Below are positions 1 to 64,000 of a DNA stretch of 64,000 bases, in pieces. A program made the translations under genes and the position numbers. The notes beneath the pieces were generated by a model. That model made no database searches, was not told the origin of the DNA, and saw only the letters and a program-made list of their open reading frames with translations. Position 1 is the first letter of the stretch, and each line of letters starts with the position of its first letter. The DNA is taken from the NCBI GenBank assembly GCA_009773455.1, contig WSXU01000029.1:21848-85847 (forward strand), in the 5' to 3' direction. The DNA comes from Bacteroidota bacterium (GTDB lineage: Bacteria; Bacteroidota; Bacteroidia; Bacteroidales; Lentimicrobiaceae).

Positions 1-743
1 TGGAGCGTCAGGTATTTGTATTCCAGGCCATAATAAATAAGGTCTTCGGGCTTGATCCCATTGTTCAGCAAAGATTCAACTTCGTTCAACATTCCCTCTT
101 TCATTCTGAGCTCAAGCCTTTCGGTTATCCGCTGCCGGATAATGTTTCTGGGGAAACTGACGCCAAACACGAGTGTGTTATCTATGCTAACCGGGGATAG
201 GGGCGTATTGCCGTTATTCTGTCTGCCTTCTAATTCTGCCCTGGCTACTTCGATGGCCCTGATCATCCGGTTCCTGTCAGTGGTGTCGGTTGTATTGTGC
301 AGGGGTTTGAGTGAAGCGAGCATATGAAACAGCTCTTCTTCAGATAGTTCTTCTGCTTCCTTCCTGAATTTTTCATCGGCCGGGGCTTCAGTAAGGTGGT
401 ACAAACCAAGGGCAGCTTCCAGGTACATACCGCTGCCACCGCACACAATGATGGAATGATTTCTCAGGTGAATCTCATTGGCGGCTTGCGCAAAATCGCG
501 CTGATAGTCGAAAATATTATACTGGCTTCCGGCATCAGCAATGTCGATCAGATGGAAAGGAATGGCTTTTCCTTCAACAACATAGTCCAGAATATCCTTT
601 CCGGTGCCCTGATCCATGCCCCTGTAAACCTGACGTGAATCGGCCGAAATGATTTCACCCCCGATTCCTGATGCTACCACTGCTGCCAGCCTTGTCTTTC
701 CGGTTGCCGTCGGCCCGAGAATTACAACATTCTGTTTCAACAT
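1..743 (-). CDS. miaA: tRNA dimethylallyltransferase, partial
   Basis: Transfers a dimethylallyl group to the N6 of A37 in tRNAs that read codons beginning with U. Reading the minus strand from the ATG at 741-743 gives 247 codons with no stop; the C-terminus lies beyond the left edge. Residues 9-17 form the P-loop (GPTATGKT), followed by the family motif SADSRQVYRGMD and a substrate-binding stretch with TDRNRMIRAIEV. No other reading explains this stretch. The short upstream gap gives no clear promoter. The identification is firm; only the truncation limits it. Confidence 0.93.
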   Translation of the reverse strand, partial: MLKQNVVILGPTATGKTRLAAVVASGIGGEIISADSRQVYRGMDQGTGKDILDYVVEGKAIPFHLIDIADAGSQYNIFDYQRDFAQAANEIHLRNHSIIVCGGSGMYLEAALGLYHLTEAPADEKFRKEAEELSEEELFHMLASLKPLHNTTDTTDRNRMIRAIEVARAELEGRQNNGNTPLSPVSIDNTLVFGVSFPRNIIRQRITERLELRMKEGMLNEVESLLNNGIKPEDLIYYGLEYKYLTL

Positions 744-830
744 CTGTCAATAATTTTGATTTTATCGTCCTGATTTAATCCGCAAACCTATGCTCATCTG
801 AGTTTGTGTTTTGCTAGGGTACCTGTTTCT

Positions 831-2042
831 TCAGACAACTCCCTTTTGTTTCTGTAATACCAATTCCTGTTCCGACATAAAATTCCTGATGGCATCCAGA
901 TGACTGATTTCCGAAGTTTCAAAGTTCAGATTCTGAAGGATCTGATTTATCTGATTGCCGGTGTTAAACCTGCTTTCAAGAAATATTTTCAGACGCTGTT
1001 CATTGCTTTCGATGAAATTTCCATCATTTTCCTTAAGGAACTGAAGGATTCTCAGTGCATCTATCCGCTGCATACAGGCCCTTAAAAAGCTTCCCCGGCT
1101 GGCGGCATTGCTTCTCAGCGGTTGCCAGAAGGCCTGACCCCTGGTCATGGATGAAAGAAATGAATCCATTGGCGTTTCAATATCGGCATCAAACAGCCCG
1201 GAAAACATACTGTAAGTCTTTCTTACGGGTTCAAAAGCATTCGTGTGATAGATGGGATAACTTTCCCAGTTACCGTCTCTGCCTTTAATCATGGCCGGAC
1301 CGGTTCCGAAATAGACCCTGTCGGAAAACCTGGATGCGGGTTTAACATAAACCCCGCTGTCGACAATAATGTTGCCTGATTTTCTCAGTTTCTGAATAAA
1401 GTAAAAGTCTTCACCACTCATTTTTGGCGTCAGACCTCCGATTTTAAGGTAATTGGTGGCCTTGCATGCCATGCCTGAGCCGATGGCCGAAAAAGCATAG
1501 GGATTATCAATCAGCAGCATATTGAGGGCATAGTTCCTCATGTAAATCTCATACCGCAGGATGCACCGGTCTGCAATTTCATCACCGGTAAGGGGGTGAT
1601 AATAGGGCGCTGACAAACCGGCGGCACCGGGATGCCGTTCAAATGAATCCACGACCGACTGAAAGAATCCGGGCGGATACCTTGTATCGGCATCCATACT
1701 TACAATTAAATCGTTGGGTCCGGCGAGATCGGAGGCCGCATCCATGGCTGTTTTTCTTGCCCATCCAACACCATGGTTTTTCCCGATCCATCCGTTGCCC
1801 TGACTGCTTTTATCAATGATATGGATGGCAGGTATGCCTTTAGAATGAAGCCACTCAGCAGATGCCCTGTTGTTGTTGCAGATTGGAATTTTTTCTGTAA
1901 TTTTCCACCACTCTTCAGGCTGGTTTATGCAAAACAGTGCTTCCCATGCTATATTCTTCTGATTCAGAAGATCTTCCAACAGTCCGGGGAGATTTTCCAA
2001 TTCGTTCAAAACCGGAATTGCTGCATAAACTTTAATGCCCAT
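831..2042 (-). CDS. family 2 glycosyltransferase
   Basis: The 403-residue protein opens with a GT-A fold signature (AAIPVLNELENLPGLLEDLL) and carries a DxD metal-binding motif in VSMDADTRYPPGFF, typical of GT2 enzymes that use nucleotide-diphospho sugars. There is no signal peptide or obvious membrane segment, so it is probably cytoplasmic or peripherally bound. It is divergent from the phenylalanine hydroxylase gene, 176 bp away. The acceptor and sugar cannot be inferred. No polysaccharide operon surrounds it, so it looks like an isolated glycosyltransferase. Confidence 0.8.
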   Translation of the reverse strand: MGIKVYAAIPVLNELENLPGLLEDLLNQKNIAWEALFCINQPEEWWKITEKIPICNNNRASAEWLHSKGIPAIHIIDKSSQGNGWIGKNHGVGWARKTAMDAASDLAGPNDLIVSMDADTRYPPGFFQSVVDSFERHPGAAGLSAPYYHPLTGDEIADRCILRYEIYMRNYALNMLLIDNPYAFSAIGSGMACKATNYLKIGGLTPKMSGEDFYFIQKLRKSGNIIVDSGVYVKPASRFSDRVYFGTGPAMIKGRDGNWESYPIYHTNAFEPVRKTYSMFSGLFDADIETPMDSFLSSMTRGQAFWQPLRSNAASRGSFLRACMQRIDALRILQFLKENDGNFIESNEQRLKIFLESRFNTGNQINQILQNLNFETSEISHLDAIRNFMSEQELVLQKQKGVV

Positions 2043-2218
2043 ATGTTTGTTACTTATCCTGAATATACTGACATCATGTGTTTATGCTATCCGGAACCTG
2101 TTGAATCAATATTAAGATCGATTCTAAATGTTGCAAAGGTCAATGTTACTTTTTCCGGTCACATAAATTAAGATTAACCGATACAGATTACCAGTCTGCA
2201 AATGTAAACAACCTGTTT

Positions 2219-3949
2219 ATGGAATCTAATGAAGTTCTGGATAAACTTCCCAGACACCTGATGGGGCTTGTGATCGATCAGCCCTACAATTCCTACACTG
2301 CCCTAGATCATGCCATCTGGCGTTATGTTATGCGCCGCAACATCAGGCACCTGAGCCGGGTTGCCCATGGATCCTATCTTAACGGGCTGAAAAAGACAGG
2401 TATAAGTATTGATGCTATTCCGCATATGTATGGCATGAACAGAATCCTGAGTGAAATCGGGTGGGCTGCCGTAGCAGTGGATGGTTTTATTCCACCTTCA
2501 GCCTTTATGGAGTTTCAGGCTTATAAAGTGCTTGTGATTGCCGCCGATATCAGACCGATCGATCAGATAGAATACACTCCGGCACCCGATATTATCCATG
2601 AAGCTGCCGGGCATGCGCCCATTATTGCCGACCCTGAATATGCCGAACATCTCAGGTTTTTCGGGGAAATTGGTTCCAGGGCATTCTCATCGGCCCGCGA
2701 TTATGAATTGTACGAAGCTATAAGGCATCTGTCAATCCTTAAAGCCGACCCTTACTCAGGAACCGCTGAAATTGCTGAGGCGGAAGCCAGGTTATCGGTT
2801 CTTGAAAAGAATATTGGCCGGCCCAGCGAAATGGCCCTGATCAGGAATCTTCACTGGTGGACTGTTGAGTATGGCCTGATCGGGAGTCTTGACAATTATA
2901 AAATTTACGGAGCCGGCCTTCTTTCTTCGATCGGGGAGAGCATCAATTGTATGAAGCCCGGGGTTAAGAAGATTCCTTACAGCATCGATGCTGTGAATTA
3001 TAATTTCGACATTACAACCCAGCAGCCTCAACTCTTTGTAACCCCCGACTTTAATCACCTTAACGGTGTATTGAATGAGTTTGCCGATAAAATGGCACTG
3101 AGGGTCGGCGGAGCCATCGGGGTTCACAGGGCTGAGTCGTCGGGCAATACAGCCACGGTGGAGTTTGATTCCGGACTTCAGGTAAGCGGCACATTTAAAG
3201 ATTGTATCTACGAGGACGGAGATATCGTGTACATCAGAACAGCCGGACCGACCAGTCTTTCTGCAGGCAACCGGGAAATCTTCATGCACAGCAAAAGGTT
3301 CCATGCCAGTGGTTTCGGATCACCTGTTGGTCGTCTGAGGGCCGGGGGCTTTTCGCTGGAAGCCATGAGCGAATCAGAACTGGATGACGCCGGTTTTCAG
3401 CCTGGCGTTCGCCAGGAACTGGTATTTGAAACCGGGGTGGTCGTCAACGGGATATTTAATTATCTGAAAAGTCATAAAGGCAAAAACATTCTTTTCGGAT
3501 TTACCGATTGCACGGTAACCTATAAGGGAGAGGTGCTTTTCAGGCCAGACTGGGGCAGGTACGATATGGCAGTGGGTGAAGATGTGATTTCAGCTTTTCA
3601 GGGCCCAGCCGATCCGGATGCTTTCGGATTTGAATTTGATGCTCCTGCCGAGCATACTCATAAAATACTTTACGACGATTCAGCAAAGCGAAGACACAAA
3701 CTGTATCAGATGCTGCGCGATGCCCGTGGTGGCAAGGCCGCACTTCCTGATATACAGTCATTCTACAACAGTGTTCTTTCTGAATTTCCGATGGAATGGC
3801 TGCTCTTTCTCGAAATGCACGAATTCCTGAAAAGCCGCAAGGATACGAGTGGCCTGATGACTACGGTAACCAATCATCTGGAAAAAATCAAGGCAACGGA
3901 TCCGGGTCTGGTAAATGTGATCTCCGATGGCCTGATTCTCTGCGGCTAA
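2219..3949 (+). CDS. phhA: phenylalanine 4-monooxygenase (aromatic amino acid hydroxylase)
   Basis: Non-haem iron, pterin-dependent hydroxylase that converts phenylalanine to tyrosine. The catalytic domain has YTPAPDIIHEAAGH, placing the two iron histidines at H127 and H132, and WWTVEYGL, placing the carboxylate ligand at E217: the full 2-His-1-carboxylate set. At 576 residues it is about twice the length of the Pseudomonas-type enzyme; residues from about 310 onward form a C-terminal extension, as in the long Bacteroidota forms. The hpd, hmgA and fahA genes lie 6-10 kb away on the other strand, so tyrosine formed here could enter the homogentisate route. The ATG at 2219 lacks a strong Shine-Dalgarno, as is common in this phylum. 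Confidence 0.92.
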   Translation: MESNEVLDKLPRHLMGLVIDQPYNSYTALDHAIWRYVMRRNIRHLSRVAHGSYLNGLKKTGISIDAIPHMYGMNRILSEIGWAAVAVDGFIPPSAFMEFQAYKVLVIAADIRPIDQIEYTPAPDIIHEAAGHAPIIADPEYAEHLRFFGEIGSRAFSSARDYELYEAIRHLSILKADPYSGTAEIAEAEARLSVLEKNIGRPSEMALIRNLHWWTVEYGLIGSLDNYKIYGAGLLSSIGESINCMKPGVKKIPYSIDAVNYNFDITTQQPQLFVTPDFNHLNGVLNEFADKMALRVGGAIGVHRAESSGNTATVEFDSGLQVSGTFKDCIYEDGDIVYIRTAGPTSLSAGNREIFMHSKRFHASGFGSPVGRLRAGGFSLEAMSESELDDAGFQPGVRQELVFETGVVVNGIFNYLKSHKGKNILFGFTDCTVTYKGEVLFRPDWGRYDMAVGEDVISAFQGPADPDAFGFEFDAPAEHTHKILYDDSAKRRHKLYQMLRDARGGKAALPDIQSFYNSVLSEFPMEWLLFLEMHEFLKSRKDTSGLMTTVTNHLEKIKATDPGLVNVISDGLILCG

Positions 3950-4134
3950 CTCCAGGTAGGGCTAAAAAAACCATTCCACTTTCAAAATTGCCTGAAATTT
4001 TGTAAAACGTATGTAATCAATACTTTGGCTATGCATTGGTGAGTTAAACTATGTGCATAACGGACTTATGTTCATTAAAAAGATGATATATCGCACCGGT
4101 AGCATTTTTTTTAATCTACATAACAGATATACAC

Positions 4135-4142
4135 TATCTTTG
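4135..4142 (+). promoter_or_regulatory. -7 promoter box of the haem-uptake operon
   Basis: TATCTTTG matches the Bacteroidota -7 consensus TAnnTTTG and lies 52 bp before the ATG at 4194. The -33 TTTG element is not evident; the sequence there is T-rich. Confidence 0.5.
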
Positions 4143-4193
4143 CCCTACTTTTCATGACTGAAAGCTGCAAAGTACTCAGATTCAGCCGCCCTG

Positions 4194-4544
4194 ATGAACT
4201 ATAAAACAATTATCGAAAAGCTTTCGAAACCTGCCATTCTGGCAACGGCTTTTCTTGTTTTCTGGATTTATCTGGGATCTATCATCAATTTTCATCAGCA
4301 TCATCTTTTCGGCCGCACCCTGATGTCGCAGGGAATCCTTTGTAAACGCGAGGATTCGGTAAATTCAGGACATGATCTGCCGGTTTATCTTGTTTCATTC
4401 ACCGCTGCAGGTATAACTGCCGAACAGTTTGTTCCCGAGCCGTTGTGGGTTGATGTTGAAACTGGTTCAGGCCTGGTAAATGTGCTTGCTCCAAAATCAG
4501 GTATTCCCCTCTTCCATGGTCTACGGGCTCCCCCTGTAGCCTGA
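4194..4544 (+). CDS. small membrane protein of unknown function in the haem-uptake operon
   Basis: I do not recognise this 116-residue protein. It has one hydrophobic segment at about residues 14-32, then a His-rich stretch (FHQHHLFG), a single Cys at about residue 50 and a C-terminus ending RAPPVA. It follows a good -7 box and precedes the HmuY-like gene by 137 bp in the same direction, so it is probably the first gene of the haem/iron operon. The histidines suggest metal or haem contact, but that is inference. Codon usage and position support a real gene. Confidence 0.55.
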   Translation: MNYKTIIEKLSKPAILATAFLVFWIYLGSIINFHQHHLFGRTLMSQGILCKREDSVNSGHDLPVYLVSFTAAGITAEQFVPEPLWVDVETGSGLVNVLAPKSGIPLFHGLRAPPVA

Positions 4545-4681
4545 TATTTCCTTTTTCAGCCATACCCGGCTGCAATTCTCTATTCAATATTTATTTAACA
4601 ATTGTCAGTAGTCCGGTCCGGAGAATGTTCATTCTCCAGCGGTCAACTGAAACGGTAAGAACCGTTTAAAACCAATTTATT

Positions 4682-5923
4682 ATGAAAACTAAACTGACTG
4701 TATCATTGTTGTCATGCGCTGTACTCGTGGTCTTAAATTTCAACAGGCTTCAGGCTCAAACACCTGGCTCAATAGAAATGGGCCCCCAGTATGCAAATGA
4801 AGTTTACTTTTCACTTACCACCGGTGTAGTGAAGGTTTCACCCAGGAATATCTGGGATATTGCTTTTTACACCAACGCCTTCAGCGCCGGAATCATAACC
4901 AATGACGGGGCCGGCGTTGAACTTTACACCTATCCGAATGCCGATAAAGAGGGCTGGGATAGTTTCGATACCACCGGTTTTTCCGGCTGGAACAAGATGT
5001 ATAACGATCCTTCAGATTGGGAGAATGGCGCTTTCAACCGCAACCAGAAGGGCCATCCCGATTATGGCTGGGGCGTATACAGTGCCACCTCACACGATGT
5101 CATAGGTGATTCACTTTTCCTGGTAAAAACGCCCGACGGCATTTTCAGGAAACTCAACATTGTCCGCAAATACTCATCACTGAACAAATACGAGATCAGG
5201 TATTCACTGCTTGATGGTCAGCAGGACCAGACCGTCACCCTTGATGTTAACCCATATGTGGATAAAGCCTTAATGGCATATTCATTTACCGGCGGAATCG
5301 TTGACCGTGAGCCGGCTGCTGCCAGCTGGGATATCCTTTTTACAAAGTATTATGGTGTGGTTCAGAACACACCTTATCCTGTGGTCGGTGTTCTGCTTAA
5401 TCCGGCTGTGAAAGCTGCCCGGGTAGCCAAAACCGATCCTGCTTATACCGATTGGTCAATTCTTGATTTTGAAACAGGAAGTGACATCATCGGACACGAC
5501 TGGAAGTACTTTGACATGAATTCCTTCCAGTATATCGTCGAAGATTCACTCATGTATTTTGCCAAAGCACAGCAAAGCGGCGTTATCAAGCTTGTATTCG
5601 GAAGTTTCGCCGGTTCATCCACCGGTATAGCAACTTTCACCACAGAATTGATATCACTTATGGGTATCGGTGAAGCATCTGCTGATGTCAGCAGCATTTA
5701 TCCGAATCCGGCTTCAGGTCAGCTGAATCTTATACTTCCCGGAAATACTTTGTCAGGCAAGACTTCACTTTTTGATCTGAGCGGAAGACTTCTCCGTGAA
5801 TGGGTACTTTCGGGAACCGGATCAATGACGCTGGATGTCAGTGGATTAAATCCGGGAACATATTTCCTTAAAACAAACAACAACGGAATTATATCAGGTA
5901 ACAAAGTGGTACTGGTAAAATGA
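4682..5923 (+). CDS. HmuY-like haem-binding protein with T9SS sorting domain
   Basis: 413 residues: a signal peptide (residues 1-25, ending near LQAQ), a HmuY-type core and a type A T9SS sorting domain from about residue 338 (IYPNPASGQLNL ... GTYFLKTNNNG). The core shares WDILFTKYY, YPVVGVLLN and IGHDWKYF with the lipoprotein encoded at 8117, and HmuY proteins bind haem for a TonB receptor. The sorting domain predicts export through the outer membrane by T9SS and surface attachment or release. The stop overlaps the receptor start by 4 nt (ATGA), indicating translational coupling. Haem rather than another iron chelate is inferred from family. Confidence 0.8.
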   Translation: MKTKLTVSLLSCAVLVVLNFNRLQAQTPGSIEMGPQYANEVYFSLTTGVVKVSPRNIWDIAFYTNAFSAGIITNDGAGVELYTYPNADKEGWDSFDTTGFSGWNKMYNDPSDWENGAFNRNQKGHPDYGWGVYSATSHDVIGDSLFLVKTPDGIFRKLNIVRKYSSLNKYEIRYSLLDGQQDQTVTLDVNPYVDKALMAYSFTGGIVDREPAAASWDILFTKYYGVVQNTPYPVVGVLLNPAVKAARVAKTDPAYTDWSILDFETGSDIIGHDWKYFDMNSFQYIVEDSLMYFAKAQQSGVIKLVFGSFAGSSTGIATFTTELISLMGIGEASADVSSIYPNPASGQLNLILPGNTLSGKTSLFDLSGRLLREWVLSGTGSMTLDVSGLNPGTYFLKTNNNGIISGNKVVLVK

Positions 5924-8142
5924 CAGGATTCATCAGACTTGCGTTGTATTCCAGTCTGCTTTTACTGGCTGTTCAGGCTTTCGGACAGAAGTCAGACCTT
6001 AGGGTGGTTGATAACCGTACCGGTAGCCCTGTGGCCTTCGCCCATGTGAAAGCTACTGAGGTCGGGTCGAAGACTACCCGTTACTTCGTTACGGATTTTG
6101 ATGGCTTTATAAAAACGCCGGTGATAAAACCAATGGTCGTGCAGGTGACCTATGTTGGGTTTCAGAAATTTAATGATACCATCCTGCCCGGCACCAATCC
6201 GGTTATCCGGCTTCTGCCTGAAGTATTTTCATTGGATGAAGTCGTGGTTACCGCGCAATACAATCCCGGGAGCGCCGACCACTCACTCTACAGGGTAAAT
6301 GTGATCAATCAGCTTCAACTGCGCCGAACCGCTGCCACAGATCTTACCGGAATTCTCCGAAACCAGCTGAACATCCGTTTCAACCAGGATGCCTCGCTTG
6401 GGACAGGCATGAGCCTGCAGGGACTTTCAGGTGAGCATGTGAAGATACTGGTGGATGGTGTTCCTGTAATTGGTCGTTTGAACGGCAGCATCGACCTGAG
6501 TCAGGTCAATGTGCAGAATGCGAAGCAGGTGGAAATCATCGAGGGGCCGATGTCGGTTATCTATGGCAGCAATGCCATGGCAGGGGTAGTCAATATCATC
6601 CCGGCCGACATACCCGGAAATTCGGTTACCGCCAATGCAGGGAGTTATCTAGAATCGGTCGGGATCATCAATTTTGATTGTAGTTTCAGTGTCAGAAAGG
6701 GAAAGAACGCGTTTGGTCTGCAGGCAGGCCGCAATTTCTTCAGCGGGTATTCACCGGTTGATGAGGGACGCGCCAAGCTCTGGAAACCTCGCCGTCAGCT
6801 TAATCTGGATGCCAACTATGGGCTGTCGCTTAAAAAGGTGAACATCAAGACACGACTCAGTTATTTCGATGAATTGCTGCTGGTGCGCGGAAACCTGTTG
6901 CCGCCCTATTACGAGAAGGCTTTCGACAATTACTTTGGAACCAGGCGTACCACAGCAAAAGTTGATTTTACGACAAAAGGGACGAACCCTTTCACCGCAA
7001 GCAACTCTTTGTCATTTTATAGCCGGGTACGTACCCTTTATTACAACGACCTGACCATTCCTGAAAAATCGCCAGTTGAATACGATACCACCGGCTTCGG
7101 TTCTTACCTGTCGCGAGCCATGTACTCATACCGCAATGAATCTGGAAAGTTGGGTACCCAGTTTGGTTATGATGCAAATTTTGAATGGGCCACCGGCGAC
7201 CGCATCGGCAATGTGAAACATGATATAGCCGATGTAGCTGCATTTGCTACCATGCAATATCAGCCTGCTGAGTGGCTTTCGCTGCAACCGGGATTCCGGT
7301 ATGCCTGGAACAGTCGTTTCAGTTCACCCCTGATCTATGCGTTTCATGTGAAAGCAGGTCCCCACAAAGGCCTGATGTTCAGAACTTCATTCTCAAGCGG
7401 ATTCAGGGCTCCGTCGCTTAAGGAACTATACCTTTATTTTGTGGATGTAAACCACAATATTACCGGGAATCCTGACCTTCAGCCCGAAAGTTCGACGCAT
7501 CTGCAGGTGCAGGCATCACATCGCATCGAAAAAGTAACCTATGCCACTGAGACTGAAGTCCGTTTCTTCCTGAACAACATCAGCGATGAGATTACATTGG
7601 CTGAAACCGGCGATGGATCATATACATACTACAACCTCGATCAGTCGAAGACCATTGGATATTCGGCCAGTCTGCGGTCGTCACTTTATCCTATGTTTGA
7701 CCTGAGACTTGGCTGGGGTTCAACCGGCAGGTCGAACAGCCTCGAAGGCATCAAAAGCATGAAAATCTATTGGTCGCCCGAAGTTACAGCAGAAGTTACA
7801 TGCCGGATGGATAAAATAGATCTTCATATCACTGCGATCTACAAGTACACAGGTAAAACTACCAGGATTCGCCTTCTTGAAGACGGACAGCTGGCCGAAG
7901 GGTACATGGATGCCTATCATAACATGGATCTGACTGTACTGAAGACTTTTATGCAGAAGCGGTTATCGGTAAACGCAGGAATCCGCAACCTTTTTGATGT
8001 AACCAATATTACTTCGTTTGGCAGCACCGGTGGTGTTCACTCCGAAGGAGGTGGATCGGTTCCGGTTGCCTGGGGCAGAACATACTTTGTAAAACTATCA
8101 TTCAGCATTTTGAAAGATGAAGCGGTTAATAAAAATAAGTAA
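5920..8142 (+). CDS. TonB-dependent outer-membrane receptor, probable haem/iron uptake
   Basis: 740 residues. A signal peptide (about 1-22) is followed by a carboxypeptidase-regulatory-like beta-sandwich (about 26-105, ending SLDEVVVTA), a plug domain (LRRTAATDLTGILRN, VKILVDGVPV, VEIIEGPMSVIYGSNAMAGVVNII) and a beta-barrel closing with an aromatic-rich last strand. The plug and flanking HmuY-like genes suggest transport of haem or a related iron source, powered by TonB-ExbBD encoded elsewhere. It overlaps the upstream gene by 4 nt and the downstream lipoprotein gene by 26 nt, so the three are probably one transcript. Substrate is inferred from context only. Confidence 0.88.
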   Translation: MTGFIRLALYSSLLLLAVQAFGQKSDLRVVDNRTGSPVAFAHVKATEVGSKTTRYFVTDFDGFIKTPVIKPMVVQVTYVGFQKFNDTILPGTNPVIRLLPEVFSLDEVVVTAQYNPGSADHSLYRVNVINQLQLRRTAATDLTGILRNQLNIRFNQDASLGTGMSLQGLSGEHVKILVDGVPVIGRLNGSIDLSQVNVQNAKQVEIIEGPMSVIYGSNAMAGVVNIIPADIPGNSVTANAGSYLESVGIINFDCSFSVRKGKNAFGLQAGRNFFSGYSPVDEGRAKLWKPRRQLNLDANYGLSLKKVNIKTRLSYFDELLLVRGNLLPPYYEKAFDNYFGTRRTTAKVDFTTKGTNPFTASNSLSFYSRVRTLYYNDLTIPEKSPVEYDTTGFGSYLSRAMYSYRNESGKLGTQFGYDANFEWATGDRIGNVKHDIADVAAFATMQYQPAEWLSLQPGFRYAWNSRFSSPLIYAFHVKAGPHKGLMFRTSFSSGFRAPSLKELYLYFVDVNHNITGNPDLQPESSTHLQVQASHRIEKVTYATETEVRFFLNNISDEITLAETGDGSYTYYNLDQSKTIGYSASLRSSLYPMFDLRLGWGSTGRSNSLEGIKSMKIYWSPEVTAEVTCRMDKIDLHITAIYKYTGKTTRIRLLEDGQLAEGYMDAYHNMDLTVLKTFMQKRLSVNAGIRNLFDVTNITSFGSTGGVHSEGGGSVPVAWGRTYFVKLSFSILKDEAVNKNK

Positions 8143-9142
8143 TCTGCTGGTATTAAGCCTGATGATACTTACTTCCTGTTTTAAGGAAGACGAGCAGGTT
8201 ATACCCCAAAGGCCGGGAGATGTAACGACTACAGTCATTGAAATGCTTCCTGATTACAGTATACAGTCTTTTTTTAATTTATCCTCCGGACAGGTTGTTG
8301 ATACCAATCTCAAAACATCCTGGGATCTTGGTCTTTCCTGCAAGGAAGGTGATTATTCCCTGATACTGAATACTTCTCGTTTCATGAAAATAGCCCATAC
8401 CGGTTCTGATCTGTTTGAAGTTACTTATGCTTCAGAAGGATTTGAATGGCTTTTTGATGAATCAACCGGGGTGCCTTCCGGAAATGCAATCGGGCAATGG
8501 TGGGAAAACACTGTTGACGGACCTGTTGGAATGAATGAAGTATTGCTTGTTGACCGGGGTATAGATGAGGAAGGTCTTCCGGCTGGTTTTTATAAGATCC
8601 AGCCGATGATTGATCCTTCCAGTCACAACGTTACTGTAAGGATTGCTGAACTGGATGGTTCCGGTGACCGCACTTTTGGTTTTACAAAGGACAACAGCCG
8701 TAACTATGTTACCATGTCGTTTGAAACCGGGCAGAACCAGGTTCAGCCTGAACCGGTCAGAACCGCATGGGATCTGCTCTTTACCCAGTATACCACACTA
8801 TTGTATACCGATACCGGCGAACCTTACCCATACCTGGTTACAGGGGTTCTGATCAATGATTCCCTTGTTTCTGCCGTGATGGATTCCCTCATTTCGTTCG
8901 ATTCAGTCGACAGGGCATATGCTGAGCAGAAAATGATGTCATACAACAGGGATGTCATCGGCTACGACTGGAAGGCGGTGAACGGGGATGTGACATCGGG
9001 GGATGTAACCTATACTGCCCGTCCAGAAATGGTATTCATCATCAGAAATACCGACGGATTTTACTTTAAATTACGGTTCATCGATTTTTATAATAACCTG
9101 GGACAGAAAGGTTATCCGACTTTTGAATATCAAAGATTGTGA
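8117..9142 (+). CDS. HmuY-like haem-binding lipoprotein
   Basis: 341 residues with a lipoprotein signal peptide ending in the lipobox LTSC (Cys at about residue 21). The HmuY core begins around SIQSFFNLSSGQVV and contains WDLLFTQYT, YPYLVTGVLIND and IGYDWKAV, all mirrored in the T9SS-sorted protein at 4682. It would sit on the outer membrane and pass haem to the adjacent receptor. The start lies inside the receptor gene (26-nt overlap), and a strong terminator follows 24 bp after the stop, closing the operon. Two HmuY-like proteins of different export type in one operon is unusual. Confidence 0.85.
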   Translation: MKRLIKISNLLVLSLMILTSCFKEDEQVIPQRPGDVTTTVIEMLPDYSIQSFFNLSSGQVVDTNLKTSWDLGLSCKEGDYSLILNTSRFMKIAHTGSDLFEVTYASEGFEWLFDESTGVPSGNAIGQWWENTVDGPVGMNEVLLVDRGIDEEGLPAGFYKIQPMIDPSSHNVTVRIAELDGSGDRTFGFTKDNSRNYVTMSFETGQNQVQPEPVRTAWDLLFTQYTTLLYTDTGEPYPYLVTGVLINDSLVSAVMDSLISFDSVDRAYAEQKMMSYNRDVIGYDWKAVNGDVTSGDVTYTARPEMVFIIRNTDGFYFKLRFIDFYNNLGQKGYPTFEYQRL

Positions 9143-9166
9143 TTAAGAATTGTTTGTGAATGTGTG

Positions 9167-9200
9167 AAAAAGCCCGGCGTGTTTGTGAGCCGGGCTTTTT
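9167..9200 (+). terminator. Rho-independent terminator of the haem-uptake operon
   Basis: Inverted repeat AAAAAGCCCGGC / GCCGGGCTTTTT with a 10-nt loop and a T run. It can also act for transcription from the right. Confidence 0.9.
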
Positions 9201-9240
9201 GTTTCATTTCCGGCGGCAACCGGGTTGAGTATTTTCTTCT

Positions 9241-10134
9241 TTAAAGCAGGAACCCGATGGCAAGGGCTTCTTCTTTCCGGTCCTGATGCAGCAGATCACG
9301 GATAACAGAATGCAGCCGTTCAAGTTTGGCTTCTGTTGTCAGCACCTTGTTTTCTGTAATTTCTTTTATTTCCGGAATCAGTGAAGCAGTTTTGATTTCA
9401 TCATCAGAGGGAGATCTTAAAGAGGAACCGAGCCGACCAAGTTCATTTCCGGTAAGTACAGGGCTGTTTCTTAAATGAACCGGAAGTGCATCGATGCCGA
9501 TGGCTGGTTTCATCAGGGGTTTCTCCACTGTAAAAAGGCTGCTGCCATGGGCACGGACATAATAATCTCCACCCATCCTGCCAACCAGGTCAATCCGGCT
9601 GGTATCGATCAATCCTTCACTGTTCAGTATTTCCTCATTGATGTGTACCAACAGTACCTCACAGATAACAAGATTTGCTGCTCCACCTCCGTTTCCCGTT
9701 TCAATCACTTGTCGTACCATGCATTCCCATTGTACCGGTGACTCTGAAACCCTGAAAGGCCTGACTTTCTCAGAGGCAAGGGCTGTAAATCCCGATTTTT
9801 CAAATTCATTCACCCCTTTCGGGAATTCAGTGCTGGCAAGGCTGACCTGCTCCACCATATCATAAGTCACCGCGTTGATCACAACTTCAGGTACCTGTTT
9901 GATGTTGTCGAAAGTGTCTTTGGTGGTATTGTCGCGGCCCCTGCGCGACGGACTGAAAATAATGGTACTCGGGTTGACCCCGAATGCGTTGAAAAAACTG
10001 AAAGGGGAGAGGTTGGGTCGTCCTTCGGCATCAATGGTACTGGCAAAGGCGATTGGCCGGGGCGCAATGGCACCAAGCATCAGCTTATGCAATTCACTGT
10101 GGGCTGTTTTTGAAGGATCTATGGTTTTATACAT
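9241..10134 (-). CDS. flavin reductase-like FMN-binding protein
   Basis: 297 residues with the flavin reductase domain (about 10-190): LMLGAIAPRPIAFAST near the N-terminus and NLSPFSFFNAFGVNPSTIIFSP, the FMN-binding region of the DIM6/NTAB family. It starts 9 nt after the fumarylacetoacetase stop and belongs to that operon. Homologues of this type accompany homogentisate-pathway genes in Bacteroidota; the partner oxygenase or substrate is not known. The C-terminal 100 residues are mostly helical and lack a recognised domain. Confidence 0.8.
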   Translation of the reverse strand: MYKTIDPSKTAHSELHKLMLGAIAPRPIAFASTIDAEGRPNLSPFSFFNAFGVNPSTIIFSPSRRGRDNTTKDTFDNIKQVPEVVINAVTYDMVEQVSLASTEFPKGVNEFEKSGFTALASEKVRPFRVSESPVQWECMVRQVIETGNGGGAANLVICEVLLVHINEEILNSEGLIDTSRIDLVGRMGGDYYVRAHGSSLFTVEKPLMKPAIGIDALPVHLRNSPVLTGNELGRLGSSLRSPSDDEIKTASLIPEIKEITENKVLTTEAKLERLHSVIRDLLHQDRKEEALAIGFLL

Positions 10135-10143
10135 TGGATGGTA

Positions 10144-11394
10144 TTAGCGTGAAGGAAGTGCCTTTGTTTTGCATTCACCGAAGCCGATTCTCAACCCGTC
10201 TTTTTCACAGAAACCACGGATGATCATCGTATCGTGATCTTCAATAAACTTCCTGCTGCTGCCGTCGTTCAGTGTCAACGGATTCGTGCCGCGCCAGGTC
10301 AGTTCAAGCATCGATCCGTAAGAGCCGGGTTCAGGGCCACTGATGGTCCCTGAAGCATACAGGTCACCTGTAGTGATGTTACATCCGTTTACAGTATGGT
10401 GTGCCAGTTGCTGGCAGATGTTCCAGTACATATGCCTGAAATTCGAACTGCAGACCAGGTTTTCTTCACCTTTATCGGGTCTGATCATTACTTCAAGCTG
10501 AATGTCAAAATTTCTCAGCCCCCCGGTTCTCAGGTAGGGGAGAACTTCAGGATCCTGAACCGGTCCTTTGACCCGGAAAGGTTCCAGCGCTTCCAGTGTT
10601 ACGATCCATGGTGAAACTACCGAACCAAAATTCTTGGAAAGAAAAGGGCCAAGAGGAACATATTCCCACGATTGTATATCCCTGGCTGACAAATCATTGA
10701 AAAGAAGAAATCCGAAAATATAGTCTTCTGCCTGTGCTGCTGACACACTTTCTCCCAGTTGCGTTGACTTTCCAACAACAAAAGCCATTTCCAGTTCAAA
10801 GTCGAACATCCTGGTGGGACCGAAAACAGGCTGATCTGCGCCAGGCGGCAGGGTCTGACCGTTCGGACGATGAACATCAGTTCCGGAAACCACGATGGAA
10901 GAAGCCCTGCCATGATACCCGACCGGGAGATGACGCCAGTTGGGCAACAAGGCGTTGGCAGGATCGCGGAACATCTTACCAACATTGGTGGCATGCTCGA
11001 TGGAGGAGTAAAAATCGGTATAATCGCTGACCTTTACAGGCATCCGCATGGTAACTGAATCTATGGAGTGGAATGCGCTGGTCTTCAGGGTATCCTTTTG
11101 ATTCTGATCTTTATTGGTGTCACTGAATATTTCCTGTAACCGCCGCCTTAATGCCCTGTGTGCTTCCTTGCCCAGGTCAATAAATTGGTTTAAAACCGGC
11201 TGCCCGAAGACCTCCCCGAAATCAAATCCGGAATTATTCAGGATTCCCATTTGTTCCAGTTTCGCAAGGTCAATCACTGTATCGCCAATCCGCGTAACAG
11301 CAACGGTTTTTCCGGAAGGGATGGTTGCTATCCCGAAAGGGAGATTCTGAATGGGGAAGTCGCTTTGAGAAGGTGTTTCGATCCAGGAATTCAT
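10144..11394 (-). CDS. fahA: fumarylacetoacetase
   Basis: Hydrolyses fumarylacetoacetate to fumarate and acetoacetate, the last step of tyrosine catabolism. The 416-residue length is normal. Residues seen include the metal ligand D127 (DYTDFY), the catalytic base H134 (EHATNVG), PVGYHGRASS, the metal-binding FELEMAFVVG and the signature SARDIQSWEYVPLGPF. It is followed at 9 nt by the flavin reductase-like gene and preceded by a 229-bp repeat-rich gap before hpd. No maleylacetoacetate isomerase gene, needed upstream of this step, is in the window. Confidence 0.95.
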   Translation of the reverse strand: MNSWIETPSQSDFPIQNLPFGIATIPSGKTVAVTRIGDTVIDLAKLEQMGILNNSGFDFGEVFGQPVLNQFIDLGKEAHRALRRRLQEIFSDTNKDQNQKDTLKTSAFHSIDSVTMRMPVKVSDYTDFYSSIEHATNVGKMFRDPANALLPNWRHLPVGYHGRASSIVVSGTDVHRPNGQTLPPGADQPVFGPTRMFDFELEMAFVVGKSTQLGESVSAAQAEDYIFGFLLFNDLSARDIQSWEYVPLGPFLSKNFGSVVSPWIVTLEALEPFRVKGPVQDPEVLPYLRTGGLRNFDIQLEVMIRPDKGEENLVCSSNFRHMYWNICQQLAHHTVNGCNITTGDLYASGTISGPEPGSYGSMLELTWRGTNPLTLNDGSSRKFIEDHDTMIIRGFCEKDGLRIGFGECKTKALPSR

Positions 11395-11623
11395 AGGGGG
11401 AGGATAAGTATAAAGTTAAAAGTTAAAAGTAAAAAGTTAAAAGCTAAAAGTAAAAAGCCTGCCTGCCGCAGGTAGGTAAAAAGTAAAAGCCTGTTTGCGG
11501 TTTACCAGCCGCAGGGGAGCAGTTTGGTCCGCAATCATAATGCCTTTGGCAACTTGCCCCGCTTTTTCAGCGGGGGGCCAAGCACAATCCGAAATCCAAA
11601 TTCCGCAATCCGCAATCCACAAT
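11395..11623. repeat. composite intergenic repeat block between fahA and hpd
   Basis: No gene. It contains a degenerate AAAAGTTAAAAGT tract (11409-11457), a palindrome CCTGCCTGCCGCAGGTAGG (11458-11476), a nested GC-rich hairpin in which TTGGC/GCCAA encloses CCCCGC/GCGGGG (11546-11581), and a run of degenerate words such as CAATCCGAAATCC and CGCAATCC (11586-11632, touching the hpd end). The same word types recur before acr3. Confidence 0.6.
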
Positions 11624-12724
11624 TTACAACGTGCCTCTTCTGACCTGCTCCAGTTCGATGGATTCAAACAATGCCTTGAAGTTGCCTTTTCCGAAAGATT
11701 TGGCTCCTTTTCGCTGGATGATTTCATAGAATACTGTTGGTCGGTCTTCTACCGGCTTGGTGAAAATCTGCAGCAGATAACCTTCATCATCCCGGTCGAC
11801 CAGGATGCCCAGTTTCTTCAATGCCAGGATTTCCTCATCGATCTTTCCAACCCTGTTAAGAACGGTGTCGTAATAACTGTCGGGAACAGTGAGAAACTCA
11901 ATGCCTCTTTTTCTGAGTTCTCCGACAGTCTCCAGGATATTCTCCGTTGCCATAGCGACATGCTGAACACCGCTGGTTCCGAAAAAGTCAAGGTATTCCT
12001 CAACCTGTGAACGTTTTCGGCCTTCGGCCGGTTCATTGATCGGGAATTTGATCCTGCCGTTACCATTGGTCATTACCTTGCTCATCAAAGCAGTATATTC
12101 TGTTGAAATATCCTTGTCATCAAAGGAGGCAAGCTGTGTGAAACCCATGGTGTCGGCATAGAAGTTCACCCATTTGTTCATTTCGTTCCAGCCTACATTA
12201 CCGACCATATGATCAACATATTTCAACCCGGTATCCCTGGTTTTATATTCCGGATTCCAGGCTACATAGCCGGGAAGGAAAGGTCCGTTATAATTTTTGC
12301 GTTCAACAAAAATATGAACGGTTTCACCATAGGTTCTGATTCCTGAGAACACCGCCTCGCCATGTTCGTCTTTCTCAACTTTTGGCTCGAGACAGGATAC
12401 CGCTCCCCTGGCTGTGGTTTCTTTCCAGGATTTACGGGCATCATCTACCCAAAGGGCAACAACCTTCACCCCGTCGCCGTGATTCATCGCATGAACAGCA
12501 ATTTCACTGTCGGGAACCAGGGATGAGGTAAATACAAACCTTATTTTATCCTGAACCAGCACATAGGAGGTGCGGTCTTTCAGGCCGGTCTCAAGTCCGG
12601 CATATGCCAGGGGCTGGAAACCAAAAGCTGTCTGATAATAATAGGCAGCCTGTTTGGCGTTGCCAACATAAAATTCAACGTAATCGGTGCCATTGATGGG
12701 CAGAAAGTCTTCTCTGGAATTCAT
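11624..12724 (-). CDS. hpd: 4-hydroxyphenylpyruvate dioxygenase
   Basis: Fe(II) enzyme converting 4-hydroxyphenylpyruvate to homogentisate. The 366 residues contain two vicinal-oxygen-chelate halves. The three iron ligands are visible: H172 (VDHMVGN), H255 (VQHVAMAT) and E334 (FYEIIQR). The C-terminus includes the expected GKGNFKALFESIE helix. It lies between hmgA (85 bp upstream) and fahA, all on the minus strand, giving the order hmgA-hpd-fahA of the homogentisate route. Confidence 0.96.
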   Translation of the reverse strand: MNSREDFLPINGTDYVEFYVGNAKQAAYYYQTAFGFQPLAYAGLETGLKDRTSYVLVQDKIRFVFTSSLVPDSEIAVHAMNHGDGVKVVALWVDDARKSWKETTARGAVSCLEPKVEKDEHGEAVFSGIRTYGETVHIFVERKNYNGPFLPGYVAWNPEYKTRDTGLKYVDHMVGNVGWNEMNKWVNFYADTMGFTQLASFDDKDISTEYTALMSKVMTNGNGRIKFPINEPAEGRKRSQVEEYLDFFGTSGVQHVAMATENILETVGELRKRGIEFLTVPDSYYDTVLNRVGKIDEEILALKKLGILVDRDDEGYLLQIFTKPVEDRPTVFYEIIQRKGAKSFGKGNFKALFESIELEQVRRGTL

Positions 12725-12809
12725 TTTTATTGTTTTGTCAATGCTGTTTGAAAATAGGGCAGGGATTTATACCGGATTTTATCAGAAAAAGGTTTTGTAT
12801 GCTGTAATC

Positions 12810-13967
12810 TTATTCGATCCACGACCTGAAATAGTCCGGATCTTCTATTGTCATGGCCTGCTTGGTAAGCCAGAGCGGACGGAAGGTGTCAACCATTACA
12901 GCCAGTTCCTGTGTTCCGGAAGCTCCGAGGCTTTTTTCAACCGTGCCCGGATGAGGACCGTGAGGTATACCGATCGGATGAAGGGTAATCTGCCCCCGTT
13001 CAACATGCTTGCGGCTCATAAATTCCCCGTCAACATAGTAGAGTACTTCATCCGAATCCACATTGCTGTGATTATAAGGCACCGGCACCGAAAGCGGGTG
13101 ATAGTCATATAAACGGGGTACAAAAGCACACATCACATAATTGTGGGCTTCGAAAGTCTGGTGAACAGGTGGTGGCTGGTGGATACGGCCTGTGATCGGC
13201 TCAAAATCATGGATCGACAGTGCATACGGGTAATGATAGCCATCCCAGCCAACAACGTCGAAAGGGTGACTGGCAAAATGATAGGGAAACAACTGGTGTT
13301 CCTTCTTTACCATTACGACAAAATCTCCTTTCTCATCGTGGGTTACCAGGCTTTGTGGTTTGCGGATATCCCGTTCACAAAAGGGAGCATGCTCTTCAAA
13401 TTGCCCGAGTTTGTTGATGTATTTTTTCGGAAACCGGATGGGTGTGTAGGACTCAACGATGAAAAGACGGTTTTCAGTCGTGTCGAATTCCAGCTGATAG
13501 ATAACCCCTCGCGGAATGATGAGATGATCGCCGTATCCAAAGCGGATTTCACCATACATACTCTTCAGAATGCCCGACCCTTCATGAACAAAGATCATTT
13601 CTGAAGCCTGAGAGTTTTTAAAGAAATACCCATCCATCGAATTTCTGGGTGCCGCCAGAATGATACTGAGGTCATTGTTTACAAGTACCGGAGTTCGGCT
13701 CTTCAGATAGTCGTCCGTAGAATTTACTTTAAATCCTTGGAAACTACGGTGCTGCATATTATTCTGTATCGCTATCTCAGGTCTGACATCGATGGGAGGG
13801 TCAATTGATCTGACCATGGTTGGCGGATAAAAATGGTATGTGTTCGAGTAGGCATCAGAAAAGCCCTCCGTCGAAACAAGCTGCTCAGAATAAAGACCGC
13901 CGTCAGGTTTCCTGAACTGGATATGGCGTTTGGGTGGAATCTGTCCAAGGGAATAATAGTGAGGCAT
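12810..13967 (-). CDS. hmgA: homogentisate 1,2-dioxygenase
   Basis: Ring-opening dioxygenase that converts homogentisate to maleylacetoacetate. It is a bicupin; the iron-site region of the family shows as HDFEPITGRIHQPPPVHQTFE and the C-terminal PIGIPHGPHPGTVE. An upstream in-frame ATG at 14039 would add 24 residues, but the family begins at MPHYYSLGQIPPKRH, so I place the start at 13967 (385 residues). A near-consensus minus-strand -7 box (TACCTTTA) lies at about 14006-14013, between the two candidate starts, which supports the shorter form. Confidence 0.94.
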   Translation of the reverse strand: MPHYYSLGQIPPKRHIQFRKPDGGLYSEQLVSTEGFSDAYSNTYHFYPPTMVRSIDPPIDVRPEIAIQNNMQHRSFQGFKVNSTDDYLKSRTPVLVNNDLSIILAAPRNSMDGYFFKNSQASEMIFVHEGSGILKSMYGEIRFGYGDHLIIPRGVIYQLEFDTTENRLFIVESYTPIRFPKKYINKLGQFEEHAPFCERDIRKPQSLVTHDEKGDFVVMVKKEHQLFPYHFASHPFDVVGWDGYHYPYALSIHDFEPITGRIHQPPPVHQTFEAHNYVMCAFVPRLYDYHPLSVPVPYNHSNVDSDEVLYYVDGEFMSRKHVERGQITLHPIGIPHGPHPGTVEKSLGASGTQELAVMVDTFRPLWLTKQAMTIEDPDYFRSWIE

Positions 13968-14115
13968 TTTTAAAACATTAAAATAATAATCAGTGAATAC
14001 CTGTGATAAAGGTACTTCAAACGATTGCATAAATAACAAATTCCACCATCTATTGTTCAGAAAATATAAGGCTTTTTGACCGCTTTATACCTGTTGAGAA
14101 TTCATTGCTGCTGAA

Positions 14116-14149
14116 TAAAAAAAGGCAGGATTGTTATTTCCTGCCTTTG
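14116..14149 (-). terminator. terminator downstream of the M6 protease gene
   Basis: AAAGGCAGG / CCTGCCTTT with a 10-nt loop. On the minus strand it is followed by seven T residues. It lies just past the stop of the 1308-residue protein gene. Confidence 0.8.
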
Positions 14150-14165
14150 AGTGTTTTTTTGATTG

Positions 14166-17100
14166 TTACCTGTTTATGACCACTTTGACAATGCAGGCTT
14201 TCTGGTCTGCGATTTTAACTTTGAGAAAATACATGCCTTCCGGGTATTGCGACAGGTCAGCATTCACTTTGTCAACCGGGATATTCCCGGTATGGCTCCA
14301 GATTTCCTTTCCTGTAAGGGTCACAACGCTGACACTTTCGATCAGGGCAGTTTCAGGCGAAACCGATTCCACTGTCACCATCCCTGTTGATGGGTTCGGG
14401 TAAACGACATAACCCGGTGGATTAATGTTGTTGATACCAACCGGAACATAAAAGTGAGCGGTGAGTTCCCTGTTGCCCGAAACTATAAATGAGTAAACGG
14501 GATTTGTTGAAACAATATTGCCGTTTTCGGTCCAGTTGAGGAATACATAACCGCTGTTGGCATAGGCTGAAACCGATACCTCATCACCTTCGGGATAACT
14601 GCCGCTGCCTGTGGTATAACCCCCGGCCGGCGGATCAGCGATTGCCAGTATTACAAACTGTTGAGTAAAGCCCGCCACAAGCGTACGGTCGGCATTTACA
14701 GTAAATGAATAGGATGCATCGGTTGAAACCACATTCCCGTTTTCAGTCCAGCTGGCAAACAACCATCCGTTGCTGGGGAGGGCAGTTACGGTAGCCTGTT
14801 CGCCGGAATTGTATTCCCCGGCACCATTGGTAGCACCACCGGCAGACGGAGCTGACGAAGTGCTTATGGTATATTGGATGGTTCCCTGTATAAAATTGGC
14901 AATCAGGTCCCTGTCCGACATTGCAGGAAAAGAGTACCCCGGATCAGCCGAAACCTGGTTCCCGTTTTCTGTCCAGTTCACAAAAGTCCAGCCGCTTTCC
15001 GGAATTGCAAGCAATGAAACAAGCTCTCCGGCTTCATATACGCCGCCTCCGGTGGTTGATCCCCCTTCGGCAGGGCTTGGCAACGCGGTGATCAGATATT
15101 CAATGATCTGTTGTGTAAAGTTGGCAACGAGGTTTCGGTTGCCACTGACTGTAAACGAATAACCAGAGGTTGTTGAAACCACATTCCCGTTCTCAGTCCA
15201 GTTCACAAAATTCCATCCGTTGTTGGCCGTTGCATTCACTGTGGCCTGTGTTCCGTAGGCATAGGAGCCACCACCGCTGACGATTCCCGCATTTACTGGA
15301 CTTGACGTAACGCTTATGTTATACTGTATGGCCTGGAAATTGGCTACTAGTGTCCTGTTATTTTCTGCAGTAAAGGAATAGGAAGCATTGGCCGATACAA
15401 CATTTCCGTTTTCTGTCCAGTTGGTGAAGTTAAATCCTGTATTTGCAGTGGCATTCAGGGCTACCTGGGTGCCATAGTTATAATTTCCGGCTCCTGAGGT
15501 AGTGCCCCCATTTGAAGGTGAGGATGAAGTTGATATGACATACTCTTGTGGTGCAAAATTCGCAGTCAGCAAACGATTCCCGGAAACGGTAAAAGTATAA
15601 TCCTGATCCGCCGAAACCACATTTCCGTTTTCGGTCCAGTTCAGGAAATAATACCCGGCCAGTGATGTTGCCGACACAGTTGCCTGTGCTCCGGCATTGT
15701 ATGTTCCTCCGCCTGAAGTTGTTCCCCCCTGGGCAGGACTGGATGAGGTGGTAATGACAAAAGTCTGTACCCCGACTGCCGATACATTTACATTATCCAC
15801 ATACCAGTAATCATACTGATACAGGTTACCTTCAATGGTAAAGGCAAGGTAAGTTGAGGCTGAATTCAGGTTCGAAGTAACACTTGTGTTGACAAGTACA
15901 GGACCTACATTGGTTCCGGATGCTGTAGGGAGCGACCAGGCTTCATTGGTCCAGGTTGTTCCGTTGGTACTCGACTGGATGCGGAGTGTTGCCCCTGGTC
16001 CGTAATCGTCAAGCATGTGCATGAAACTCAGATTTAGTTCTGTTACCCCGAGGGTATTAAAAGCGGGAGTGACCAGCCTGGTTGTCGCAGGATTTCTGTC
16101 CTGCCAGGTCGACATCATCTCTCCGGAGCTCCCTCCGGCATTGTTTGTTGCCGAAAGAGACCAGTTGGATGCTACATTGGTTCCAACGACCTGCTGTGAC
16201 CAGCACGGTGGGAATTCCGCCCCTGAAAAAGTTTCTGAAAAGGGCAGGGTAACGATGCCGCATTGTGTGGTGGCGCTGGCATTGATGCCGGTTGAATAGG
16301 TAACAGTGCCATCAACCGACCAGAGTTTATAGTAATAGGTGGTTGCAGGTGAGAGCGAAATATGGTTGAAGCTGCTTCCATTGCCTGCATAGATGACTGT
16401 TCCGCCACCCGGTATGGTTGAACCGGAGCTGTAGGAAGTACCTGTCTGTGGTATTCCGAAAGTAGCGGAAGTATTATAAGCGAGTACAACGTTATTGTCG
16501 GAGCTGTTTTTCTGCCATCCCAGATTGATCTGGGTTCCGCTGATGGTGGTCGCTGTTAAGCCTGAAGGGTTCCCCACAGTACTCATACCAACTGTAAAGG
16601 ATATGGTATTTCCTGCGGCGGTAATGTTGTATATATTCAGTCCGCCAGGACTTCCGTTTTGCAGAAATGATGATGGGTTGGTGCCATCGTTGATGGCCGT
16701 TCTTCCCGATGCTTGCGAATAATAAGCGCTCCAGGGGCTGCCGTTTGATGTGGTCGTGCCATTGGGCCGGTATATGTAGACTTCGTCGGGAGGGCCGTCT
16801 GCATTGCCTCCGACACTTGGATCTATCCTGTAAATAATCAGTCCTGACCCTGGCAAGGTACTTTCAAATGTACCTGTCGTTTTTCTGTACTCTACCACAA
16901 AAAATTCAGTGGCTGAATTGGGCGATGCAATCTTATAGCAGTTATTTGTTGCGGAGGTCAGTGGTTGCAGGGTGTAAGTGCCCGATGAATTGATCTCAGG
17001 TATATTGGTTATCCACGAGTAATTCGTGTATTTCCATTTCATATAGGCTCCCATGTGCCCGCCACCCTGTTCCATAAGGTCCCATTCCGAAACGGGTGCG

Positions 17101-18092
17101 ATGTTGAGTCCCCCGTCGTCGTAGTGATACAGGTCGGGTGACCCCAGGGCATGGAACATCTCATGGCAGAGTGTCTGGACATCTACCTGTGATTCCGGTT
17201 GAAAGGTATAATCCCAGACCTGTTTGCCATTAATATAGACATTGTAAGTATACAGAGCCCAGCGGTGGGCCCAGAGCAGGCTGGCCCAGGCCCCGTTCCC
17301 TCCACGTACAATAAAGCAGACATTATCAACCAGATTATCGTCATCACCGTCAATGTCCAGAGCTGTCGGAACCGGAGAATTGGCATTGATCCAGTTGATA
17401 GCGTCGCGCAAAAGGGCATGTTCACGCAGACGGCGCTCGGTCTCTCCATTGTATCCGCCCGGGTTGGTGCTGGCATTGTAGGGCTCAAAATAGTTCCTGG
17501 GATGTGTGTCCGTATAGGAGTAGTTCGTTGTCATGGCACACGCAGGATAATGCGTTGATGATATCGTGAACTGATTGTATGACACTTCTGTGTAATAGGA
17601 TTTCAGCGCATTGCCGGTGGGCAGGTTAAACAGGTCGTCGTAAGTCTGACGGGTGGTGGTAAATTCCGTGTCTCCCGAAAACTTGATATATACCACGATG
17701 TTATTCATGGTGCCAAGGTGTGGAGCCCTGGTCGACTGGCTGTTTTCCTTGTTGAAATATTCTTTTCGCCGCTGGTATTCTGTTTTTGAGATTTTTGCCC
17801 ATGGCGTGAGCCCGACAGTAGCCGGGTCTACCTCATTAACCCTGTAAATTGACGGTACAACAAGATCTTTGTCTTTGATTCCATAGCAGTAATAGCCATC
17901 CGGTGCCTGAATAATGGTGTAACCCTGAGCATCGTGCAGCCAGTTGAAATATTCATCTCCCGAAACAAAGCAGTTGATTATGGTACCATCAGGCTGGTTT
18001 ACCTGGTAGGGATGATTCTGAACATAGGCTGCCCGGGTGGCAGTCGAAAACAACAGGGTAGTAACAGCCAGCAAAAGGAATATTCTTCTCAT
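14166..18092 (-). CDS. secreted M6-family metalloprotease with InlB-like repeats and T9SS sorting domain
   Basis: 1308 residues. A signal peptide (about 1-22) and a propeptide-like region precede an M6 (immune-inhibitor A type) zinc protease domain with the metal motif HEMFHALGSPDLYHY. A fibronectin-like stretch and a MAM/jelly-roll-like domain (about 600-760) follow. Then come six tandem repeats of about 70-75 residues, each with a WTENGNVVS-type motif (divergent InlB B-repeat or Listeria-Bacteroides repeat). The T9SS type A sorting domain at the C-terminus (VVYPNPSTGMVTVES ... GMYFLKVKI) predicts surface export. It stands alone with its own terminator. The protease substrate is unknown. Confidence 0.9.
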   Translation of the reverse strand: MRRIFLLLAVTTLLFSTATRAAYVQNHPYQVNQPDGTIINCFVSGDEYFNWLHDAQGYTIIQAPDGYYCYGIKDKDLVVPSIYRVNEVDPATVGLTPWAKISKTEYQRRKEYFNKENSQSTRAPHLGTMNNIVVYIKFSGDTEFTTTRQTYDDLFNLPTGNALKSYYTEVSYNQFTISSTHYPACAMTTNYSYTDTHPRNYFEPYNASTNPGGYNGETERRLREHALLRDAINWINANSPVPTALDIDGDDDNLVDNVCFIVRGGNGAWASLLWAHRWALYTYNVYINGKQVWDYTFQPESQVDVQTLCHEMFHALGSPDLYHYDDGGLNIAPVSEWDLMEQGGGHMGAYMKWKYTNYSWITNIPEINSSGTYTLQPLTSATNNCYKIASPNSATEFFVVEYRKTTGTFESTLPGSGLIIYRIDPSVGGNADGPPDEVYIYRPNGTTTSNGSPWSAYYSQASGRTAINDGTNPSSFLQNGSPGGLNIYNITAAGNTISFTVGMSTVGNPSGLTATTISGTQINLGWQKNSSDNNVVLAYNTSATFGIPQTGTSYSSGSTIPGGGTVIYAGNGSSFNHISLSPATTYYYKLWSVDGTVTYSTGINASATTQCGIVTLPFSETFSGAEFPPCWSQQVVGTNVASNWSLSATNNAGGSSGEMMSTWQDRNPATTRLVTPAFNTLGVTELNLSFMHMLDDYGPGATLRIQSSTNGTTWTNEAWSLPTASGTNVGPVLVNTSVTSNLNSASTYLAFTIEGNLYQYDYWYVDNVNVSAVGVQTFVITTSSSPAQGGTTSGGGTYNAGAQATVSATSLAGYYFLNWTENGNVVSADQDYTFTVSGNRLLTANFAPQEYVISTSSSPSNGGTTSGAGNYNYGTQVALNATANTGFNFTNWTENGNVVSANASYSFTAENNRTLVANFQAIQYNISVTSSPVNAGIVSGGGSYAYGTQATVNATANNGWNFVNWTENGNVVSTTSGYSFTVSGNRNLVANFTQQIIEYLITALPSPAEGGSTTGGGVYEAGELVSLLAIPESGWTFVNWTENGNQVSADPGYSFPAMSDRDLIANFIQGTIQYTISTSSAPSAGGATNGAGEYNSGEQATVTALPSNGWLFASWTENGNVVSTDASYSFTVNADRTLVAGFTQQFVILAIADPPAGGYTTGSGSYPEGDEVSVSAYANSGYVFLNWTENGNIVSTNPVYSFIVSGNRELTAHFYVPVGINNINPPGYVVYPNPSTGMVTVESVSPETALIESVSVVTLTGKEIWSHTGNIPVDKVNADLSQYPEGMYFLKVKIADQKACIVKVVINR
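14450..15765 (-). repeat. six tandem repeats of about 215-230 bp coding for InlB-like domains
   Basis: The coding sequence for WTENGN(V/I/Q)VS recurs six times at about 220-bp spacing (near 14520, 14735, 14955, 15190, 15415 and 15630). Each unit starts with a SSPxxGG(T)T(S/N)G motif. Similarity at the DNA level makes the array a likely site of recombination and copy-number change. Confidence 0.85.
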
Positions 18093-18373
18093 AACAGGAT
18101 GATTTGTAGATGTAAAAGTGCTTTCGGAGATGGAGAAAAAAACGTACAGTATTAATAAATTTCAGCCCGAAAAGTAATCACTGAAATACGCGTTTTTTAT
18201 AGCGAAATTCTTGTTTTGAGATTATGCCCTTTTTTCGGGGAATGTCCGGGTAACTAAATTGATGCTGCTCCTGGAAATCACAGGGGAAAGAGGCACATTT
18301 GGTCTATCTGCTGAAAGGGAAAAGGATACCGGATTTATTGATGATCCGGGCAGGAAGCAGAGCGTTCAGGTGT

Positions 18374-18703
18374 TTACCATTTTTTGAAAATGAAGAACAC
18401 GGCAAGGATGATGAATCCGAATCCCACCAGGTAATTCCATTTCATGGGTTCCTTCAGGAAAAGCACCGAGAAAGCGGCGAAAACCAGCAATGTGATGACC
18501 TCCTGGATTGTTTTGAGCTGGGCTACAGAAAAGGTACCATGGCCAATGCGATTGGCAGGAACCATGAGTATATATTCAAAAAGGGCGATACCCCAGCTTA
18601 CAAGAATCACTTTCCAAAGAGCCGCTTCCTTGAATTTCAGGTGGCCATACCAGGCAAATGTCATAAATATATTGGAGGCAATCAGTAACAGAACAGTTCT
18701 CAT
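18374..18703 (-). CDS. DMT-family small membrane protein (DUF486)
   Basis: 109 residues with four predicted membrane helices: about 3-21, 29-49, 66-85 and 88-105. The pattern TFAWYGHLKF and VPANRIGHGTFSVAQLKTIQEVITL is typical of the DUF486 branch of the drug/metabolite transporter superfamily, which has one half of the EamA repeat. The transport substrate is unknown. The gene stands alone; the nearest neighbour on its strand is the M6 protease, 281 bp away. Confidence 0.85.
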   Translation of the reverse strand: MRTVLLLIASNIFMTFAWYGHLKFKEAALWKVILVSWGIALFEYILMVPANRIGHGTFSVAQLKTIQEVITLLVFAAFSVLFLKEPMKWNYLVGFGFIILAVFFIFKKW

Positions 18704-18802
18704 GCTTGAGCTTTTGGTCAGGCAAAGTTAGCGATTCTGATTTTTACTGTCTGCATTGCCAAACAATCGGCGAATGATGAGAGAGTGCTGGCTCTGATTG
18801 TT

Positions 18803-18810
18803 TATTTTTG
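18803..18810 (+). promoter_or_regulatory. possible -7 box of the agmatinase-family gene
   Basis: TATTTTTG fits TAnnTTTG and lies 31 bp before the ATG at 18842. No -33 element is clear. Confidence 0.4.
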
Positions 18811-18841
18811 CCATTGAAATCAGTTGTAAACATGGTTGTAA

Positions 18842-19888
18842 ATGAAAACAAAAGAAGAGTTAATCGCCGGATTTGATCCCAACGCAGCAGCATCAGCGGA
18901 TGCGGGTCTGTTTGGATTGCCATTTACTGCAGAGCAATCCGATATTGTTGTCATTCCGGTTCCATGGGAAGTGACGGTCAGTTTCAGATCAGGAACGGGT
19001 AAGGGACCAGCATCCATAGAAGAAGCATCTTCACAAATTGATCTTTACCATCACGATTACCCGGATCTCTGGAAGAAGGGAATTTATTTGGATAAATGCC
19101 CCGAAGACCTTGTCCGGCTGGGAGAGAAAGCCAGGGATGACGCCGGTGATTTGATCGAAGCCATAGAGCAGGGGAAAGACATCGCGGCTGATCCGGACCT
19201 GAATGCTAAACAGGTATGGGTCAATGAAGCCTGTGCTATGATGAATGCCTGGGTTATGGAACGGGCATCTTTCTGGAAAAATCAGGGTAAAATGGTTGGT
19301 CTTGTCGGAGGTGATCACAGCATTCCGCTGGGATATATTCAATTGCAGGGAAAGCAACATGAGAATTTTGGTATACTGCACATTGATGCCCACATGGACC
19401 TTCGTATAGCCTACGAAGGATTTGTTTTTTCACATGCTTCAATATTTTATAACACGCTTGAATCTGTTCCTCAGGTAGACAAATTGGTTCAGGTTGGCAT
19501 CAGGGACTATTGCGAGCAGGAAAATAATTATGTGAATGCCAATGCTGACCGGATTGCCGTTTATTTTGACCGTGAAAACAGGAAACGATTGTATCAGGGT
19601 GAGAACTGGCATCAGTTATGCCTTGAAATTGTAGGTAAACTCCCGCAAAAGGTTCATATTTCCATTGACATCGATGGCCTTGATCCTAAACTTTGTCCGA
19701 ATACCGGAACCCCTGTTGCCGGTGGAATGGAATATGAGGAATTGATGCACCTGCTCAATGTGTTGAAGAGCAGTGGAAAGGAAATTATAGGTTTTGACCT
19801 GTGTGAAGTCGCTCCGGGCGAAGATGGCTGGGATGGCAACGTAGGAGCCAGGGTGTTGTTTCAGTTGTGCGGAACAATGGCCGGGTAG
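18842..19888 (+). CDS. agmatinase/ureohydrolase-family protein
   Basis: 348 residues of the arginase-agmatinase-formimidoylglutamase superfamily. All three metal-binding motifs are intact: GGDHS, DAHMD and SIDIDGLDP, which bind a binuclear Mn centre. The N-terminus (GFDPNAAASADAGLFGLPFT) matches the agmatinase-like group found in Bacteroidota. The reaction is probably hydrolysis of a guanidino compound to urea and an amine, but agmatine, guanidinobutyrate or another substrate cannot be told apart from sequence. The gene is monocistronic. Confidence 0.88.
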   Translation: MKTKEELIAGFDPNAAASADAGLFGLPFTAEQSDIVVIPVPWEVTVSFRSGTGKGPASIEEASSQIDLYHHDYPDLWKKGIYLDKCPEDLVRLGEKARDDAGDLIEAIEQGKDIAADPDLNAKQVWVNEACAMMNAWVMERASFWKNQGKMVGLVGGDHSIPLGYIQLQGKQHENFGILHIDAHMDLRIAYEGFVFSHASIFYNTLESVPQVDKLVQVGIRDYCEQENNYVNANADRIAVYFDRENRKRLYQGENWHQLCLEIVGKLPQKVHISIDIDGLDPKLCPNTGTPVAGGMEYEELMHLLNVLKSSGKEIIGFDLCEVAPGEDGWDGNVGARVLFQLCGTMAG

Positions 19889-19896
19889 GAGTTCTT

Positions 19897-19970
19897 TTTA
19901 CGATTTTTAGATTTACGATTTTAGATTAGCGGGTTAGCAAATTGGCAGATAGAAGATTAGCAGATCAGAT
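19897..19970. repeat. degenerate intergenic word repeat before arsR1
   Basis: AT-rich text built from recurring words such as TTAGATTTACGATT, GATTAGC and GGGTTAGCAAATTGGC. Similar GCTAATC/GATTAGC words appear at 35270-35395 in front of acr3. No coding potential. Confidence 0.45.
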
Positions 19971-20088
19971 GATTGAATCGGGAAACACTATTCATTGATC
20001 GTATTTCGTCTATGAGTGCTTGTCTGACAGGGTTCTCAATGATTCCGAAATTTCATACTATAAATTATTATTTTTAGAAAAGATGATT

Positions 20089-20123
20089 TACATTTGTTTC
20101 GCCATTCGACGAAATGCGAAATG
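20089..20123 (+). promoter_or_regulatory. arsR1 promoter and probable ArsR operator
   Basis: A -7 box TACATTTG (20089-20096, consensus TAnnTTTG) is followed directly by the inverted repeat TTTCG (20097-20101), 8 nt, CGAAA (20110-20114), and by two tandem CGAAATG copies (20110-20123). The T-CG N8 CG-A layout resembles the operator of the second arsR at 33045-33070. Confidence 0.55.
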
Positions 20124-20125
20124 AA

Positions 20126-20431
20126 ATGACCAAAGAAACCATCTATACAGAAGAGCAGAATAAAATAGCCCGTTTTGCCAAGGCATTGTCACATCCGGTG
20201 CGTGTTTACATTATTGATTACATCGCCGGTCAAACCAAAACGTGCTGCTATAGTGGCGATTTACACGAAAACCTTCACATCGCACGCTCTACTTTGTCAG
20301 AGCATCTGAAAGAACTGAAAGCAGCCGGACTGATCCAGGGAGAAATCAATCCGCCGTACATCAAATACTGCATTAACCGGGAGAACTGGGCAATTGCCAG
20401 GTCATTGTTCGGAAATTTTTTTAAGGATTGA
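20126..20431 (+). CDS. arsR: ArsR/SmtB-family repressor of the organoarsenical operon
   Basis: A winged-helix metalloregulator that should bind DNA until trivalent arsenic displaces it. The recognition helix region is HIARSTLSEHLKELKAAGLI. Adjacent cysteines in TKTCCYSGDL before that helix are plausible As(III) thiols. An ATG at 20114 would add four residues, but aligning with the second ArsR (33081) places both starts exactly 11 residues before the shared (K/N)IARFA motif, so I choose 20126. It is the first gene of arsR-arsP-arsE-arsF-arsG, 25 nt before arsP. Confidence 0.9.
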   Translation: MTKETIYTEEQNKIARFAKALSHPVRVYIIDYIAGQTKTCCYSGDLHENLHIARSTLSEHLKELKAAGLIQGEINPPYIKYCINRENWAIARSLFGNFFKD

Positions 20432-20456
20432 TTGTAAAAGTCAACTACACCCTGTT

Positions 20457-21497
20457 ATGAACAATAAGGGCATCGCACTGCATGTCAAAAATCCGGCAAA
20501 TTATCTGCCATTGCTGCTTCTTCCTTTGTGGCTGTTGCTTTACCGGAACCTGCAGGGGTTAACCGACTTTTTGGTTTATGATGTGTTCAATCTCGCAAAA
20601 GGAACACATCTGGCAGATTCTGTCTGGTTTTTTGTTTTTGAAGTTCCGAAAGTGCTGTTATTGTTAGCGCTTATCATTTTCGCAGTTGGCATTGTGCGTT
20701 CTTATTTCTCCCCTGAGCGCACACGGAAGGCGCTGGAAGGCAAATCACTTTTTACAGGCAATGTCATGGCAGCCTCACTGGGTATTGTTACGCCATTCTG
20801 TTCATGTTCTGCTATTCCGTTGTTCCTTGGATTCATTGAATCGGGTATACCCCTCGGTGTTACATTTTCATTTTTAATTGCTGCACCTATGATCAATGAG
20901 GTAGCGGTCGTATTGCTTTTTGGTTTGTTTGGATGGAAAACGGCGGTTATTTATGTAATCACAGGCCTGTTTATAGCCATTACAGCAGGCTGGGTCATCG
21001 GCAGGCTTCACCTTGAAAAATGGGTAGAACCATGGGTGTATGAGTTAAAGGCCGGTGATCATCCCGAAGATGAAAAACTGACATTTGCACAGAGAATAAG
21101 GATGGGATATAGTGCAGTTAAAGAGATTGTTGGGAAAGTCTGGCTCTATGTTGCCCTGGGTGTTGCCGTTGGCGCAGGTGTTCACGGATATGTGCCCCAG
21201 GATTTTATGGCTTCGGTCATGGGTGACACAGTATGGTATTCGGTGCCACTGTCAGTGTTGATCGGAATCCCATTGTATTCCAATGCTGCCGGAATAATCC
21301 CCATCGTATCTGCCCTGATAGGGAAGGGGGCAGCGCTCGGCACATCACTTGCTTTTATGATGGCTGTCATCGGACTTTCACTTCCTGAAATGATCATTCT
21401 CCGTAAGGTTCTAAAACTGCCACTGATCTTTACATTTATCGGCGTTGTCGGAACTGGTATCCTTATGGTAGGATATTTATTTAATTATATCTTTTAA
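20457..21497 (+). CDS. arsP: ArsP-type permease (DUF318), probable organoarsenical efflux
   Basis: 346 residues with about eight membrane helices and the DUF318 permease signature TPFCSCSAIPLFLGFIESGIPLG, including its cysteine pair. ArsP proteins export trivalent methylated and aromatic arsenicals; other DUF318 members move other metals. An upstream in-frame ATG at 20394 would overlap arsR by 38 nt and add residues that do not look like the family, so the start is put at 20457. The neighbours arsE, arsF and arsG strongly favour an arsenical substrate. Confidence 0.85.
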   Translation: MNNKGIALHVKNPANYLPLLLLPLWLLLYRNLQGLTDFLVYDVFNLAKGTHLADSVWFFVFEVPKVLLLLALIIFAVGIVRSYFSPERTRKALEGKSLFTGNVMAASLGIVTPFCSCSAIPLFLGFIESGIPLGVTFSFLIAAPMINEVAVVLLFGLFGWKTAVIYVITGLFIAITAGWVIGRLHLEKWVEPWVYELKAGDHPEDEKLTFAQRIRMGYSAVKEIVGKVWLYVALGVAVGAGVHGYVPQDFMASVMGDTVWYSVPLSVLIGIPLYSNAAGIIPIVSALIGKGAALGTSLAFMMAVIGLSLPEMIILRKVLKLPLIFTFIGVVGTGILMVGYLFNYIF

Positions 21498-21557
21498 ACA
21501 GAAACATTAATCCACATACAGAACGAACTGAATTTCACCATCTAAAGTCTGATTACT

Positions 21558-21794
21558 ATGGAAATCAAAATTCTCGGAACAGGTTGCGCCAACTGCAAAA
21601 ACCTCGAAAAAGCGACCCGCGAAGCGGTTGCTGAACTTAAACTGGATGCTTCAGTCGTTAAGGAAGAAGACATCGTTAAAATTATGGGCTATGGCATCAT
21701 GCGCACACCCGCGCTGGTTGTAGATGAAAAAGTATTGTTTTACGGAAGGATTCCGTCTGTTGCTGAGCTCAAGGAAATGTTAAGTAAAAAATAA
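21558..21794 (+). CDS. arsE: small thioredoxin-fold redox protein, ArsE-like
   Basis: 78 residues with a glutaredoxin/thioredoxin fold of the small redox-active disulfide type: IKILGTGCANCKNLE gives a CxxC at C10 and C13, and the family cis-proline shows in MRTPALVVDEKVLFYGRIPS. In the described arsEFG systems a protein of this kind, with ArsF, is implicated in reducing nitroaromatic or pentavalent aromatic arsenicals before export by ArsG. It lies 18 nt before arsF. There is no signal peptide, so it is cytoplasmic. Function is inferred from family and order. Confidence 0.82.
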   Translation: MEIKILGTGCANCKNLEKATREAVAELKLDASVVKEEDIVKIMGYGIMRTPALVVDEKVLFYGRIPSVAELKEMLSKK

Positions 21795-21812
21795 CCCTCA
21801 AATATTTAAAAC

Positions 21813-22211
21813 ATGAAAAAGATCGTATTTATCGGAATCTTTGTGATGATGGCTACCCTCGTTTTTGGTCAGAAAGCCACCAGGTTGAGCATTGTATATT
21901 TCCATGCTGAACACCGTTGTCCAACCTGTATCTCGATTGAAGAAAATACAAAAAAGACGCTGGATACCTATTTTGCGGCACAATTGAAGGATGGAACCAT
22001 TAAACTCCAGGTTCTGGATGTTTCTGACGACAAAAATATTAAGCTGGTTGAAAAATACCAGGCCGACGGTTCAGGTCTTTTCCTTACCCGTTTGGATGGC
22101 AAAAAAGAAAAAACCACCGATTTTACCAATTTTGCCTTCAGCTATTCAAGAAACCAGGCCGATAAATTTATTTCGGGCCTGAAAGCTGAGATCGAAAAGA
22201 ATTTGAAATAA
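21813..22211 (+). CDS. arsF: ArsF-family nitroreductase-subunit-like thioredoxin protein
   Basis: 132 residues. A signal peptide (1-20, ending VFGQ) precedes a thioredoxin-like domain with HRCPTCISIEE, giving a CxxC at C36 and C39. It matches the ArsF family known from the arsEFG operons. The signal peptide predicts a periplasmic or membrane-tethered protein, in contrast to the cytoplasmic ArsE. The stop codon runs directly into an 8-nt repeat tract. The next gene is a four-helix-bundle protein rather than arsG, an insertion between the expected partners. Confidence 0.82.
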   Translation: MKKIVFIGIFVMMATLVFGQKATRLSIVYFHAEHRCPTCISIEENTKKTLDTYFAAQLKDGTIKLQVLDVSDDKNIKLVEKYQADGSGLFLTRLDGKKEKTTDFTNFAFSYSRNQADKFISGLKAEIEKNLK

Positions 22212-22242
22212 TTTGAGGATTTGAAGATTTGAAGATTTGAGG
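22211..22242 (+). repeat. four 8-nt tandem repeats ATTTGARG
   Basis: ATTTGAGG, ATTTGAAG, ATTTGAAG, ATTTGAGG occur in succession right after arsF. The reverse-complement version (TCTCAAAT) lies on the other side of the next gene at 22671-22694. Confidence 0.85.
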
Positions 22243-22299
22243 ATGTTATAACATGGGAAATTTGGGATCTTAAATCATTAAAGGTGAAAGGATGTTTAA

Positions 22300-22650
22300 A
22301 TGAAAAAAGATAATGAAAATCTGATTGTTAAGCTATCACTTGAATTTGCGATTGATATTATACAGTATGCTGAGAAATTGGAAAGTCTGAAAAAATATAT
22401 CATTGCAAAACAGATTTTAAAATCAGGGACTTCAATTGGAGCCAATGTCAGGGAAGCCCAAAACGCTGAGAGTAAGGCTGATTTTATTCACAAAATGAAA
22501 ATAGCAGCCAAAGAAGCCGATGAAACTGATTACTGGCTTATCTTATGCAAACTATCACCTATGTATCCTGATCCTGAAGATCTTGCCGAAAAACTGAATT
22601 CTATAATAAATGTCCTGTCAAAAATAATAATAACATCAAAATCTTCCTGA
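22300..22650 (+). CDS. four-helix-bundle protein of the 23S rRNA intervening-sequence (IVP) family
   Basis: 116 residues, all helical, with the family pattern GTSIGANVREAQNAESKADFIHKMKIAAKEADETDYWL. Members were first seen inside 23S rRNA intervening sequences and also occur alone in Bacteroidota; they form pentameric bundles and some are accessory proteins of retroelements. The molecular role is unknown. The gene is flanked by inverted 8-nt repeat tracts (22211-22242 and 22671-22694) and splits the otherwise contiguous arsEF and arsG. It therefore looks like a small cassette rather than an arsenic gene. Confidence 0.85.
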   Translation: MKKDNENLIVKLSLEFAIDIIQYAEKLESLKKYIIAKQILKSGTSIGANVREAQNAESKADFIHKMKIAAKEADETDYWLILCKLSPMYPDPEDLAEKLNSIINVLSKIIITSKSS

Positions 22651-22661
22651 TCAAAGAGTAA

Positions 22662-22694
22662 TTTTCAAATTCTCAAATTCTCAAATTCTCAAAT
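22662..22694 (-). repeat. 8-nt tandem repeats TCTCAAAT (inverted relative to 22211-22242)
   Basis: Three TCTCAAAT units (22671-22694) are preceded by TTTTCAAAT. Read on the minus strand they are ATTTGAGA, close to the ATTTGARG units on the other side of the four-helix-bundle gene. Confidence 0.85.
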
Positions 22695-22702
22695 CAAGGA
22701 AA

Positions 22703-23401
22703 ATGGAATTCATACAGAACCTTATCGACCAAAGCACATTCCCGCTGCTGACAGCCTTCCTGCTCGGATTAATGACGGCCATCAGTCCCTGCCCGCTGGC
22801 TACCAATATAACTGCATTGGCCTATATCAGCAAGGATGTTGAAAGTAAGCGGACTGTTTTTCTGAATGGACTTTATTATACCCTTGGCCGGACGCTCACC
22901 TATACCATACTTGGTGCGATCATCTTTTTTGGTGCCAGCAAATTTCAGGTCAGCCGGGCTGTTCAGGCCAACGGTGAGAAATGGATCGGGCCACTGCTGA
23001 TCATCATCGGTATTTTTATGCTGGGGATGATTAAACTACCGGGTTCATCCGGTACCTTGATGCAGCGGTTTGCCGATAAAGTAAAAGTTGGCAGCAGTTG
23101 GGGAGCGCTTCTCCTTGGGGTGATCTTCGCACTGGCCTTTTGTCCGTACAGCGGGGTTCTTTATTTTGGAATGCTGATGCCCATGGTCCTTTCTCAGCCA
23201 TCAGGATTGCTTCTTCTGCCTGATTTTGCCATCGCTACCGGCCTGCCTGTAATATTGCTGGCCTACCTGCTGGCATTCAGTATAGGTGGGGTCGCCAGGT
23301 TTTATAACAAGGTTAAAATTTTTGAAGTCTGGTTCAGGAGGGTAGTAGCGGTTTTGTTTATCCTGACCGGGTTGTATTTCGTCTGGATTTATTTTTCCTG
23401 A
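22703..23401 (+). CDS. arsG: ArsG-family aromatic arsenical efflux permease
   Basis: 232 residues with about six membrane helices, of the DsbD/TauE-like LysE superfamily. Characteristic cysteines sit at C30 (ISPCPLATN) and C147 (AFCPYSGVL), each next to a proline, as in the thiol-relay DsbD/CcdA fold. The ArsG family exports aromatic aminoarsenicals formed by ArsEF. Order and size match the known arsEFG operon apart from the inserted four-helix-bundle gene. It ends 6 nt before the convergent PNPOx gene, with no terminator seen between. Confidence 0.84.
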   Translation: MEFIQNLIDQSTFPLLTAFLLGLMTAISPCPLATNITALAYISKDVESKRTVFLNGLYYTLGRTLTYTILGAIIFFGASKFQVSRAVQANGEKWIGPLLIIIGIFMLGMIKLPGSSGTLMQRFADKVKVGSSWGALLLGVIFALAFCPYSGVLYFGMLMPMVLSQPSGLLLLPDFAIATGLPVILLAYLLAFSIGGVARFYNKVKIFEVWFRRVVAVLFILTGLYFVWIYFS

Positions 23402-23407
23402 GCATAT

Positions 23408-23881
23408 TCAGACAGAATCCATTGCCTCAAGATCTGCTATTGTCCACCATTCCACATCATCAATACCACGAACAACCTGATAGGTGTTGACCTTAATCCG
23501 CACAAGAATGCAATCTTCTGCCTGCATAAATGACAATAGGTCAGGATGCCACGCCAGATGTGCATTGAAAACCGCTTCATGATCTTCTATCCTGATTTCT
23601 TCCGTATGTCCAAATGCTGTAAGCACAAAACTATCCCTTTGTTCGTTGTTGTCGTAACTCCCACTTTCAATGAGCAGGGCTGCATTACCATTTCGCGTTA
23701 AATTCCTGTATTTCTGTGTATTGCGATAAGTTGCGAAGACCAATACCCGGTAGCTCTCCATCGGAGTAATCGCAATAAAGCTGGCATGCGGCCGGCCATC
23801 GCCTTCTGTTGCCAATACAGCAAAACGATTGCGCTTAAGGACATTCTCAATATATGCTTTGGTTTCTGACAATCTATCCAT
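23408..23881 (-). CDS. pyridoxamine 5'-phosphate oxidase-like FMN-binding protein
   Basis: 157 residues of the split-barrel PNPOx-like fold: FAVLATEGDGRPHASFIAITPM at the N-terminus is the usual flavin-binding strand pair, followed by TRNGNAALLIESG. This group includes general flavin or F420-dependent reductases and haem-utilisation-like proteins; it is not a true PdxH. The gene stands alone and converges on arsG. Substrate unknown. Confidence 0.8.
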   Translation of the reverse strand: MDRLSETKAYIENVLKRNRFAVLATEGDGRPHASFIAITPMESYRVLVFATYRNTQKYRNLTRNGNAALLIESGSYDNNEQRDSFVLTAFGHTEEIRIEDHEAVFNAHLAWHPDLLSFMQAEDCILVRIKVNTYQVVRGIDDVEWWTIADLEAMDSV

Positions 23882-24091
23882 TTTTTATTTTTTCCGGGTC
23901 CCGGATGGTTTCTTCCTCAGATCCAACATCCCTGATTATTCAGAACTTTCGAATATTTTAAACGAATGTATACAAAATTGCCTACTAAGCATAATAACAA
24001 CAATATGAATTGCCGGTGGGTTACCTGGCCTGGATCTTAAAATGATCATCTGATACTAAAAAAGTTTTCGAAACTCAGGTTAGTCCTGGTT

Positions 24092-24565
24092 TTAATTGAG
24101 CCAATAGTACGACGCATTCAGCACCATGGCAAAAGTTACCCACAACAAGTACGGGATGTTGAGGTAAGCTGCCAGTGGCCTCAGTTTATAAAACCGGACA
24201 AGCATAAAAACGATGGTTGACCATAACAGAAAAATTTCAATCAGTGCAAGCCCGATCATGTTGAAGTAGAAAAAGAAAAAACTCCAGCCAAAGTTTAAAA
24301 GAAGCTGTAATAAAAATATCCCGATCGCCTGGTTGCGTTCTTTACCAGCTGCAAGTTTCCAGATCAGGAAGAACGAAATGCCCATGATTATGTATAACGT
24401 TGTCCATACAGGGCCGAATATCCAATCTGGTGGATTGAACGAGGGCTGCTTGAGCGAGGTATACCATTCCGGGATTGCCCGGGCCGTAAACATGCCGGCA
24501 ATCGCCCCGGCAGAAAGCGGAAAAATAATGGAAATTACAAGTTTTCCTATATTAAGAGTCTTCAT
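24092..24565 (-). CDS. tspO: TspO/MBR tryptophan-rich sensory protein
   Basis: 157 residues with five predicted membrane helices. The family pattern is clear: WYTSLKQPSFNPPDWIFGPVW after helix 1, then WTTLYIIMGISFFLIWK and LNASYYWLN at the end. TspO proteins bind porphyrins and affect tetrapyrrole and stress responses in bacteria. It is 64 bp upstream of the peroxiredoxin gene's end, on the same strand, so the order is peroxiredoxin then tspO. Confidence 0.92.
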   Translation of the reverse strand: MKTLNIGKLVISIIFPLSAGAIAGMFTARAIPEWYTSLKQPSFNPPDWIFGPVWTTLYIIMGISFFLIWKLAAGKERNQAIGIFLLQLLLNFGWSFFFFYFNMIGLALIEIFLLWSTIVFMLVRFYKLRPLAAYLNIPYLLWVTFAMVLNASYYWLN

Positions 24566-24629
24566 AATTCACTGGAATTAAGGTGAATGAATGGTCATAC
24601 TTTGGGTGAATCCTGCAAGTGAAACTGGT

Positions 24630-25364
24630 TTATTTCAGCCCTTTCAGTATCCTCAATGCCTCTTCAACATGCTTTTCGGCTTGTAGTTGCGAATTAAATG
24701 TATAAATCACTTTGCCCGATTTGTCTGCAACATAAGTTACGCGACCCGGAAGCAATCCAAGTAAATTGGTTGGCACCCCGAATTGCTTCCTGACATGATT
24801 GCCTTCATCACTCAGCAGGGTAAAAGTGAGCCTGTGTTTTTCGGCAAACTCCTTGTGGCTTTTAACCGATTGTCCGCTGATGCCTATAATTACAGCATCG
24901 GCTTCGCTGAACACCTCAAACTGATCGCGGAAAGAACAGGCCTGCGCGGTGCAGCCGGGGCTATCATCCTTAGGGTAAAAATAAATAACCATATTTTTTT
25001 TGCCGATCAGCGAAGTGATGTCAAATGGGTTTCCGTTTTGATCTGGCAGGGTAAAGGCAGGGATGGTGCTGCCGGTTTTGATTTCATTCATGTGGTTGTC
25101 CTTGTTAAAAGTTAAATAAGCAGAGAACAAAAGCAGGTAAATAATGAGGTAAAACCTGTAGAAATTCCTTAAATTCAGGTAATTGGCCTTATCCGGATAC
25201 ATATTTCCAAACAGCGCCTTCAGCTCCTTACCAAAATATGGTTTTATGTTGATCGTCCAGCTATCGGTCTGGTAAACGATCTTGCGGAATCTGCTGCGGT
25301 AAATTGTCAATGGCAGTCCCCAGATTACGAATAGTATAAGCCAGATGTTGTCGAGTAAAACCAT
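24630..25364 (-). CDS. PrxQ/Bcp-type peroxiredoxin with N-terminal membrane extension
   Basis: The C-terminal part (from residue 92) is a complete atypical 2-Cys peroxiredoxin: SPGCTAQACSFRD carries the peroxidatic and resolving cysteines five residues apart. The first 91 residues add two hydrophobic segments (about 5-21 and 70-87), so the long form would be membrane-anchored. An internal ATG at 25091 begins the usual Bcp N-terminus (MNEIKTGSTIPAF) and has a good Shine-Dalgarno (AAGGA, 7 nt spacing), better than the upstream ATG, so a soluble form may also be made. Reduces peroxides; reductant unknown. Confidence 0.85.
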   Translation of the reverse strand: MVLLDNIWLILFVIWGLPLTIYRSRFRKIVYQTDSWTINIKPYFGKELKALFGNMYPDKANYLNLRNFYRFYLIIYLLLFSAYLTFNKDNHMNEIKTGSTIPAFTLPDQNGNPFDITSLIGKKNMVIYFYPKDDSPGCTAQACSFRDQFEVFSEADAVIIGISGQSVKSHKEFAEKHRLTFTLLSDEGNHVRKQFGVPTNLLGLLPGRVTYVADKSGKVIYTFNSQLQAEKHVEEALRILKGLK

Positions 25365-25525
25365 AGGAAAATGTTAAAGGAAGGGATCTGAAAATTATAG
25401 TGCAAAAGAAATAAAGATTTGTTCAATAATCTGCTTCCTATATTAAACAGAATTTAGCCTGCTTAGTTTGCAGGTATTGCCTCTTGTTCGATGTTTGAAT
25501 ATGGCAATGCCACATAAATAATTCT

Positions 25526-25533
25526 TATCTTTG
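25526..25533 (+). promoter_or_regulatory. -7 promoter box of the crcB operon
   Basis: TATCTTTG matches TAnnTTTG. A start about 7 nt downstream would fall at about 25540, exactly where the putative fluoride aptamer begins. The -33 element is not clear. Confidence 0.5.
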
Positions 25534-25540
25534 ATCTTAT

Positions 25541-25590
25541 TGAGGGGTTAGCCGTTAACCACCTTTTCACTCTGATGACTCCGGGTTACT
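25541..25590 (+). ncRNA. probable degenerate fluoride riboswitch (crcB motif)
   Basis: Between a -7 box and crcB lies GGGGTTAGCCGTTAACC, which can fold as GGTTA/TAACC, followed after a short linker by CTGATGACTCC (25572-25582). That 11-mer is the most conserved 3' segment of the fluoride aptamer. The 5' half differs from the usual GGnGATG, so folding should be checked. Position directly before a fluoride exporter is as expected. Confidence 0.6.
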
Positions 25591-25654
25591 AATACTAGGC
25601 ACAAAGCACGGAGCCAATAATTTACCGCTTTTAAGTCAATTATTTTTCAGCTTT

Positions 25655-26032
25655 ATGTTAAAAGTTCTCCTTGTCATTGGTTCCGGCAGTTTTCTGGGTG
25701 GTATTTCACGGTACCTTGTTTCTCGTTACATACAGAATACTTTTATCCCGGCATTTCCTTTTGGTACCTTTGTTGTAAACCTTGCCGGATGTTTTCTGAT
25801 CGGGTTGTTTTTTGGCCTCTCCGAACGTGGAAATCTAAGTAATGCAGAACTTCGTCTGTTTCTTACCGTTGGTTTCTGTGGCGGATTTACCACTTTTTCA
25901 ACTTTCTCGAACGAAAATCTGGCCTTGCTCAGGGATGGGAGTTTCTACTATTTTACACTTTACACTGGGCTGAGTGTTTTTCTTGGATTGGCCGCCACTT
26001 ATGGTGGTAATGCAATCACCAAAATCTTCTGA
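25655..26032 (+). CDS. crcB: fluoride exporter CrcB/FluC
   Basis: 125 residues, four membrane helices. The family signatures [19 protein letters not shown] and [15 protein letters not shown] are both present; these contain the pore-lining Asn and the Phe box of the dual-topology fluoride channel. It follows the putative fluoride riboswitch by 64 nt and is 2 nt from the DUF190 gene. A single-gene (homodimeric) form is expected, as only one copy is seen. Confidence 0.93.
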
Positions 26033-26034
26033 AT

Positions 26035-26403
26035 ATGGAATCGAACCAGGAAGCCACCCGTTTGCGGATTTATATCAGCAACACCGATAAATTCAGGCAT
26101 TCACTGTTAAGTGAAACCCTTGTTTTTGCAGCCAGAAGATATGGTCTGGCCGGGGCGACTGTAATTCGGGGCAGCATGGGTTATGGATCCAGCAGCGTGG
26201 TGCATACCACAAAATTCTGGGAAATCACGGATAAACTGCCAGTTGTCGTTGAACTGGTTGATGAAGCTCCCAAAATAGATCGGTTTTTAAAAGGCATCAG
26301 GCCCTGGTTTGATAAAATACCGACAGGTTGTATGATTACGGCTGAGAAAGTTGAGATTGTATTGTTTAAGCAGGGCGTTAAAAGGAAATTCTTTGAGCTT
26401 TAA
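26035..26403 (+). CDS. DUF190-family protein linked to CrcB
   Basis: 122 residues with the DUF190 pattern LRIYISNTDKFRHSLLSETLVFAARRYGLAGATVIRGSMGYG. The ferredoxin-like, PII-related fold is often encoded beside crcB, and here it starts 2 nt after it. Its role in fluoride resistance is not established; a regulatory ligand-binding role has been suggested from the PII-like fold. No membrane segment. Confidence 0.88.
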   Translation: MESNQEATRLRIYISNTDKFRHSLLSETLVFAARRYGLAGATVIRGSMGYGSSSVVHTTKFWEITDKLPVVVELVDEAPKIDRFLKGIRPWFDKIPTGCMITAEKVEIVLFKQGVKRKFFEL

Positions 26404-26431
26404 TTTCACTGATTTCAAAGGTTAACAAACA

Positions 26432-26752
26432 ATGAAAATAGGAATTATTATTGAAACAAAAGCGTTTGAGAAAGCCTGGAATGCTTTCCGTTTTGCTGTA
26501 ACAGCAAGGAATCAGGGACATGAAGTGAAAGTTTTTTTAATGGGCGAAGCTGTGGAATGTGAGGGTCTTACCCATGATAAATACAATGTTGACGCGCAGT
26601 TAAAGGCTTTTGTTGATGCCGGTGGTGAAATTCTGGCCTGCGGTACCTGTCTGAAATCAAGACATCGGAACGAAACCGAAGCCTGCCCGCTCTCAACCAT
26701 GGTTGATTGCGTTAACCTGGTAGTGTGGGCTGATAAGATGGTGACTTTCTGA
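26432..26752 (+). CDS. DsrE-family sulfur-relay-like protein
   Basis: 106 residues of the DsrE/DsrF/TusD fold: KIGIIIETKAFEKAWNAFRFAVTARNQGHEVKVFLMGEAVE. Cysteines occur in AVECEGL, ILACGTCLKSR and TEACPL; the CGTC pair is a likely redox or persulfide site. It is 28 nt after DUF190 and may be co-transcribed. Physiological partner unknown; true TusD/DsrE partners are absent from the window. Confidence 0.82.
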   Translation: MKIGIIIETKAFEKAWNAFRFAVTARNQGHEVKVFLMGEAVECEGLTHDKYNVDAQLKAFVDAGGEILACGTCLKSRHRNETEACPLSTMVDCVNLVVWADKMVTF

Positions 26753-26882
26753 GTCATGAATGTCTATTCCTTCACCTTTAAATGGAATCAGTCGGAGCAA
26801 ACTTTTTACTATTTATTTTTTAATCATGTAAGGCTACGGCTAATGATATCTCTATAAAACCCAGAAGCACTGTGGGGCTGAA

Positions 26883-26913
26883 TTTGTTTTACGATTAACA
26901 TGGTGTATATTTG
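26883..26913 (+). promoter_or_regulatory. consensus Bacteroidota promoter of the hybrid kinase gene
   Basis: TTTG at 26883-26886, a 19-nt spacer, then TATATTTG at 26906-26913: an exact TTTG-N19-TAnnTTTG. The predicted leader to the ATG at 27012 is about 90 nt and includes a hairpin (GCACC/GGTGC, 26954-26974) followed by seven T residues (26981-26987). Confidence 0.85.
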
Positions 26914-27011
26914 TAAACTGCATTCCCGCTTTTTATGCACTTCTGTCCCGGGAGCACCAATGAATTAAAGGTGCATTCGGTTTTTTTAATTGAAATTTCT
27001 CAGGTAATTCA

Positions 27012-29639
27012 ATGATATTTCTTCCATTCCTGCATTTTTTCAGTTTTATTGCCTCTGCATCCCTGGCTGTATTTATTTTTTACAGAGATACCAGGTCACT
27101 GCTTAACAGGATGAGTGCTCTTCTGATGATCTGCTATTCCCTCTGGAATTTCGGTGATATTATAGTGCATAATCCCGACAGGTCAATTAACACTGATTTG
27201 GTGATGATGATGCAGAATATTGCCTCCTTTGGCTGGATCAGCTTTGCAAGTGTATTTCTTTCCTTTGCACTGGCGTTTACGAAAAATCAGAATATTGTCA
27301 GGAAAAAGTGGTTCCGGATCCCGGTTATTTTGTTTCCGCTTGCATTTATTTACCTGCAGTTGACAAATAATTTGTCAGTTAATCCGGTCAGACAACCCTA
27401 TGGATGGTCAATTGATTGGTCTGATAAAGTCTGGACTTATATGTTCTTTACATACTGTCTGACTTTTACGCTTTTATCTGTATTCATCATTTTTATTTTC
27501 TGCCGGAGTTTAAAAAATTCAAACGAGAAAAAGCTGTCAAAGATTCTGGTAGTTATTTCTATGGTAGGCATCCTTGCAGGGACACTCATGGATATTGTGA
27601 TTCAGAATATTGGGATTCACAGTATTCCTCCATTGACTAACCTGATGGTATTTATTTTCGGGAGTGGTATTATTTATGCAATTTATAAATACAGGTTCCT
27701 TTCAATAACACCCACCATTGCGGCTGAGAATATTATTTCAGCCATGGACGAGTTTCTGATTCTTCTGAATCAGGAAGGGATTATTCTGAATGTCAATAAA
27801 GCAACATTGGCTTCGTTGCAATACAAACGCATGGACCTGGAGGGGAAATCCATAACTGCTATCCTTCCACAGGATGATCCAATCGCTGATCTGTACAGAA
27901 AAATTATTGATAAGAAAGTCTTTACGAATAAGGAAGGTTGTTTTCAGGCCGGAAACGGACAGTGCATACCTGTTATTTGTTCAAGTTCACCTGTCAGGGA
28001 TAATCTGGGTTCAGTAATAGGCACAGTTCTTATTGCAAGGGACATCACCGAGCGGAAAAAGGCAGAGCTGGCCTTGAAAGAAAGTAATGAAGTGTACCGG
28101 AATCTCATTGAGAAGATGCCGGATGGTGTTTACAAAACCAGTCATGACGGGCAGGTTATTCAGGTGAACCCGGCCATGTTGAAGATATTGGGTTTTGTCA
28201 GTAAGGAAGAATTGATGGGTGTAAGTATAGGTAAAGAGTTGTATTTTGACCCGGAGGATCGTGAGAAACTGACATTGGAAGGCATAAACAAAGATTTGAT
28301 TTCATACCGGCTCCGGAAGAAGGATGGTTCTGAAGTCTGGGTAGAGGATCATGGCTGGTTCACCTATAATGATTCCGGTGAGATACTTTACCACGAAGGA
28401 ATTATCCGCGATGTTTCTGAGCGTAAACAGGCCGAGAAAGAATTGATCATAGCCAAAGAAAAAGCCGAAGAAAGCGATCGGCTAAAATCGGCTTTTCTGG
28501 CAAATATGAGTCATGAAATACGTACGCCTATGAATGGAATTCTGGGTTTTGCTGATTTATTGAAAAACCCTGACCTGACAGGCGAAGATCAGCAAAACTA
28601 CATAGGAATTATTGAGAAAAGCGGTGAGCGCATGCTCAGTATTATCAACGACATCATCGACATCTCGAAAATTGAAGCTGGTCTGATGAAGGCCGATATA
28701 AGAGAATCGAATATCAATGAGCAGATCGAATATATCTTTCATTTCTTCAAACCCGAAGTTGAAGCCAAGGGGATGAAACTTTTCTATAGCAATTCGCTTC
28801 TGGCCAGGGAGTCGGTTATTAAAACCGATCCTGAAAAAGTATTCGCGATACTGACCAATCTGGTTAAAAACTCAATAAAGTATACCAAAAGGGGGTCAAT
28901 TGAATTTGGATATGAAATAGTACAGGCTGATGAACGGATGATGATGAAGTTTTTTGTCAAAGACACGGGAATAGGGATTCCCAAAGACAGGCAGGAAATT
29001 GTCTTTGAGCGGTTCATACAGGCAGATGTTACAGGTCAGAATGCATATCAGGGAGCCGGGTTGGGTTTGTCGATTACCCGGGCATATGTAGAAATGCTTG
29101 GTGGTAAAATTTGGGTAGAAAGTGAAGCAGGTTCAGGTTCTGCTTTTTATTTCACCCTTCCTTACATCGTAGCTGAGCATAAACCTATGGTTGCTGATAA
29201 TAATCTGGCATTTGAAAAGTCAGAAGCTGAAAACGAGAAATTGAAAGTTTTGATTGCCGAAGACGATGAAACATCCAAAAAACTTGTTTTTACCTTTGCC
29301 AAAGAGTTCAGTAAGGAAATTTTTGAAGCCAGGACAGGCAATGAAGTGATTAATATTCTTCATGATAACCCCGGTATTGATTTAATACTGATGGATATTC
29401 AGATGCCGGATCTGAACGGATATGAAGCAACCAGAATGATCCGGCAGAAAAATAAAGATGTGATTATCATTGCGCAGACCGCTTATGCACAGGCAGGCGA
29501 CAGGGATAAATCAATTGAGGCAGGTTGCAACGACTATATATCAAAACCCATCAGCAGAGACAAGCTAATGGCTTTGATTCACAAGCATTTCAATACATAT
29601 ACTAACAAATCATCCGGGGATATCCGGACTAACAATTAA
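27012..29639 (+). CDS. hybrid sensor histidine kinase with 7TM-like sensor, two PAS domains and receiver
   Basis: 875 residues. An N-terminal hydrophobic region (about 1-225) resembles the seven-helix histidine-kinase sensor. Two PAS domains follow (about 235-350 and 365-475), each ending with a DITERK/DVSERK motif. The HisKA box is at H501 (ANMSHEIRTPMNG), the ATPase has N and G boxes (LTNLVKNSIKYT, DTGIGIPKDRQ, GAGLGLSI), and a C-terminal receiver carries phosphoacceptor D795 (LILMDIQMPDLNGYEA). No DNA-binding partner gene is adjacent, so output may go to another regulator. The gene has a near-perfect promoter and is followed at 11 nt by a DUF4395 gene. Confidence 0.9.
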   Translation: MIFLPFLHFFSFIASASLAVFIFYRDTRSLLNRMSALLMICYSLWNFGDIIVHNPDRSINTDLVMMMQNIASFGWISFASVFLSFALAFTKNQNIVRKKWFRIPVILFPLAFIYLQLTNNLSVNPVRQPYGWSIDWSDKVWTYMFFTYCLTFTLLSVFIIFIFCRSLKNSNEKKLSKILVVISMVGILAGTLMDIVIQNIGIHSIPPLTNLMVFIFGSGIIYAIYKYRFLSITPTIAAENIISAMDEFLILLNQEGIILNVNKATLASLQYKRMDLEGKSITAILPQDDPIADLYRKIIDKKVFTNKEGCFQAGNGQCIPVICSSSPVRDNLGSVIGTVLIARDITERKKAELALKESNEVYRNLIEKMPDGVYKTSHDGQVIQVNPAMLKILGFVSKEELMGVSIGKELYFDPEDREKLTLEGINKDLISYRLRKKDGSEVWVEDHGWFTYNDSGEILYHEGIIRDVSERKQAEKELIIAKEKAEESDRLKSAFLANMSHEIRTPMNGILGFADLLKNPDLTGEDQQNYIGIIEKSGERMLSIINDIIDISKIEAGLMKADIRESNINEQIEYIFHFFKPEVEAKGMKLFYSNSLLARESVIKTDPEKVFAILTNLVKNSIKYTKRGSIEFGYEIVQADERMMMKFFVKDTGIGIPKDRQEIVFERFIQADVTGQNAYQGAGLGLSITRAYVEMLGGKIWVESEAGSGSAFYFTLPYIVAEHKPMVADNNLAFEKSEAENEKLKVLIAEDDETSKKLVFTFAKEFSKEIFEARTGNEVINILHDNPGIDLILMDIQMPDLNGYEATRMIRQKNKDVIIIAQTAYAQAGDRDKSIEAGCNDYISKPISRDKLMALIHKHFNTYTNKSSGDIRTNN

Positions 29640-29650
29640 AAACGAAAAAG

Positions 29651-30337
29651 ATGAACAACAATAAAGTGATTAAATTCGGTGAAGATGTTGAAGGGTACAG
29701 CATTCCGGTTTTGAATGAAAGAGAGGTCCGGGCTGCGGCAGGATTGCTCTTTCTGCTAATGTTTACTTCTATTCTTACAGTGATTCTTACAGCGAATTTC
29801 CTGTTGCTGAAATATGCCATCGTTATATTTCTGACCGATTTTATCGTGCGGGTATTCATCAATCCCAGGTTCGCTCCAACATTAATCCTGGGCCGCCTCG
29901 TGGTGTTTAATCAGACTCCTGAGTATGTGGGGGCAAAGCAGAAGAAGTTTGCCTGGGTCATCGGCCTGGTGCTGGGAATCATTATGCTGATTTTGCAGGT
30001 AATCGTAAATTCCTACAGTCCCATAACCGGCCTTATATGCCTTATATGCCTTATATTCCTGTTCTTCGAATCGGCCTTCGGAATCTGCCTGGGATGCAAG
30101 TTTTACGGATGGTTTTATAAAGAGAAAGCCCAGTATTGCCCCGGTGAGGTTTGTGATGTCAGGTCACGGCAGGATATTCAGAAAACATCGCGCACACAGT
30201 TGCTGATTGTGTTTGGATTTATCGCCTGGATCGTGGTGTCAGTCTTCTTGTTCAACGATTTCTTCAGGGAGAAGCCATATGACCTGTTTGGTATCGATAA
30301 CAGGGCTCAGCCTGAAATGCAGTCACCGCAGGAATAA
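29651..30337 (+). CDS. DUF4395 membrane protein
   Basis: 228 residues with about four or five hydrophobic segments and the DUF4395 pattern: conserved start VLNEREVRAAAGLLF, RFAPTLILGRLVV and ESAFGICLGCKFYGW with a CxxC-like pair. A further Cys cluster (YCPGEVCDV) follows. DUF4395 proteins frequently travel with sulfur-handling genes, but the function is unproven. It lies 11 nt after the hybrid kinase and is probably co-transcribed. Confidence 0.82.
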   Translation: MNNNKVIKFGEDVEGYSIPVLNEREVRAAAGLLFLLMFTSILTVILTANFLLLKYAIVIFLTDFIVRVFINPRFAPTLILGRLVVFNQTPEYVGAKQKKFAWVIGLVLGIIMLILQVIVNSYSPITGLICLICLIFLFFESAFGICLGCKFYGWFYKEKAQYCPGEVCDVRSRQDIQKTSRTQLLIVFGFIAWIVVSVFLFNDFFREKPYDLFGIDNRAQPEMQSPQE

Positions 30338-30365
30338 TTGTATCAGCCGGTTTCGCCGGAATTGT

Positions 30366-30390
30366 CCCGGAGGGTTTCTGACCCTTCGGG
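30366..30390 (+). terminator. possible terminator hairpin after the DUF4395 gene
   Basis: CCCGGAGGGT / ACCCTTCGGG with a 5-nt loop and one G-T wobble, followed by AT-rich sequence but no true T run. A second inverted repeat (CTTTCACGG / CCGTGAAAG, 28-nt loop) lies at 30459-30504. Confidence 0.45.
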
Positions 30391-30612
30391 ATTATTATAT
30401 TCAGTATGCTGCTGGTCAGCGTGATTGTTTCCAAAACTTCAGACCATCTGCAATTTAGCTTTCACGGGAATCTCTGGTTCGATTGTTCTGTTTTTCCGTG
30501 AAAGTAAATGAGGAAAGTAAGTTGCTCTTTCTCAGACCGAATGCCATAAGCTCATTTTTATGACCGATATTGTCAGAGGCTTGTTGACGATGCAGTCATC
30601 ATTACAATGGAT

Positions 30613-32634
30613 TTACATTCTGATCACCTTCTTCATCGAAATGCCTTTGCTGCCGCTGAGTACAACAAAATACATTCCTCTTGTTAATTCCTCAATAGCA
30701 ACCTCGGTTTTTGAATTTGTAAGATGAATGGTTTTTAATGATTGTCCCTGAATGTTAACAATGCTGAGTGAGCTATAATCATTCAGGTTTTTAAGTTCAA
30801 TGGTGATTTTCTCACATGCCGGAACAGGATAGATGCTGAAGTCCGCTGTTTCTTTGATTTCCTTGATACCCAGCGGGAAATGTAACTCGAACGAATAGGC
30901 GCTTTCGTGCCCGTTGAGCATATTTTCGTTTAACCATTTTTTGGTTTTGTTCCCTGAAATGTAGTCGTTGTCGTAAGCGGTTACGGCGATCGTATCATCC
31001 ACCGAAGCGCCGTCAATGATAAAGTTTGTATTCAGGCCTGCATCTGCCATATGTTCAAAAGTAAAGCCGGTATAGTTTCCCCAGTAAACATTATACCCTT
31101 TTATATCGGCATCAGAATTGGCCAGCCAGCTCAGTTGTACCCTGTTGTTTCCCAGATCGGTTTTTCCAACATTGGCAGGTGGCAATACGGGGTTTGATGC
31201 CGGAGGGGCAAGCAGAATACTGTCGTGCAAGGTAATTCCCAGGTTGGCATCATCAAAGAAATCGTAAATAATTTCACTTAATTCTTCTACAGTTTCAACC
31301 CCCCAGTAATTGTTGCTTACATCCAGGTATGGCTGAAAAGCAGGAGAATTGTTGTTTTTAAGTATAAAGGCTGATGGGCCGTTGTCGTAAAAACTGTTCT
31401 GATTCAGGGCAATTTTACCTTTGAAGGTGGTTAATACATCGGATGTGCTGAAGTTTTGTGTAATAATATTATCCTTGAAGGTAATTAATGTAGTATCCAA
31501 AGCTCCGGTAAATAAATTATTAACATTAAGCAAATCAGCAGTTGTAAAGTTGTTGGTGATTACATTCGATGTAAAAGTAGCCGGAACATTCATAGCAAGC
31601 CGGACTTCCAGAGGCTTGAACCGGCTATTGTTCGTTATTATGTTATTCTCGAAAAATAAAGGACAATAGCCATTGTCATTATCATTAAACACAGAGATCA
31701 GAGAACCGGAGCCTGAGGTACAGACATTGTCGGTGAATATATTTGATTTGATTATACCCATCCCATCCATAAAAAAGCAGTAAATTAAATCTGAGCCATT
31801 GCGCTGGCATAGGTTATTGGTGAAATCAACCTCATCTCTGACTGAGATAATGAAATTACTGCTGCCCGGGTTCATGGTTTCATTATCCGAAAACTCGTTA
31901 TTTGTGATGACTGAGCGAGAATCCATGGACAGTGCCTGTGAGTTTCCGGAAAACAGATTGTTGTCGATCTTCATGAGAGCGTTTGCGTCTATACCGCATT
32001 CATTCTGAATAAACGAACTGTTGGTAATGTATATCCAACTCAAATAGCTAAGTGCCGTAATACCCAACTTGCAATGCCGGAAGCAGTTGTTGCTGAGATT
32101 GTAATTTAGTGTATCATAATGCGGATAATGAATCTCGATTCCGGCGTTTGCTGCATTTTTTATTGCGCAGTTACGGATACCGGGCAAGGCGTCATCCAAC
32201 CTGAGCATATTGGCATTTGTTCCCTCGATGTTTCCACCATATTCTACAATACAGTATTCCAATATACACCCGCTCAGGTAATTTCCGGCGTCATCAAAAA
32301 CAACATCTGTAGAGGTGTTGGGAAAATAGATATTGCCCCAGGCCCCCGGCGTTTGGGTGGTGTTGGAAGTAAACCGGATAGAATCGGCAGCAGTGCCCAT
32401 TGCAATCAGTGTTCCGTTAACCTGTAATGCTTTTGAGGCATCAAACCTGACTTCAACCCCGGGCTGAATGGTAAGTGTCACCCCTTCCATAACCAGAATA
32501 TTTCCGGTAACTACATAAGGACTATTGGCTACCGACCACAGTGTATTTGAAGTAATGGGGCCGCTTACATTGGTCGCAGAAAGGCTAAACGCTGTAATGA
32601 TGCTGAAAAGCAGCAGGAAAGAAAGTTTTTTCAT
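30613..32634 (-). CDS. secreted right-handed beta-helix protein with T9SS sorting domain
   Basis: 673 residues: a signal peptide (about 1-20), then a parallel beta-helix region of short Asn-rich turns (for example CAIKNAANAGIEI, NNLFSGNSQALSM, NNIITNNSRF) to about residue 480, a fibronectin-type-III-like domain (LSWLANSDADIKGYNVYWG) and a T9SS type A sorting domain (FSIYPVPACEKITIEL ... GMYFVVLSGSKG). The sorting motif has YPVP rather than the usual YPNP. The right-handed helix resembles polysaccharide-binding or cleaving proteins, but no catalytic residues stand out. Surface-exported; role unknown. Confidence 0.85.
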   Translation of the reverse strand: MKKLSFLLLFSIITAFSLSATNVSGPITSNTLWSVANSPYVVTGNILVMEGVTLTIQPGVEVRFDASKALQVNGTLIAMGTAADSIRFTSNTTQTPGAWGNIYFPNTSTDVVFDDAGNYLSGCILEYCIVEYGGNIEGTNANMLRLDDALPGIRNCAIKNAANAGIEIHYPHYDTLNYNLSNNCFRHCKLGITALSYLSWIYITNSSFIQNECGIDANALMKIDNNLFSGNSQALSMDSRSVITNNEFSDNETMNPGSSNFIISVRDEVDFTNNLCQRNGSDLIYCFFMDGMGIIKSNIFTDNVCTSGSGSLISVFNDNDNGYCPLFFENNIITNNSRFKPLEVRLAMNVPATFTSNVITNNFTTADLLNVNNLFTGALDTTLITFKDNIITQNFSTSDVLTTFKGKIALNQNSFYDNGPSAFILKNNNSPAFQPYLDVSNNYWGVETVEELSEIIYDFFDDANLGITLHDSILLAPPASNPVLPPANVGKTDLGNNRVQLSWLANSDADIKGYNVYWGNYTGFTFEHMADAGLNTNFIIDGASVDDTIAVTAYDNDYISGNKTKKWLNENMLNGHESAYSFELHFPLGIKEIKETADFSIYPVPACEKITIELKNLNDYSSLSIVNIQGQSLKTIHLTNSKTEVAIEELTRGMYFVVLSGSKGISMKKVIRM

Positions 32635-33027
32635 TATTTCGTATCTATAGGGTAAAACGCACGATAACGATTGGTTTGATATATATTAGGTATGTTCCGG
32701 AAATACTGATTCCCTCCTGGAATAAAGACAAAGTAAATATAAATCTAATAATCTGAATAATGATATGCCGTCCGGAGGCTAAATGACGAAATTGCGGCAA
32801 ATTATTTTATTAAAGTAGGGATTAAAACCGGTCAATGCGAGGAATTATATAATATATATAGAACCCGCAACGCAGGAAAATTCATTAATTTAAGATAAGG
32901 AATCCCGCTGACCGAATTGGTTTCCCGGTTGACTCCCTGTGCTGGTATTGCTCATTCTCTTTTAGAATTTTCATTAGATTTCATTCAATCAACCCGTTTT
33001 GCATTATAAAGATAATATTTTGTTCTG
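32635..33027. other. AT-rich gene-free gap
   Basis: No ORF of note on either strand. It holds the promoter region of the beta-helix gene on its left side; no clean -7 box was found. I see no hairpin or repeat with confidence. Confidence 0.5.
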
Positions 33028-33070
33028 TTTGTTGTATGATTCAATTAATGTCGTATGTTTGCGACATTAA
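33028..33070 (+). promoter_or_regulatory. arsR2 promoter embedded in a perfect 9-bp inverted-repeat operator
   Basis: TTAATGTCG (33045-33053) and CGACATTAA (33062-33070) are perfect reverse complements, and the 8-nt spacer is TATGTTTG (33054-33061), itself an exact -7 box. A TTTG (33028-33031) or GTTG (33031-33034) serves as -33. Repressor binding here would occlude the promoter. The arsR2 ATG follows 10 nt later. Confidence 0.8.
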
Positions 33071-33080
33071 AAATGAAAAA

Positions 33081-33518
33081 ATGAATAAATCAAATGAATT
33101 CACGGAAACTCAGAAGGAGATTGCCCGTTTTGCCAGGGCAATTTCACATCCTGCAAGGTTGGCCATTCTTCAGTACCTGGCTGAAACCAAAACATGCATA
33201 TCGGGGGATATTTCTGATAACCTTCCCCTGAGCCGCAGTACCGTTTCGCAACACCTGAAAGAATTACGTGATATTGGTCTGATTCATGGTGATATTGAAG
33301 GGCTGAAGATCAACTATTGTCTCTGTTCGATTGAGATTGGCAGATTTCTTGACCTGTTCGGCAATTTCTTTGAGCCAATAAGAAATGTGGAAATCAATTG
33401 TGAAACTGCAGCAAAACCCAAAGCGGATTTTCACGGGGTAAAAACTGTCAAGCGCATGAAGGACGTAACGATTCCGGAAAAAGTATCTGAAAAAAGTCAT
33501 GATATCTTCTTTTTCTGA
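33081..33518 (+). CDS. arsR: ArsR-family repressor of the inorganic arsenic operon
   Basis: 145 residues. The winged-helix core (IARFARAISHPARLAILQYLAE ... SRSTVSQHLKELRDIGLI) is followed by a C-terminal tail of about 50 residues absent from arsR1. Cysteines in TKTCISGD and in the tail (YCLCSIEI, EINCETA) are candidate As(III) ligands. The first in-frame ATG (33036) lies before the operator and -7 box, so it cannot be translated from that promoter; the start is 33081. It precedes arsC by a repeat-containing 256-bp gap. Confidence 0.9.
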   Translation: MNKSNEFTETQKEIARFARAISHPARLAILQYLAETKTCISGDISDNLPLSRSTVSQHLKELRDIGLIHGDIEGLKINYCLCSIEIGRFLDLFGNFFEPIRNVEINCETAAKPKADFHGVKTVKRMKDVTIPEKVSEKSHDIFFF

Positions 33519-33560
33519 TAACCCGGTTGAATGAGCAATGTTTAATCAATGAAAATAAGA

Positions 33561-33760
33561 ATCACGCAAGGACGCAATGACGCAAAGGTTTTATGTCTAT
33601 CATAAATTACCGGGCTTTTCTGGTAGCCTGAATGATTGTCAAATTCTTTGCGATTCACCCCGACTTAGGGTGAAATGAGCATTTGCCGGACATTTGATGA
33701 GAAGCAGTATTTATTTAAAAAAGCTTGCGATTCCTTGCGTCTTAGCGTCTTTGCGTGAAA
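33561..33760. repeat. inverted pair of ACGCAA-type intergenic repeats
   Basis: CACGCAAGGACGCAATGACG (33564-33583) is inverted relative to the right-hand block at 33723-33757 (CTTGCGTCTTAGCGTCTTTG). Each arm is a threefold degenerate ACGCAA/GACGC repeat. The arms enclose about 130 bp between arsR2 and arsC. Confidence 0.7.
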
Positions 33761-33774
33761 AAAAACACTTTGAT

Positions 33775-34200
33775 ATGAAAATTTTAATTCTTTGTACCGG
33801 CAACTCCTGCCGTTCCCAGATGGCCCATGGCTTTCTGCAGTCTTTTGATTCGGACCTGAAGGTTTACTCTGCCGGTACTGAAGCCTCCGGTAAACTGAAT
33901 CCCATGGCCGTGATGGTTATGAAGGAAGCCGGCATCGACATAAGTCATCACACATCTGACTCAGTAAGCATTTACCTTGGTGAAAACTGGGACTTTGTGA
34001 TTACGGTGTGTGGTGGTGCCAATGAAGCCTGTCCGTTTTTTCCAGGAAAGGTCAGACACCGCCTTCACATCGGATTTGATGATCCTTCTCATGCAACCGG
34101 TACGGATGATTTTATTCTCGGCGAGTTCCGAAGGGTAAGGGAAGAAATCAAAGCAGGATTTCAACGATTTTATGATGAACAAATAAAACCAATCAAATGA
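33775..34200 (+). CDS. arsC: arsenate reductase, low-molecular-weight phosphatase type
   Basis: 141 residues with the P-loop CTGNSCRSQ (C7 to R13) and the later DDPSHATG aspartate loop of the thioredoxin-coupled LMW-PTP arsenate reductases. It reduces As(V) to As(III). The ORF runs upstream to 33694, but that extension reads through the inverted repeat; the family begins MKILILCTGNSC at 33775. The stop overlaps the arsM start by 4 nt (ATGA), so the two are translationally coupled. Confidence 0.92.
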   Translation: MKILILCTGNSCRSQMAHGFLQSFDSDLKVYSAGTEASGKLNPMAVMVMKEAGIDISHHTSDSVSIYLGENWDFVITVCGGANEACPFFPGKVRHRLHIGFDDPSHATGTDDFILGEFRRVREEIKAGFQRFYDEQIKPIK

Positions 34201-35039
34201 ACAACGAGGAATTGAAAAACACTGTTAAGGAAAAGTACAGTGAAATTGCACAACAATCAAGGCAGGCAAACGAATCTTCCTGCTGCGGGGCAACCGGATG
34301 CTGCGGAGATGTGGATTACACCATATTCAGCGAGAACTACGAACAACTTGAAGGGTATAATGCCGATGCCGATCTTGGACTTGGGTGCGGTATCCCGACA
34401 GAATTTGCGCAGATTAAGCCCGGAGATACAGTGATTGATCTGGGTTCAGGTGCAGGCAATGATTGTTTTGTGGCCCGTGCCCTCACCGGTGAAAAGGGGA
34501 AAGTCATCGGAATCGATTTCACACAGGCTATGATTGACAAAGCCAGGGAGAATGCTGAGAAACTGGGTTTCAACAATGTGGAGTTCCGTTATGGTGATAT
34601 TGAGAAGTTGCCGGTAACCTCAGCGAAGGCCGATGTAATCATAAGCAATTGTGTACTTAATCTTGTTCCGGATAAAGTAAAGGCATTCAGTGAGATATTC
34701 CGGGTACTGAAGCCGGGCGGACATCTTTCGGTCTCAGATGTGGTGCTGAAGGGAGAACTGCCTGAAGTCCTGAAAACAACGGCTGAAATGTACGCGGGTT
34801 GTGTTTCAGGAGCGGTTCAAAAGGATGAATATCTTCAGATCATGCAACAGTGCGGTCTTGAAAATATTAAAATTCAAAAGGAAAAAGTTATCTCGGTACC
34901 GGATGACATCCTGCTTAATTACTTAAGTGAGGCTGATCTTTCAACATTCAAACAGTCTGGTACCGGAATCTACAGTATTACTGTTTACGCAGAAAAATCT
35001 ATAGAGACCAGTGGCTGTGGGTGCGGTTGCAGTTGTTGA
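34197..35039 (+). CDS. arsM: arsenite S-adenosylmethionine methyltransferase
   Basis: 280 residues. Family landmarks: a Cys-rich N-terminus (SSCCGATGCCGD), LGLGCGIPTEFAQIKPGDTV, the SAM motif DLGSGAGNDC, ISNCVLNLVPDK and MYAGCVSGA. Cysteines in the GCGIP and GCVSGA regions fit the arsenic-binding set. The C-terminus ends in a Cys-rich tail (SGCGCGCSC) common in bacterial ArsM. It methylates As(III); methylated trivalent products are the substrates of ArsP, encoded in the other arsenic operon of this window. Confidence 0.93.
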   Translation: MNNEELKNTVKEKYSEIAQQSRQANESSCCGATGCCGDVDYTIFSENYEQLEGYNADADLGLGCGIPTEFAQIKPGDTVIDLGSGAGNDCFVARALTGEKGKVIGIDFTQAMIDKARENAEKLGFNNVEFRYGDIEKLPVTSAKADVIISNCVLNLVPDKVKAFSEIFRVLKPGGHLSVSDVVLKGELPEVLKTTAEMYAGCVSGAVQKDEYLQIMQQCGLENIKIQKEKVISVPDDILLNYLSEADLSTFKQSGTGIYSITVYAEKSIETSGCGCGCSC

Positions 35040-35055
35040 TTTGATGATTTACAGA

Positions 35056-35262
35056 TCATTCTTGTCCGGTAAAATTATGAGATTCTTCGCTAACGCTCAG
35101 AATGACTTTGATTTACATAGTTCTTATGATAAGGGGGCTTGGATGCGGCGAAACCGCAACCAAGCCCCCTTATTCAAACCATAACAGATTGTCATTCTGA
35201 ACGTAACGAAGTGAAGTGAAGAATCTCATAAGTACTTTCTGAAATTAACCGGACAATAATGA
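35056..35262. mobile_element. palindromic MITE-like element between arsM and acr3
   Basis: About 207 bp of nested inverted repeats: outermost ATCATT(C)TTGTCCGGT (from 35056) against ACCGGACAA(TA)ATGAT (to 35262), then TTATGAGATTCTTC against GAAGAATCTCATAA, then CAGAATGAC against GTCATTCTG, and a central stem AAGGGGGCTTGG / CCAAGCCCCCTT (35131-35171) around GCGG/CCGC. There is no coding capacity. The central stem could also terminate transcription. Confidence 0.75.
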
Positions 35263-35439
35263 TTCAGTAATCAGTTAATTTGCTAATAAAACAAATGCCA
35301 TTTCCGGGGATCAGCAGAATCTGGAAACAGATTACACTGGCAACTAATCGGCTAACCTGCCAGCCGGCAGGCTGGTTTGCTAATCAGCTAATTTATGAGA
35401 TACCAATCCGAAATCAACAATCAGAAATCCGAAATCGAT

Positions 35440-36498
35440 ATGCCATCAAAACCACGCCTCAAATTTTTAGACAGGTACCTGACTCTCTGGATTTTTCTCG
35501 CCATGTTTATTGGTGTCTTTTCAGGTTATTTCTTCCCGGCTATTGCCCATTTCTGGGATTCATTGAAAGTATCCCCTGATAGTACCACCAATATTCCCAT
35601 CGCCATCGGGTTGATCCTGATGATGTATCCGCCGTTGGCCAAAGTGAAATATGAGGAGTTGGGAGATGTTTTCCGGAATGTTAAAGTGTTGACTTTATCG
35701 CTGATACAAAACTGGATCATCGGCCCGTTGCTGATGTTTGCGCTGGCGGTTACGCTGTTTAAACTGTTTCCCGGTGAAGACAATGCTAACCTGCCATACG
35801 TATATGGCATCATCATGATAGGACTGGCCCGCTGCATAGCCATGGTGATTGTCTGGAACGATCTGGCGAAAGGAGATACCCAGTATGCTGCAGGTCTGGT
35901 GGCTTTTAACTCCATTTTCCAGGTATTGTTTTTCTCTGTTTATGCCTGGTTTTTTATTGCAGTAATGCCCGCCTGGTTTGGTATTCCAACCAGTGATGCA
36001 GTGAAAGCCATCACCATCGGCCAAATAGCAAGAAGTGTTTTTATATACCTTGGAATCCCGTTTATTGCAGGATTTTTTACCCGGTTTATTCTGATCCGGG
36101 TGAAAAGCAAAGCGGTTTTTGTACCCAGAATCAGTCCGTTGACACTCATTGCCCTTTTGTTTACCATTATAGTCATGTTTTCAATGAAAGGGGAGTACAT
36201 CGTGAAGATACCAATGGATGTTATACTGATAGCAGTGCCATTGCTTATATATTTCATTGTTATGTTTCTGCTCTCCTTTATTATGGGTAAAAAGGCCGGT
36301 GCCACCTATGAGCAATCAGCAACCCTGTCGTTTACTGCTGCAAGTAATAATTTCGAGCTGGCCATTGCTGTAGCCATCGCGGTTTTCGGTATTAACTCAG
36401 GAGAAGCCTTTGCTGCAGTTATCGGACCCCTGGTTGAAGTGCCGGTGATGATCGGACTGGTGAGTGTTGCATTTTACATCAAAAGAAAGTACTTTTAA
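35440..36498 (+). CDS. acr3: arsenite efflux permease, ACR3 family
   Basis: 352 residues with ten predicted helices. The ACR3 signature is clear: [19 protein letters not shown], which holds the essential cysteine, and [21 protein letters not shown] in the second half (here [15 protein letters not shown]). Exports As(III) using the proton gradient. The ORF extends to 35395, but that part translates repeat words; the family starts [17 protein letters not shown] at 35440. It is followed at 42 nt by a rhodanese gene. Confidence 0.93.
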
Positions 36499-36539
36499 CG
36501 TTGGTTAAACCGGTAAGTTAACAATCGGGCAAAACAGCA

Positions 36540-36926
36540 ATGGAACAGGGTATCAGGGTTTTTGGTGCACATGAAGCTTTCGACCTGCTGACAACGGGGA
36601 AAGCGGTGCTGTTGGATACACGTGAAACATATCTTCAGGGTTTCAAGTGTATTGATGTACCCCGCGTAGTTCAGATACCGGTTAGTGAACTTAAAGTTAA
36701 AGCAGCCTCCCTGCCGCATGAAATTTTCTATATCTGTGCTGACTCAGTAGGGATATACAGCAGCAAGGCTGCACAGATCCTGATGGATGCGGGTTTTCTA
36801 TCTGCCGGTAATCTGGCTGGTGGACTGGTTGATTGGGAACGCGCAGGACTTCCGGTTTGTACCGACATTAAAGAAAGATTGTCAGGTTCTTGTATGTGCC
36901 AGTTAAAACGCAGGGAGAAGAAATAG
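36540..36926 (+). CDS. rhodanese-like single-domain protein
   Basis: 128 residues of rhodanese fold: AVLLDTRET, the cysteine-loop IFYICADSVGIYSSKAA and NLAGGLVDWERAGLPV. The expected catalytic Cys is present (CADSVG), so sulfurtransferase activity is possible. The C-terminus ends with a CMC motif. It follows acr3 by 42 nt and probably belongs to the arsenic operon; it converges on the small metal-binding operon on the other strand. Confidence 0.82.
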   Translation: MEQGIRVFGAHEAFDLLTTGKAVLLDTRETYLQGFKCIDVPRVVQIPVSELKVKAASLPHEIFYICADSVGIYSSKAAQILMDAGFLSAGNLAGGLVDWERAGLPVCTDIKERLSGSCMCQLKRREKK

Positions 36927-36943
36927 TACAAATATCAGAACTC

Positions 36944-37060
36944 CTATCTTTTCCGGAGTTTGGCATAAATACCTACTGCAACAACCAGAAATGCAAGGGC
37001 CAGAGCTATACCCCAGCCCATGCCGGGCTCCCAGCCAATGAATGCAATCAGTTTGATCAT
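36944..37060 (-). CDS. 38-residue single-helix membrane protein
   Basis: Minus-strand ORF from the ATG at 37058-37060 to the TAG at 36944-36946. It encodes a short N-terminus (MIKLIAFIGWEPG), one helix at about residues 14-33 (WGIALALAFLVVAVGIYA) and a basic end (KLRKR). A strong Shine-Dalgarno (AGGAAAGG) precedes it, and it lies 14 nt after the heavy-metal-binding gene, so the two are probably an operon. Function unknown. It is below usual annotation cut-offs, but the RBS, hydrophobicity and positive-inside tail support it. Confidence 0.6.
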   Translation of the reverse strand: MIKLIAFIGWEPGMGWGIALALAFLVVAVGIYAKLRKR

Positions 37061-37074
37061 GTCAGTCCTTTCCT

Positions 37075-37302
37075 TTAAGATGATGCGATCAATACCAGAA
37101 TCATCCGGCATACCGGACAGGTTCCCGGCTGATCATATATTTTTCTGCCTTCACATTTCGAAGGGCACTGATAACCTCCCTCGTATTCAGGTCTGCATTG
37201 ATGTTGAACGCAGCCAGTGGGTATAAAACCCGGATTCTTAACAAAACTGTCAGAATACCTTTCATTGTCACCACTGTTCAAAATTTCTGTTATCATCGTC
37301 AT
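37075..37302 (-). CDS. small heavy-metal-binding-domain protein
   Basis: 75 residues. The C-terminal half, YQCPSKCEGRKIYDQPG then TCPVCRM, matches the heavy-metal-binding domain found on copper ATPases and CusB/CusA-type proteins, with four cysteines (CxxxC and CPVC). Two further cysteines precede it (GCVQHQC). No signal peptide, so it is cytoplasmic, perhaps a metal or arsenic buffer. It is followed by the 38-residue membrane protein and preceded, 143 bp upstream, by a 16-bp palindrome. Confidence 0.7.
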   Translation of the reverse strand: MTMITEILNSGDNERYSDSFVKNPGFIPTGCVQHQCRPEYEGGYQCPSKCEGRKIYDQPGTCPVCRMILVLIASS

Positions 37303-37653
37303 TTCAATGTTGTGATTTTGAACCCCTGCTCATCTATACTTATTTGTTGTTAGTTCCGGCTTGTTAAATACCATGACTCTGATTCTTTAAACAATTCGCT
37401 GGCATTGAATGCCCGGTAGATTAGGATCGGTTCTAGTTTTATCTAAAGTTGATCAACTTTGACGGATCTGCTGTTATATAATTCCACTGATTGATTATAT
37501 CATTCACACATCGCCCGATATAGCTCAAGTGGTACAATATTCAGAGTAATCGCTTCAGGTATCTCTTCCCCTGAGCTTTTCCTGTTTCGTCTGTGGTTGA
37601 TAATTCTGAATGCAAATCAGAATTTCTTAAATACAGCAATCAATTTTAATAAA
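37303..37653. other. gene-free gap with a 16-bp perfect palindrome
   Basis: No gene. AAAGTTGATCAACTTT at 37445-37460 is a perfect palindrome and a candidate operator for the metal-binding operon to its left. A stretch near 37509-37550 resembles a tRNA D-arm but lacks the rest of a tRNA. Confidence 0.55.
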
Positions 37654-37685
37654 CAAAAGCCGTCAGTATATTCTGACGGCTTTTG
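37654..37685 (-). terminator. bidirectional terminator after the OmpA gene
   Basis: AAAAGCCGTCAG / CTGACGGCTTTT with a 6-nt loop, flanked by A and T runs. Closes the minus-strand ompA gene. Confidence 0.9.
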
Positions 37686-37704
37686 TTCAGGATTGTTTCT
37701 GTTG

Positions 37705-39222
37705 TTATTTTTTTACCGGAACTGTTACCTTTTCGATAAACTCTACACTCAGTTCAACCCTTCTGTTGCGGGTCCTGCCTGCTGCGGTACTGTTATCATC
37801 AACCGGTCTGGTAAGGCCATAACCAGTCGCTGAAATGCGTTCAGGACTTACGCCTTTGCTTATCAGATAAACTGAAACGGCTTCAGCGCGGTTTTTCGAG
37901 AGGGTCAGATTCATGCCTTCTGCGCCCACATTGTCGGTATGTCCGCCAATAATAAGTTTGTATGAAGGATTTTCATTCATAACTTTCACAACAGCATCAA
38001 GGATTGGGAACGATACAGGTTTTATGGTTGATTTACCGGTGTCAAATTTGATACCCTGAAGCGCCTTCTGGAAAAGTGTTTTCACTTCCTTTGTCAGTTC
38101 CGGACATCCCTGATTTTCTTTGGTTCCGGTAATGGTTGGACATTTATCAAGGTAGTCGGGTATGCCGTCCCTGTCAGAATCAAGCGTACAGCCTGATTCA
38201 TCAACGCTGGCTTTTACAGGCGTTTGCGGGCATTTATCAAGATAATCTGCCACTCCGTCCTTGTCTTCGTCGAGCGGACAGCCGCTCTGATCAACCTGTA
38301 TGGTGGCGGGGGTATTCGGACACTTGTCCGATTGATCTGCAACACCATCATTATCAGCATCAAGGGCACAGCCGTTCTGATCGACCTTTACGCCCTGATT
38401 TGTTTTCAGGCATTTGTCAAGATAATCAGGAACGCCATCCTTGTCTTCATCCAGCGGACATCCCAGCTTATCAACCTGAATATCTAAGGGTGTATTGTCG
38501 CATTTGTCAAGATAGTCAGCAATGCCATCCCTGTCGGTATCAAAGGGACAACCTGCTTCATCCACTTTAACTCCTGTCGGAGTTTCCGGACATTTGTCGA
38601 GACGGTCGGCAACTCCATCTGCATCAGCATCACTCTTTTTGCCAAAATTAAAGGTTAAACCTACAGAGTGGAACAGGAAGAAATCATTTGAATTTTTAAC
38701 TACGTCGTCTCTTTCATCACTCGACGAATACATAATCGTTTCCTGGAGATTCAGTGTTACCGCTTTGCCAAGCCGGAGATTCAGGCCTGCCCCGAATGAA
38801 GGAGCAGCAAAATCAAACTTTTCATTGTTCTTTACATCAGTCAGGGTATTGGCAAACATCATTACTCCACCTCCGGCAAACAGATATGGTCTGACAAAGT
38901 AATCAGCGCCAATGAGGTTCAATCTGAAATTGATGGTTCCGGTTGTCAGCTGATGTCTGAAACGACTTGTTTCAACCATATATCCGGTTTCGCCTTTGGT
39001 TAAAAGGAGAGATACGTCCAGTCTGTTTCCCAGAAACCGGGTGAACGAAAGACCACCGAAGCCATAGAAGGCCTGATCGGTTCTGAAGAAATCATTTCCA
39101 AGGTCACCATTGTATTGTATGGCTCCGCCATGAAGGCCAATATTCCATCTTTTATCGGCCGTTTGAGCACTCATGCTGAAAGCAAAAGTAAGGCCCATGA
39201 TTACAAGTAGCAGTTTTTTCAT
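37705..39222 (-). CDS. OmpA-family outer-membrane protein with thrombospondin-type-3 repeats
   Basis: 505 residues: a signal peptide (1-19), an eight-stranded beta-barrel (about 20-195), then about six or seven thrombospondin type 3 repeats rich in calcium-binding Asp (DADGVADRLDKCP-type units, about 198-365), and a C-terminal OmpA peptidoglycan-binding domain (GGHTDNVGAEGMNLTLSKNR and GRTRNRRVEL). Such proteins tie the outer membrane to the wall; the repeats form a rigid Ca-dependent linker. The gene has its own terminator. Confidence 0.92.
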   Translation of the reverse strand: MKKLLLVIMGLTFAFSMSAQTADKRWNIGLHGGAIQYNGDLGNDFFRTDQAFYGFGGLSFTRFLGNRLDVSLLLTKGETGYMVETSRFRHQLTTGTINFRLNLIGADYFVRPYLFAGGGVMMFANTLTDVKNNEKFDFAAPSFGAGLNLRLGKAVTLNLQETIMYSSSDERDDVVKNSNDFFLFHSVGLTFNFGKKSDADADGVADRLDKCPETPTGVKVDEAGCPFDTDRDGIADYLDKCDNTPLDIQVDKLGCPLDEDKDGVPDYLDKCLKTNQGVKVDQNGCALDADNDGVADQSDKCPNTPATIQVDQSGCPLDEDKDGVADYLDKCPQTPVKASVDESGCTLDSDRDGIPDYLDKCPTITGTKENQGCPELTKEVKTLFQKALQGIKFDTGKSTIKPVSFPILDAVVKVMNENPSYKLIIGGHTDNVGAEGMNLTLSKNRAEAVSVYLISKGVSPERISATGYGLTRPVDDNSTAAGRTRNRRVELSVEFIEKVTVPVKK

Positions 39223-39441
39223 TTTGTAGAATTTTGATTAATCAATTTTGGTTTAACACTCTACAAAGGTGATGTCGTACGAAGATGGTTGAGTTACATA
39301 AATTTGGAAATGAATTGCATGATTCACACATTTGGAGAAGGGCGCCGGATGCATCGACCTTACAAACTGCTTCATGGGATGAAATACCCGTCCGGATTTG
39401 TAATTTTCCAGTACCTTTACCCGGCATTTTAAAGGATTCTT

Positions 39442-39870
39442 ATGTCTGAAATATTGAAGCTTCAGCCCTCAGAGGCATATCAGAAAATTGAAGATGGTGC
39501 GGTATTCATTGAAATTATTGATGAAGAAGGCTACAGTGTTGTGGCTTTTGATGGGATACCAACCACCCAGGTTACCCTTCTCCAGTTATTGGAGAAAATA
39601 CAATGGTTAGATAAGTCACCGACCTATATTACCGGTGGATATGATGAAACCAGTGGATTTAAAGCTGCCAATCTCTTATACCATCAGGGATTTGAGAATG
39701 TGGGATACATTGCAGGAGGTGTGCAGGCCTGGTTCCAGGAAGGATTTCAGGTGAAGTACAATGTGAATGGTGGTTGTGGTACCGGTAACTGTGATACCGG
39801 CAGTTGTAATACAGGTGCAGATGAGGATGATTTCGGAGGTAGCTGTAGTGGTTGCTCCTGCGGACACTGA
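39442..39870 (+). CDS. rhodanese-like protein lacking the catalytic cysteine, with Cys-rich tail
   Basis: 142 residues. Residues about 1-112 keep the rhodanese outline (FKAANLLYHQGFENVGYIAGGVQAWFQEGF), but the position of the active-site Cys reads ITGGYDETSG with no cysteine. All eight cysteines lie in the tail: GGCGTGNCDTGSCNTG and SCSGCSCGH. The tail is similar in style to that of ArsM. It is preceded by AAAGGA at a good distance. A weak -7 box (TAAATTTG) is at 39299-39306. It may bind a metal or carry sulfur via the tail; function unknown. Confidence 0.72.
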   Translation: MSEILKLQPSEAYQKIEDGAVFIEIIDEEGYSVVAFDGIPTTQVTLLQLLEKIQWLDKSPTYITGGYDETSGFKAANLLYHQGFENVGYIAGGVQAWFQEGFQVKYNVNGGCGTGNCDTGSCNTGADEDDFGGSCSGCSCGH

Positions 39871-39920
39871 TACCATCGGATCCTCAAAACAACGATTAAT
39901 TTCAATATCTGAAGATTAAT

Positions 39921-41117
39921 CTAGATTCCCAGTTCGACCTGGAACACCAGCAGAAGGTTATTCTTTCCGAAAATAGCGCTATTGTAAGATTCCTGACTCC
40001 TGTAGCCAAAAGATGCCTGTATCTTGGTGAGGTGCTTCCGGATATATTTGTTAACACCTACAATATAATAGCTGTCGCGCATAGCTAACTTATTGATCTC
40101 AATATCAGGTTCACTGTAGGCATATCGTAGTGCAAACTCCCAATAATTTGACAAACAATAACTTAGCTGAGTATTGAGTCCATGTCCTTCCATCACCCAG
40201 GCCATCGTTGAATCCTCAGAATTATAAGTGAACGCGGATTGTGGTGAAGTCCTGTTGATAAACTCGGACGAGAGTGCCCAACCTTTATATTTCAATACCA
40301 TATCAGCAAAGAAGGATGTTAAATCACGGCTTTCGTATAGTTCTGTACCAATTGTTCCCCTGGTGCGTTTTGCCTTTTGGTTGATAGAATATCCGGCCGA
40401 TAATGAAAGTTTTGGAGTGGATTCAAATTCCAGATCGCCTTCTGAAAAATCTCCGTCTTTTTTGAACTTACCTAAAGGCAGTACTTCAAGCCGTCCGGTG
40501 TACATCAGTCCGTTGTCTGTTTTTAACTGATTGCGACCGTCACCTGTGGACACAGCTCCTTTAATATTGAAATTTATGCCGCCAGCTTTGCTGCTATAAT
40601 AGCCGAATAAGCCAAAATCCCTGTCCAAAGTATAATTTGCGTTTACAACTGAACGATCATAAAACTGTTGCTGGCCACTGGAGATGATGCGTTCCCTGTT
40701 GCCGGGAAGCTTGCCCTGTCCAAAACCTATGTAGAATTTTGGATTAAACCGGTAATAAACCATAGCATCCCTTACTACATTTGGAATATGGGTATTGTCC
40801 CAATCCTGATCGCCCCTTGAGAACGACAACTGCAGATAATAGGTCAGTTTGTCATTCAGGATATAACCATCAAAGCGAAGCCTGAGCCTGCTGACCCTCG
40901 CTTCAATGTCTTCTATATTTAGTTCTTCATCGAAATTAAAAGCTGCCCGACTCTGCACCCTGAGCCTGATATTCATTCCAAAAGTGCTGTCTGGCGCATT
41001 AAAACCTAAACCTTTGTGAAAATTTATCATAGCTCTTTCATCAACTTCCGTTTGAGCCAGAATACTGTTTAAACCTGTGAAGATCAGTAAAAGTGCAATT
41101 ATTGTTTTTTTTGTCAT
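39921..41117 (-). CDS. OprP/OprO-type outer-membrane porin
   Basis: 398 residues with a signal peptide (about 1-21) and a 16-strand-type beta-barrel ending VFQVELGI. The patterns VSRLRLRFDGYILNDKLTYYLQLSF and ALRYAYSEPDIEI fit the phosphate-selective porin O/P family common in Bacteroidota. Whether it passes phosphate or another anion is unknown. Monocistronic; 40 bp or so separate its end from the rhodanese-like gene, which converges on it. Confidence 0.82.
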   Translation of the reverse strand: MTKKTIIALLLIFTGLNSILAQTEVDERAMINFHKGLGFNAPDSTFGMNIRLRVQSRAAFNFDEELNIEDIEARVSRLRLRFDGYILNDKLTYYLQLSFSRGDQDWDNTHIPNVVRDAMVYYRFNPKFYIGFGQGKLPGNRERIISSGQQQFYDRSVVNANYTLDRDFGLFGYYSSKAGGINFNIKGAVSTGDGRNQLKTDNGLMYTGRLEVLPLGKFKKDGDFSEGDLEFESTPKLSLSAGYSINQKAKRTRGTIGTELYESRDLTSFFADMVLKYKGWALSSEFINRTSPQSAFTYNSEDSTMAWVMEGHGLNTQLSYCLSNYWEFALRYAYSEPDIEINKLAMRDSYYIVGVNKYIRKHLTKIQASFGYRSQESYNSAIFGKNNLLLVFQVELGI

Positions 41118-41220
41118 AACACAGCTAATTTAATCCCGGAGTTCTGATATTACGGATGTTAATCGATTTCTGCCAGGGATTGTGAATGAAAAATGAAATC
41201 AGGTATCAGGCGCAGTAAAA

Positions 41221-43275
41221 CTAATTATACGTGGGCAAAAATGAATGATTCCTTGAATAATCCAGCATCTGTCCGGAATAATCTTCCGGATATTCTACCC
41301 TGATATCGGTGATTTTTCCATTCTTCGTCACAGGAACAAAAACCGGGTTTATAAAACCACCGTATGGTGCGATGTTCAGTTTTTTAAAGCGTCCGAGTAC
41401 CTGCTTGTGCAAATCCTGATCAACCTGCACACCATATTTCTCTACAAGGTCGCGTCCGGCTTCATAATCGCCTTCCGATTTGATGCGCTGAATTTCAGCC
41501 AGCATTTTACCGAAAATTTCTTTGAGGGCAGAATGGTTATTGATCGTGACATAACTCTTTCCATCTTTCTCCGCCATTTGTATTACATTTTCAGTTTTCC
41601 CCAGTTCGTATGCCCAGCCGGCAATCAGTTGCCTGCATCGCATATGGGCCTGTTCAATGGTTTTGCCGGGCTCAATCCTTGTCAGTTGCGTCATCAGGCC
41701 ATTTCGGATATAACTGTTGTATTCAGCCATCCAGACTCCTTTATTGTCAAACAAACCCAATTCCATCATTTTAGGGTCGGCCATATAATACAATGCAAAA
41801 AGGTCGGCGCGGGCTTCTTCGAGCGGTGAACCATAATTCTTCAGTTCATCGCCCCTGGTACCAGCCAGTAACTGACCCGACCCGTGCCCCAGGCACTCAT
41901 GCAGGTCGGTATGAAGGTTACTGGCGAGACTGCCGTATTTTTTTGCCAGTTCGGCCTCCTCCGTTGAAAAGGCAAATTCCTCGAGCATTCCGTTTCCTAA
42001 GGAAGCCTGATCGTAAGCATAAGTGATGTTCTCTATGGTTACGGATTTTGATCCGTGTTCTTTCCTGATCCAGTCGGCATTCGGCAGGTTTATGCCAATC
42101 GGTGTGGCAGGGTAGCAGTCACCGCCAAGCTGGGCTGCTGTAATTACCTTTGCCGATACCCCTCTGACCCTGGTTTTTCTGAATTTAGGATTTACAGGAG
42201 AATGATCTTCAAACCACTGTGCATTGGCGCTTATGGTCTCGGCCCGCTTCGTTGCAATGATATCCTTGAAATTAACCATACTTTCCCAGGTAGCTTTCAG
42301 TCCCATAGGATCCCCGTAGTTTTCAATAAACCCGTTAACAAAGTCAACATGGGAATCAAGGTCCTTGACCCAGAGTACATTGTATTCATCCCAGATACTC
42401 AGATCACCGGTGTTATAATAGCGGATCAAGGATTCAATAACTTTCTTCTGATGCTCATTTTCAGCAACGCCTGCTGCTTTATCCAGCCAAAACACAATCT
42501 GACTGATGGCTTCAGAATACAGCCCGCCGACTTTGTAAACTTCCTCCTGAATAATCCCGTTTTTTTTGACAAGTCTGCTGTTGAGACCAAAGGAAATGAG
42601 GGTATCGGTTTCGTTTTTTATTGCACTGTTTTTTAAGTCTATATAAAAATCTTCTGCTTCCTTTTCACTCACGCCTTCGTAAAAATTACAGGCAGAACCA
42701 AGCAACAGGTCCTTTCCCGCCTCCTGGCTGACTGCCTTGGGAGCCACCAGTGAATCGAAAATCACAGGAACTATTTCTGCTATAAAAGCATCAAGATCCT
42801 GACCTTCACGCAGAGGGAAGCCAACTTTGGTCTCCCTGATCAGCTTTTCGAAATAATCTTTGCTGATGCCCGGATAGAACTTATCTTTCGAATAGTGATG
42901 ATGGATACCACTGCTGAACCATACCCTTTTCGTATATACAATGAGCTTCTGAAAATCCTCCGGATTACGGTCTCCTTTATAATTTAGAAGGATATTTTCC
43001 AGGGTTCGGCGTACTGCCAGGTTGTACTTATAATTCTGGTCAAAAAGTATGTCTCGCCCGGCAATGGCAGCCTGGCTGAGATAATAGACCAACTCCTTCT
43101 GCTGCAGCGAAAGTGAATCAAATCCCGGAACCTGGTAGCGCATGATTTTAAGGTCGGCAAACTGTTCAAGCAGGAAGTTGAATTTTTTTACTGATGGATC
43201 GTTTTCTGGCATCTGATTGAAAGATGTAAGGGTTAAGGACAGCAACAGGGTAATGGAAAACAGGTTATTTTTCAT
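41221..43275 (-). CDS. dipeptidyl-peptidase III-like metallopeptidase (M49)
   Basis: About 684 residues. The zinc motif HECLGHGSG is the HExxGH of M49, and EEARADLFALYYM supplies the downstream Glu ligand. A signal peptide is seen if translation begins at the second Met (43275: MKNNLFSITLLLSL), which I prefer to the ATG at 43284; it would be periplasmic, removing dipeptides from oligopeptides. Homologues are sometimes labelled dihydrofolate reductase in error. It lies 15 nt before... the comB gene on its upstream side ends at 43300, so they may share a transcript. Confidence 0.85.
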   Translation of the reverse strand: MKNNLFSITLLLSLTLTSFNQMPENDPSVKKFNFLLEQFADLKIMRYQVPGFDSLSLQQKELVYYLSQAAIAGRDILFDQNYKYNLAVRRTLENILLNYKGDRNPEDFQKLIVYTKRVWFSSGIHHHYSKDKFYPGISKDYFEKLIRETKVGFPLREGQDLDAFIAEIVPVIFDSLVAPKAVSQEAGKDLLLGSACNFYEGVSEKEAEDFYIDLKNSAIKNETDTLISFGLNSRLVKKNGIIQEEVYKVGGLYSEAISQIVFWLDKAAGVAENEHQKKVIESLIRYYNTGDLSIWDEYNVLWVKDLDSHVDFVNGFIENYGDPMGLKATWESMVNFKDIIATKRAETISANAQWFEDHSPVNPKFRKTRVRGVSAKVITAAQLGGDCYPATPIGINLPNADWIRKEHGSKSVTIENITYAYDQASLGNGMLEEFAFSTEEAELAKKYGSLASNLHTDLHECLGHGSGQLLAGTRGDELKNYGSPLEEARADLFALYYMADPKMMELGLFDNKGVWMAEYNSYIRNGLMTQLTRIEPGKTIEQAHMRCRQLIAGWAYELGKTENVIQMAEKDGKSYVTINNHSALKEIFGKMLAEIQRIKSEGDYEAGRDLVEKYGVQVDQDLHKQVLGRFKKLNIAPYGGFINPVFVPVTKNGKITDIRVEYPEDYSGQMLDYSRNHSFLPTYN

Positions 43276-43299
43276 AATAAGCATGCAATTACAGATTCT

Positions 43300-44028
43300 T
43301 TATAAGTCCGGGGAATTATTTATAATAAGACCTTCAGAAAGGACCGGGACAGCACCTGAGATGCTGAGCTGAACAGTGTAATCGGGCAGGGGATCAACCC
43401 CGAGTTTTATCAGTCGTTTGTAATGCGAAGTATGCATCAGGTGCGCTTTGAGGTCGGCTTTCGCCATTGACCACAGATTTACCGACATCTGAGCAGCATC
43501 ACAATTGATGGTATAATCTCCAGCGGAACTCAAAAGTTCGGCTATGGCTCCTGCACACAGGGTATCTTCGATGCTGAAGAGGTTTTTCCATCCGGAGCAT
43601 AAAATCACAGTATTCAGTTCCTGGGCAGATACCCAGGCTGCAACTGCTTTTAAATTGCTGAAGGCGGCAGCAGCTACAGGTCCGTTTGGTGATGCCAGAT
43701 TCATGGCAACAGTACCATTGGTGGTTGAATATGCGAGTGTCTTTCCTTTGATATCAGGGTTGTCGAAATCTGCTGCAGAATTCCCGTAATCAGCAAACGG
43801 AAGGCGCAGACCGTCACGTTCTGCAGCAACCGGATACCCCTTATTCTTCAGGGATTCTGCCTCTTCCGGTGTTGCAACCGGAATTACTGCTTTTACACCA
43901 TGGTCAAATGCTGAAACCAGCGATGTGGTAAAGCGAAGAATATCTATCACAATGGTAATATGCCGTCCGGTGGTTGTTCTGAAAGGATATAGTGCCGGAC
44001 TCAGGCTGACTTCTATGGATCGGGGCAT
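43300..44028 (-). CDS. comB: 2-phosphosulfolactate phosphatase family protein
   Basis: 242 residues of the ComB family: VIDILRFTTSLVSAFDHGVKAVIPV, AAERDGLRLPFADYGNS and STTNGTVAMN. In archaea the enzyme dephosphorylates 2-phosphosulfolactate for coenzyme M synthesis; in bacteria its role is often sulfolactate metabolism or unclear. No ComA or other sulfonate gene is nearby, so I would keep the reaction as family-based only. It is directly upstream of the M49 peptidase (16-24 nt). Confidence 0.85.
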   Translation of the reverse strand: MPRSIEVSLSPALYPFRTTTGRHITIVIDILRFTTSLVSAFDHGVKAVIPVATPEEAESLKNKGYPVAAERDGLRLPFADYGNSAADFDNPDIKGKTLAYSTTNGTVAMNLASPNGPVAAAAFSNLKAVAAWVSAQELNTVILCSGWKNLFSIEDTLCAGAIAELLSSAGDYTINCDAAQMSVNLWSMAKADLKAHLMHTSHYKRLIKLGVDPLPDYTVQLSISGAVPVLSEGLIINNSPDL

Positions 44029-44360
44029 AAAATGATTGATTTATAGCTGGTTTAATGGCAATTAATCCGTAATCGGGGCATCCGGGTGTGAGTTTTAAGC
44101 AGGAACTGAAGGGGAAACGGAATAAGTATCATTGTCTGAGTTGATTGCAAAAAGCCTCCGGATGTTTTCCATAAACCGGGTATAGCCAATATTGATTATA
44201 AAACTCAGGATACCTGCCATACAGACAAAAGCAGAAATGGCATCATAAAAATCAGGTTCAACTGAAATAGCAGTTTCCCGGTTTTTTGGAAATCCGGTAT
44301 GTCAATTTTACTTTTATTCACAACCGGTATGCAGGAACCCCGAATCACCAGGAGGATGGA
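44029..44360. other. intergenic gap between gcvT and comB
   Basis: No confident gene. It contains a short minus-strand reading frame (44095-44220, listed separately). No strong promoter or terminator seen. Confidence 0.5.
44095..44220 (-). CDS. possible 41-residue membrane protein
   Basis: From the ATG at 44218-44220 to the TAA at 44095-44097: MAGILSFIINIGYTRFMENI then a polar tail. One hydrophobic segment. The frame stays open about 20 codons upstream without another ATG. It could be a small protein or the remnant of a larger one; no Shine-Dalgarno is evident. Confidence 0.25.
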   Translation of the reverse strand: MAGILSFIINIGYTRFMENIRRLFAINSDNDTYSVSPSVPA

Positions 44361-45449
44361 TTATCCTTTATGAAACGGTAATTTAACCACCTTTGCCTTC
44401 AATGCCTTGTCACGGATTCCGATATAGATTTCTGTGCCTTCTTTGGTCATAGCAACAGGTACATAACCCATACCAATGGCAATCTTCAGCGATGGGGACT
44501 GCGTACCGGAGGTGACTTCTCCGATAACCTTGCCTTCTGCATCCAGAATTGGATAATGCTGGCGGGGGATACCCTTGTCGATCATTTCGAAGCCAACCAG
44601 CCGTTTGCTGACCCCTTCATTCTTTTGTTTCAGAAGGGCAGCTTTGTTGATAAAGTCCTTTGAATCGGTGAATTTGGTAATCCAGCCAAGGCCTGCCTCA
44701 ATAGGGGAGGTGGTATCATTGATATCGTTGCCATATAAACAGAAGCCCATCTCCAGACGAAGGGTATCGCGGGCTCCAAGGCCGATTGGCTTAATGCCGT
44801 ATTCAGCACCGGCGTCATAAACTGCCTTCCAGATTTTGGGTGCGTCTTCATTGGCAAAATAAATCTCACAACCTCCGGCTCCGGTATATCCGGTTGTCGA
44901 CAGGATTACATCCTTAACACCGGCGAAGTCCACTTTTTTGAAAGTGTAGTATTCCATGTCAGTAATCGTGGTATTGGTAAGCTTCTGCATGGCTTTCAGC
45001 GCCAGCGGACCTTGGATGGCCAGCTGTGAAATCTCATCGGAGGCATTGTACAGGGTAGCACCCATTTTATTCTGGCTGTTGACCCACGCCCAGTCTTTAT
45101 CAATATTGGCGGCATTCACCACCAGCAGGTAGGTCTCAGCATTGATCCTGTACACCAGCAGATCATCCACAATACCACCTTTATCATTCGGGAAACAGCT
45201 GTACTGCACTTTTCCATCGGTGAGCTTTGAGGCATCGTTTGAAGTGACCCACTGTACAAACTCGAGAGCTTTCGGACCTTTAACCCAGAACTCACCCATG
45301 TGGGAAACATCAAAAACACCAATAGCTTTACGCACGGTTTCGTGCTCAGCCATCAGTCCTTCGTATTGAACCGGCATCCAGAATCCGGCAAATTCGACCA
45401 TTTTTGCGCCAAAAGCTTCGTGAAGGGCACTAAATGCAGTATGTTTCAT
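44361..45449 (-). CDS. gcvT: glycine cleavage system aminomethyltransferase (T protein)
   Basis: 362 residues of the tetrahydrofolate-dependent T protein: [32 protein letters not shown], the folate-binding [13 protein letters not shown] and [13 protein letters not shown]. It releases ammonia and 5,10-methylene-THF from the H-protein-bound aminomethyl. An ATG at 45479 sits inside the -7 box (45477-45484), so it cannot be used; translation must start at 45449, where the family N-terminus begins ([11 protein letters not shown]). No gcvH or gcvP in the window. Confidence 0.94.
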
Positions 45450-45476
45450 GATAAAAGATTTGTTGATTATATCAGG

Positions 45477-45484
45477 CAAACCTA
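45477..45484 (-). promoter_or_regulatory. -7 box of gcvT
   Basis: Minus-strand TAGGTTTG (TAnnTTTG). It lies 28 nt upstream of the chosen start and overlaps the alternative upstream ATG, ruling it out. Confidence 0.6.
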
Positions 45485-45610
45485 CGTGATTTTTTTTGAT
45501 TGAAAGGCAGATTCAGGCAGAAATATTGAACATAGCTTTCAGGATTTAACCGCAGTGGAATAAAGAGCTTTTTAAAAACAGGTTAAAGTTTTTATTATCA
45601 AATAATGTTG

Positions 45611-45618
45611 TATCTTTG
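45611..45618 (+). promoter_or_regulatory. -7 box of rho with long pyrimidine-rich leader
   Basis: TATCTTTG, with a leader of about 145 nt to the ATG at 45771. The first part (about 45635-45672) is nearly all C and T with few G, as expected of a Rho loading site. Confidence 0.6.
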
Positions 45619-45770
45619 TCACTTCAAAAACAATTCAATCCCGCTCTCTTTCATTCTCTCATTACTTCTTTAGGTTATCAGGGTAGTCGGATCATTCCGG
45701 AGCGCGGTTTCGATTATTAACCCATTATTTCCGATCGCTATTTCTTAGATCACAACTTAATCATTATTTT

Positions 45771-47672
45771 ATGTACGATATTATTGAGCTTAACAACAAG
45801 CCTATTGAAGAGCTGAAAGACATTGCAAGGGGTTTGAAAGTCCCAAAATTTGATTCACTTAGCAAGCAGGAACTGGTTTACCAGATCCTTGATTTTCAGG
45901 CATTGAATCCATCCAAGGAAATGCTTGAAAGAGAGCGGGCAGCCCGCGAAAACAAGCACAAAAGACAACGTATCCCTGACGAGCGGTTTAAAAAGGGGAA
46001 ACCCCAGTTCAATAAAACCATTTCAGGACCTCCTGTTGCTTCATCCAATCCTTCTGTTGCCAATCCTGCAAATCCTGTTGCTGAAGTTCCTGTTCCGGAG
46101 ATCAAGCCCGAACCAGTGGCTTCTGTCCCTGTTAAACCAAACCTTCCGTTAAGGGATAAACCTGTTGAGAATCCCGACAGGCCAAGAAGAGGTCGTCCAA
46201 AACGCGATCCGAACCCTGCCCAGAAAAAATTTGATCTTCCTGTCTCAAAGAGTGACCATATTGATGAGGAAGCCATTCGTTTAAGTACAGAACCCATTAT
46301 TGAAGATATTATTGAGGATATCATCACGGAAGAAATTCCGGTGGTTGTTTCCCCGGTTGAAACAGTAAGTCTACCTGATGCAAATCCGGTTGAAGAGTTT
46401 GTAAATCCTTTGCCTCCACCACCGCCTCCCACAGAGAGGTATCCTGAACAGGATCAGTCTTTCAGACCAAATGGTGACCGCTTTCCACGCGATTACAACA
46501 ATCCGCGTCAACCCCGTTTCCCTGAGCGCAAGCGTGAAGAATATACATGGGAGTTCGATGGTTTTATATCGAGCGACGGCGTGCTTGAAATCATGCCTGA
46601 TGGCTATGGCTTCCTCCGCTCTTCCGACTATCATTACCTGAATTCACCCGATGATGTTTATGTTTCACAGTCACAGATCAAACTTTTTGGTTTGAAGACC
46701 GGTGATACAGTTCGTGGCACCATCCGGCCTCCGAAAGAAGGCGAGAAATATTTCCCCCTCATTAAAGTTGAATTAATCAACGGTCGTACGCCGGATGAGG
46801 TCCGCGACAGGATTCCATTCGATTACCTGACTCCGCTTTTTCCCGAAAAGAAATTCAACCTCACCGGTCATCCCGGCTCAAATCTTTCAACCCGGGTTAT
46901 TGACCTGTTTGCCCCCATTGGTAAAGGCCAGCGCGGATTGATCGTTGCCCAGCCGAAGACAGGAAAAACCGTATTGCTGAAAGAAATAGCCAACGCCATT
47001 GCCTATAACCATCCCGAAGCATACCTCATTGTATTGCTTATTGATGAAAGGCCTGAGGAAGTTACCGATATGGCCCGTAGCGTAAAAGCAGAAGTCATTG
47101 CATCTACCTTTGATGAGCCTGCTGACCGGCATGTCAAGATTGCGAACATTGTTCTTGAAAAAGCCAAACGCATGACCGAATGTGGTCATGATGTGGTTAT
47201 CCTTCTCGACTCCATTACCCGTCTGGCACGCGCATACAATACAGTATCTCCTGCCTCTGGTAAAGTATTATCAGGTGGTGTTGAAGCCAATGCCCTGCAG
47301 AAACCCAAACGTTTCTTTGGTGCGGCCCGGCAGATTGAGAACGGCGGATCGCTCACAATTATAGCCACTGCCCTGATTGATACAGGCTCAAAAATGGATG
47401 AGGTTATCTTTGAAGAATTTAAAGGTACCGGTAATATGGAGCTTCAGCTTGACCGTAAGCTTTCTAACAAACGCATATACCCTGCCATCGACATTGTTGC
47501 TTCAAGCACGCGCCGTGAAGATCTGCTGCTCGATAAAGAGACCCTGCAGCGTATCTGGGTTCTCCGCAACCATCTTGCCGATATGAATCCACTGGAAGCA
47601 ATGGAATTTCTGAAAGATAAAATGAAATACACCCAGTCAAATGAGGAATTCCTGGTTTCTATGAATGGATAA
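45771..47672 (+). CDS. rho: transcription termination factor Rho
   Basis: 633 residues against about 420 in E. coli. An N-terminal Rho_N helix bundle (about 1-45) is followed by a proline/acid/basic-rich insertion (about 50-255) of low complexity, then the RNA-binding cold-shock-like domain ([15 protein letters not shown]) and the ATPase with Walker A (QPKTGKT near residue 398), [14 protein letters not shown] and [24 protein letters not shown]. Bacteroides Rho carries a comparable disordered insertion linked to condensate formation. A strong terminator follows at 15 nt. Confidence 0.97.
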
Positions 47673-47686
47673 TCATGACAACAAGA

Positions 47687-47720
47687 TAAAAAAGCCCCGG
47701 AGATTCCGGGGCTTTTTTTT
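47687..47720 (+). terminator. terminator of rho
   Basis: AAAAAAGCCCCGG / CCGGGGCTTTTTTTT with a short loop (AGATT). It can also terminate the convergent cytochrome transcript. Confidence 0.92.
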
Positions 47721-47770
47721 ATGGTCAACAGATGGGACGCTGGATTTTACAGTTATCCGGTGTTTAGCAA

Positions 47771-49270
47771 TTATTCATACAAGACTTTATGACAATCCGA
47801 GCACAGGGCTGTTTTCTCTTTGCCTCTGATGAATACCGGATGCAAAAATTCCATGGTACTGTCCAGTTTAACCGTTTGCATATTATTGCTCGGACCCTGA
47901 GCCAGTATCGTATGGCACATATCGCAGTTTCTTGAAATTGTTTCGCCTGTTTTGGTTTTATGCCTGTCGGAATGGCAACGGAAACAACCTTCCGATTCAA
48001 GGTGCCCGATGTGATCAAGATATTGGGTGGCATCAGCCTTCATGTAAGGAAACACATTGTCGTCATATTCGTTCTGAACCACCCTGATGGCTTTCTGAAT
48101 ACGGCTGAATTCCTTTAAATATACATCAGGATGCTCGTCCTTATAATAGGTAACCATGGTAGAGTAAATCTGCTGATGGGCATGTTCCTTTGTTTCATAG
48201 GGAATTTTAAGCGCTTCCATGGCAGCCATTTTTATCCAGGGGATGTTGCCGGGAATTTTACCTGAGACAATTGCCTGATCTATATAGTTAGGTGATGATT
48301 TGTAGGTATGCGAAGGACGTGTATGGCAATCCATGCAGTCCATCGACCTTTTCTCCAGGGTATCCATGGCGGCTTTATCAACCGGGTTCTCTTCGTCCAT
48401 GAAGATTTTAATCTCTCCCGTTTTCAGGTTGGTGAGCTTTACCCATGGAATGCTTTCCCTGTCTCTGGTGCTGGCAATGTATTCAATTTTAAATCCCTTG
48501 TTGATGTGCCAGTGAATGCCTTCGGATAATCCCATAGCGCTGTGTTGGGGACCGATCTTCATAAGCAGTGAGATGTCCCATTCAGTGTTGCTTGAATCGG
48601 CCAGATAAGACCGTTGATTCCGTAGTTTCTGGGAATAAAACTTTTCGGGCCAGTGACATTTTTCGCAGGTTTCACTCGCAGGCCGCAGGTTATGCAGCGG
48701 AGTCGCTATTGGTCTTGAATATTTGTTGAACAATACAGAATAAACCTGGTAAAGACCTGATAATTTAGACTTCATGTACCAGTCGGCACCTTCACCAACA
48801 TGGCATTCAACACATTTAACATTGGCATGGGCTGAATGCTGGTAGGTAACATATTCAGGTTCCATCACCTGGTGGCACAATGTACCGCAAAATTCAACGG
48901 ATTCAGTGTAATGAAATGCCTGATAACTACCGAAGGATGAAACAACCAGTAAAACAACTGTTATAATTGAAATCCTTACCAGGGCTTTCCTCTGAATGTT
49001 ATTGTTCAGATCCAGAATCGGCCATTTTTCTGTTGACTCAGTGGGAGAAGATTTTTTCCTTCTTTTTTTCAGCATACCAACAGGGATCAGCAGCAACCCC
49101 AGGACCATAAATGCGGGTACTATAATGTAAATAAACAGGCCCATGTATGCATTGCTTTCCTTCGTAAACAATGAAAAAAGGAAAAGCACAAGGATAATAA
49201 TCAGGCTGTTGACAGCCAGGATAAATCCACTGATGCTTATCCAGTTGTAAATTGATTTTGGAAGTTTCAT
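47771..49270 (-). CDS. NapC/NirT-type membrane cytochrome c with seven haem motifs
   Basis: 499 residues. Three membrane helices (about 13-35, 42-66 and 97-117) precede the cytochrome part. Motifs in order: CGTLCH (128-133, a CX3CH), CVECH, CEKCH, CMDCH, CFRCH, CDMCH and CSDCH. The first region (CHQVMEPEY) resembles NapC/NrfH menaquinol oxidases; three helices plus seven haems recall the Geobacter inner-membrane cytochrome ImcH. It would take electrons from menaquinol and pass them to periplasmic carriers. It is the last gene of the locus, downstream of a monohaem cytochrome but separated from it by a terminator. Confidence 0.85.
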   Translation of the reverse strand: MKLPKSIYNWISISGFILAVNSLIIILVLFLFSLFTKESNAYMGLFIYIIVPAFMVLGLLLIPVGMLKKRRKKSSPTESTEKWPILDLNNNIQRKALVRISIITVVLLVVSSFGSYQAFHYTESVEFCGTLCHQVMEPEYVTYQHSAHANVKCVECHVGEGADWYMKSKLSGLYQVYSVLFNKYSRPIATPLHNLRPASETCEKCHWPEKFYSQKLRNQRSYLADSSNTEWDISLLMKIGPQHSAMGLSEGIHWHINKGFKIEYIASTRDRESIPWVKLTNLKTGEIKIFMDEENPVDKAAMDTLEKRSMDCMDCHTRPSHTYKSSPNYIDQAIVSGKIPGNIPWIKMAAMEALKIPYETKEHAHQQIYSTMVTYYKDEHPDVYLKEFSRIQKAIRVVQNEYDDNVFPYMKADATQYLDHIGHLESEGCFRCHSDRHKTKTGETISRNCDMCHTILAQGPSNNMQTVKLDSTMEFLHPVFIRGKEKTALCSDCHKVLYE

Positions 49271-49372
49271 TTTATCAGAATTTAATTAAGTTATCTTGAA
49301 GATAATCTTTTGAGTAAATGATCGTCGGATCAATGTGGTGAGATCAATTGAAGCAGAAGAAAGAAAACTGAA

Positions 49373-49410
49373 TAAAAAATGGGTGTTCAGGTACACTGAA
49401 CACCCATTTT
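49373..49410 (-). terminator. terminator between the monohaem cytochrome and NapC-type genes
   Basis: AAAAATGGGTGTTCAG / CTGAACACCCATTTT around GTACA: a 15-bp stem with flanking A and T runs. Confidence 0.88.
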
Positions 49411-49421
49411 CCGGTATTGAT

Positions 49422-49829
49422 TTATTTGAGGGTCCGGACAAAATGAATGACTGCCCACCTGTCACCTTCGTCAAGAATTTTTTTCTCAAAGTTGGGCATT
49501 TCATCACGGCCAATAATCGACTGATAATAAACTTCTCCCTCGGTCCTGGCCTGGAATGCCTTTTCATTGAAAGCTGGTACCGTTGTTTTCAGCGTAGCTG
49601 ATTTTGGACCATCACCCAATCCCTTGGCACCATGGCATGATTTGCAATGTTTGTTGTACAGTTCTTTCCCGGTTGTCATCACCGATGGATCTGTCGACTT
49701 AATCGAACTCTTCATTGTTTTGTATTTGGCAGGAATTTCCCACGGTCCACCGGCTTTCTGCGCCATGGCAATATTTGCGGCAAAAAACAGGACTGTACAC
49801 AGAATAGTTAAACTCAATGATCTTTTCAT
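49422..49829 (-). CDS. periplasmic monohaem cytochrome c, paralogue 1
   Basis: 135 residues: a signal peptide (1-23, ending AMAQ), then GPWEIPAKYKTMKSSIK and a single haem motif CKSCH in YNKHCKSCHGAKGLGDGPK, with a distal Met in RDEMPNFEKKI as the sixth ligand. It is a class I cytochrome c of the size of small periplasmic carriers. It is closely similar along its length to the protein at 53342. It has its own terminator and a candidate Fnr-like site 226 bp upstream. Confidence 0.88.
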   Translation of the reverse strand: MKRSLSLTILCTVLFFAANIAMAQKAGGPWEIPAKYKTMKSSIKSTDPSVMTTGKELYNKHCKSCHGAKGLGDGPKSATLKTTVPAFNEKAFQARTEGEVYYQSIIGRDEMPNFEKKILDEGDRWAVIHFVRTLK

Positions 49830-50191
49830 GTTGATTTGGTTTTGGTTACGGATTTAATGGTTAGCATTTGTATTGGTAGTAATGGGCAATTACAAATACT
49901 GTTCCAACTATGGTAAAAACAAATTTAATCAAAAATTCCGGCAAATCCGGATTTTTATTTTTCAGATCATCAAAGTTACGTATATAACTATATAGATACA
50001 AAGCGATCGGATGACATATTCAAATCCAAAAATTGATTTTTTCGTAAAAAAAAATGATCTATATCATCGGCACTGTGATTTCCAGGACTCATTTATCTGT
50101 AAAACAGGAGAAAGGATGGATTTATGGAAACCAGTCGGGATGAAGCAATTTTAGACAATGGATATTTATTGTCTCAGTCTGAAGGTACAGA
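49830..50191. other. regulatory gap with TGAT-N4-ATCA site
   Basis: No gene. AT-rich sequence with TGATCTATATCA at 50055-50066, a TGAT-N4-ATCA palindrome like a Fnr/Dnr half-site pair, probably for the cytochrome to its left. No -7 box is clear. Confidence 0.5.
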
Positions 50192-50234
50192 AAAAAAAAG
50201 AACCGCTGCATCTGTTGCAGCGGTTCTTTTTTTT
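50192..50234 (-). terminator. terminator of the six-gene cytochrome operon
   Basis: AAGAACCGCTGCA / TGCAGCGGTTCTT with a 5-nt loop and long A and T runs on either side. It lies just after the stop at 50250. Confidence 0.95.
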
Positions 50235-50249
50235 TGAACTATTGAAGAC

Positions 50250-51578
50250 TTAGCTACCAAGCGCAGCAAGTGAGTTTTCCAATAATTTTTTGGTATACTT
50301 GTAGTTATGGATACCTAAACTATAATCACGCAGACACAACTGGAAGTTGATGATTGAACCCATCTGTGCATTGGTGAGGGTAATTTTGGGCAGGGTAAGA
50401 TTGAAATCTTTCTGTGCCTGGCTCCAAGAATTTGATGGACTTGGATTCTGGAAAGTACCGGTAGGGTTGTTATCAATTCCTTCAGGGTTATTGATGGGGT
50501 CGTAGATGTTCAGATAACCATCATATTTGTTTGAGGTGTTTGAAGCCCACAAATTGGCTTCAGCATCCGGATTCCTGTTCATGATTTCAATTCCGTTGAA
50601 CTGCAGTGCAGCGGCCAGAGCTTCGAGTTTAGATTTTATCTCAGCCCTTGGGTTTACCCACAAATTATCTGAGGTAGCACTTGCATCGGTATGGCAACCG
50701 TCACCATTACAACCATTGAAATTTCCTTTTGCAAAGAAAGTATGTCCACCTGCTTTACCGGCCATTGTTGACATATGGCAGTCCTGGCAAGATGCCAGAG
50801 CAGTATGGGCTGAATTTTCATAACCTGAGCCGAATTCAACACCGCCCATTCCGGCAAATACAGCACCAGCTGTACCGTAGTGGGTATGGGTCCTGTAACC
50901 TGGTTTCAGTTTGTTTCCTGTTCCTGCCGGATCATAGAAAAGGGCAGTTGGATTGTTGGCTATTCCAACATAGTCAAGAACATTGCCATCGGCTGCAGAA
51001 GCAGTGAACGGACGTGGCTGATGACATTTAACACACAGGTTGCTTCTTCCACCATCGGCAGTAAGATTGATGGTTTTGGCACCTGCCCACATGGACATGG
51101 CAACAGGAGCAACAGTTGTTAAAGCAAGATCACCGGTTTCATAAGTGGTGTGCAGGCTGCTGTGGCAGGTTCCGCAGGTAATTTCACCATACGCGGCTGT
51201 TGGTGCTACAAAATAATCATTCACATACTTGTTGGTTGTAGTATTCAGTGTGAATGTTGATGGTGTGTTGTTTGCACAAACATACTTAAATGCTTCTGAA
51301 AGATGGCAGGGTCCGCAGGTTGTGCTACCGGCTTCTTCGAATGCAGCTTCACCATAGGAGTGTTTTGAAAGTTCATACTGGGTTGCAGCAATTTCAACTA
51401 CATCCGGAGCATGACATTCAATACATGTGGCTGTACCATCAGCGCCATCGGCACCATCAGCACCGTTTAAACCATCTTTTCCGGCAGGTCCTTCTTTGGT
51501 ACATCCCGTCATCATTACATTACCGGCTACAAGTAAGCCTGCGGTAATCAGGGTGAGAAACAGAGTTTTTCGGTTCAT
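50250..51578 (-). CDS. multihaem cytochrome c lipoprotein with collagen-like tract
   Basis: 442 residues. A lipoprotein signal ends at C26 (MTGC), so the protein is on the outer membrane. A Gly-X-Y tract of seven triplets follows (residues 30-50, GPAGKDGLNGADG...), then haem motifs CIECH (52-56), CGPCH, CGTCH, CVKCH, CQDCH and the CX4CH form CNGDGCH: five standard and one wide motif. The C-terminal 100 residues hold no motif. It is the last gene of the operon and would be a surface or outer-membrane electron acceptor. No close named family recognised. Confidence 0.85.
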   Translation of the reverse strand: MNRKTLFLTLITAGLLVAGNVMMTGCTKEGPAGKDGLNGADGADGADGTATCIECHAPDVVEIAATQYELSKHSYGEAAFEEAGSTTCGPCHLSEAFKYVCANNTPSTFTLNTTTNKYVNDYFVAPTAAYGEITCGTCHSSLHTTYETGDLALTTVAPVAMSMWAGAKTINLTADGGRSNLCVKCHQPRPFTASAADGNVLDYVGIANNPTALFYDPAGTGNKLKPGYRTHTHYGTAGAVFAGMGGVEFGSGYENSAHTALASCQDCHMSTMAGKAGGHTFFAKGNFNGCNGDGCHTDASATSDNLWVNPRAEIKSKLEALAAALQFNGIEIMNRNPDAEANLWASNTSNKYDGYLNIYDPINNPEGIDNNPTGTFQNPSPSNSWSQAQKDFNLTLPKITLTNAQMGSIINFQLCLRDYSLGIHNYKYTKKLLENSLAALGS

Positions 51579-51604
51579 GATAATTAGGTTTTTGTTTGTA
51601 AAGT

Positions 51605-51644
51605 GTGAATTGTGTGTGTTTTGTGAATTGTGTGTGTTTTGTGA
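51605..51644 (-). repeat. two 18-nt direct repeats upstream of the multihaem lipoprotein gene
   Basis: GTGAATTGTGTGTGTTTT occurs at 51605-51622 and 51623-51640, followed by a partial third copy (GTGATTT). The site is between the cytochrome b stop and the next start. Confidence 0.75.
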
Positions 51645-51667
51645 TTTATTAGGGTTGACAATAAAAA

Positions 51668-52288
51668 TTAATGCGATTCGTGGTATCCGTCGATCATGCT
51701 TTTAAAGTTGCTTGACGGTGAATGACCGATGGTACAGAAATATACATGGATAATGAGAAACAGCGAAATCAGAAATCCTGCAGTCACATGCAGAAGACTG
51801 GTCAACTGAATTCCACCCATACCCAGGAAGTTGGTGACAATGATACCCGGGAACAACAATGCCCATCCACTGATGAACACCAGGGGAACAAAAATGTACA
51901 TTGTGAGAACGTACGTGAATTGCTGAAGGGGGTTAAATTTCATTTCCTTCGAAACCGGGTAAGGAGCGGATTCACCTTTGAAGATGCCAAAAGCATAATA
52001 ACGTGCCTGGTTCAGGAGTGAAACGATCAGACCTTTTATTCTCATTCGGTAATGTTTACCATTGGATGTTGACCAGTTGCCAATAATAAACATCAGATAG
52101 GAAACAGTCAGTATGATACCGCTGATGTTGTGCATCGATACGGCAGCGCTGAACGGGATCAGGGGGTATTCTGTATTCGAATACTGCATGCTGATTCCTG
52201 AAAAAATAAGAATCAGGCACATTAAAGCATTGGTTATATGCCAAAGTCTGACCCAGACGGGGTAGAGGTAGAGTTTTTCAGTCTGCAT
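51668..52288 (-). CDS. membrane cytochrome b (b561/NiFe-hydrogenase cytochrome b-like)
   Basis: 206 residues with four membrane helices. Candidate haem-b ligands are H17 (RLWHITNA), H53 (SMHNISG), H167 (LLHVTAG) and H181 (IIHVYF), the pattern of the thiosulfate reductase and hydrogenase cytochrome b subunits. It begins inside the preceding seven-haem cytochrome gene (11-nt overlap), so the two are translationally coupled and probably form a complex that exchanges electrons with the quinone pool. Confidence 0.88.
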   Translation of the reverse strand: MQTEKLYLYPVWVRLWHITNALMCLILIFSGISMQYSNTEYPLIPFSAAVSMHNISGIILTVSYLMFIIGNWSTSNGKHYRMRIKGLIVSLLNQARYYAFGIFKGESAPYPVSKEMKFNPLQQFTYVLTMYIFVPLVFISGWALLFPGIIVTNFLGMGGIQLTSLLHVTAGFLISLFLIIHVYFCTIGHSPSSNFKSMIDGYHESH

Positions 52289-53267
52289 TTCTGCGGTGTT
52301 TTAGTATTCTAAAAGTGGAATGGATGGCAATACCCAGCAATGCGAGTGCAAAAATGATGATGCTTGCCACATTCAGGTAATAATTGCGGTTTGCTCCGAT
52401 AATATAAGCTTCGTTGGTAATTACACCGTTGTAAAATCCAAGCTGGTTACGCTTTTCTCTGACTGCGTGTTTGTACAACGAAGACATCAGGATGGAGTTT
52501 GTGGAATGGCACTCGACACACTTCCTTACAGCATTCTTCTTTGGCTTGATAAGATGAGCAACTGAAAGGCTGTCGTTCTGAGCCCCGTGGCAATCGATAC
52601 ATCTCACATTTTTAAAGTGGAGAGCCTGATTTGGGAGCCAATCGTGTCTGTTGATCAGATTTGGGATTTCCTTGTCGGCAAGGTTTTCAAATTTGATGGA
52701 ATTACCGTGACAACTCAGGCACATTCCGTTATCAATGGCTACTTTATTCACAACTTTTTCCTTTGGGCCGGTCAACTTATAGGAGTGTGGGTTGTGACAA
52801 CTCCAGCAATTGAAATCCGTTCCAAGGCTATCGGCGTGAACGCTTCTTGCGTATTCCTCATCGATGGTCTCAAAATGGAATGAGGCATACTTCTCATCTC
52901 CGCCATGACAATCGAGGCAGGTATAATCGGTTTCGAATTTTACACTTGCAGGATGAGGTACTGTTGTGTAATCACTTGAATGGCAGTCGGTACATTTGAA
53001 AGCTCCGTGTGTACCATTGAGGTAGTTCACAAGATCTATTCTCAGTTCGGCATACATCTTCATTTTGACAGAATCACCGGAGGCAGTATCGGTGAGATAA
53101 TACCTGGCTTCACCATGGCATTTCAGACACTTTCTGCTTTCTTCATCCAGATTCCTGGCCTTTTTATCTGAAGCTGTAACCACAGAGCCCAGTGCCACAA
53201 AAATCAGTAATATGGTAGTAACCGTAAGAGTCTTAATGAACAGCTTTTTCGAAGCTTTATGAGTCAT
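52278..53267 (-). CDS. seven-haem periplasmic cytochrome c with C-terminal membrane anchor
   Basis: 329 residues: a signal peptide (about 1-32), then CxxCH motifs CLKCH, CTDCH, CLDCH, CWSCH, CLSCH, CIDCH and CVECH, all standard, and a C-terminal helix (about 297-317, ending in a basic tail). This topology (periplasmic haems, C-terminal anchor) and the overlap with the cytochrome b gene suggest a membrane-bound quinol:cytochrome c module like octahaem or NrfH-related proteins. It lies 75 bp after the monohaem cytochrome, with a hairpin between. Confidence 0.9.
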   Translation of the reverse strand: MTHKASKKLFIKTLTVTTILLIFVALGSVVTASDKKARNLDEESRKCLKCHGEARYYLTDTASGDSVKMKMYAELRIDLVNYLNGTHGAFKCTDCHSSDYTTVPHPASVKFETDYTCLDCHGGDEKYASFHFETIDEEYARSVHADSLGTDFNCWSCHNPHSYKLTGPKEKVVNKVAIDNGMCLSCHGNSIKFENLADKEIPNLINRHDWLPNQALHFKNVRCIDCHGAQNDSLSVAHLIKPKKNAVRKCVECHSTNSILMSSLYKHAVREKRNQLGFYNGVITNEAYIIGANRNYYLNVASIIIFALALLGIAIHSTFRILKHRRNAD

Positions 53268-53300
53268 TGTGATTTTCTTTATTGTGTTTCAGATGCTAAG

Positions 53301-53330
53301 CAGGGGTAATTCCGCCAGGAATTACCCCTG
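53301..53330 (-). promoter_or_regulatory. intra-operonic hairpin
   Basis: Perfect 13-bp stem CAGGGGTAATTCC / GGAATTACCCCTG with a 4-nt loop, between the monohaem and seven-haem genes. No T run follows on the minus strand, so it is more likely an mRNA-processing or stability element than a terminator. Confidence 0.8.
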
Positions 53331-53341
53331 AAGTCTCATCC

Positions 53342-53758
53342 TTACTTTTTCAGTGTACGCATGTAATAAACAACTGCCCAACGGTCAGCTTCATCGGTAA
53401 TTTTCTTTTCAAAATTGGGCATTTCATCACGGCCGATGATTGATTGATAGTAAATTTCACCATCAGTCTGATCCTGGAATGCTTTGGATGAAAAATCACC
53501 GCAACTGGTTTTCAGATTGGCTGCTTTTGGCCCGTCACCCAGACCTTTGGCACCATGACATGATTTACAATGTTTGTTATACAGCTCTTTTCCGGTTGAG
53601 TTGATGGATGCATCACCGGCTTTGATGGTGCTTTTCATCGTTTTGTATTTGGCCGGGACATTCCATGGTCCGCCTGGTTTCTGAATCATGGCAATGTTAA
53701 TGGTCATGAAAAGAATGGCTGTACTGAAGATGGCGATTAGTTTTACTGAGTTTTTCAT
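53342..53758 (-). CDS. periplasmic monohaem cytochrome c, paralogue 2
   Basis: 138 residues. Its architecture matches the protein at 49422: signal-anchor-like N-terminus, GPWNVPAKYKTMKSTIKAGD, the haem site HCKSCHGAKGLGDGPKAAN and the distal Met region GRDEMPNFEKKI. The signal cleavage site is less clear (ends IAMIQ rather than AMAQ), so it could be anchored. It lies inside the six-gene operon and presumably carries electrons among its products. Confidence 0.88.
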   Translation of the reverse strand: MKNSVKLIAIFSTAILFMTINIAMIQKPGGPWNVPAKYKTMKSTIKAGDASINSTGKELYNKHCKSCHGAKGLGDGPKAANLKTSCGDFSSKAFQDQTDGEIYYQSIIGRDEMPNFEKKITDEADRWAVVYYMRTLKK

Positions 53759-53797
53759 TGTGCTTTGGAAATTAACGGTTACTTAATGTGTTAAAGA

Positions 53798-54706
53798 TTA
53801 AAAACTCCACAGGCGGGTGATATTTAACCCGATGAGGATTCCTTTATCAAAAAAGTCATTTTTATTGAACATGATGTTTTCCTGGGGAAGGATTCCCTGG
53901 CCCGAAGCCAGATACAGGTGAAAGGCATGCGTACTGGTGGAGACTTCATATCCGATGCAGATATTGGGCTTCATCAGTTCAGCCTTGTCGTTGAAATCCT
54001 TGGTATGTTCTGAAATTCCCTGGATCTGCAGTGGGAAATCGGCGCCAATGATAAGAGAACTCTGGGGAGAGAACTTTACCCTTCCTGCAAACGAAAATGA
54101 AATTCTGTCATGATCCATGGTTGAATCGGTCGAATTGTAGTGTGTAAAACCGGGAGCAACCTGCAATGAGAACATATCATTGAATCTGCGTGAAATAATA
54201 ATCTGGGTGAAATAATTGAAACGATGGCTGAATTTGTAGTTCATTCCGAAAGTTTCATCAGCACGACCATCAATTCCGATTACTTCGTAGAGTGAAACCG
54301 TTACCGGAATTTTATTTGACCGGGTTTGTTGCAATACATTATATTTAATCTGAATGTCCTGCATCTTGTTGAATTTGGTTGTTCCGATGCCGACCATCAG
54401 GTTGTTGAGGATGCTGTAATTCAGCCCGAGACGAATGTTGGATGGAGCCCAGATGCCGTAAAGATCTTCAGTACCATTGTTCATTGTTCCAAAGCGGTGC
54501 TGGATGATCATTTCCAGGGTTTTGGAAGGTTGAAGGGTTGTGGTGGCTGCATCAAACAATAAACCGCTTTCAAAAGCAGCCCTTGCAGGTCTTTCTTTTG
54601 CAGGTTCCTCTGTTGCTTCCTCCTGTGCCAGGACGATTCCGTGATTCATCAGCAATGCCATTGCTACAATAGCGCTGAACCTGAGAATTTTATATAATTT
54701 GTTCAT
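53798..54706 (-). CDS. DUF5777-family outer-membrane beta-barrel
   Basis: 302 residues: a signal peptide (about 1-27, ending VLAQ), an acidic linker and a barrel of about 12-14 strands ending NITRLWSF with a terminal Phe. The DUF5777 pattern includes LEMIIQHRFGTMNNGTEDLYGIWAPSNIRLGLNYS. It is encoded between a haem lipoprotein and a monohaem cytochrome, suggesting a barrel that partners with cytochromes at the outer membrane; that is inference. No porin selectivity residues recognised. Confidence 0.85.
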   Translation of the reverse strand: MNKLYKILRFSAIVAMALLMNHGIVLAQEEATEEPAKERPARAAFESGLLFDAATTTLQPSKTLEMIIQHRFGTMNNGTEDLYGIWAPSNIRLGLNYSILNNLMVGIGTTKFNKMQDIQIKYNVLQQTRSNKIPVTVSLYEVIGIDGRADETFGMNYKFSHRFNYFTQIIISRRFNDMFSLQVAPGFTHYNSTDSTMDHDRISFSFAGRVKFSPQSSLIIGADFPLQIQGISEHTKDFNDKAELMKPNICIGYEVSTSTHAFHLYLASGQGILPQENIMFNKNDFFDKGILIGLNITRLWSF

Positions 54707-54732
54707 CAGAAGTTGCTTTTCGTGTTTGTTGA

Positions 54733-55128
54733 TTAATTATTTAACGCACCTTTTTCTATCCAGGCCAGAATAAGCTTGGCATCACTGGCCGAAAGGAAGG
54801 TCTTCATACTGCCTGTGCTTATTTTAATATAGAAAGGACTTGCGGCTGGATTTGCTAAATCGATGCGGTTATTCTGCATTAGGTTATTGTAAGCATTGGC
54901 TGGTGTAAGGTCTGGTGCAAAAGCTCCTGTAGCATGACATCCGCTTGCGTCACAAGCCGGAGTACCCGCGCTGAAAATAGGGAGAATGTCATTCGCAAAA
55001 CTGATTGTGTCAGGTGGAGGTGTATTATCCGGTTCAACATAATCATACTCGCAGCCGCTGAGTAATGCCATCATTGCAAACGCAGCTATGGCGATTGCAG
55101 AATTAATTCTTGTGGATAGTTTCTTCAT
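54733..55128 (-). CDS. lipoprotein with a single CX4CH haem-like motif
   Basis: 131 residues with a lipoprotein signal ending LLSGC (Cys at about 26). The domain FANDILPIFSAGTPACDASGCHATGAFAPDLT is typical of Bacteroidota cytochrome-like lipoproteins that keep a CxxxxCH (CDASGCH) motif; a Met is present in STGSMKTFLS as possible sixth ligand. Haem attachment through CX4CH is plausible but not certain. It is the first gene of the operon, divergent from the Crp/Fnr gene. Confidence 0.8.
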   Translation of the reverse strand: MKKLSTRINSAIAIAAFAMMALLSGCEYDYVEPDNTPPPDTISFANDILPIFSAGTPACDASGCHATGAFAPDLTPANAYNNLMQNNRIDLANPAASPFYIKISTGSMKTFLSASDAKLILAWIEKGALNN

Positions 55129-55196
55129 TTCAGTTACTTTCTAAAACAGGTCAAAGTAACTACTTATATACTTATCACCATGTGACGAAATAGTGA

Positions 55197-55249
55197 TATA
55201 TTTGCACGCAAATGGTGATTTATTCCTACATTTGATTGACTTATATCAC
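55197..55249. promoter_or_regulatory. divergent control region: -7 box, ATTTGC palindrome and Fnr-like site
   Basis: A plus-strand -7 box TATATTTG (55197-55204) is overlapped by the palindrome ATTTGC-AC-GCAAAT (55200-55213). Further on is TTGACTTATATCAC (55236-55249), close to the Fnr box TTGAT-N4-ATCAA. Towards the left, a near -7 box on the minus strand (TTACTTTG, 55151-55158) may drive the cytochrome operon. Confidence 0.55.
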
Positions 55250-55342
55250 CCTTGCCGATGATTTAAGGGCTTATTTTGAATGATTCTATGCCCGTGACAC
55301 GGTTTTAATTGTATAGGTTGAATAATCCGGAGGTTGATATTT

Positions 55343-56020
55343 ATGACAAGTTGTTTGCATTGCAAAAGACGGTCTGAAATATTCGAATCCCTGAGTGAAG
55401 AGGAGCTCGAACGCGTTGATATGTGCCGGGTCAGCATGCATTACAATGCCGGTGAAATCATTTTTAAACAGGGTTCACCCTGTTATGATTTTGTCTGTGT
55501 AACATCAGGGCTGGTGAAGCTTTACATCGAAGGTGAAAATGACCGGCGACTCATCATCGGATTTGCGAAACCCGTTGACTATATTTTTGTCCCGGGAGCA
55601 TATGTAGACAAACGCCATCATTTCAGCGCTGTAGCCTGTGAAGAAACCTCTGCCTGCCTGGTCGAGGCCGACATCATTCAGAACATGGTAAGAACCAACC
55701 AGAATTTTGCCAACAGTTTTATCCGGAAGATCAGCACTCAGGCCATCGGCCTGTTTGAGCAGATTGCAAGCCTTACACACAAGCAGATTCCGGGCAGGAT
55801 GGCCGATACCCTGATTTATCTTTCAGGTAAGGTATACAGTTCGAATCCATTCAGCACCAATCTGACCCGCCAGGATCTGGCAGATATTTCCGGAATGACA
55901 AAGGAAAGTGCCATCAGGGTTTTGAAAACCTTTAAAGAAGATGATCTGATCCGTATTGACGGGAACCTGATTGAAATTATAAATCTTCCGATGCTTGAAA
56001 CCATCAGCAGGAATGGTTGA
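55343..56020 (+). CDS. Crp/Fnr-family transcriptional regulator
   Basis: 225 residues: a cyclic-nucleotide-type sensor domain (about 15-130) and a C-terminal helix-turn-helix (NLTRQDLADISGMTKESAIRVLKTFKEDDLI). The N-terminus has CLHC (C4, C7) and a Cys at about 28, with others at about 48, 53 and in VACEETSAC; an iron-sulfur cluster as in Fnr is possible but the spacing differs. Start choice: GGAGG at 55329-55333 lies 9 nt before the ATG at 55343, whereas the upstream TTG (55334) would have no spacing. It is divergent from the cytochrome operon and is its likely regulator. Confidence 0.88.
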   Translation: MTSCLHCKRRSEIFESLSEEELERVDMCRVSMHYNAGEIIFKQGSPCYDFVCVTSGLVKLYIEGENDRRLIIGFAKPVDYIFVPGAYVDKRHHFSAVACEETSACLVEADIIQNMVRTNQNFANSFIRKISTQAIGLFEQIASLTHKQIPGRMADTLIYLSGKVYSSNPFSTNLTRQDLADISGMTKESAIRVLKTFKEDDLIRIDGNLIEIINLPMLETISRNG

Positions 56021-56057
56021 TCGGTATGATCAATGCTTCCTGAAATCCTGCTGAAAT

Positions 56058-56696
56058 TCAATTGGAGTTTTCATCCTCTTCGCCAGAGCATGTTATGAGT
56101 AAAGTCCTCAGTAAAATGGCCAGCTGAAGGTAAAACGGGGATTTGCTGTTATAAAGGATGCTTCTTGTAAATTCAGGAATCCACCTGATCATATGCTCAT
56201 GGATAAACCTGCAACGCAGGTCACCATAATGATGGACCATTGCTGTATCTTCCCTGCTGAAATATGCCGCGATATTATTGAGAAGGAATTCAATGAACTT
56301 CAGTTCTGTAACAATATGTCCGGGGATCTCAACTTCCTGATTTATGCTGAACCCCGCTTTTTCATAGAATTCCACTATCCATGCCTGAGATCCGGCCGTT
56401 CCGTCGCTGCCGTTAAAGTATTCTACAGAGCATGGATTTGCCGGGGCCGTTTCTGAATCCCCGAATAATTTTTGGTACTCTGATTCCAGGTCTTCAACTC
56501 TGAGATCTGCAATTGTTTTCCTGAGTTTTTTTGCCAGTTCCAGCGCTTTCGGCTTTAATAAACCGGTTGATTTAATCAGGCTGTTGTACAACTTTCTGTT
56601 GTCATGAATTCCCTCCTTTGGTTCAGAAAACAAACTGACCAGAACTTTATAACATTCGGCCTGGGCTATTAACCTTGAAAGGTTTAAAGAATCCAT
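56058..56696 (-). CDS. TorD/DmsD-family molybdoenzyme chaperone
   Basis: 212 residues from the second Met, all helical. The family landmarks CSVEYFNGSDGT, PGHIVTELKFIEFLL and HEHMIRWIPEFT are present. TorD-type proteins bind the twin-arginine signal of a molybdopterin oxidoreductase before export. No molybdoenzyme is encoded in the window, so the client is elsewhere or the gene is an orphan. The ATG at 56726 is an alternative; the family usually begins near SLNLSRLIAQAE. It converges on the Crp/Fnr gene. Confidence 0.82.
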   Translation of the reverse strand: MDSLNLSRLIAQAECYKVLVSLFSEPKEGIHDNRKLYNSLIKSTGLLKPKALELAKKLRKTIADLRVEDLESEYQKLFGDSETAPANPCSVEYFNGSDGTAGSQAWIVEFYEKAGFSINQEVEIPGHIVTELKFIEFLLNNIAAYFSREDTAMVHHYGDLRCRFIHEHMIRWIPEFTRSILYNSKSPFYLQLAILLRTLLITCSGEEDENSN

Positions 56697-56726
56697 TTCA
56701 CAGAGGATTTCTAACGTTAAAAGCAC

Positions 56727-57168
56727 TCAAATTGAATACATTGCAAATATTGAATCTTTAATGACTGAATCTTTAACAGCTCAGTTCATGAACTTGACGG
56801 GTGTTCAGCTTGTACATAGATACCTTGTCAACGGTAAAACTACCGCCAAAATAACTTCGCAAGGTAGTTTTTTAGATGCATTGAAATAAATACGTATTGG
56901 TGAATTATTACTGAATTATAGCTGATATATTACAAGGCGGGATTGATATATATCATCTTTTGACTTTGCAGACAGGTCAGAACTATAGCCGGTAAAACCC
57001 TGTCAGCTTGCATGGTTTGGTTTTAAAAAGCAGGAACTTCCAATAATCCGCACATGGTGTAATCAGCAGAATTCAAAGACAGTTAATACTCCGGTAAATG
57101 AACGGTAAGGATGATTGAATTTTGCCCAAGGTCATCTGCCAGTGACAGCCTCATTCAGAAGGTCAGGC
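56727..57168. other. regulatory gap with Fnr-like palindromes
   Basis: No gene. TGATATATATCA at 56944-56955 is a perfect 12-bp palindrome inside TTGATATATATCAT, close to a Fnr box, with a related TGATATATTACA at 56923-56934. A hairpin AAAACTACC / GGTAGTTTT followed by T residues (56836-56873) resembles a terminator but no plus-strand gene ends there. Confidence 0.5.
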
Positions 57169-58125
57169 TCATTTTTTCCTTTGAATCACTGAAATGGCTT
57201 TTTCAACAATTGAGGCTGCATTCAGCCCGTATTTTTCCATTAACTGAGCCGGGGTGCCGCTTTCACCAAATTTATCGTTCACAGCAACCATCTCGACTGG
57301 TGCTGGTAGGCTAAGGGCCAGCAACTGTGCGATACTATCGCCCAGGCCACCGTTCATCATATGCTCTTCCGCAGTAACCACACAACCTGTTTTTGCAACA
57401 GATTTCAGAACTGCAGCAGCATCAAGCGGTTTAATGGTATGTATATTTATAATTTCTGCGCTGATTCCTTTTTTCTCAAGTAAAATTCCGGCCTGTATGG
57501 CTTCCCAAACAAGATGGCCGGTAGCAAAAATGGAAACATCGCTCCCCTCATTCAGCAACAATGCCTGCCCTATGATAAATTCCTGAGAGGCTGGGGTGAA
57601 AACAGGGACTTTGGGCCTCCCAAATCTTAGATAAACAGGGCCATCGTAATCCGCCACAGCCATTGTCGCAGCCCTGGTCTGGTTATAATCGCAGGGATTA
57701 ATAACTACCATATGCGGAAGCATTTTCATCATACCGATATCCTCAAGAATCTGGTGTGTTGCGCCATCTTCACCCAGCGTAAGTCCGGCATGAGAGGCAC
57801 AAATCTTCACATTCTTTTCTGAATAGGCAACAGATTGCCTTATCTGATCATAAACCCTCCCGGTGGAGAAATTGGCGAAAGTGCCGGTAAAAGGAATATG
57901 ACCACCGGTTGCAAGACCTGCCGCAATCCCTATCATATTGGCTTCCGCGATTCCGGTCTGGAAAAACCGCTCCGGGAATTCCTTTTCAAAAGCCTCCATT
58001 TTAAGTGATCCCGTGAGATCTGCGCAAAGTGCAACAACCTTTGGGTTTGCCCTGCCCAGTTCAAGCAGGCCCTGTCCGAAGCCTGAACGTGTATCTTTCT
58101 GTTCGGTAAAAGTGTATTCTGTCAT
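57169..58125 (-). CDS. transketolase, C-terminal (pyrimidine-binding) subunit
   Basis: 318 residues matching the C-terminal half of transketolase/DXS-like enzymes: TRSGFGQGLLELGRANPKVVALCADL, TGIAEANMIGIAAGLA, HAGLTLGEDGATHQ and the C-terminal domain. Together with the N-terminal half (59638-60483) it makes a split thiamine-diphosphate transketolase of the type common in bacteria outside the enterics. The two halves are usually adjacent; here a VWA gene is between them. Confidence 0.93.
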   Translation of the reverse strand: MTEYTFTEQKDTRSGFGQGLLELGRANPKVVALCADLTGSLKMEAFEKEFPERFFQTGIAEANMIGIAAGLATGGHIPFTGTFANFSTGRVYDQIRQSVAYSEKNVKICASHAGLTLGEDGATHQILEDIGMMKMLPHMVVINPCDYNQTRAATMAVADYDGPVYLRFGRPKVPVFTPASQEFIIGQALLLNEGSDVSIFATGHLVWEAIQAGILLEKKGISAEIINIHTIKPLDAAAVLKSVAKTGCVVTAEEHMMNGGLGDSIAQLLALSLPAPVEMVAVNDKFGESGTPAQLMEKYGLNAASIVEKAISVIQRKK

Positions 58126-58193
58126 CTGAATCCGGTATTATCTGTAGTTGTTAAATTTTATTCTTAAAATCAATCAGCCCGACAGTCTGAAAA

Positions 58194-59573
58194 TCAGTAT
58201 GAAAAAAGATTCACATTGCTGGTGCCGCCGGGTAATATGGTAAAAGAATTGTCGATGGTATAAAGGGCTCTTTCGGCATTCCTCGATCTGAAAACCACCT
58301 TGTAATTGCCAGGCTGAAGTACCAGTGTTTCCTGTAATACGTTCTCCCTGAGATCATAGATCCACTGCAGTGTATTGTTTTTTTCGAGATAAAGGCTTCC
58401 GAATCCGTTGACACTTTTTCTGATGACTACAATACCCGGTAACGGGATATCTATGGTCGTTGTTTTACTCTGGTTTATTCTGACATCACTGATGTATAGT
58501 CTTGGCAGCGTAAGGATTTCGAGATCGTAGGTACCGCAAAGGTATTTTTTGCTTTCCCCGAAACTCTGGACATTCAGGGTCTGGCTTTTGCCCTGCTGTT
58601 TTACGATGGCCTGGAGGTTTTTAACAATTCTTTCATTCGCCCCGATCTTCAGATTGAGATAACCCTGGGGGGCACTCACGGAAACGGTAACATGAGCTCC
58701 GGGAACAAGGCTGATGCTGTCGAGCCTGATGGATGGTAAAGTGTTTACTACCAGGTCATAAGTAAGCATGGGATCAATAACAAGGGTGTCGGGCAGGCCA
58801 TGGTTATTCATTGTGTGAATAAAATTGTACTTGGCTTTACCCGTAAGGTGGTCGTAGAATGTCATGTTGACATTGGATTCTGTAGCCTTATTGTTGATAT
58901 CCAGTAAATTAACCTGCAAGGTAGTTGAATTGAGGGCCTGGCTTACTACTGAATTGAGTGCTTTCTGAAAAGCAGTTTCACTGGAAGCATCAAAATATAC
59001 TCCCACACAGTTAAAGGCATCTTTGAAATCACGTCCGATTCCAATGATAAACGGTTTCATGGCAATTCCGTTTTTCTGCAGGGCAGCTGAGGCAGCGCAG
59101 GGATCACCACCACATTCTTCAATGCCGTCGGTAATCAGAATAATGATGTTCCGGCAATTTTCGCATGGGGTGAAATCACCGGCCGATTGTTCCAGTGCAA
59201 AAGCAAGGGGTGTTGTTCCTTTCGGGGTGATGCTAAGGATCCGGTTTTTGACTTTTTCGTAATTGTTGTCTGCAAAGGGAACCTCAAGTTTTGTATCGTT
59301 GCAGTCAGCTGGTGGATATTGTTTCTGATGCCCGTATAACCTGAGAGCAATCTGAAGATTGTCAAATGTGGCGAGACTGTCAAGAAGATTGCTCATCAGC
59401 TTTTTGGCAATGTTGATTTTAACATCACTCTGCCATTTGCCAAACATGCTCTGGGAACCATCAAATACGAATAATATCCTGCTCAGGGGCTCTGTTTTGG
59501 GCTTATCCGGGCCAGTCTGGGCTTCAATAACCATCGGAAAAAGCACGATTAAAAGCAGGATTCTTCGGAACAT
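58194..59573 (-). CDS. von Willebrand factor A-domain protein
   Basis: 459 residues with a signal peptide (about 1-18) and a VWA domain (about 32-210) containing the MIDAS residues FVFDGSQSMFG (D38, S40, S42) and IILITDGIEECGGDPC. The second half is a series of beta-sandwich-like segments without a recognised name. Exported, probably metal-dependent ligand binding. It separates the two transketolase half genes. The C-terminal half is not a T9SS sorting domain. Confidence 0.85.
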   Translation of the reverse strand: MFRRILLLIVLFPMVIEAQTGPDKPKTEPLSRILFVFDGSQSMFGKWQSDVKINIAKKLMSNLLDSLATFDNLQIALRLYGHQKQYPPADCNDTKLEVPFADNNYEKVKNRILSITPKGTTPLAFALEQSAGDFTPCENCRNIIILITDGIEECGGDPCAASAALQKNGIAMKPFIIGIGRDFKDAFNCVGVYFDASSETAFQKALNSVVSQALNSTTLQVNLLDINNKATESNVNMTFYDHLTGKAKYNFIHTMNNHGLPDTLVIDPMLTYDLVVNTLPSIRLDSISLVPGAHVTVSVSAPQGYLNLKIGANERIVKNLQAIVKQQGKSQTLNVQSFGESKKYLCGTYDLEILTLPRLYISDVRINQSKTTTIDIPLPGIVVIRKSVNGFGSLYLEKNNTLQWIYDLRENVLQETLVLQPGNYKVVFRSRNAERALYTIDNSFTILPGGTSNVNLFSY

Positions 59574-59637
59574 AGCAATTACCGTTTGTAATCCATATAA
59601 AGACGTGAATCTTAGTTATTTATTGTTTAATATGTTT

Positions 59638-60483
59638 TTAATAATCGCCAAGTGATTCTTCCAGTTGAGCCAGGGCCCTGGCCAACTGATCATTGTCGGG
59701 GGGCACGCCATGCCAGTGGTGGGTACCGGCCATAAAATCAACGCCATGTCCCATTTCAGAGTGCATGATGATGGCGACCGGTTTTCCTTTGCCGCACCTC
59801 TGCCTGGCGTTATTAAGCCCCTCAACAACTATAGTCATATCATTTCCCGGCATCTCAATCACATCCCAGCCAAAGGCTTCCCATTTGTTCTTCAGGCTCC
59901 CCAGGGGCATCACCTTATCGGTTGGTCCGTCGATCTGCTGACCATTATTGTCAATGGTGGCAATCAGATTATCCACTTTTTTGCCGGCGGCATACATCGA
60001 AGCCTCCCATATCTGGCCTTCATCCATTTCACCATCGCCCATCAGGGTAAAAACAAGCCCCTTATCACCATTCAGTTTTTTAGAAACTGCAGCACCAATT
60101 GAAACCGAAAGTCCCTGGCCCAGTGATCCGCTGGCAATTCTGACACCCGGTATCCCTTCAGCGGTTGCAGGATGCCCCTGCAGACGGGAATTGAGTTTAC
60201 GGAAAGTTGATAGTTCCTGAATGTTGAAATATCCGCTTCGTGCCAGCACACTATACCAGGCAGCTGACAGATGACCATTGCTCAGAAAGAAAAGGTCTTC
60301 ATCGCTGCCTTCCATAGTAAAATTATCAGGCCGGTGGTTCATGATCTCAAAATACAGGGCGACCATAAATTCCGTTGCACCCAGAGCACCTCCCGGGTGT
60401 CCCGATTGCACGGCATGCACCATTCTCAATACATCGCGACGTACCTGAGCAGCGATTTTTTCCAGTTCGTGAATTGCTGGCAT
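59638..60483 (-). CDS. transketolase, N-terminal (diphosphate-binding) subunit
   Basis: 281 residues: RMVHAVQSGHPGGALGATE, LSNGHLSAAWYS, GSLGQGLSVSIGAA and the thiamine-diphosphate motif MGDGEMDEGQIWEA ... IDNNGQQIDG. The ORF can extend to an ATG at 60519, but a minus-strand -7 box (TACTTTTG, 60500-60507) lies downstream of that codon, so the start is 60483 (MPAIHELEKIAAQ). It needs the C-terminal subunit encoded 1.5 kb downstream to work. Joins sugar phosphates in the non-oxidative pentose phosphate pathway. Confidence 0.93.
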   Translation of the reverse strand: MPAIHELEKIAAQVRRDVLRMVHAVQSGHPGGALGATEFMVALYFEIMNHRPDNFTMEGSDEDLFFLSNGHLSAAWYSVLARSGYFNIQELSTFRKLNSRLQGHPATAEGIPGVRIASGSLGQGLSVSIGAAVSKKLNGDKGLVFTLMGDGEMDEGQIWEASMYAAGKKVDNLIATIDNNGQQIDGPTDKVMPLGSLKNKWEAFGWDVIEMPGNDMTIVVEGLNNARQRCGKGKPVAIIMHSEMGHGVDFMAGTHHWHGVPPDNDQLARALAQLEESLGDY

Positions 60484-60499
60484 AGTCTGTTTTTTCAGC

Positions 60500-60507
60500 C
60501 AAAAGTA
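60500..60507 (-). promoter_or_regulatory. -7 box of the split transketolase transcript
   Basis: Minus-strand TACTTTTG (TAnnTTTG), 17 nt upstream of the ATG at 60483. No convincing -33 element. Confidence 0.5.
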
Positions 60508-60571
60508 TGGCTTTTTCAAAACAGGATTCTTATTTGTTGATAAATTTGAAAAACTATTAAAGGGTTCACTG

Positions 60572-60579
60572 TACCTTTG
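60572..60579 (+). promoter_or_regulatory. -7 box of the GH3/beta-lactamase gene
   Basis: TACCTTTG, 45 nt before the ATG. A TTTG at 60545-60548 could be the -33 element, though the spacer is 23 nt. Confidence 0.5.
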
Positions 60580-60623
60580 ATCCCTGTTGACAGAACATCA
60601 ATTACTTTACCTGATAATTTCTT

Positions 60624-63581
60624 ATGATAAGACTTTCAACGTTTTATAAATTTTTATTGCTATCATTATTTGCCTTTCTACTGACTCATACCACCTTTTC
60701 TCAGGCAAATAAAGTGAACCCTACCGGAGGATGGGTTGATTCCGTATTCAACAGCCTTACACAGGATGAAAAGATTGCCCAGCTGCTGATGTTGAGGGCA
60801 TATTCAAACCGGGATGAGGCTTATGTTGAGGAATTGAACACACTGGTGAAAGATCTGAAGCCAGGTGGTGTATGCTTTTTTCAGGGAGGACCGGTCAGGC
60901 AGGCCATCGTCACAAACCGTTTACAGTCAGTATCCCGGACACCTTTATTTGTTGCTATAGATGCAGAATGGGGGGCCGGAATGCGCCTCGACAGCATTGC
61001 CTGGTTTCCCAAACCAATGACACTGGGAGCGATAAAGGATGATTCACTCGTATACAGAATGGGCGCTGAGATTGCACGTCAGTTAAAACGCCTTGGCGTT
61101 CACATGAATTTTGCTCCTGTTGCCGATGTTAACAATAATCCCCTTAATCCTGTTATCAATGCCCGTTCATTTGGTGAAAACCGGTTTAATGTAGCCTCAA
61201 AGGCTGAGATGTATATGAAAGGGATGCAGGATCATGGCCTGATCGCAGTAGCCAAACATTATCCCGGTCATGGCGATACCGGTAAGGATTCTCATTATAC
61301 TTTGCCATCCATCAATAAAAGCCGGGCAGAACTTGATTCCATTGAGCTTTTTCCTTTCAGACACCTGGTCAGTCATGGAATCAAAGGGGTCATGGTTTCC
61401 CACCTGATGGTGCCTGCGCTCGATTCTGCCCAAAATGCTATTGCAACACTTTCGCCCCTGATGATCAATGAATTGTTGCGCAAGGAGATGGGATTCGATG
61501 GTATGGTGATTACCGACGGGATGGACATGAAAGGACTCACCGATTTCTCTGACCCGGGGCTGGTTGAAGTGGATGCTTTAAAGGCCGGGAATGACATTCT
61601 TCTGCTTCCGGTGGATGCCAGGAAAGCTGTATTTAATATCCGCAGGGCTGTTGACAGCGGACTCATCTCTATGGACCTGATTGACCAGAAATGCCGCAGG
61701 GTGCTTGCCTGGAAATATGAATCCGGACTGTCGGCTTATCAGCATATCAGTATTGAACATCTTACAGACGATATCAATTCACGGGAAGCAATGCTGATTA
61801 CCCGAAAAGCCAATGCAGAAGCCATCACACTGCTCACCGACCCGATGCATACTATTCCTTTGATGTCGCTTGATACGCTTCATATTGCAAGCCTTGTAAT
61901 AGGAGATACCCTGGTCACCCCATTTCAGGAAATGCTATCTTCCTATGCTCCGGTTGCCCATTTCAACCTGCCGAAAGAACCATCATGGCAGGAATGTGAT
62001 TCAATAAGGAAACTGCTCAGACCTTATAATCTCCTGATTGCCGGATTTGTCAGGACAAGCGACCTGCCTCAGAAGAATTTCGGTATAAACCGGTCAGCAG
62101 CCTCGTTTATTGATTCTCTCAGCCATGAAGTTCCCCTGATACTTAACATATTTACTAGTCCATATGCTGTAGCATCATTTCAGGAAACCGAAAATTTTGC
62201 TGCAACACTGGTATGCTATCAGGATAATGCCGGCATGCAGGAACTTGCAGCTCAGGCTCTTTTTGGAGCAATTTCCGTCAATGGGCGGTTACCCGTGACT
62301 GCAGGTGCAGAATTCGTCGGTGGTTCAGGACTTCAGCGTGATGATGTAATCAGGCTTTCATTTGGGATGCCCGAAGAGTCACAATTGGCTTTTAACGGCC
62401 TTGAAGCAATTGATACCATTGTTGCCGGGGGTATCCGTGATGGTGCCTTTCCGGGTGCACAGGTTCTTGTTGCACGGAATGGAAGAATCGTTTACCGGAA
62501 GGCTTTTGGGAATCAGACCTACTCGGGACAAAATCCGGTGAAAAACAACGATTTGTATGACCTGGCCTCACTCACCAAAATATTGTCAACCACCCTCGCT
62601 GTGATGAAGTTAACCGGTGACGGTGAAATGAATCCTGAAATGAAACTGAGTCAGTACAAGGTGTCATGGCGAAAAAGTAACAAAGGCCAGTTAACCATCC
62701 GTGAAATAATGGCCCATCAGGCAGGCTTGCAGCCTTTCATACCGTTTTACCATGCGTTGCTTAACGGAAATAACCAGGATTCAGCCCTGATAGCGAGGCA
62801 TTACAGTTTGTCATTTCCGGTGCGTGTGGCCGATGCCATGTATGTCGGCCAGCAATGGCAAGAGTATGTGATTGATTCCATCCTTGCTTCGCCGCTGGCA
62901 AAGAAAAAGGAGTATAAATACAGTGATCTTGGCTTTATTCTTCTGGCTGAGGCGATTACACAGGTAACCAACCAACCCTTGAGCAGTTATGTTAAACACA
63001 GTTTTTATGGTAAGCTGGGTCTGACAACCATGGGTTATCACCCCCGCGACAGGTTCAGCATAAGCCGGATAGCGCCGACGGAGAACGACACTGTTTTCAG
63101 GAAACAACCGGTGCATGGCGATGTACATGATCCTACTGCAGCAATGATGGGCGGTGTTTCAGGCCATGCAGGACTTTTCAGCGATGCGCTCGATGTTGCT
63201 GTGATTATGCAGATGCTTTTACAGGATGGCCGGTATGGAGGTGAAATGCTGATCGATTCAGCTGTTGTGGCCAAATTCACTAAAGTTCAGTTTCCTGAAA
63301 ACAAAAACAGAAGGGGATTGGGATTTGATAAGCCGGCAAAGCCCGGCGAACCGGGCCCCACCTGTGATCTGGCTTCTCCGCTCAGTTTCGGTCACAGCGG
63401 TTTTACAGGGACCTATGCCTGGGCTGATCCGGCAACAGGCCTGGTGTATGTATTTTTAAGCAACCGGGTTTGCCCGGATGCCGGTAATAATCTGATAACC
63501 AAACTGAATATCAGGACAAGGATACAGGAAGCCATGTACAAATCCATCCGGGATTCAAACAAAACAGCAGGAACCAAATAA
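60624..63581 (+). CDS. GH3 beta-N-acetylhexosaminidase fused to a serine beta-lactamase-like domain
   Basis: 985 residues. A signal peptide (about 1-27) precedes a GH3 NagZ-type domain: KHYPGHGDTGKD and the nucleophile D298 (MVITDGMDMKG). A GH3 C-terminal domain follows (to about 590). The last third is a class C beta-lactamase/PBP-like domain with S649-x-x-K652 (SLTK), YSD in EYKYSDLGF and H924-S-G. Acts on muropeptides or peptidoglycan sugars in the periplasm; the second domain may be a peptidase or esterase. The fusion is known in Bacteroidota. Confidence 0.92.
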   Translation: MIRLSTFYKFLLLSLFAFLLTHTTFSQANKVNPTGGWVDSVFNSLTQDEKIAQLLMLRAYSNRDEAYVEELNTLVKDLKPGGVCFFQGGPVRQAIVTNRLQSVSRTPLFVAIDAEWGAGMRLDSIAWFPKPMTLGAIKDDSLVYRMGAEIARQLKRLGVHMNFAPVADVNNNPLNPVINARSFGENRFNVASKAEMYMKGMQDHGLIAVAKHYPGHGDTGKDSHYTLPSINKSRAELDSIELFPFRHLVSHGIKGVMVSHLMVPALDSAQNAIATLSPLMINELLRKEMGFDGMVITDGMDMKGLTDFSDPGLVEVDALKAGNDILLLPVDARKAVFNIRRAVDSGLISMDLIDQKCRRVLAWKYESGLSAYQHISIEHLTDDINSREAMLITRKANAEAITLLTDPMHTIPLMSLDTLHIASLVIGDTLVTPFQEMLSSYAPVAHFNLPKEPSWQECDSIRKLLRPYNLLIAGFVRTSDLPQKNFGINRSAASFIDSLSHEVPLILNIFTSPYAVASFQETENFAATLVCYQDNAGMQELAAQALFGAISVNGRLPVTAGAEFVGGSGLQRDDVIRLSFGMPEESQLAFNGLEAIDTIVAGGIRDGAFPGAQVLVARNGRIVYRKAFGNQTYSGQNPVKNNDLYDLASLTKILSTTLAVMKLTGDGEMNPEMKLSQYKVSWRKSNKGQLTIREIMAHQAGLQPFIPFYHALLNGNNQDSALIARHYSLSFPVRVADAMYVGQQWQEYVIDSILASPLAKKKEYKYSDLGFILLAEAITQVTNQPLSSYVKHSFYGKLGLTTMGYHPRDRFSISRIAPTENDTVFRKQPVHGDVHDPTAAMMGGVSGHAGLFSDALDVAVIMQMLLQDGRYGGEMLIDSAVVAKFTKVQFPENKNRRGLGFDKPAKPGEPGPTCDLASPLSFGHSGFTGTYAWADPATGLVYVFLSNRVCPDAGNNLITKLNIRTRIQEAMYKSIRDSNKTAGTK

Positions 63582-63635
63582 CTCAGGCAAAAGAATCATT
63601 GACTTTTTACCTGCGGTACAACCGGGAAGTTTTCT

Positions 63636-63643
63636 TAATTTTG
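63636..63643 (+). promoter_or_regulatory. -7 box upstream of tpx
   Basis: TAATTTTG fits TAnnTTTG; 166 bp before the tpx ATG. No clear -33 element. Confidence 0.35.
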
Positions 63644-63808
63644 CGCGGAATCTCAGGAAACCTGTCTTGTGATGATCCCTTATTTAAGGGAAGATGAATT
63701 GAACTGGCCTGGCCTGATGAATTGGCTTCTATTACTATTATTTCCGTTGGGTGAAATTTACTTTTTATCATTAAACTGAATTCTTTAATCATTTATAAAA
63801 ACAAAATT

Positions 63809-64000
63809 ATGGCATCAATCACACTTCAGGGGAACCCCATCAACACCACCGGAAATCTGCCGGCCAAAGGAGTAAAATCTCCTGATTTTAAACTTGTTAA
63901 ATCAGACTTAAGTGTACTTTCATTAAGCGAACTGTCAGGCAAAAAGGTAGTTCTGAACATTTTCCCAAGTCTTGATACAGGCATCTGTGCTGCCTCTGTC
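63809..64000 (+). CDS. tpx: thiol peroxidase, partial
   Basis: The 64 codons seen begin MASITLQGNPINTTGNLP and include SLDTGICAAS, whose Cys is the peroxidatic residue of Tpx. Atypical 2-Cys peroxiredoxin that reduces lipid or alkyl hydroperoxides through thioredoxin. The resolving Cys and the C-terminus are beyond the right edge. Confidence 0.92.
   Translation, partial: MASITLQGNPINTTGNLPAKGVKSPDFKLVKSDLSVLSLSELSGKKVVLNIFPSLDTGICAASV

What the first reader, a model, noticed from the sequence alone, without database searches (positions are those of the whole stretch)
22211..22694. Four-helix-bundle cassette inserted in the arsEFG operon
The IVP-family gene is bracketed by 8-nt tandem repeats: ATTTGARG x4 on the left and, inverted, ATTTGAGA x3 on the right. 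It splits arsF from arsG, which are normally adjacent. The inverted tracts and the family's link to rRNA intervening sequences suggest a small mobile cassette that spreads by an unknown mechanism, perhaps at the RNA level as the two tracts could pair.
Basis: partly seen in the sequence, partly recalled or inferred. Interest (0 to 1): 0.65.

Follow-up and report, generated by a model that had tools for sequence, protein, structure and literature searches.

The report
Mobile IVP cassette with tandem-repeat ends
A small gene for a four-helix-bundle protein, bracketed by mirrored runs of an eight-letter repeat, sits between two arsenic-resistance genes and belongs to a widespread family of tiny, apparently mobile, transposase-free insertions in Bacteroidota.

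Summary
No IVP was found at 28 other arsG loci. Nine of ten IVP genes in this genome have mirrored 7-8-nt tandem tracts, each with its own unit. So have 73 of 90 tract-type loci from the genus and order, but 0 of 13 in a once-per-genome IVP lineage; mispaired flanks give 5% in a 76-locus set. Units resemble each other in step with IVP identity between sites, with an exception. Cassettes lie co-directionally between neighbouring genes (109 of 120). In 30 Chryseobacterium loci one junction is always filled, by IVP cassettes or IVP-less hairpins, without regard to the species tree. Best reading: a transposase-free mobile hairpin family that works like RAYT/REPIN and is built like an rRNA intervening sequence. 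How it moves is unproven; a test for RNA-level pairing gave no support.

The parts
22211..22242 (+). left terminal tract: four tandem octamers ATTTGARR; begins on the last base of the arsF stop codon
22300..22650 (+). IVP / four-helix-bundle gene, 116 aa (PF05635, TIGR02436; nearest solved structure 2RLD)
22663..22694 (-). right terminal tract: four tandem octamers in inverted orientation (ATTTGAGA x3, ATTTGAAA); ends 8 nt before the arsG start
21813..22211 (+). arsF, upstream host gene; its C-terminus (EIEKNLK) matches relatives, so the insertion did not truncate it
22703..23401 (+). arsG, downstream host gene
21558..21794 (+). arsE-family thioredoxin-like gene of the same gene run

Best explanation
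The feature is one copy of a compact mobile cassette: an IVP gene plus its own terminal inverted tandem tracts, together able to fold into a long stem with the gene in the loop. SHOWN by comparison: the cassette is an insertion; matched inverted tracts are the rule for tract-type IVP genes; the tract unit goes with the IVP subfamily more than with the site, though it can turn over; cassettes lie between co-directional neighbouring genes, often starting at the upstream stop codon and ending just before the next start; IVP-less hairpins of the same build exist; at one junction the occupant changes between species without regard to the species tree; the IVP genes there are under purifying selection. 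INFERRED: the IVP recognises the hairpin or tandem units of its own family, as RNA or single-stranded DNA, and helps it spread; IVP-less hairpins and loose arrays are its non-autonomous or decayed copies, as REPINs are to RAYTs. Because the cassette carries no recognisable catalytic enzyme, cutting and joining must come from the host or another element. Because the base of the stem lies next to stop and start codons, the hairpin would keep the two host genes close in the transcript and so make the insertion tolerable.
For:: arsF|arsG junctions without the insert; 9 of 10 IVP genes in this genome bracketed, with different units; arm score >=13 in 73 of 90 tract-type loci and 0 of 13 in the once-per-genome lineage; 5% of mispaired flanks; thiL|uvrC without insert in 12 of 17 loci, with IVP in 3, 2 unreadable; 64 of 81 IVP in a wide set score >=13; 109 of 120 cassettes have both neighbours in the gene's direction (about 0.35-0.38 expected from adjacent-gene orientations); at ech|paaH in 30 Chryseobacterium loci the occupant needs 16 changes on the tree, shuffled mean 15.5; the ATTAATGTA hairpin is more conserved than both flanking genes in 6 of 6 species pairs; unit similarity rises with IVP identity between different sites (Spearman 0.43) and stays at background where neighbours are homologous but IVPs are unrelated; 7/8-mer arrays 19, 4 and 35 in three stretches of two IVP-rich genomes against 1 and 0 in two IVP-less genomes; omega 0.069 for eight IVP genes at one junction; 8 of 8 genomes with an IVP >=45% identical to the window's hold >=4 RATKTGNN triple units, against 3 of 19 others.
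Against: No transposase or other catalytic gene is in the cassette. No target-site duplication was defined. No excised or new copy was observed. At carA|carB, IVPs 69-74% identical to each other carry two unlike units (similarity 0.19-0.48), so the unit can change within one IVP lineage at one site. IVP and AATGTAACA cassettes at ech|paaH partly follow their flanks (Mantel p 0.004 and 0.0005), so part of their history is vertical. Three genomes (G006, G007, G010) have many window-type octamers without a close IVP. In 400 kb of a Chryseobacterium the hairpin scan found five hairpins, none at either of its two IVP genes. 17 of 90 tract-type loci score under 13. The window's own IVP is not basic (pI 6.6).
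Confidence: 0.57

Rival explanations
1. The hairpin is a host regulatory or RNA-processing element at operon junctions, kept by selection on structure; the IVP gene is a passenger that sometimes occupies the loop.
For: At ech|paaH all 30 Chryseobacterium loci read have an inverted-tract element: 8 IVP cassettes and 22 hairpins with fold z from -2.8 to -5.6. Placement close to stop and start codons.
Against: Two other junctions are usually without it (arsF|arsG; thiL|uvrC). Hairpin family is unrelated to the species tree. Unit similarity follows IVP identity across unrelated sites. No sense-strand pairing bias.
Confidence: 0.2
2. RNA-level mobility as proposed by the reader: RNase III releases the stem-loop from the operon transcript, as for an rRNA intervening sequence, and a reverse transcriptase supplied in trans copies it into new transcribed junctions, with IVP acting as an Avd-like chaperone.
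For: Same anatomy as the Coxiella IVS (S23p ORF in a stem-loop, RNase III excision; PMC4990558 passages). PF05635 resembles DGR Avd (PMC10053308 passages). 109 of 120 co-directional.
Against: No excess of sense-RNA wobble pairs (70 against 107; 96 against 100) and no difference between sense and antisense duplex energy. No reverse transcriptase was sought genome-wide.
Confidence: 0.15
3. The cassettes and solo hairpins are mobilised by an unrelated enzyme in trans, for example a Y1 (IS200-like/RAYT) transposase acting on single-stranded hairpins, and IVP is cargo.
For: At carA|carB three of 30 loci have instead a gene of one family whose scanned member matches PF01797 (E 1.7e-28), with REP-like hairpins beside it.
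Against: Unit similarity follows the IVP. Co-occurrence of Y1 transposases with IVP hairpins was not tested.
Confidence: 0.15
4. The tracts are ordinary slippage microsatellites of intergenic DNA and the bracketing is coincidence.
For: 33 intergenic 6-10-mer arrays in 385 kb, most without IVP.
Against: Matched inverted pairs around IVP genes far exceed mispaired flanks and direct repeats. Two IVP-less genomes almost lack such arrays (1 in 769 kb). Related IVPs at different sites share units.
Confidence: 0.03

Closest known systems
rRNA intervening sequence (IVS) with S23p/IVP ORF (Coxiella, Leptospira)
   Same: S23p/IVP ORF in the loop of a stem formed by complementary ends; inserted in transcribed DNA; sporadic distribution and suspected horizontal transfer (PMC4990558, abstract and passages)
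   Different: Lies between protein genes, not in an rRNA helix; arms are tandem 7-8-mers; IVP-less hairpins of the same build exist
RAYT / REPIN system
   Same: One protein family associated with dispersed extragenic inverted-repeat hairpins that occur alone or beside the gene; matching flavours of gene and hairpin (PMC3116915, abstract and passages)
   Different: No Y1 transposase; a four-helix-bundle protein instead; arms are tandem repeats rather than one REP palindrome
DGR accessory protein Avd
   Same: PF05635 is said to resemble Avd in sequence and structure (PMC10053308 passages)
   Different: None of the seven genes scanned around the window copy is a reverse transcriptase; template and variable repeats were not sought
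Foldback-type transposons (recalled, no call)
   Same: Long inverted ends made of short tandem repeats
   Different: Eukaryotic, much larger
Intergenic heptamer arrays such as TAACTGA (MacGregor 2015)
   Same: 7-nt intergenic tandem repeats, some in Bacteroidetes, whose spread has no evident mechanism (PMC4679880, abstract, passages and section 12)
   Different: That paper's main text has no occurrence of 'S23', 'intervening' or 'four helix'; [quoted passage not shown]

Membership tests
IVP / S23p / four-helix-bundle protein family (PF05635, TIGR02436) | profile match above curated cut-off | tested here: met
   PF05635 79.4 bits against cut-off 33.8; TIGR02436 92.3 against 24
rRNA intervening sequence | complementary ends that can enclose the ORF in a stem-loop | tested here: met
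   (fold z -3.83)
rRNA intervening sequence | located in a 16S or 23S rRNA helix | tested here: not met
   lies between arsF and arsG; no Rfam match up to E 1 in 21500-23500
rRNA intervening sequence | excised by RNase III | not testable with these tools
   needs RNA work
RAYT/REPIN | Y1 tyrosine transposase in or beside the element | tested here: not met
   the only Pfam-recognised gene between the tracts is the IVP; none of the other six genes scanned nearby is a transposase
RAYT/REPIN | dispersed extragenic inverted hairpins, with and without the gene | tested here: met
DNA transposon with terminal inverted repeats | transposase gene | tested here: not met
DNA transposon with terminal inverted repeats | target-site duplication | tested here: inconclusive
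   junctions without the insert are too diverged in the intergenic part
Diversity-generating retroelement (Avd) | reverse transcriptase with TR/VR repeats nearby | not tested
   only seven genes around the insertion were scanned, none an RT; no genome-wide search

The most novel reading that the evidence does not exclude
IVP proteins define a class of transposase-free mobile hairpins: each IVP subfamily recognises, copies and spreads its own tandem-repeat hairpin between transcribed gene junctions (through RNA or single-stranded DNA and borrowed host enzymes), generating the 7-8-mer intergenic repeats of Bacteroidota. The classical 23S rRNA intervening sequences would be the members that landed in rRNA.
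Probability: 0.32. Interest if true: 0.88.

Novelty: new variant of a known kind. Interest (0 to 1): 0.72.

Why it matters
The function of the S23p/IVP family and the way rRNA intervening sequences spread are both unsolved. A large set between protein genes, with matched ends, sites without the insert and IVP-less relatives, turns them into a testable system. It also offers a source for heptamer and octamer intergenic repeats whose spread has no known mechanism, and shows a gene junction whose occupant changes between related species.

Tried and rejected
Rejected: slippage background alone. Rejected: unit set by the site; where neighbours are homologous but IVPs unrelated the units are no more alike than background. 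Not supported: sense-RNA pairing under selection. Covariation inside hairpin families is weak because sequences are nearly identical; AATGTAACA shows 2 pairs with two-sided change, no better than two of the six slid controls. No mosaic of flanking DNA beside exchanged hairpins: identity of the nearest 60 nt is much the same for same-family and different-family pairs.

Led nowhere: Rfam, PADLOC. All ten literature searches covered open-licence PubMed Central papers only, no preprints; no listing linked IVP genes to tandem tracts. The one paper listed (PMC5524665, passages seen) lists a four helix bundle protein gene next to a guanylate kinase gene in F. columnare; no repeats are mentioned in those passages. 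The alignment A1 was too diverse for a collection scan.

Errors and weak spots: one search flipped minus-strand loci wrongly and its script crashed at saving; it is superseded. One search failed on that damaged file. A stricter hairpin scan missed the window's own tract pair; a laxer one finds it. In one search one label lumps the TGTACAATG and ATTAATGTA hairpin families. The 45% identity cut was chosen after seeing the data; G011 and G016 lie just under it with no octamers. The arm-score cut of 13 was chosen after seeing the null. Many cassettes counted are shared by descent among related species, so counts are not independent events. Not every PF05635 match was fetched.

Full report
WHAT IS THERE. 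Six matches to the double unit are found against 0.01 expected. The right tract has four units. The gene is a PF05635/TIGR02436 protein whose only PDB match up to E 0.01 is 2RLD, an entry with five chains (E 4e-23). The ArsE, ArsF and ArsG assignments come from NCBIfam. The insertion starts on the last base of the arsF stop codon and ends 8 nt before the arsG start. The ArsF C-terminus matches relatives, so arsF was not truncated. Folded as RNA, 22195-22705 closes on a stem made by the two tracts, z -3.83.

IT IS AN INSERTION. ArsG was found in 27 of 41 genomes, 29 loci in all. Of the 28 other than the window's own, none has an IVP by tblastn with the window's protein. 24 have ArsF upstream, with gaps of 5-91 nt in 22 and of 181 and 305 nt in two; those two contain other repeats. 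At thiL|uvrC (names by my reading), where this genome has another cassette, 17 loci were read: 3 have an IVP, 12 have gaps of 10-78 nt with no 7/8-mer tract by eye (two of these show a doubled 9-mer), and 2 could not be read for lack of a detected upstream gene; one of these two (G004) has its contig broken inside a tract. At acyl-CoA dehydrogenase|HMG-CoA lyase (names by my reading; 18 loci), 13 have an IVP: five of one type (127 aa, GACAAGG-like tracts), seven of another (121 aa, GGGACGA-like tracts) and one other. Four have gaps of 51-264 nt without IVP, and one has neither an IVP nor a detected upstream gene.

MATCHED INVERTED TRACTS ARE THE RULE. This genome has ten PF05635 loci. Nine are bracketed by mirrored tandem 7- or 8-mers with different units, among them GGAGTAA, GACAAGGA, GTTACAGA, AAGCTCA and TTAGAAA; all nine reach an arm score of 13. 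The tenth belongs to a lineage found about once per genome in the genus. I collected 114 IVP ORFs from 27 genomes searched, three of which had none; 103 had enough flank and a good profile score. In the once-per-genome lineage 0 of 13 reach an arm score of 13; in the rest 73 of 90 do, and 11 of 90 do so for direct repeats. For the earlier 76-locus set, mispaired flanks reach 13 in 5% and direct repeats in 8%. Several of the 17 low scorers show tracts by eye, but I did not recount them. A wide set, the best 80 of 578 loci from named contigs, nearly all labelled Bacteroidota, was drawn by a motif of the window's own subfamily. It gives 64 of 81 at or above 13 (direct 14 of 81), with a higher mispaired rate of 22% because the subfamily shares RATKTGNN-like octamers. 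In two Chryseobacterium genomes 16 of 21 do.

THE UNIT GOES MAINLY WITH THE ELEMENT. Over 142 cassettes, pairs with non-homologous neighbours share units in proportion to IVP identity: median similarity 0.19 under 35% identity, 0.38 at 55-65%, 0.50 at 65-80% and 0.72 above 80% (6 pairs); the opposite-orientation control shows no such rise. Where neighbours are homologous but IVPs are under 45% identical (298 pairs) unit similarity is at background. Against a strict link: at carA|carB in Chryseobacterium one IVP type (69-74% identical between its two groups) carries AAGAACC-like tracts in four loci and CAGATATTAG-like tracts in three others, similarity 0.19-0.48, while a second, unrelated type (22-29% identical) has AATGTAACA tracts in five loci. 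So the unit can be replaced within one IVP lineage.

PLACE AND DIRECTION. Of 126 cassettes, 6 lay too near an edge. In 109 of the other 120 both neighbours point the same way as the IVP (57 of 62 and 52 of 58). Adjacent genes agree in direction in 281 of 366 and 180 of 258 pairs, so random orientation would give about 0.35-0.38. The comparison is rough, because some insertions are shared by descent. In several operon-like pairs of Flavobacteriia the whole cassette fits tightly between stop and start.

A JUNCTION THAT IS NEVER EMPTY. Of 40 Chryseobacterium genomes I read the 30 best-matching loci of the 3-hydroxyacyl-CoA dehydrogenase gene (called paaH here, by my reading). Eight have an IVP cassette between it and the enoyl-CoA hydratase gene (called ech here). 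The other 22 have a 79-130-nt gap filled by a hairpin of inverted 7-8-mers from several unit families, fold z from -2.8 to -5.6. On a tree of the two genes the occupant needs 16 changes against 15.5 in shuffles. The ATTAATGTA hairpin is more conserved than both neighbouring genes in 6 of 6 pairs, the IVP cassette in 17 of 28, AATGTAACA in 8 of 55, TGTACAATG in 4 of 10 and TTAGAAG in 0 of 1. Within AATGTAACA and IVP, divergence follows the flanks (Mantel p 0.0005 and 0.004); within TGTACAATG and ATTAATGTA it does not. So exchange between species is supported, together with some vertical descent. At carA|carB (30 of 39 matching loci read) 14 loci have an IVP or a fragment of one, and three have a gene of one family whose scanned member matches Y1_Tnp, PF01797. 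The eight IVP genes at ech|paaH evolve under strong constraint, median omega 0.069 over 28 pairs, with dS near saturation.

GENOME-WIDE LINK. Intergenic 7/8-mer arrays of three or more copies number 19 in 386 kb and 4 in 64 kb (two of them the tracts studied here) of this genome and 35 in 400 kb of a Chryseobacterium, but 1 in 369 kb and 0 in 400 kb of two genomes of the same order without PF05635. Periodic hairpins number 4, 2 and 5 against 0 and 1; none of the five in Chryseobacterium lies at either of the two IVP genes in that stretch. A third IVP-less genome was only pattern-searched. For the window's own octamer type (three RATKTGNN units in a row), 8 of 8 genomes with an IVP at least 45% identical have four or more hits, against 3 of 19 others (Fisher p 7e-5, cut chosen afterwards; Spearman 0.51, p 0.006). 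G006, G007 and G010 are exceptions. Hits include the cassettes' own tracts.

MECHANISM. No recognisable enzyme of DNA or RNA cutting or joining lies in the cassette. The closest working analogue is RAYT/REPIN (PMC3116915, abstract and passages); the closest anatomical one is the rRNA intervening sequence (PMC4990558, abstract and passages). IVPs outside the once-per-genome lineage have a median pI of 8.6, that lineage 5.3, which fits nucleic-acid binding, though the window's IVP has pI 6.6. I therefore favour an IVP that recognises its own hairpin and recruits host or foreign enzymes. Whether the recognised form is RNA or single-stranded DNA is open: the wobble test gave no support for RNA and in the genus set leaned the other way (70 against 107, p 0.007).

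NOVELTY. Ten searches of open-licence PubMed Central papers listed no report that IVP genes are bracketed by tandem tracts; subscription journals and preprints were not searched. MacGregor 2015 describes TAACTGA heptamer arrays and finds no evident mechanism for their spread; in this genome TAACTGA-like arrays lie beside the IVP at C122:25477.

Noticed in passing
window 33562 to about 33760: A second inverted hairpin with periodic arms (TCACGCAAGGACGCAATGACGCAA), without an IVP, just upstream of an ORF that looks like an arsenate-reductase/low-molecular-weight phosphatase (by eye).
   Followed up: partly
window 11412-11457 and 11585-11623: Two further heptamer arrays, AAAGTTA and CAATCCG, about 130 bases apart.
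   Followed up: no
L043 1771-2181 (G000:C12:258k) and orthologues: An IVP lineage of about 136 aa, roughly one per genome in the genus, acidic (median pI 5.3), with no matched tracts in 13 of 13 examined: possibly domesticated.
   Followed up: partly
L036 (G000:C122:21000-27500): A cluster of heptamer arrays including TAACTGA-like units around an IVP, and two ATTTGAGA octamer arrays about 0.67 kb apart in the same orientation with no IVP found between them.
   Followed up: partly
L364, L365, L381: At carA|carB of three Chryseobacterium loci a gene of an IS200-like/RAYT family (PF01797 for L364, the one scanned) and REP-like hairpins occupy the place where others have an IVP cassette.
   Followed up: partly
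carA|carB loci L361, L363, L367, L383 against L371, L374, L378: Related IVPs (69-74% identical) at the same junction carry unlike tract units: the unit can be swapped while the gene stays.
   Followed up: partly
L144, L153: Two arsF-arsG gaps of 305 and 181 nt hold other repeats but no IVP.
   Followed up: no
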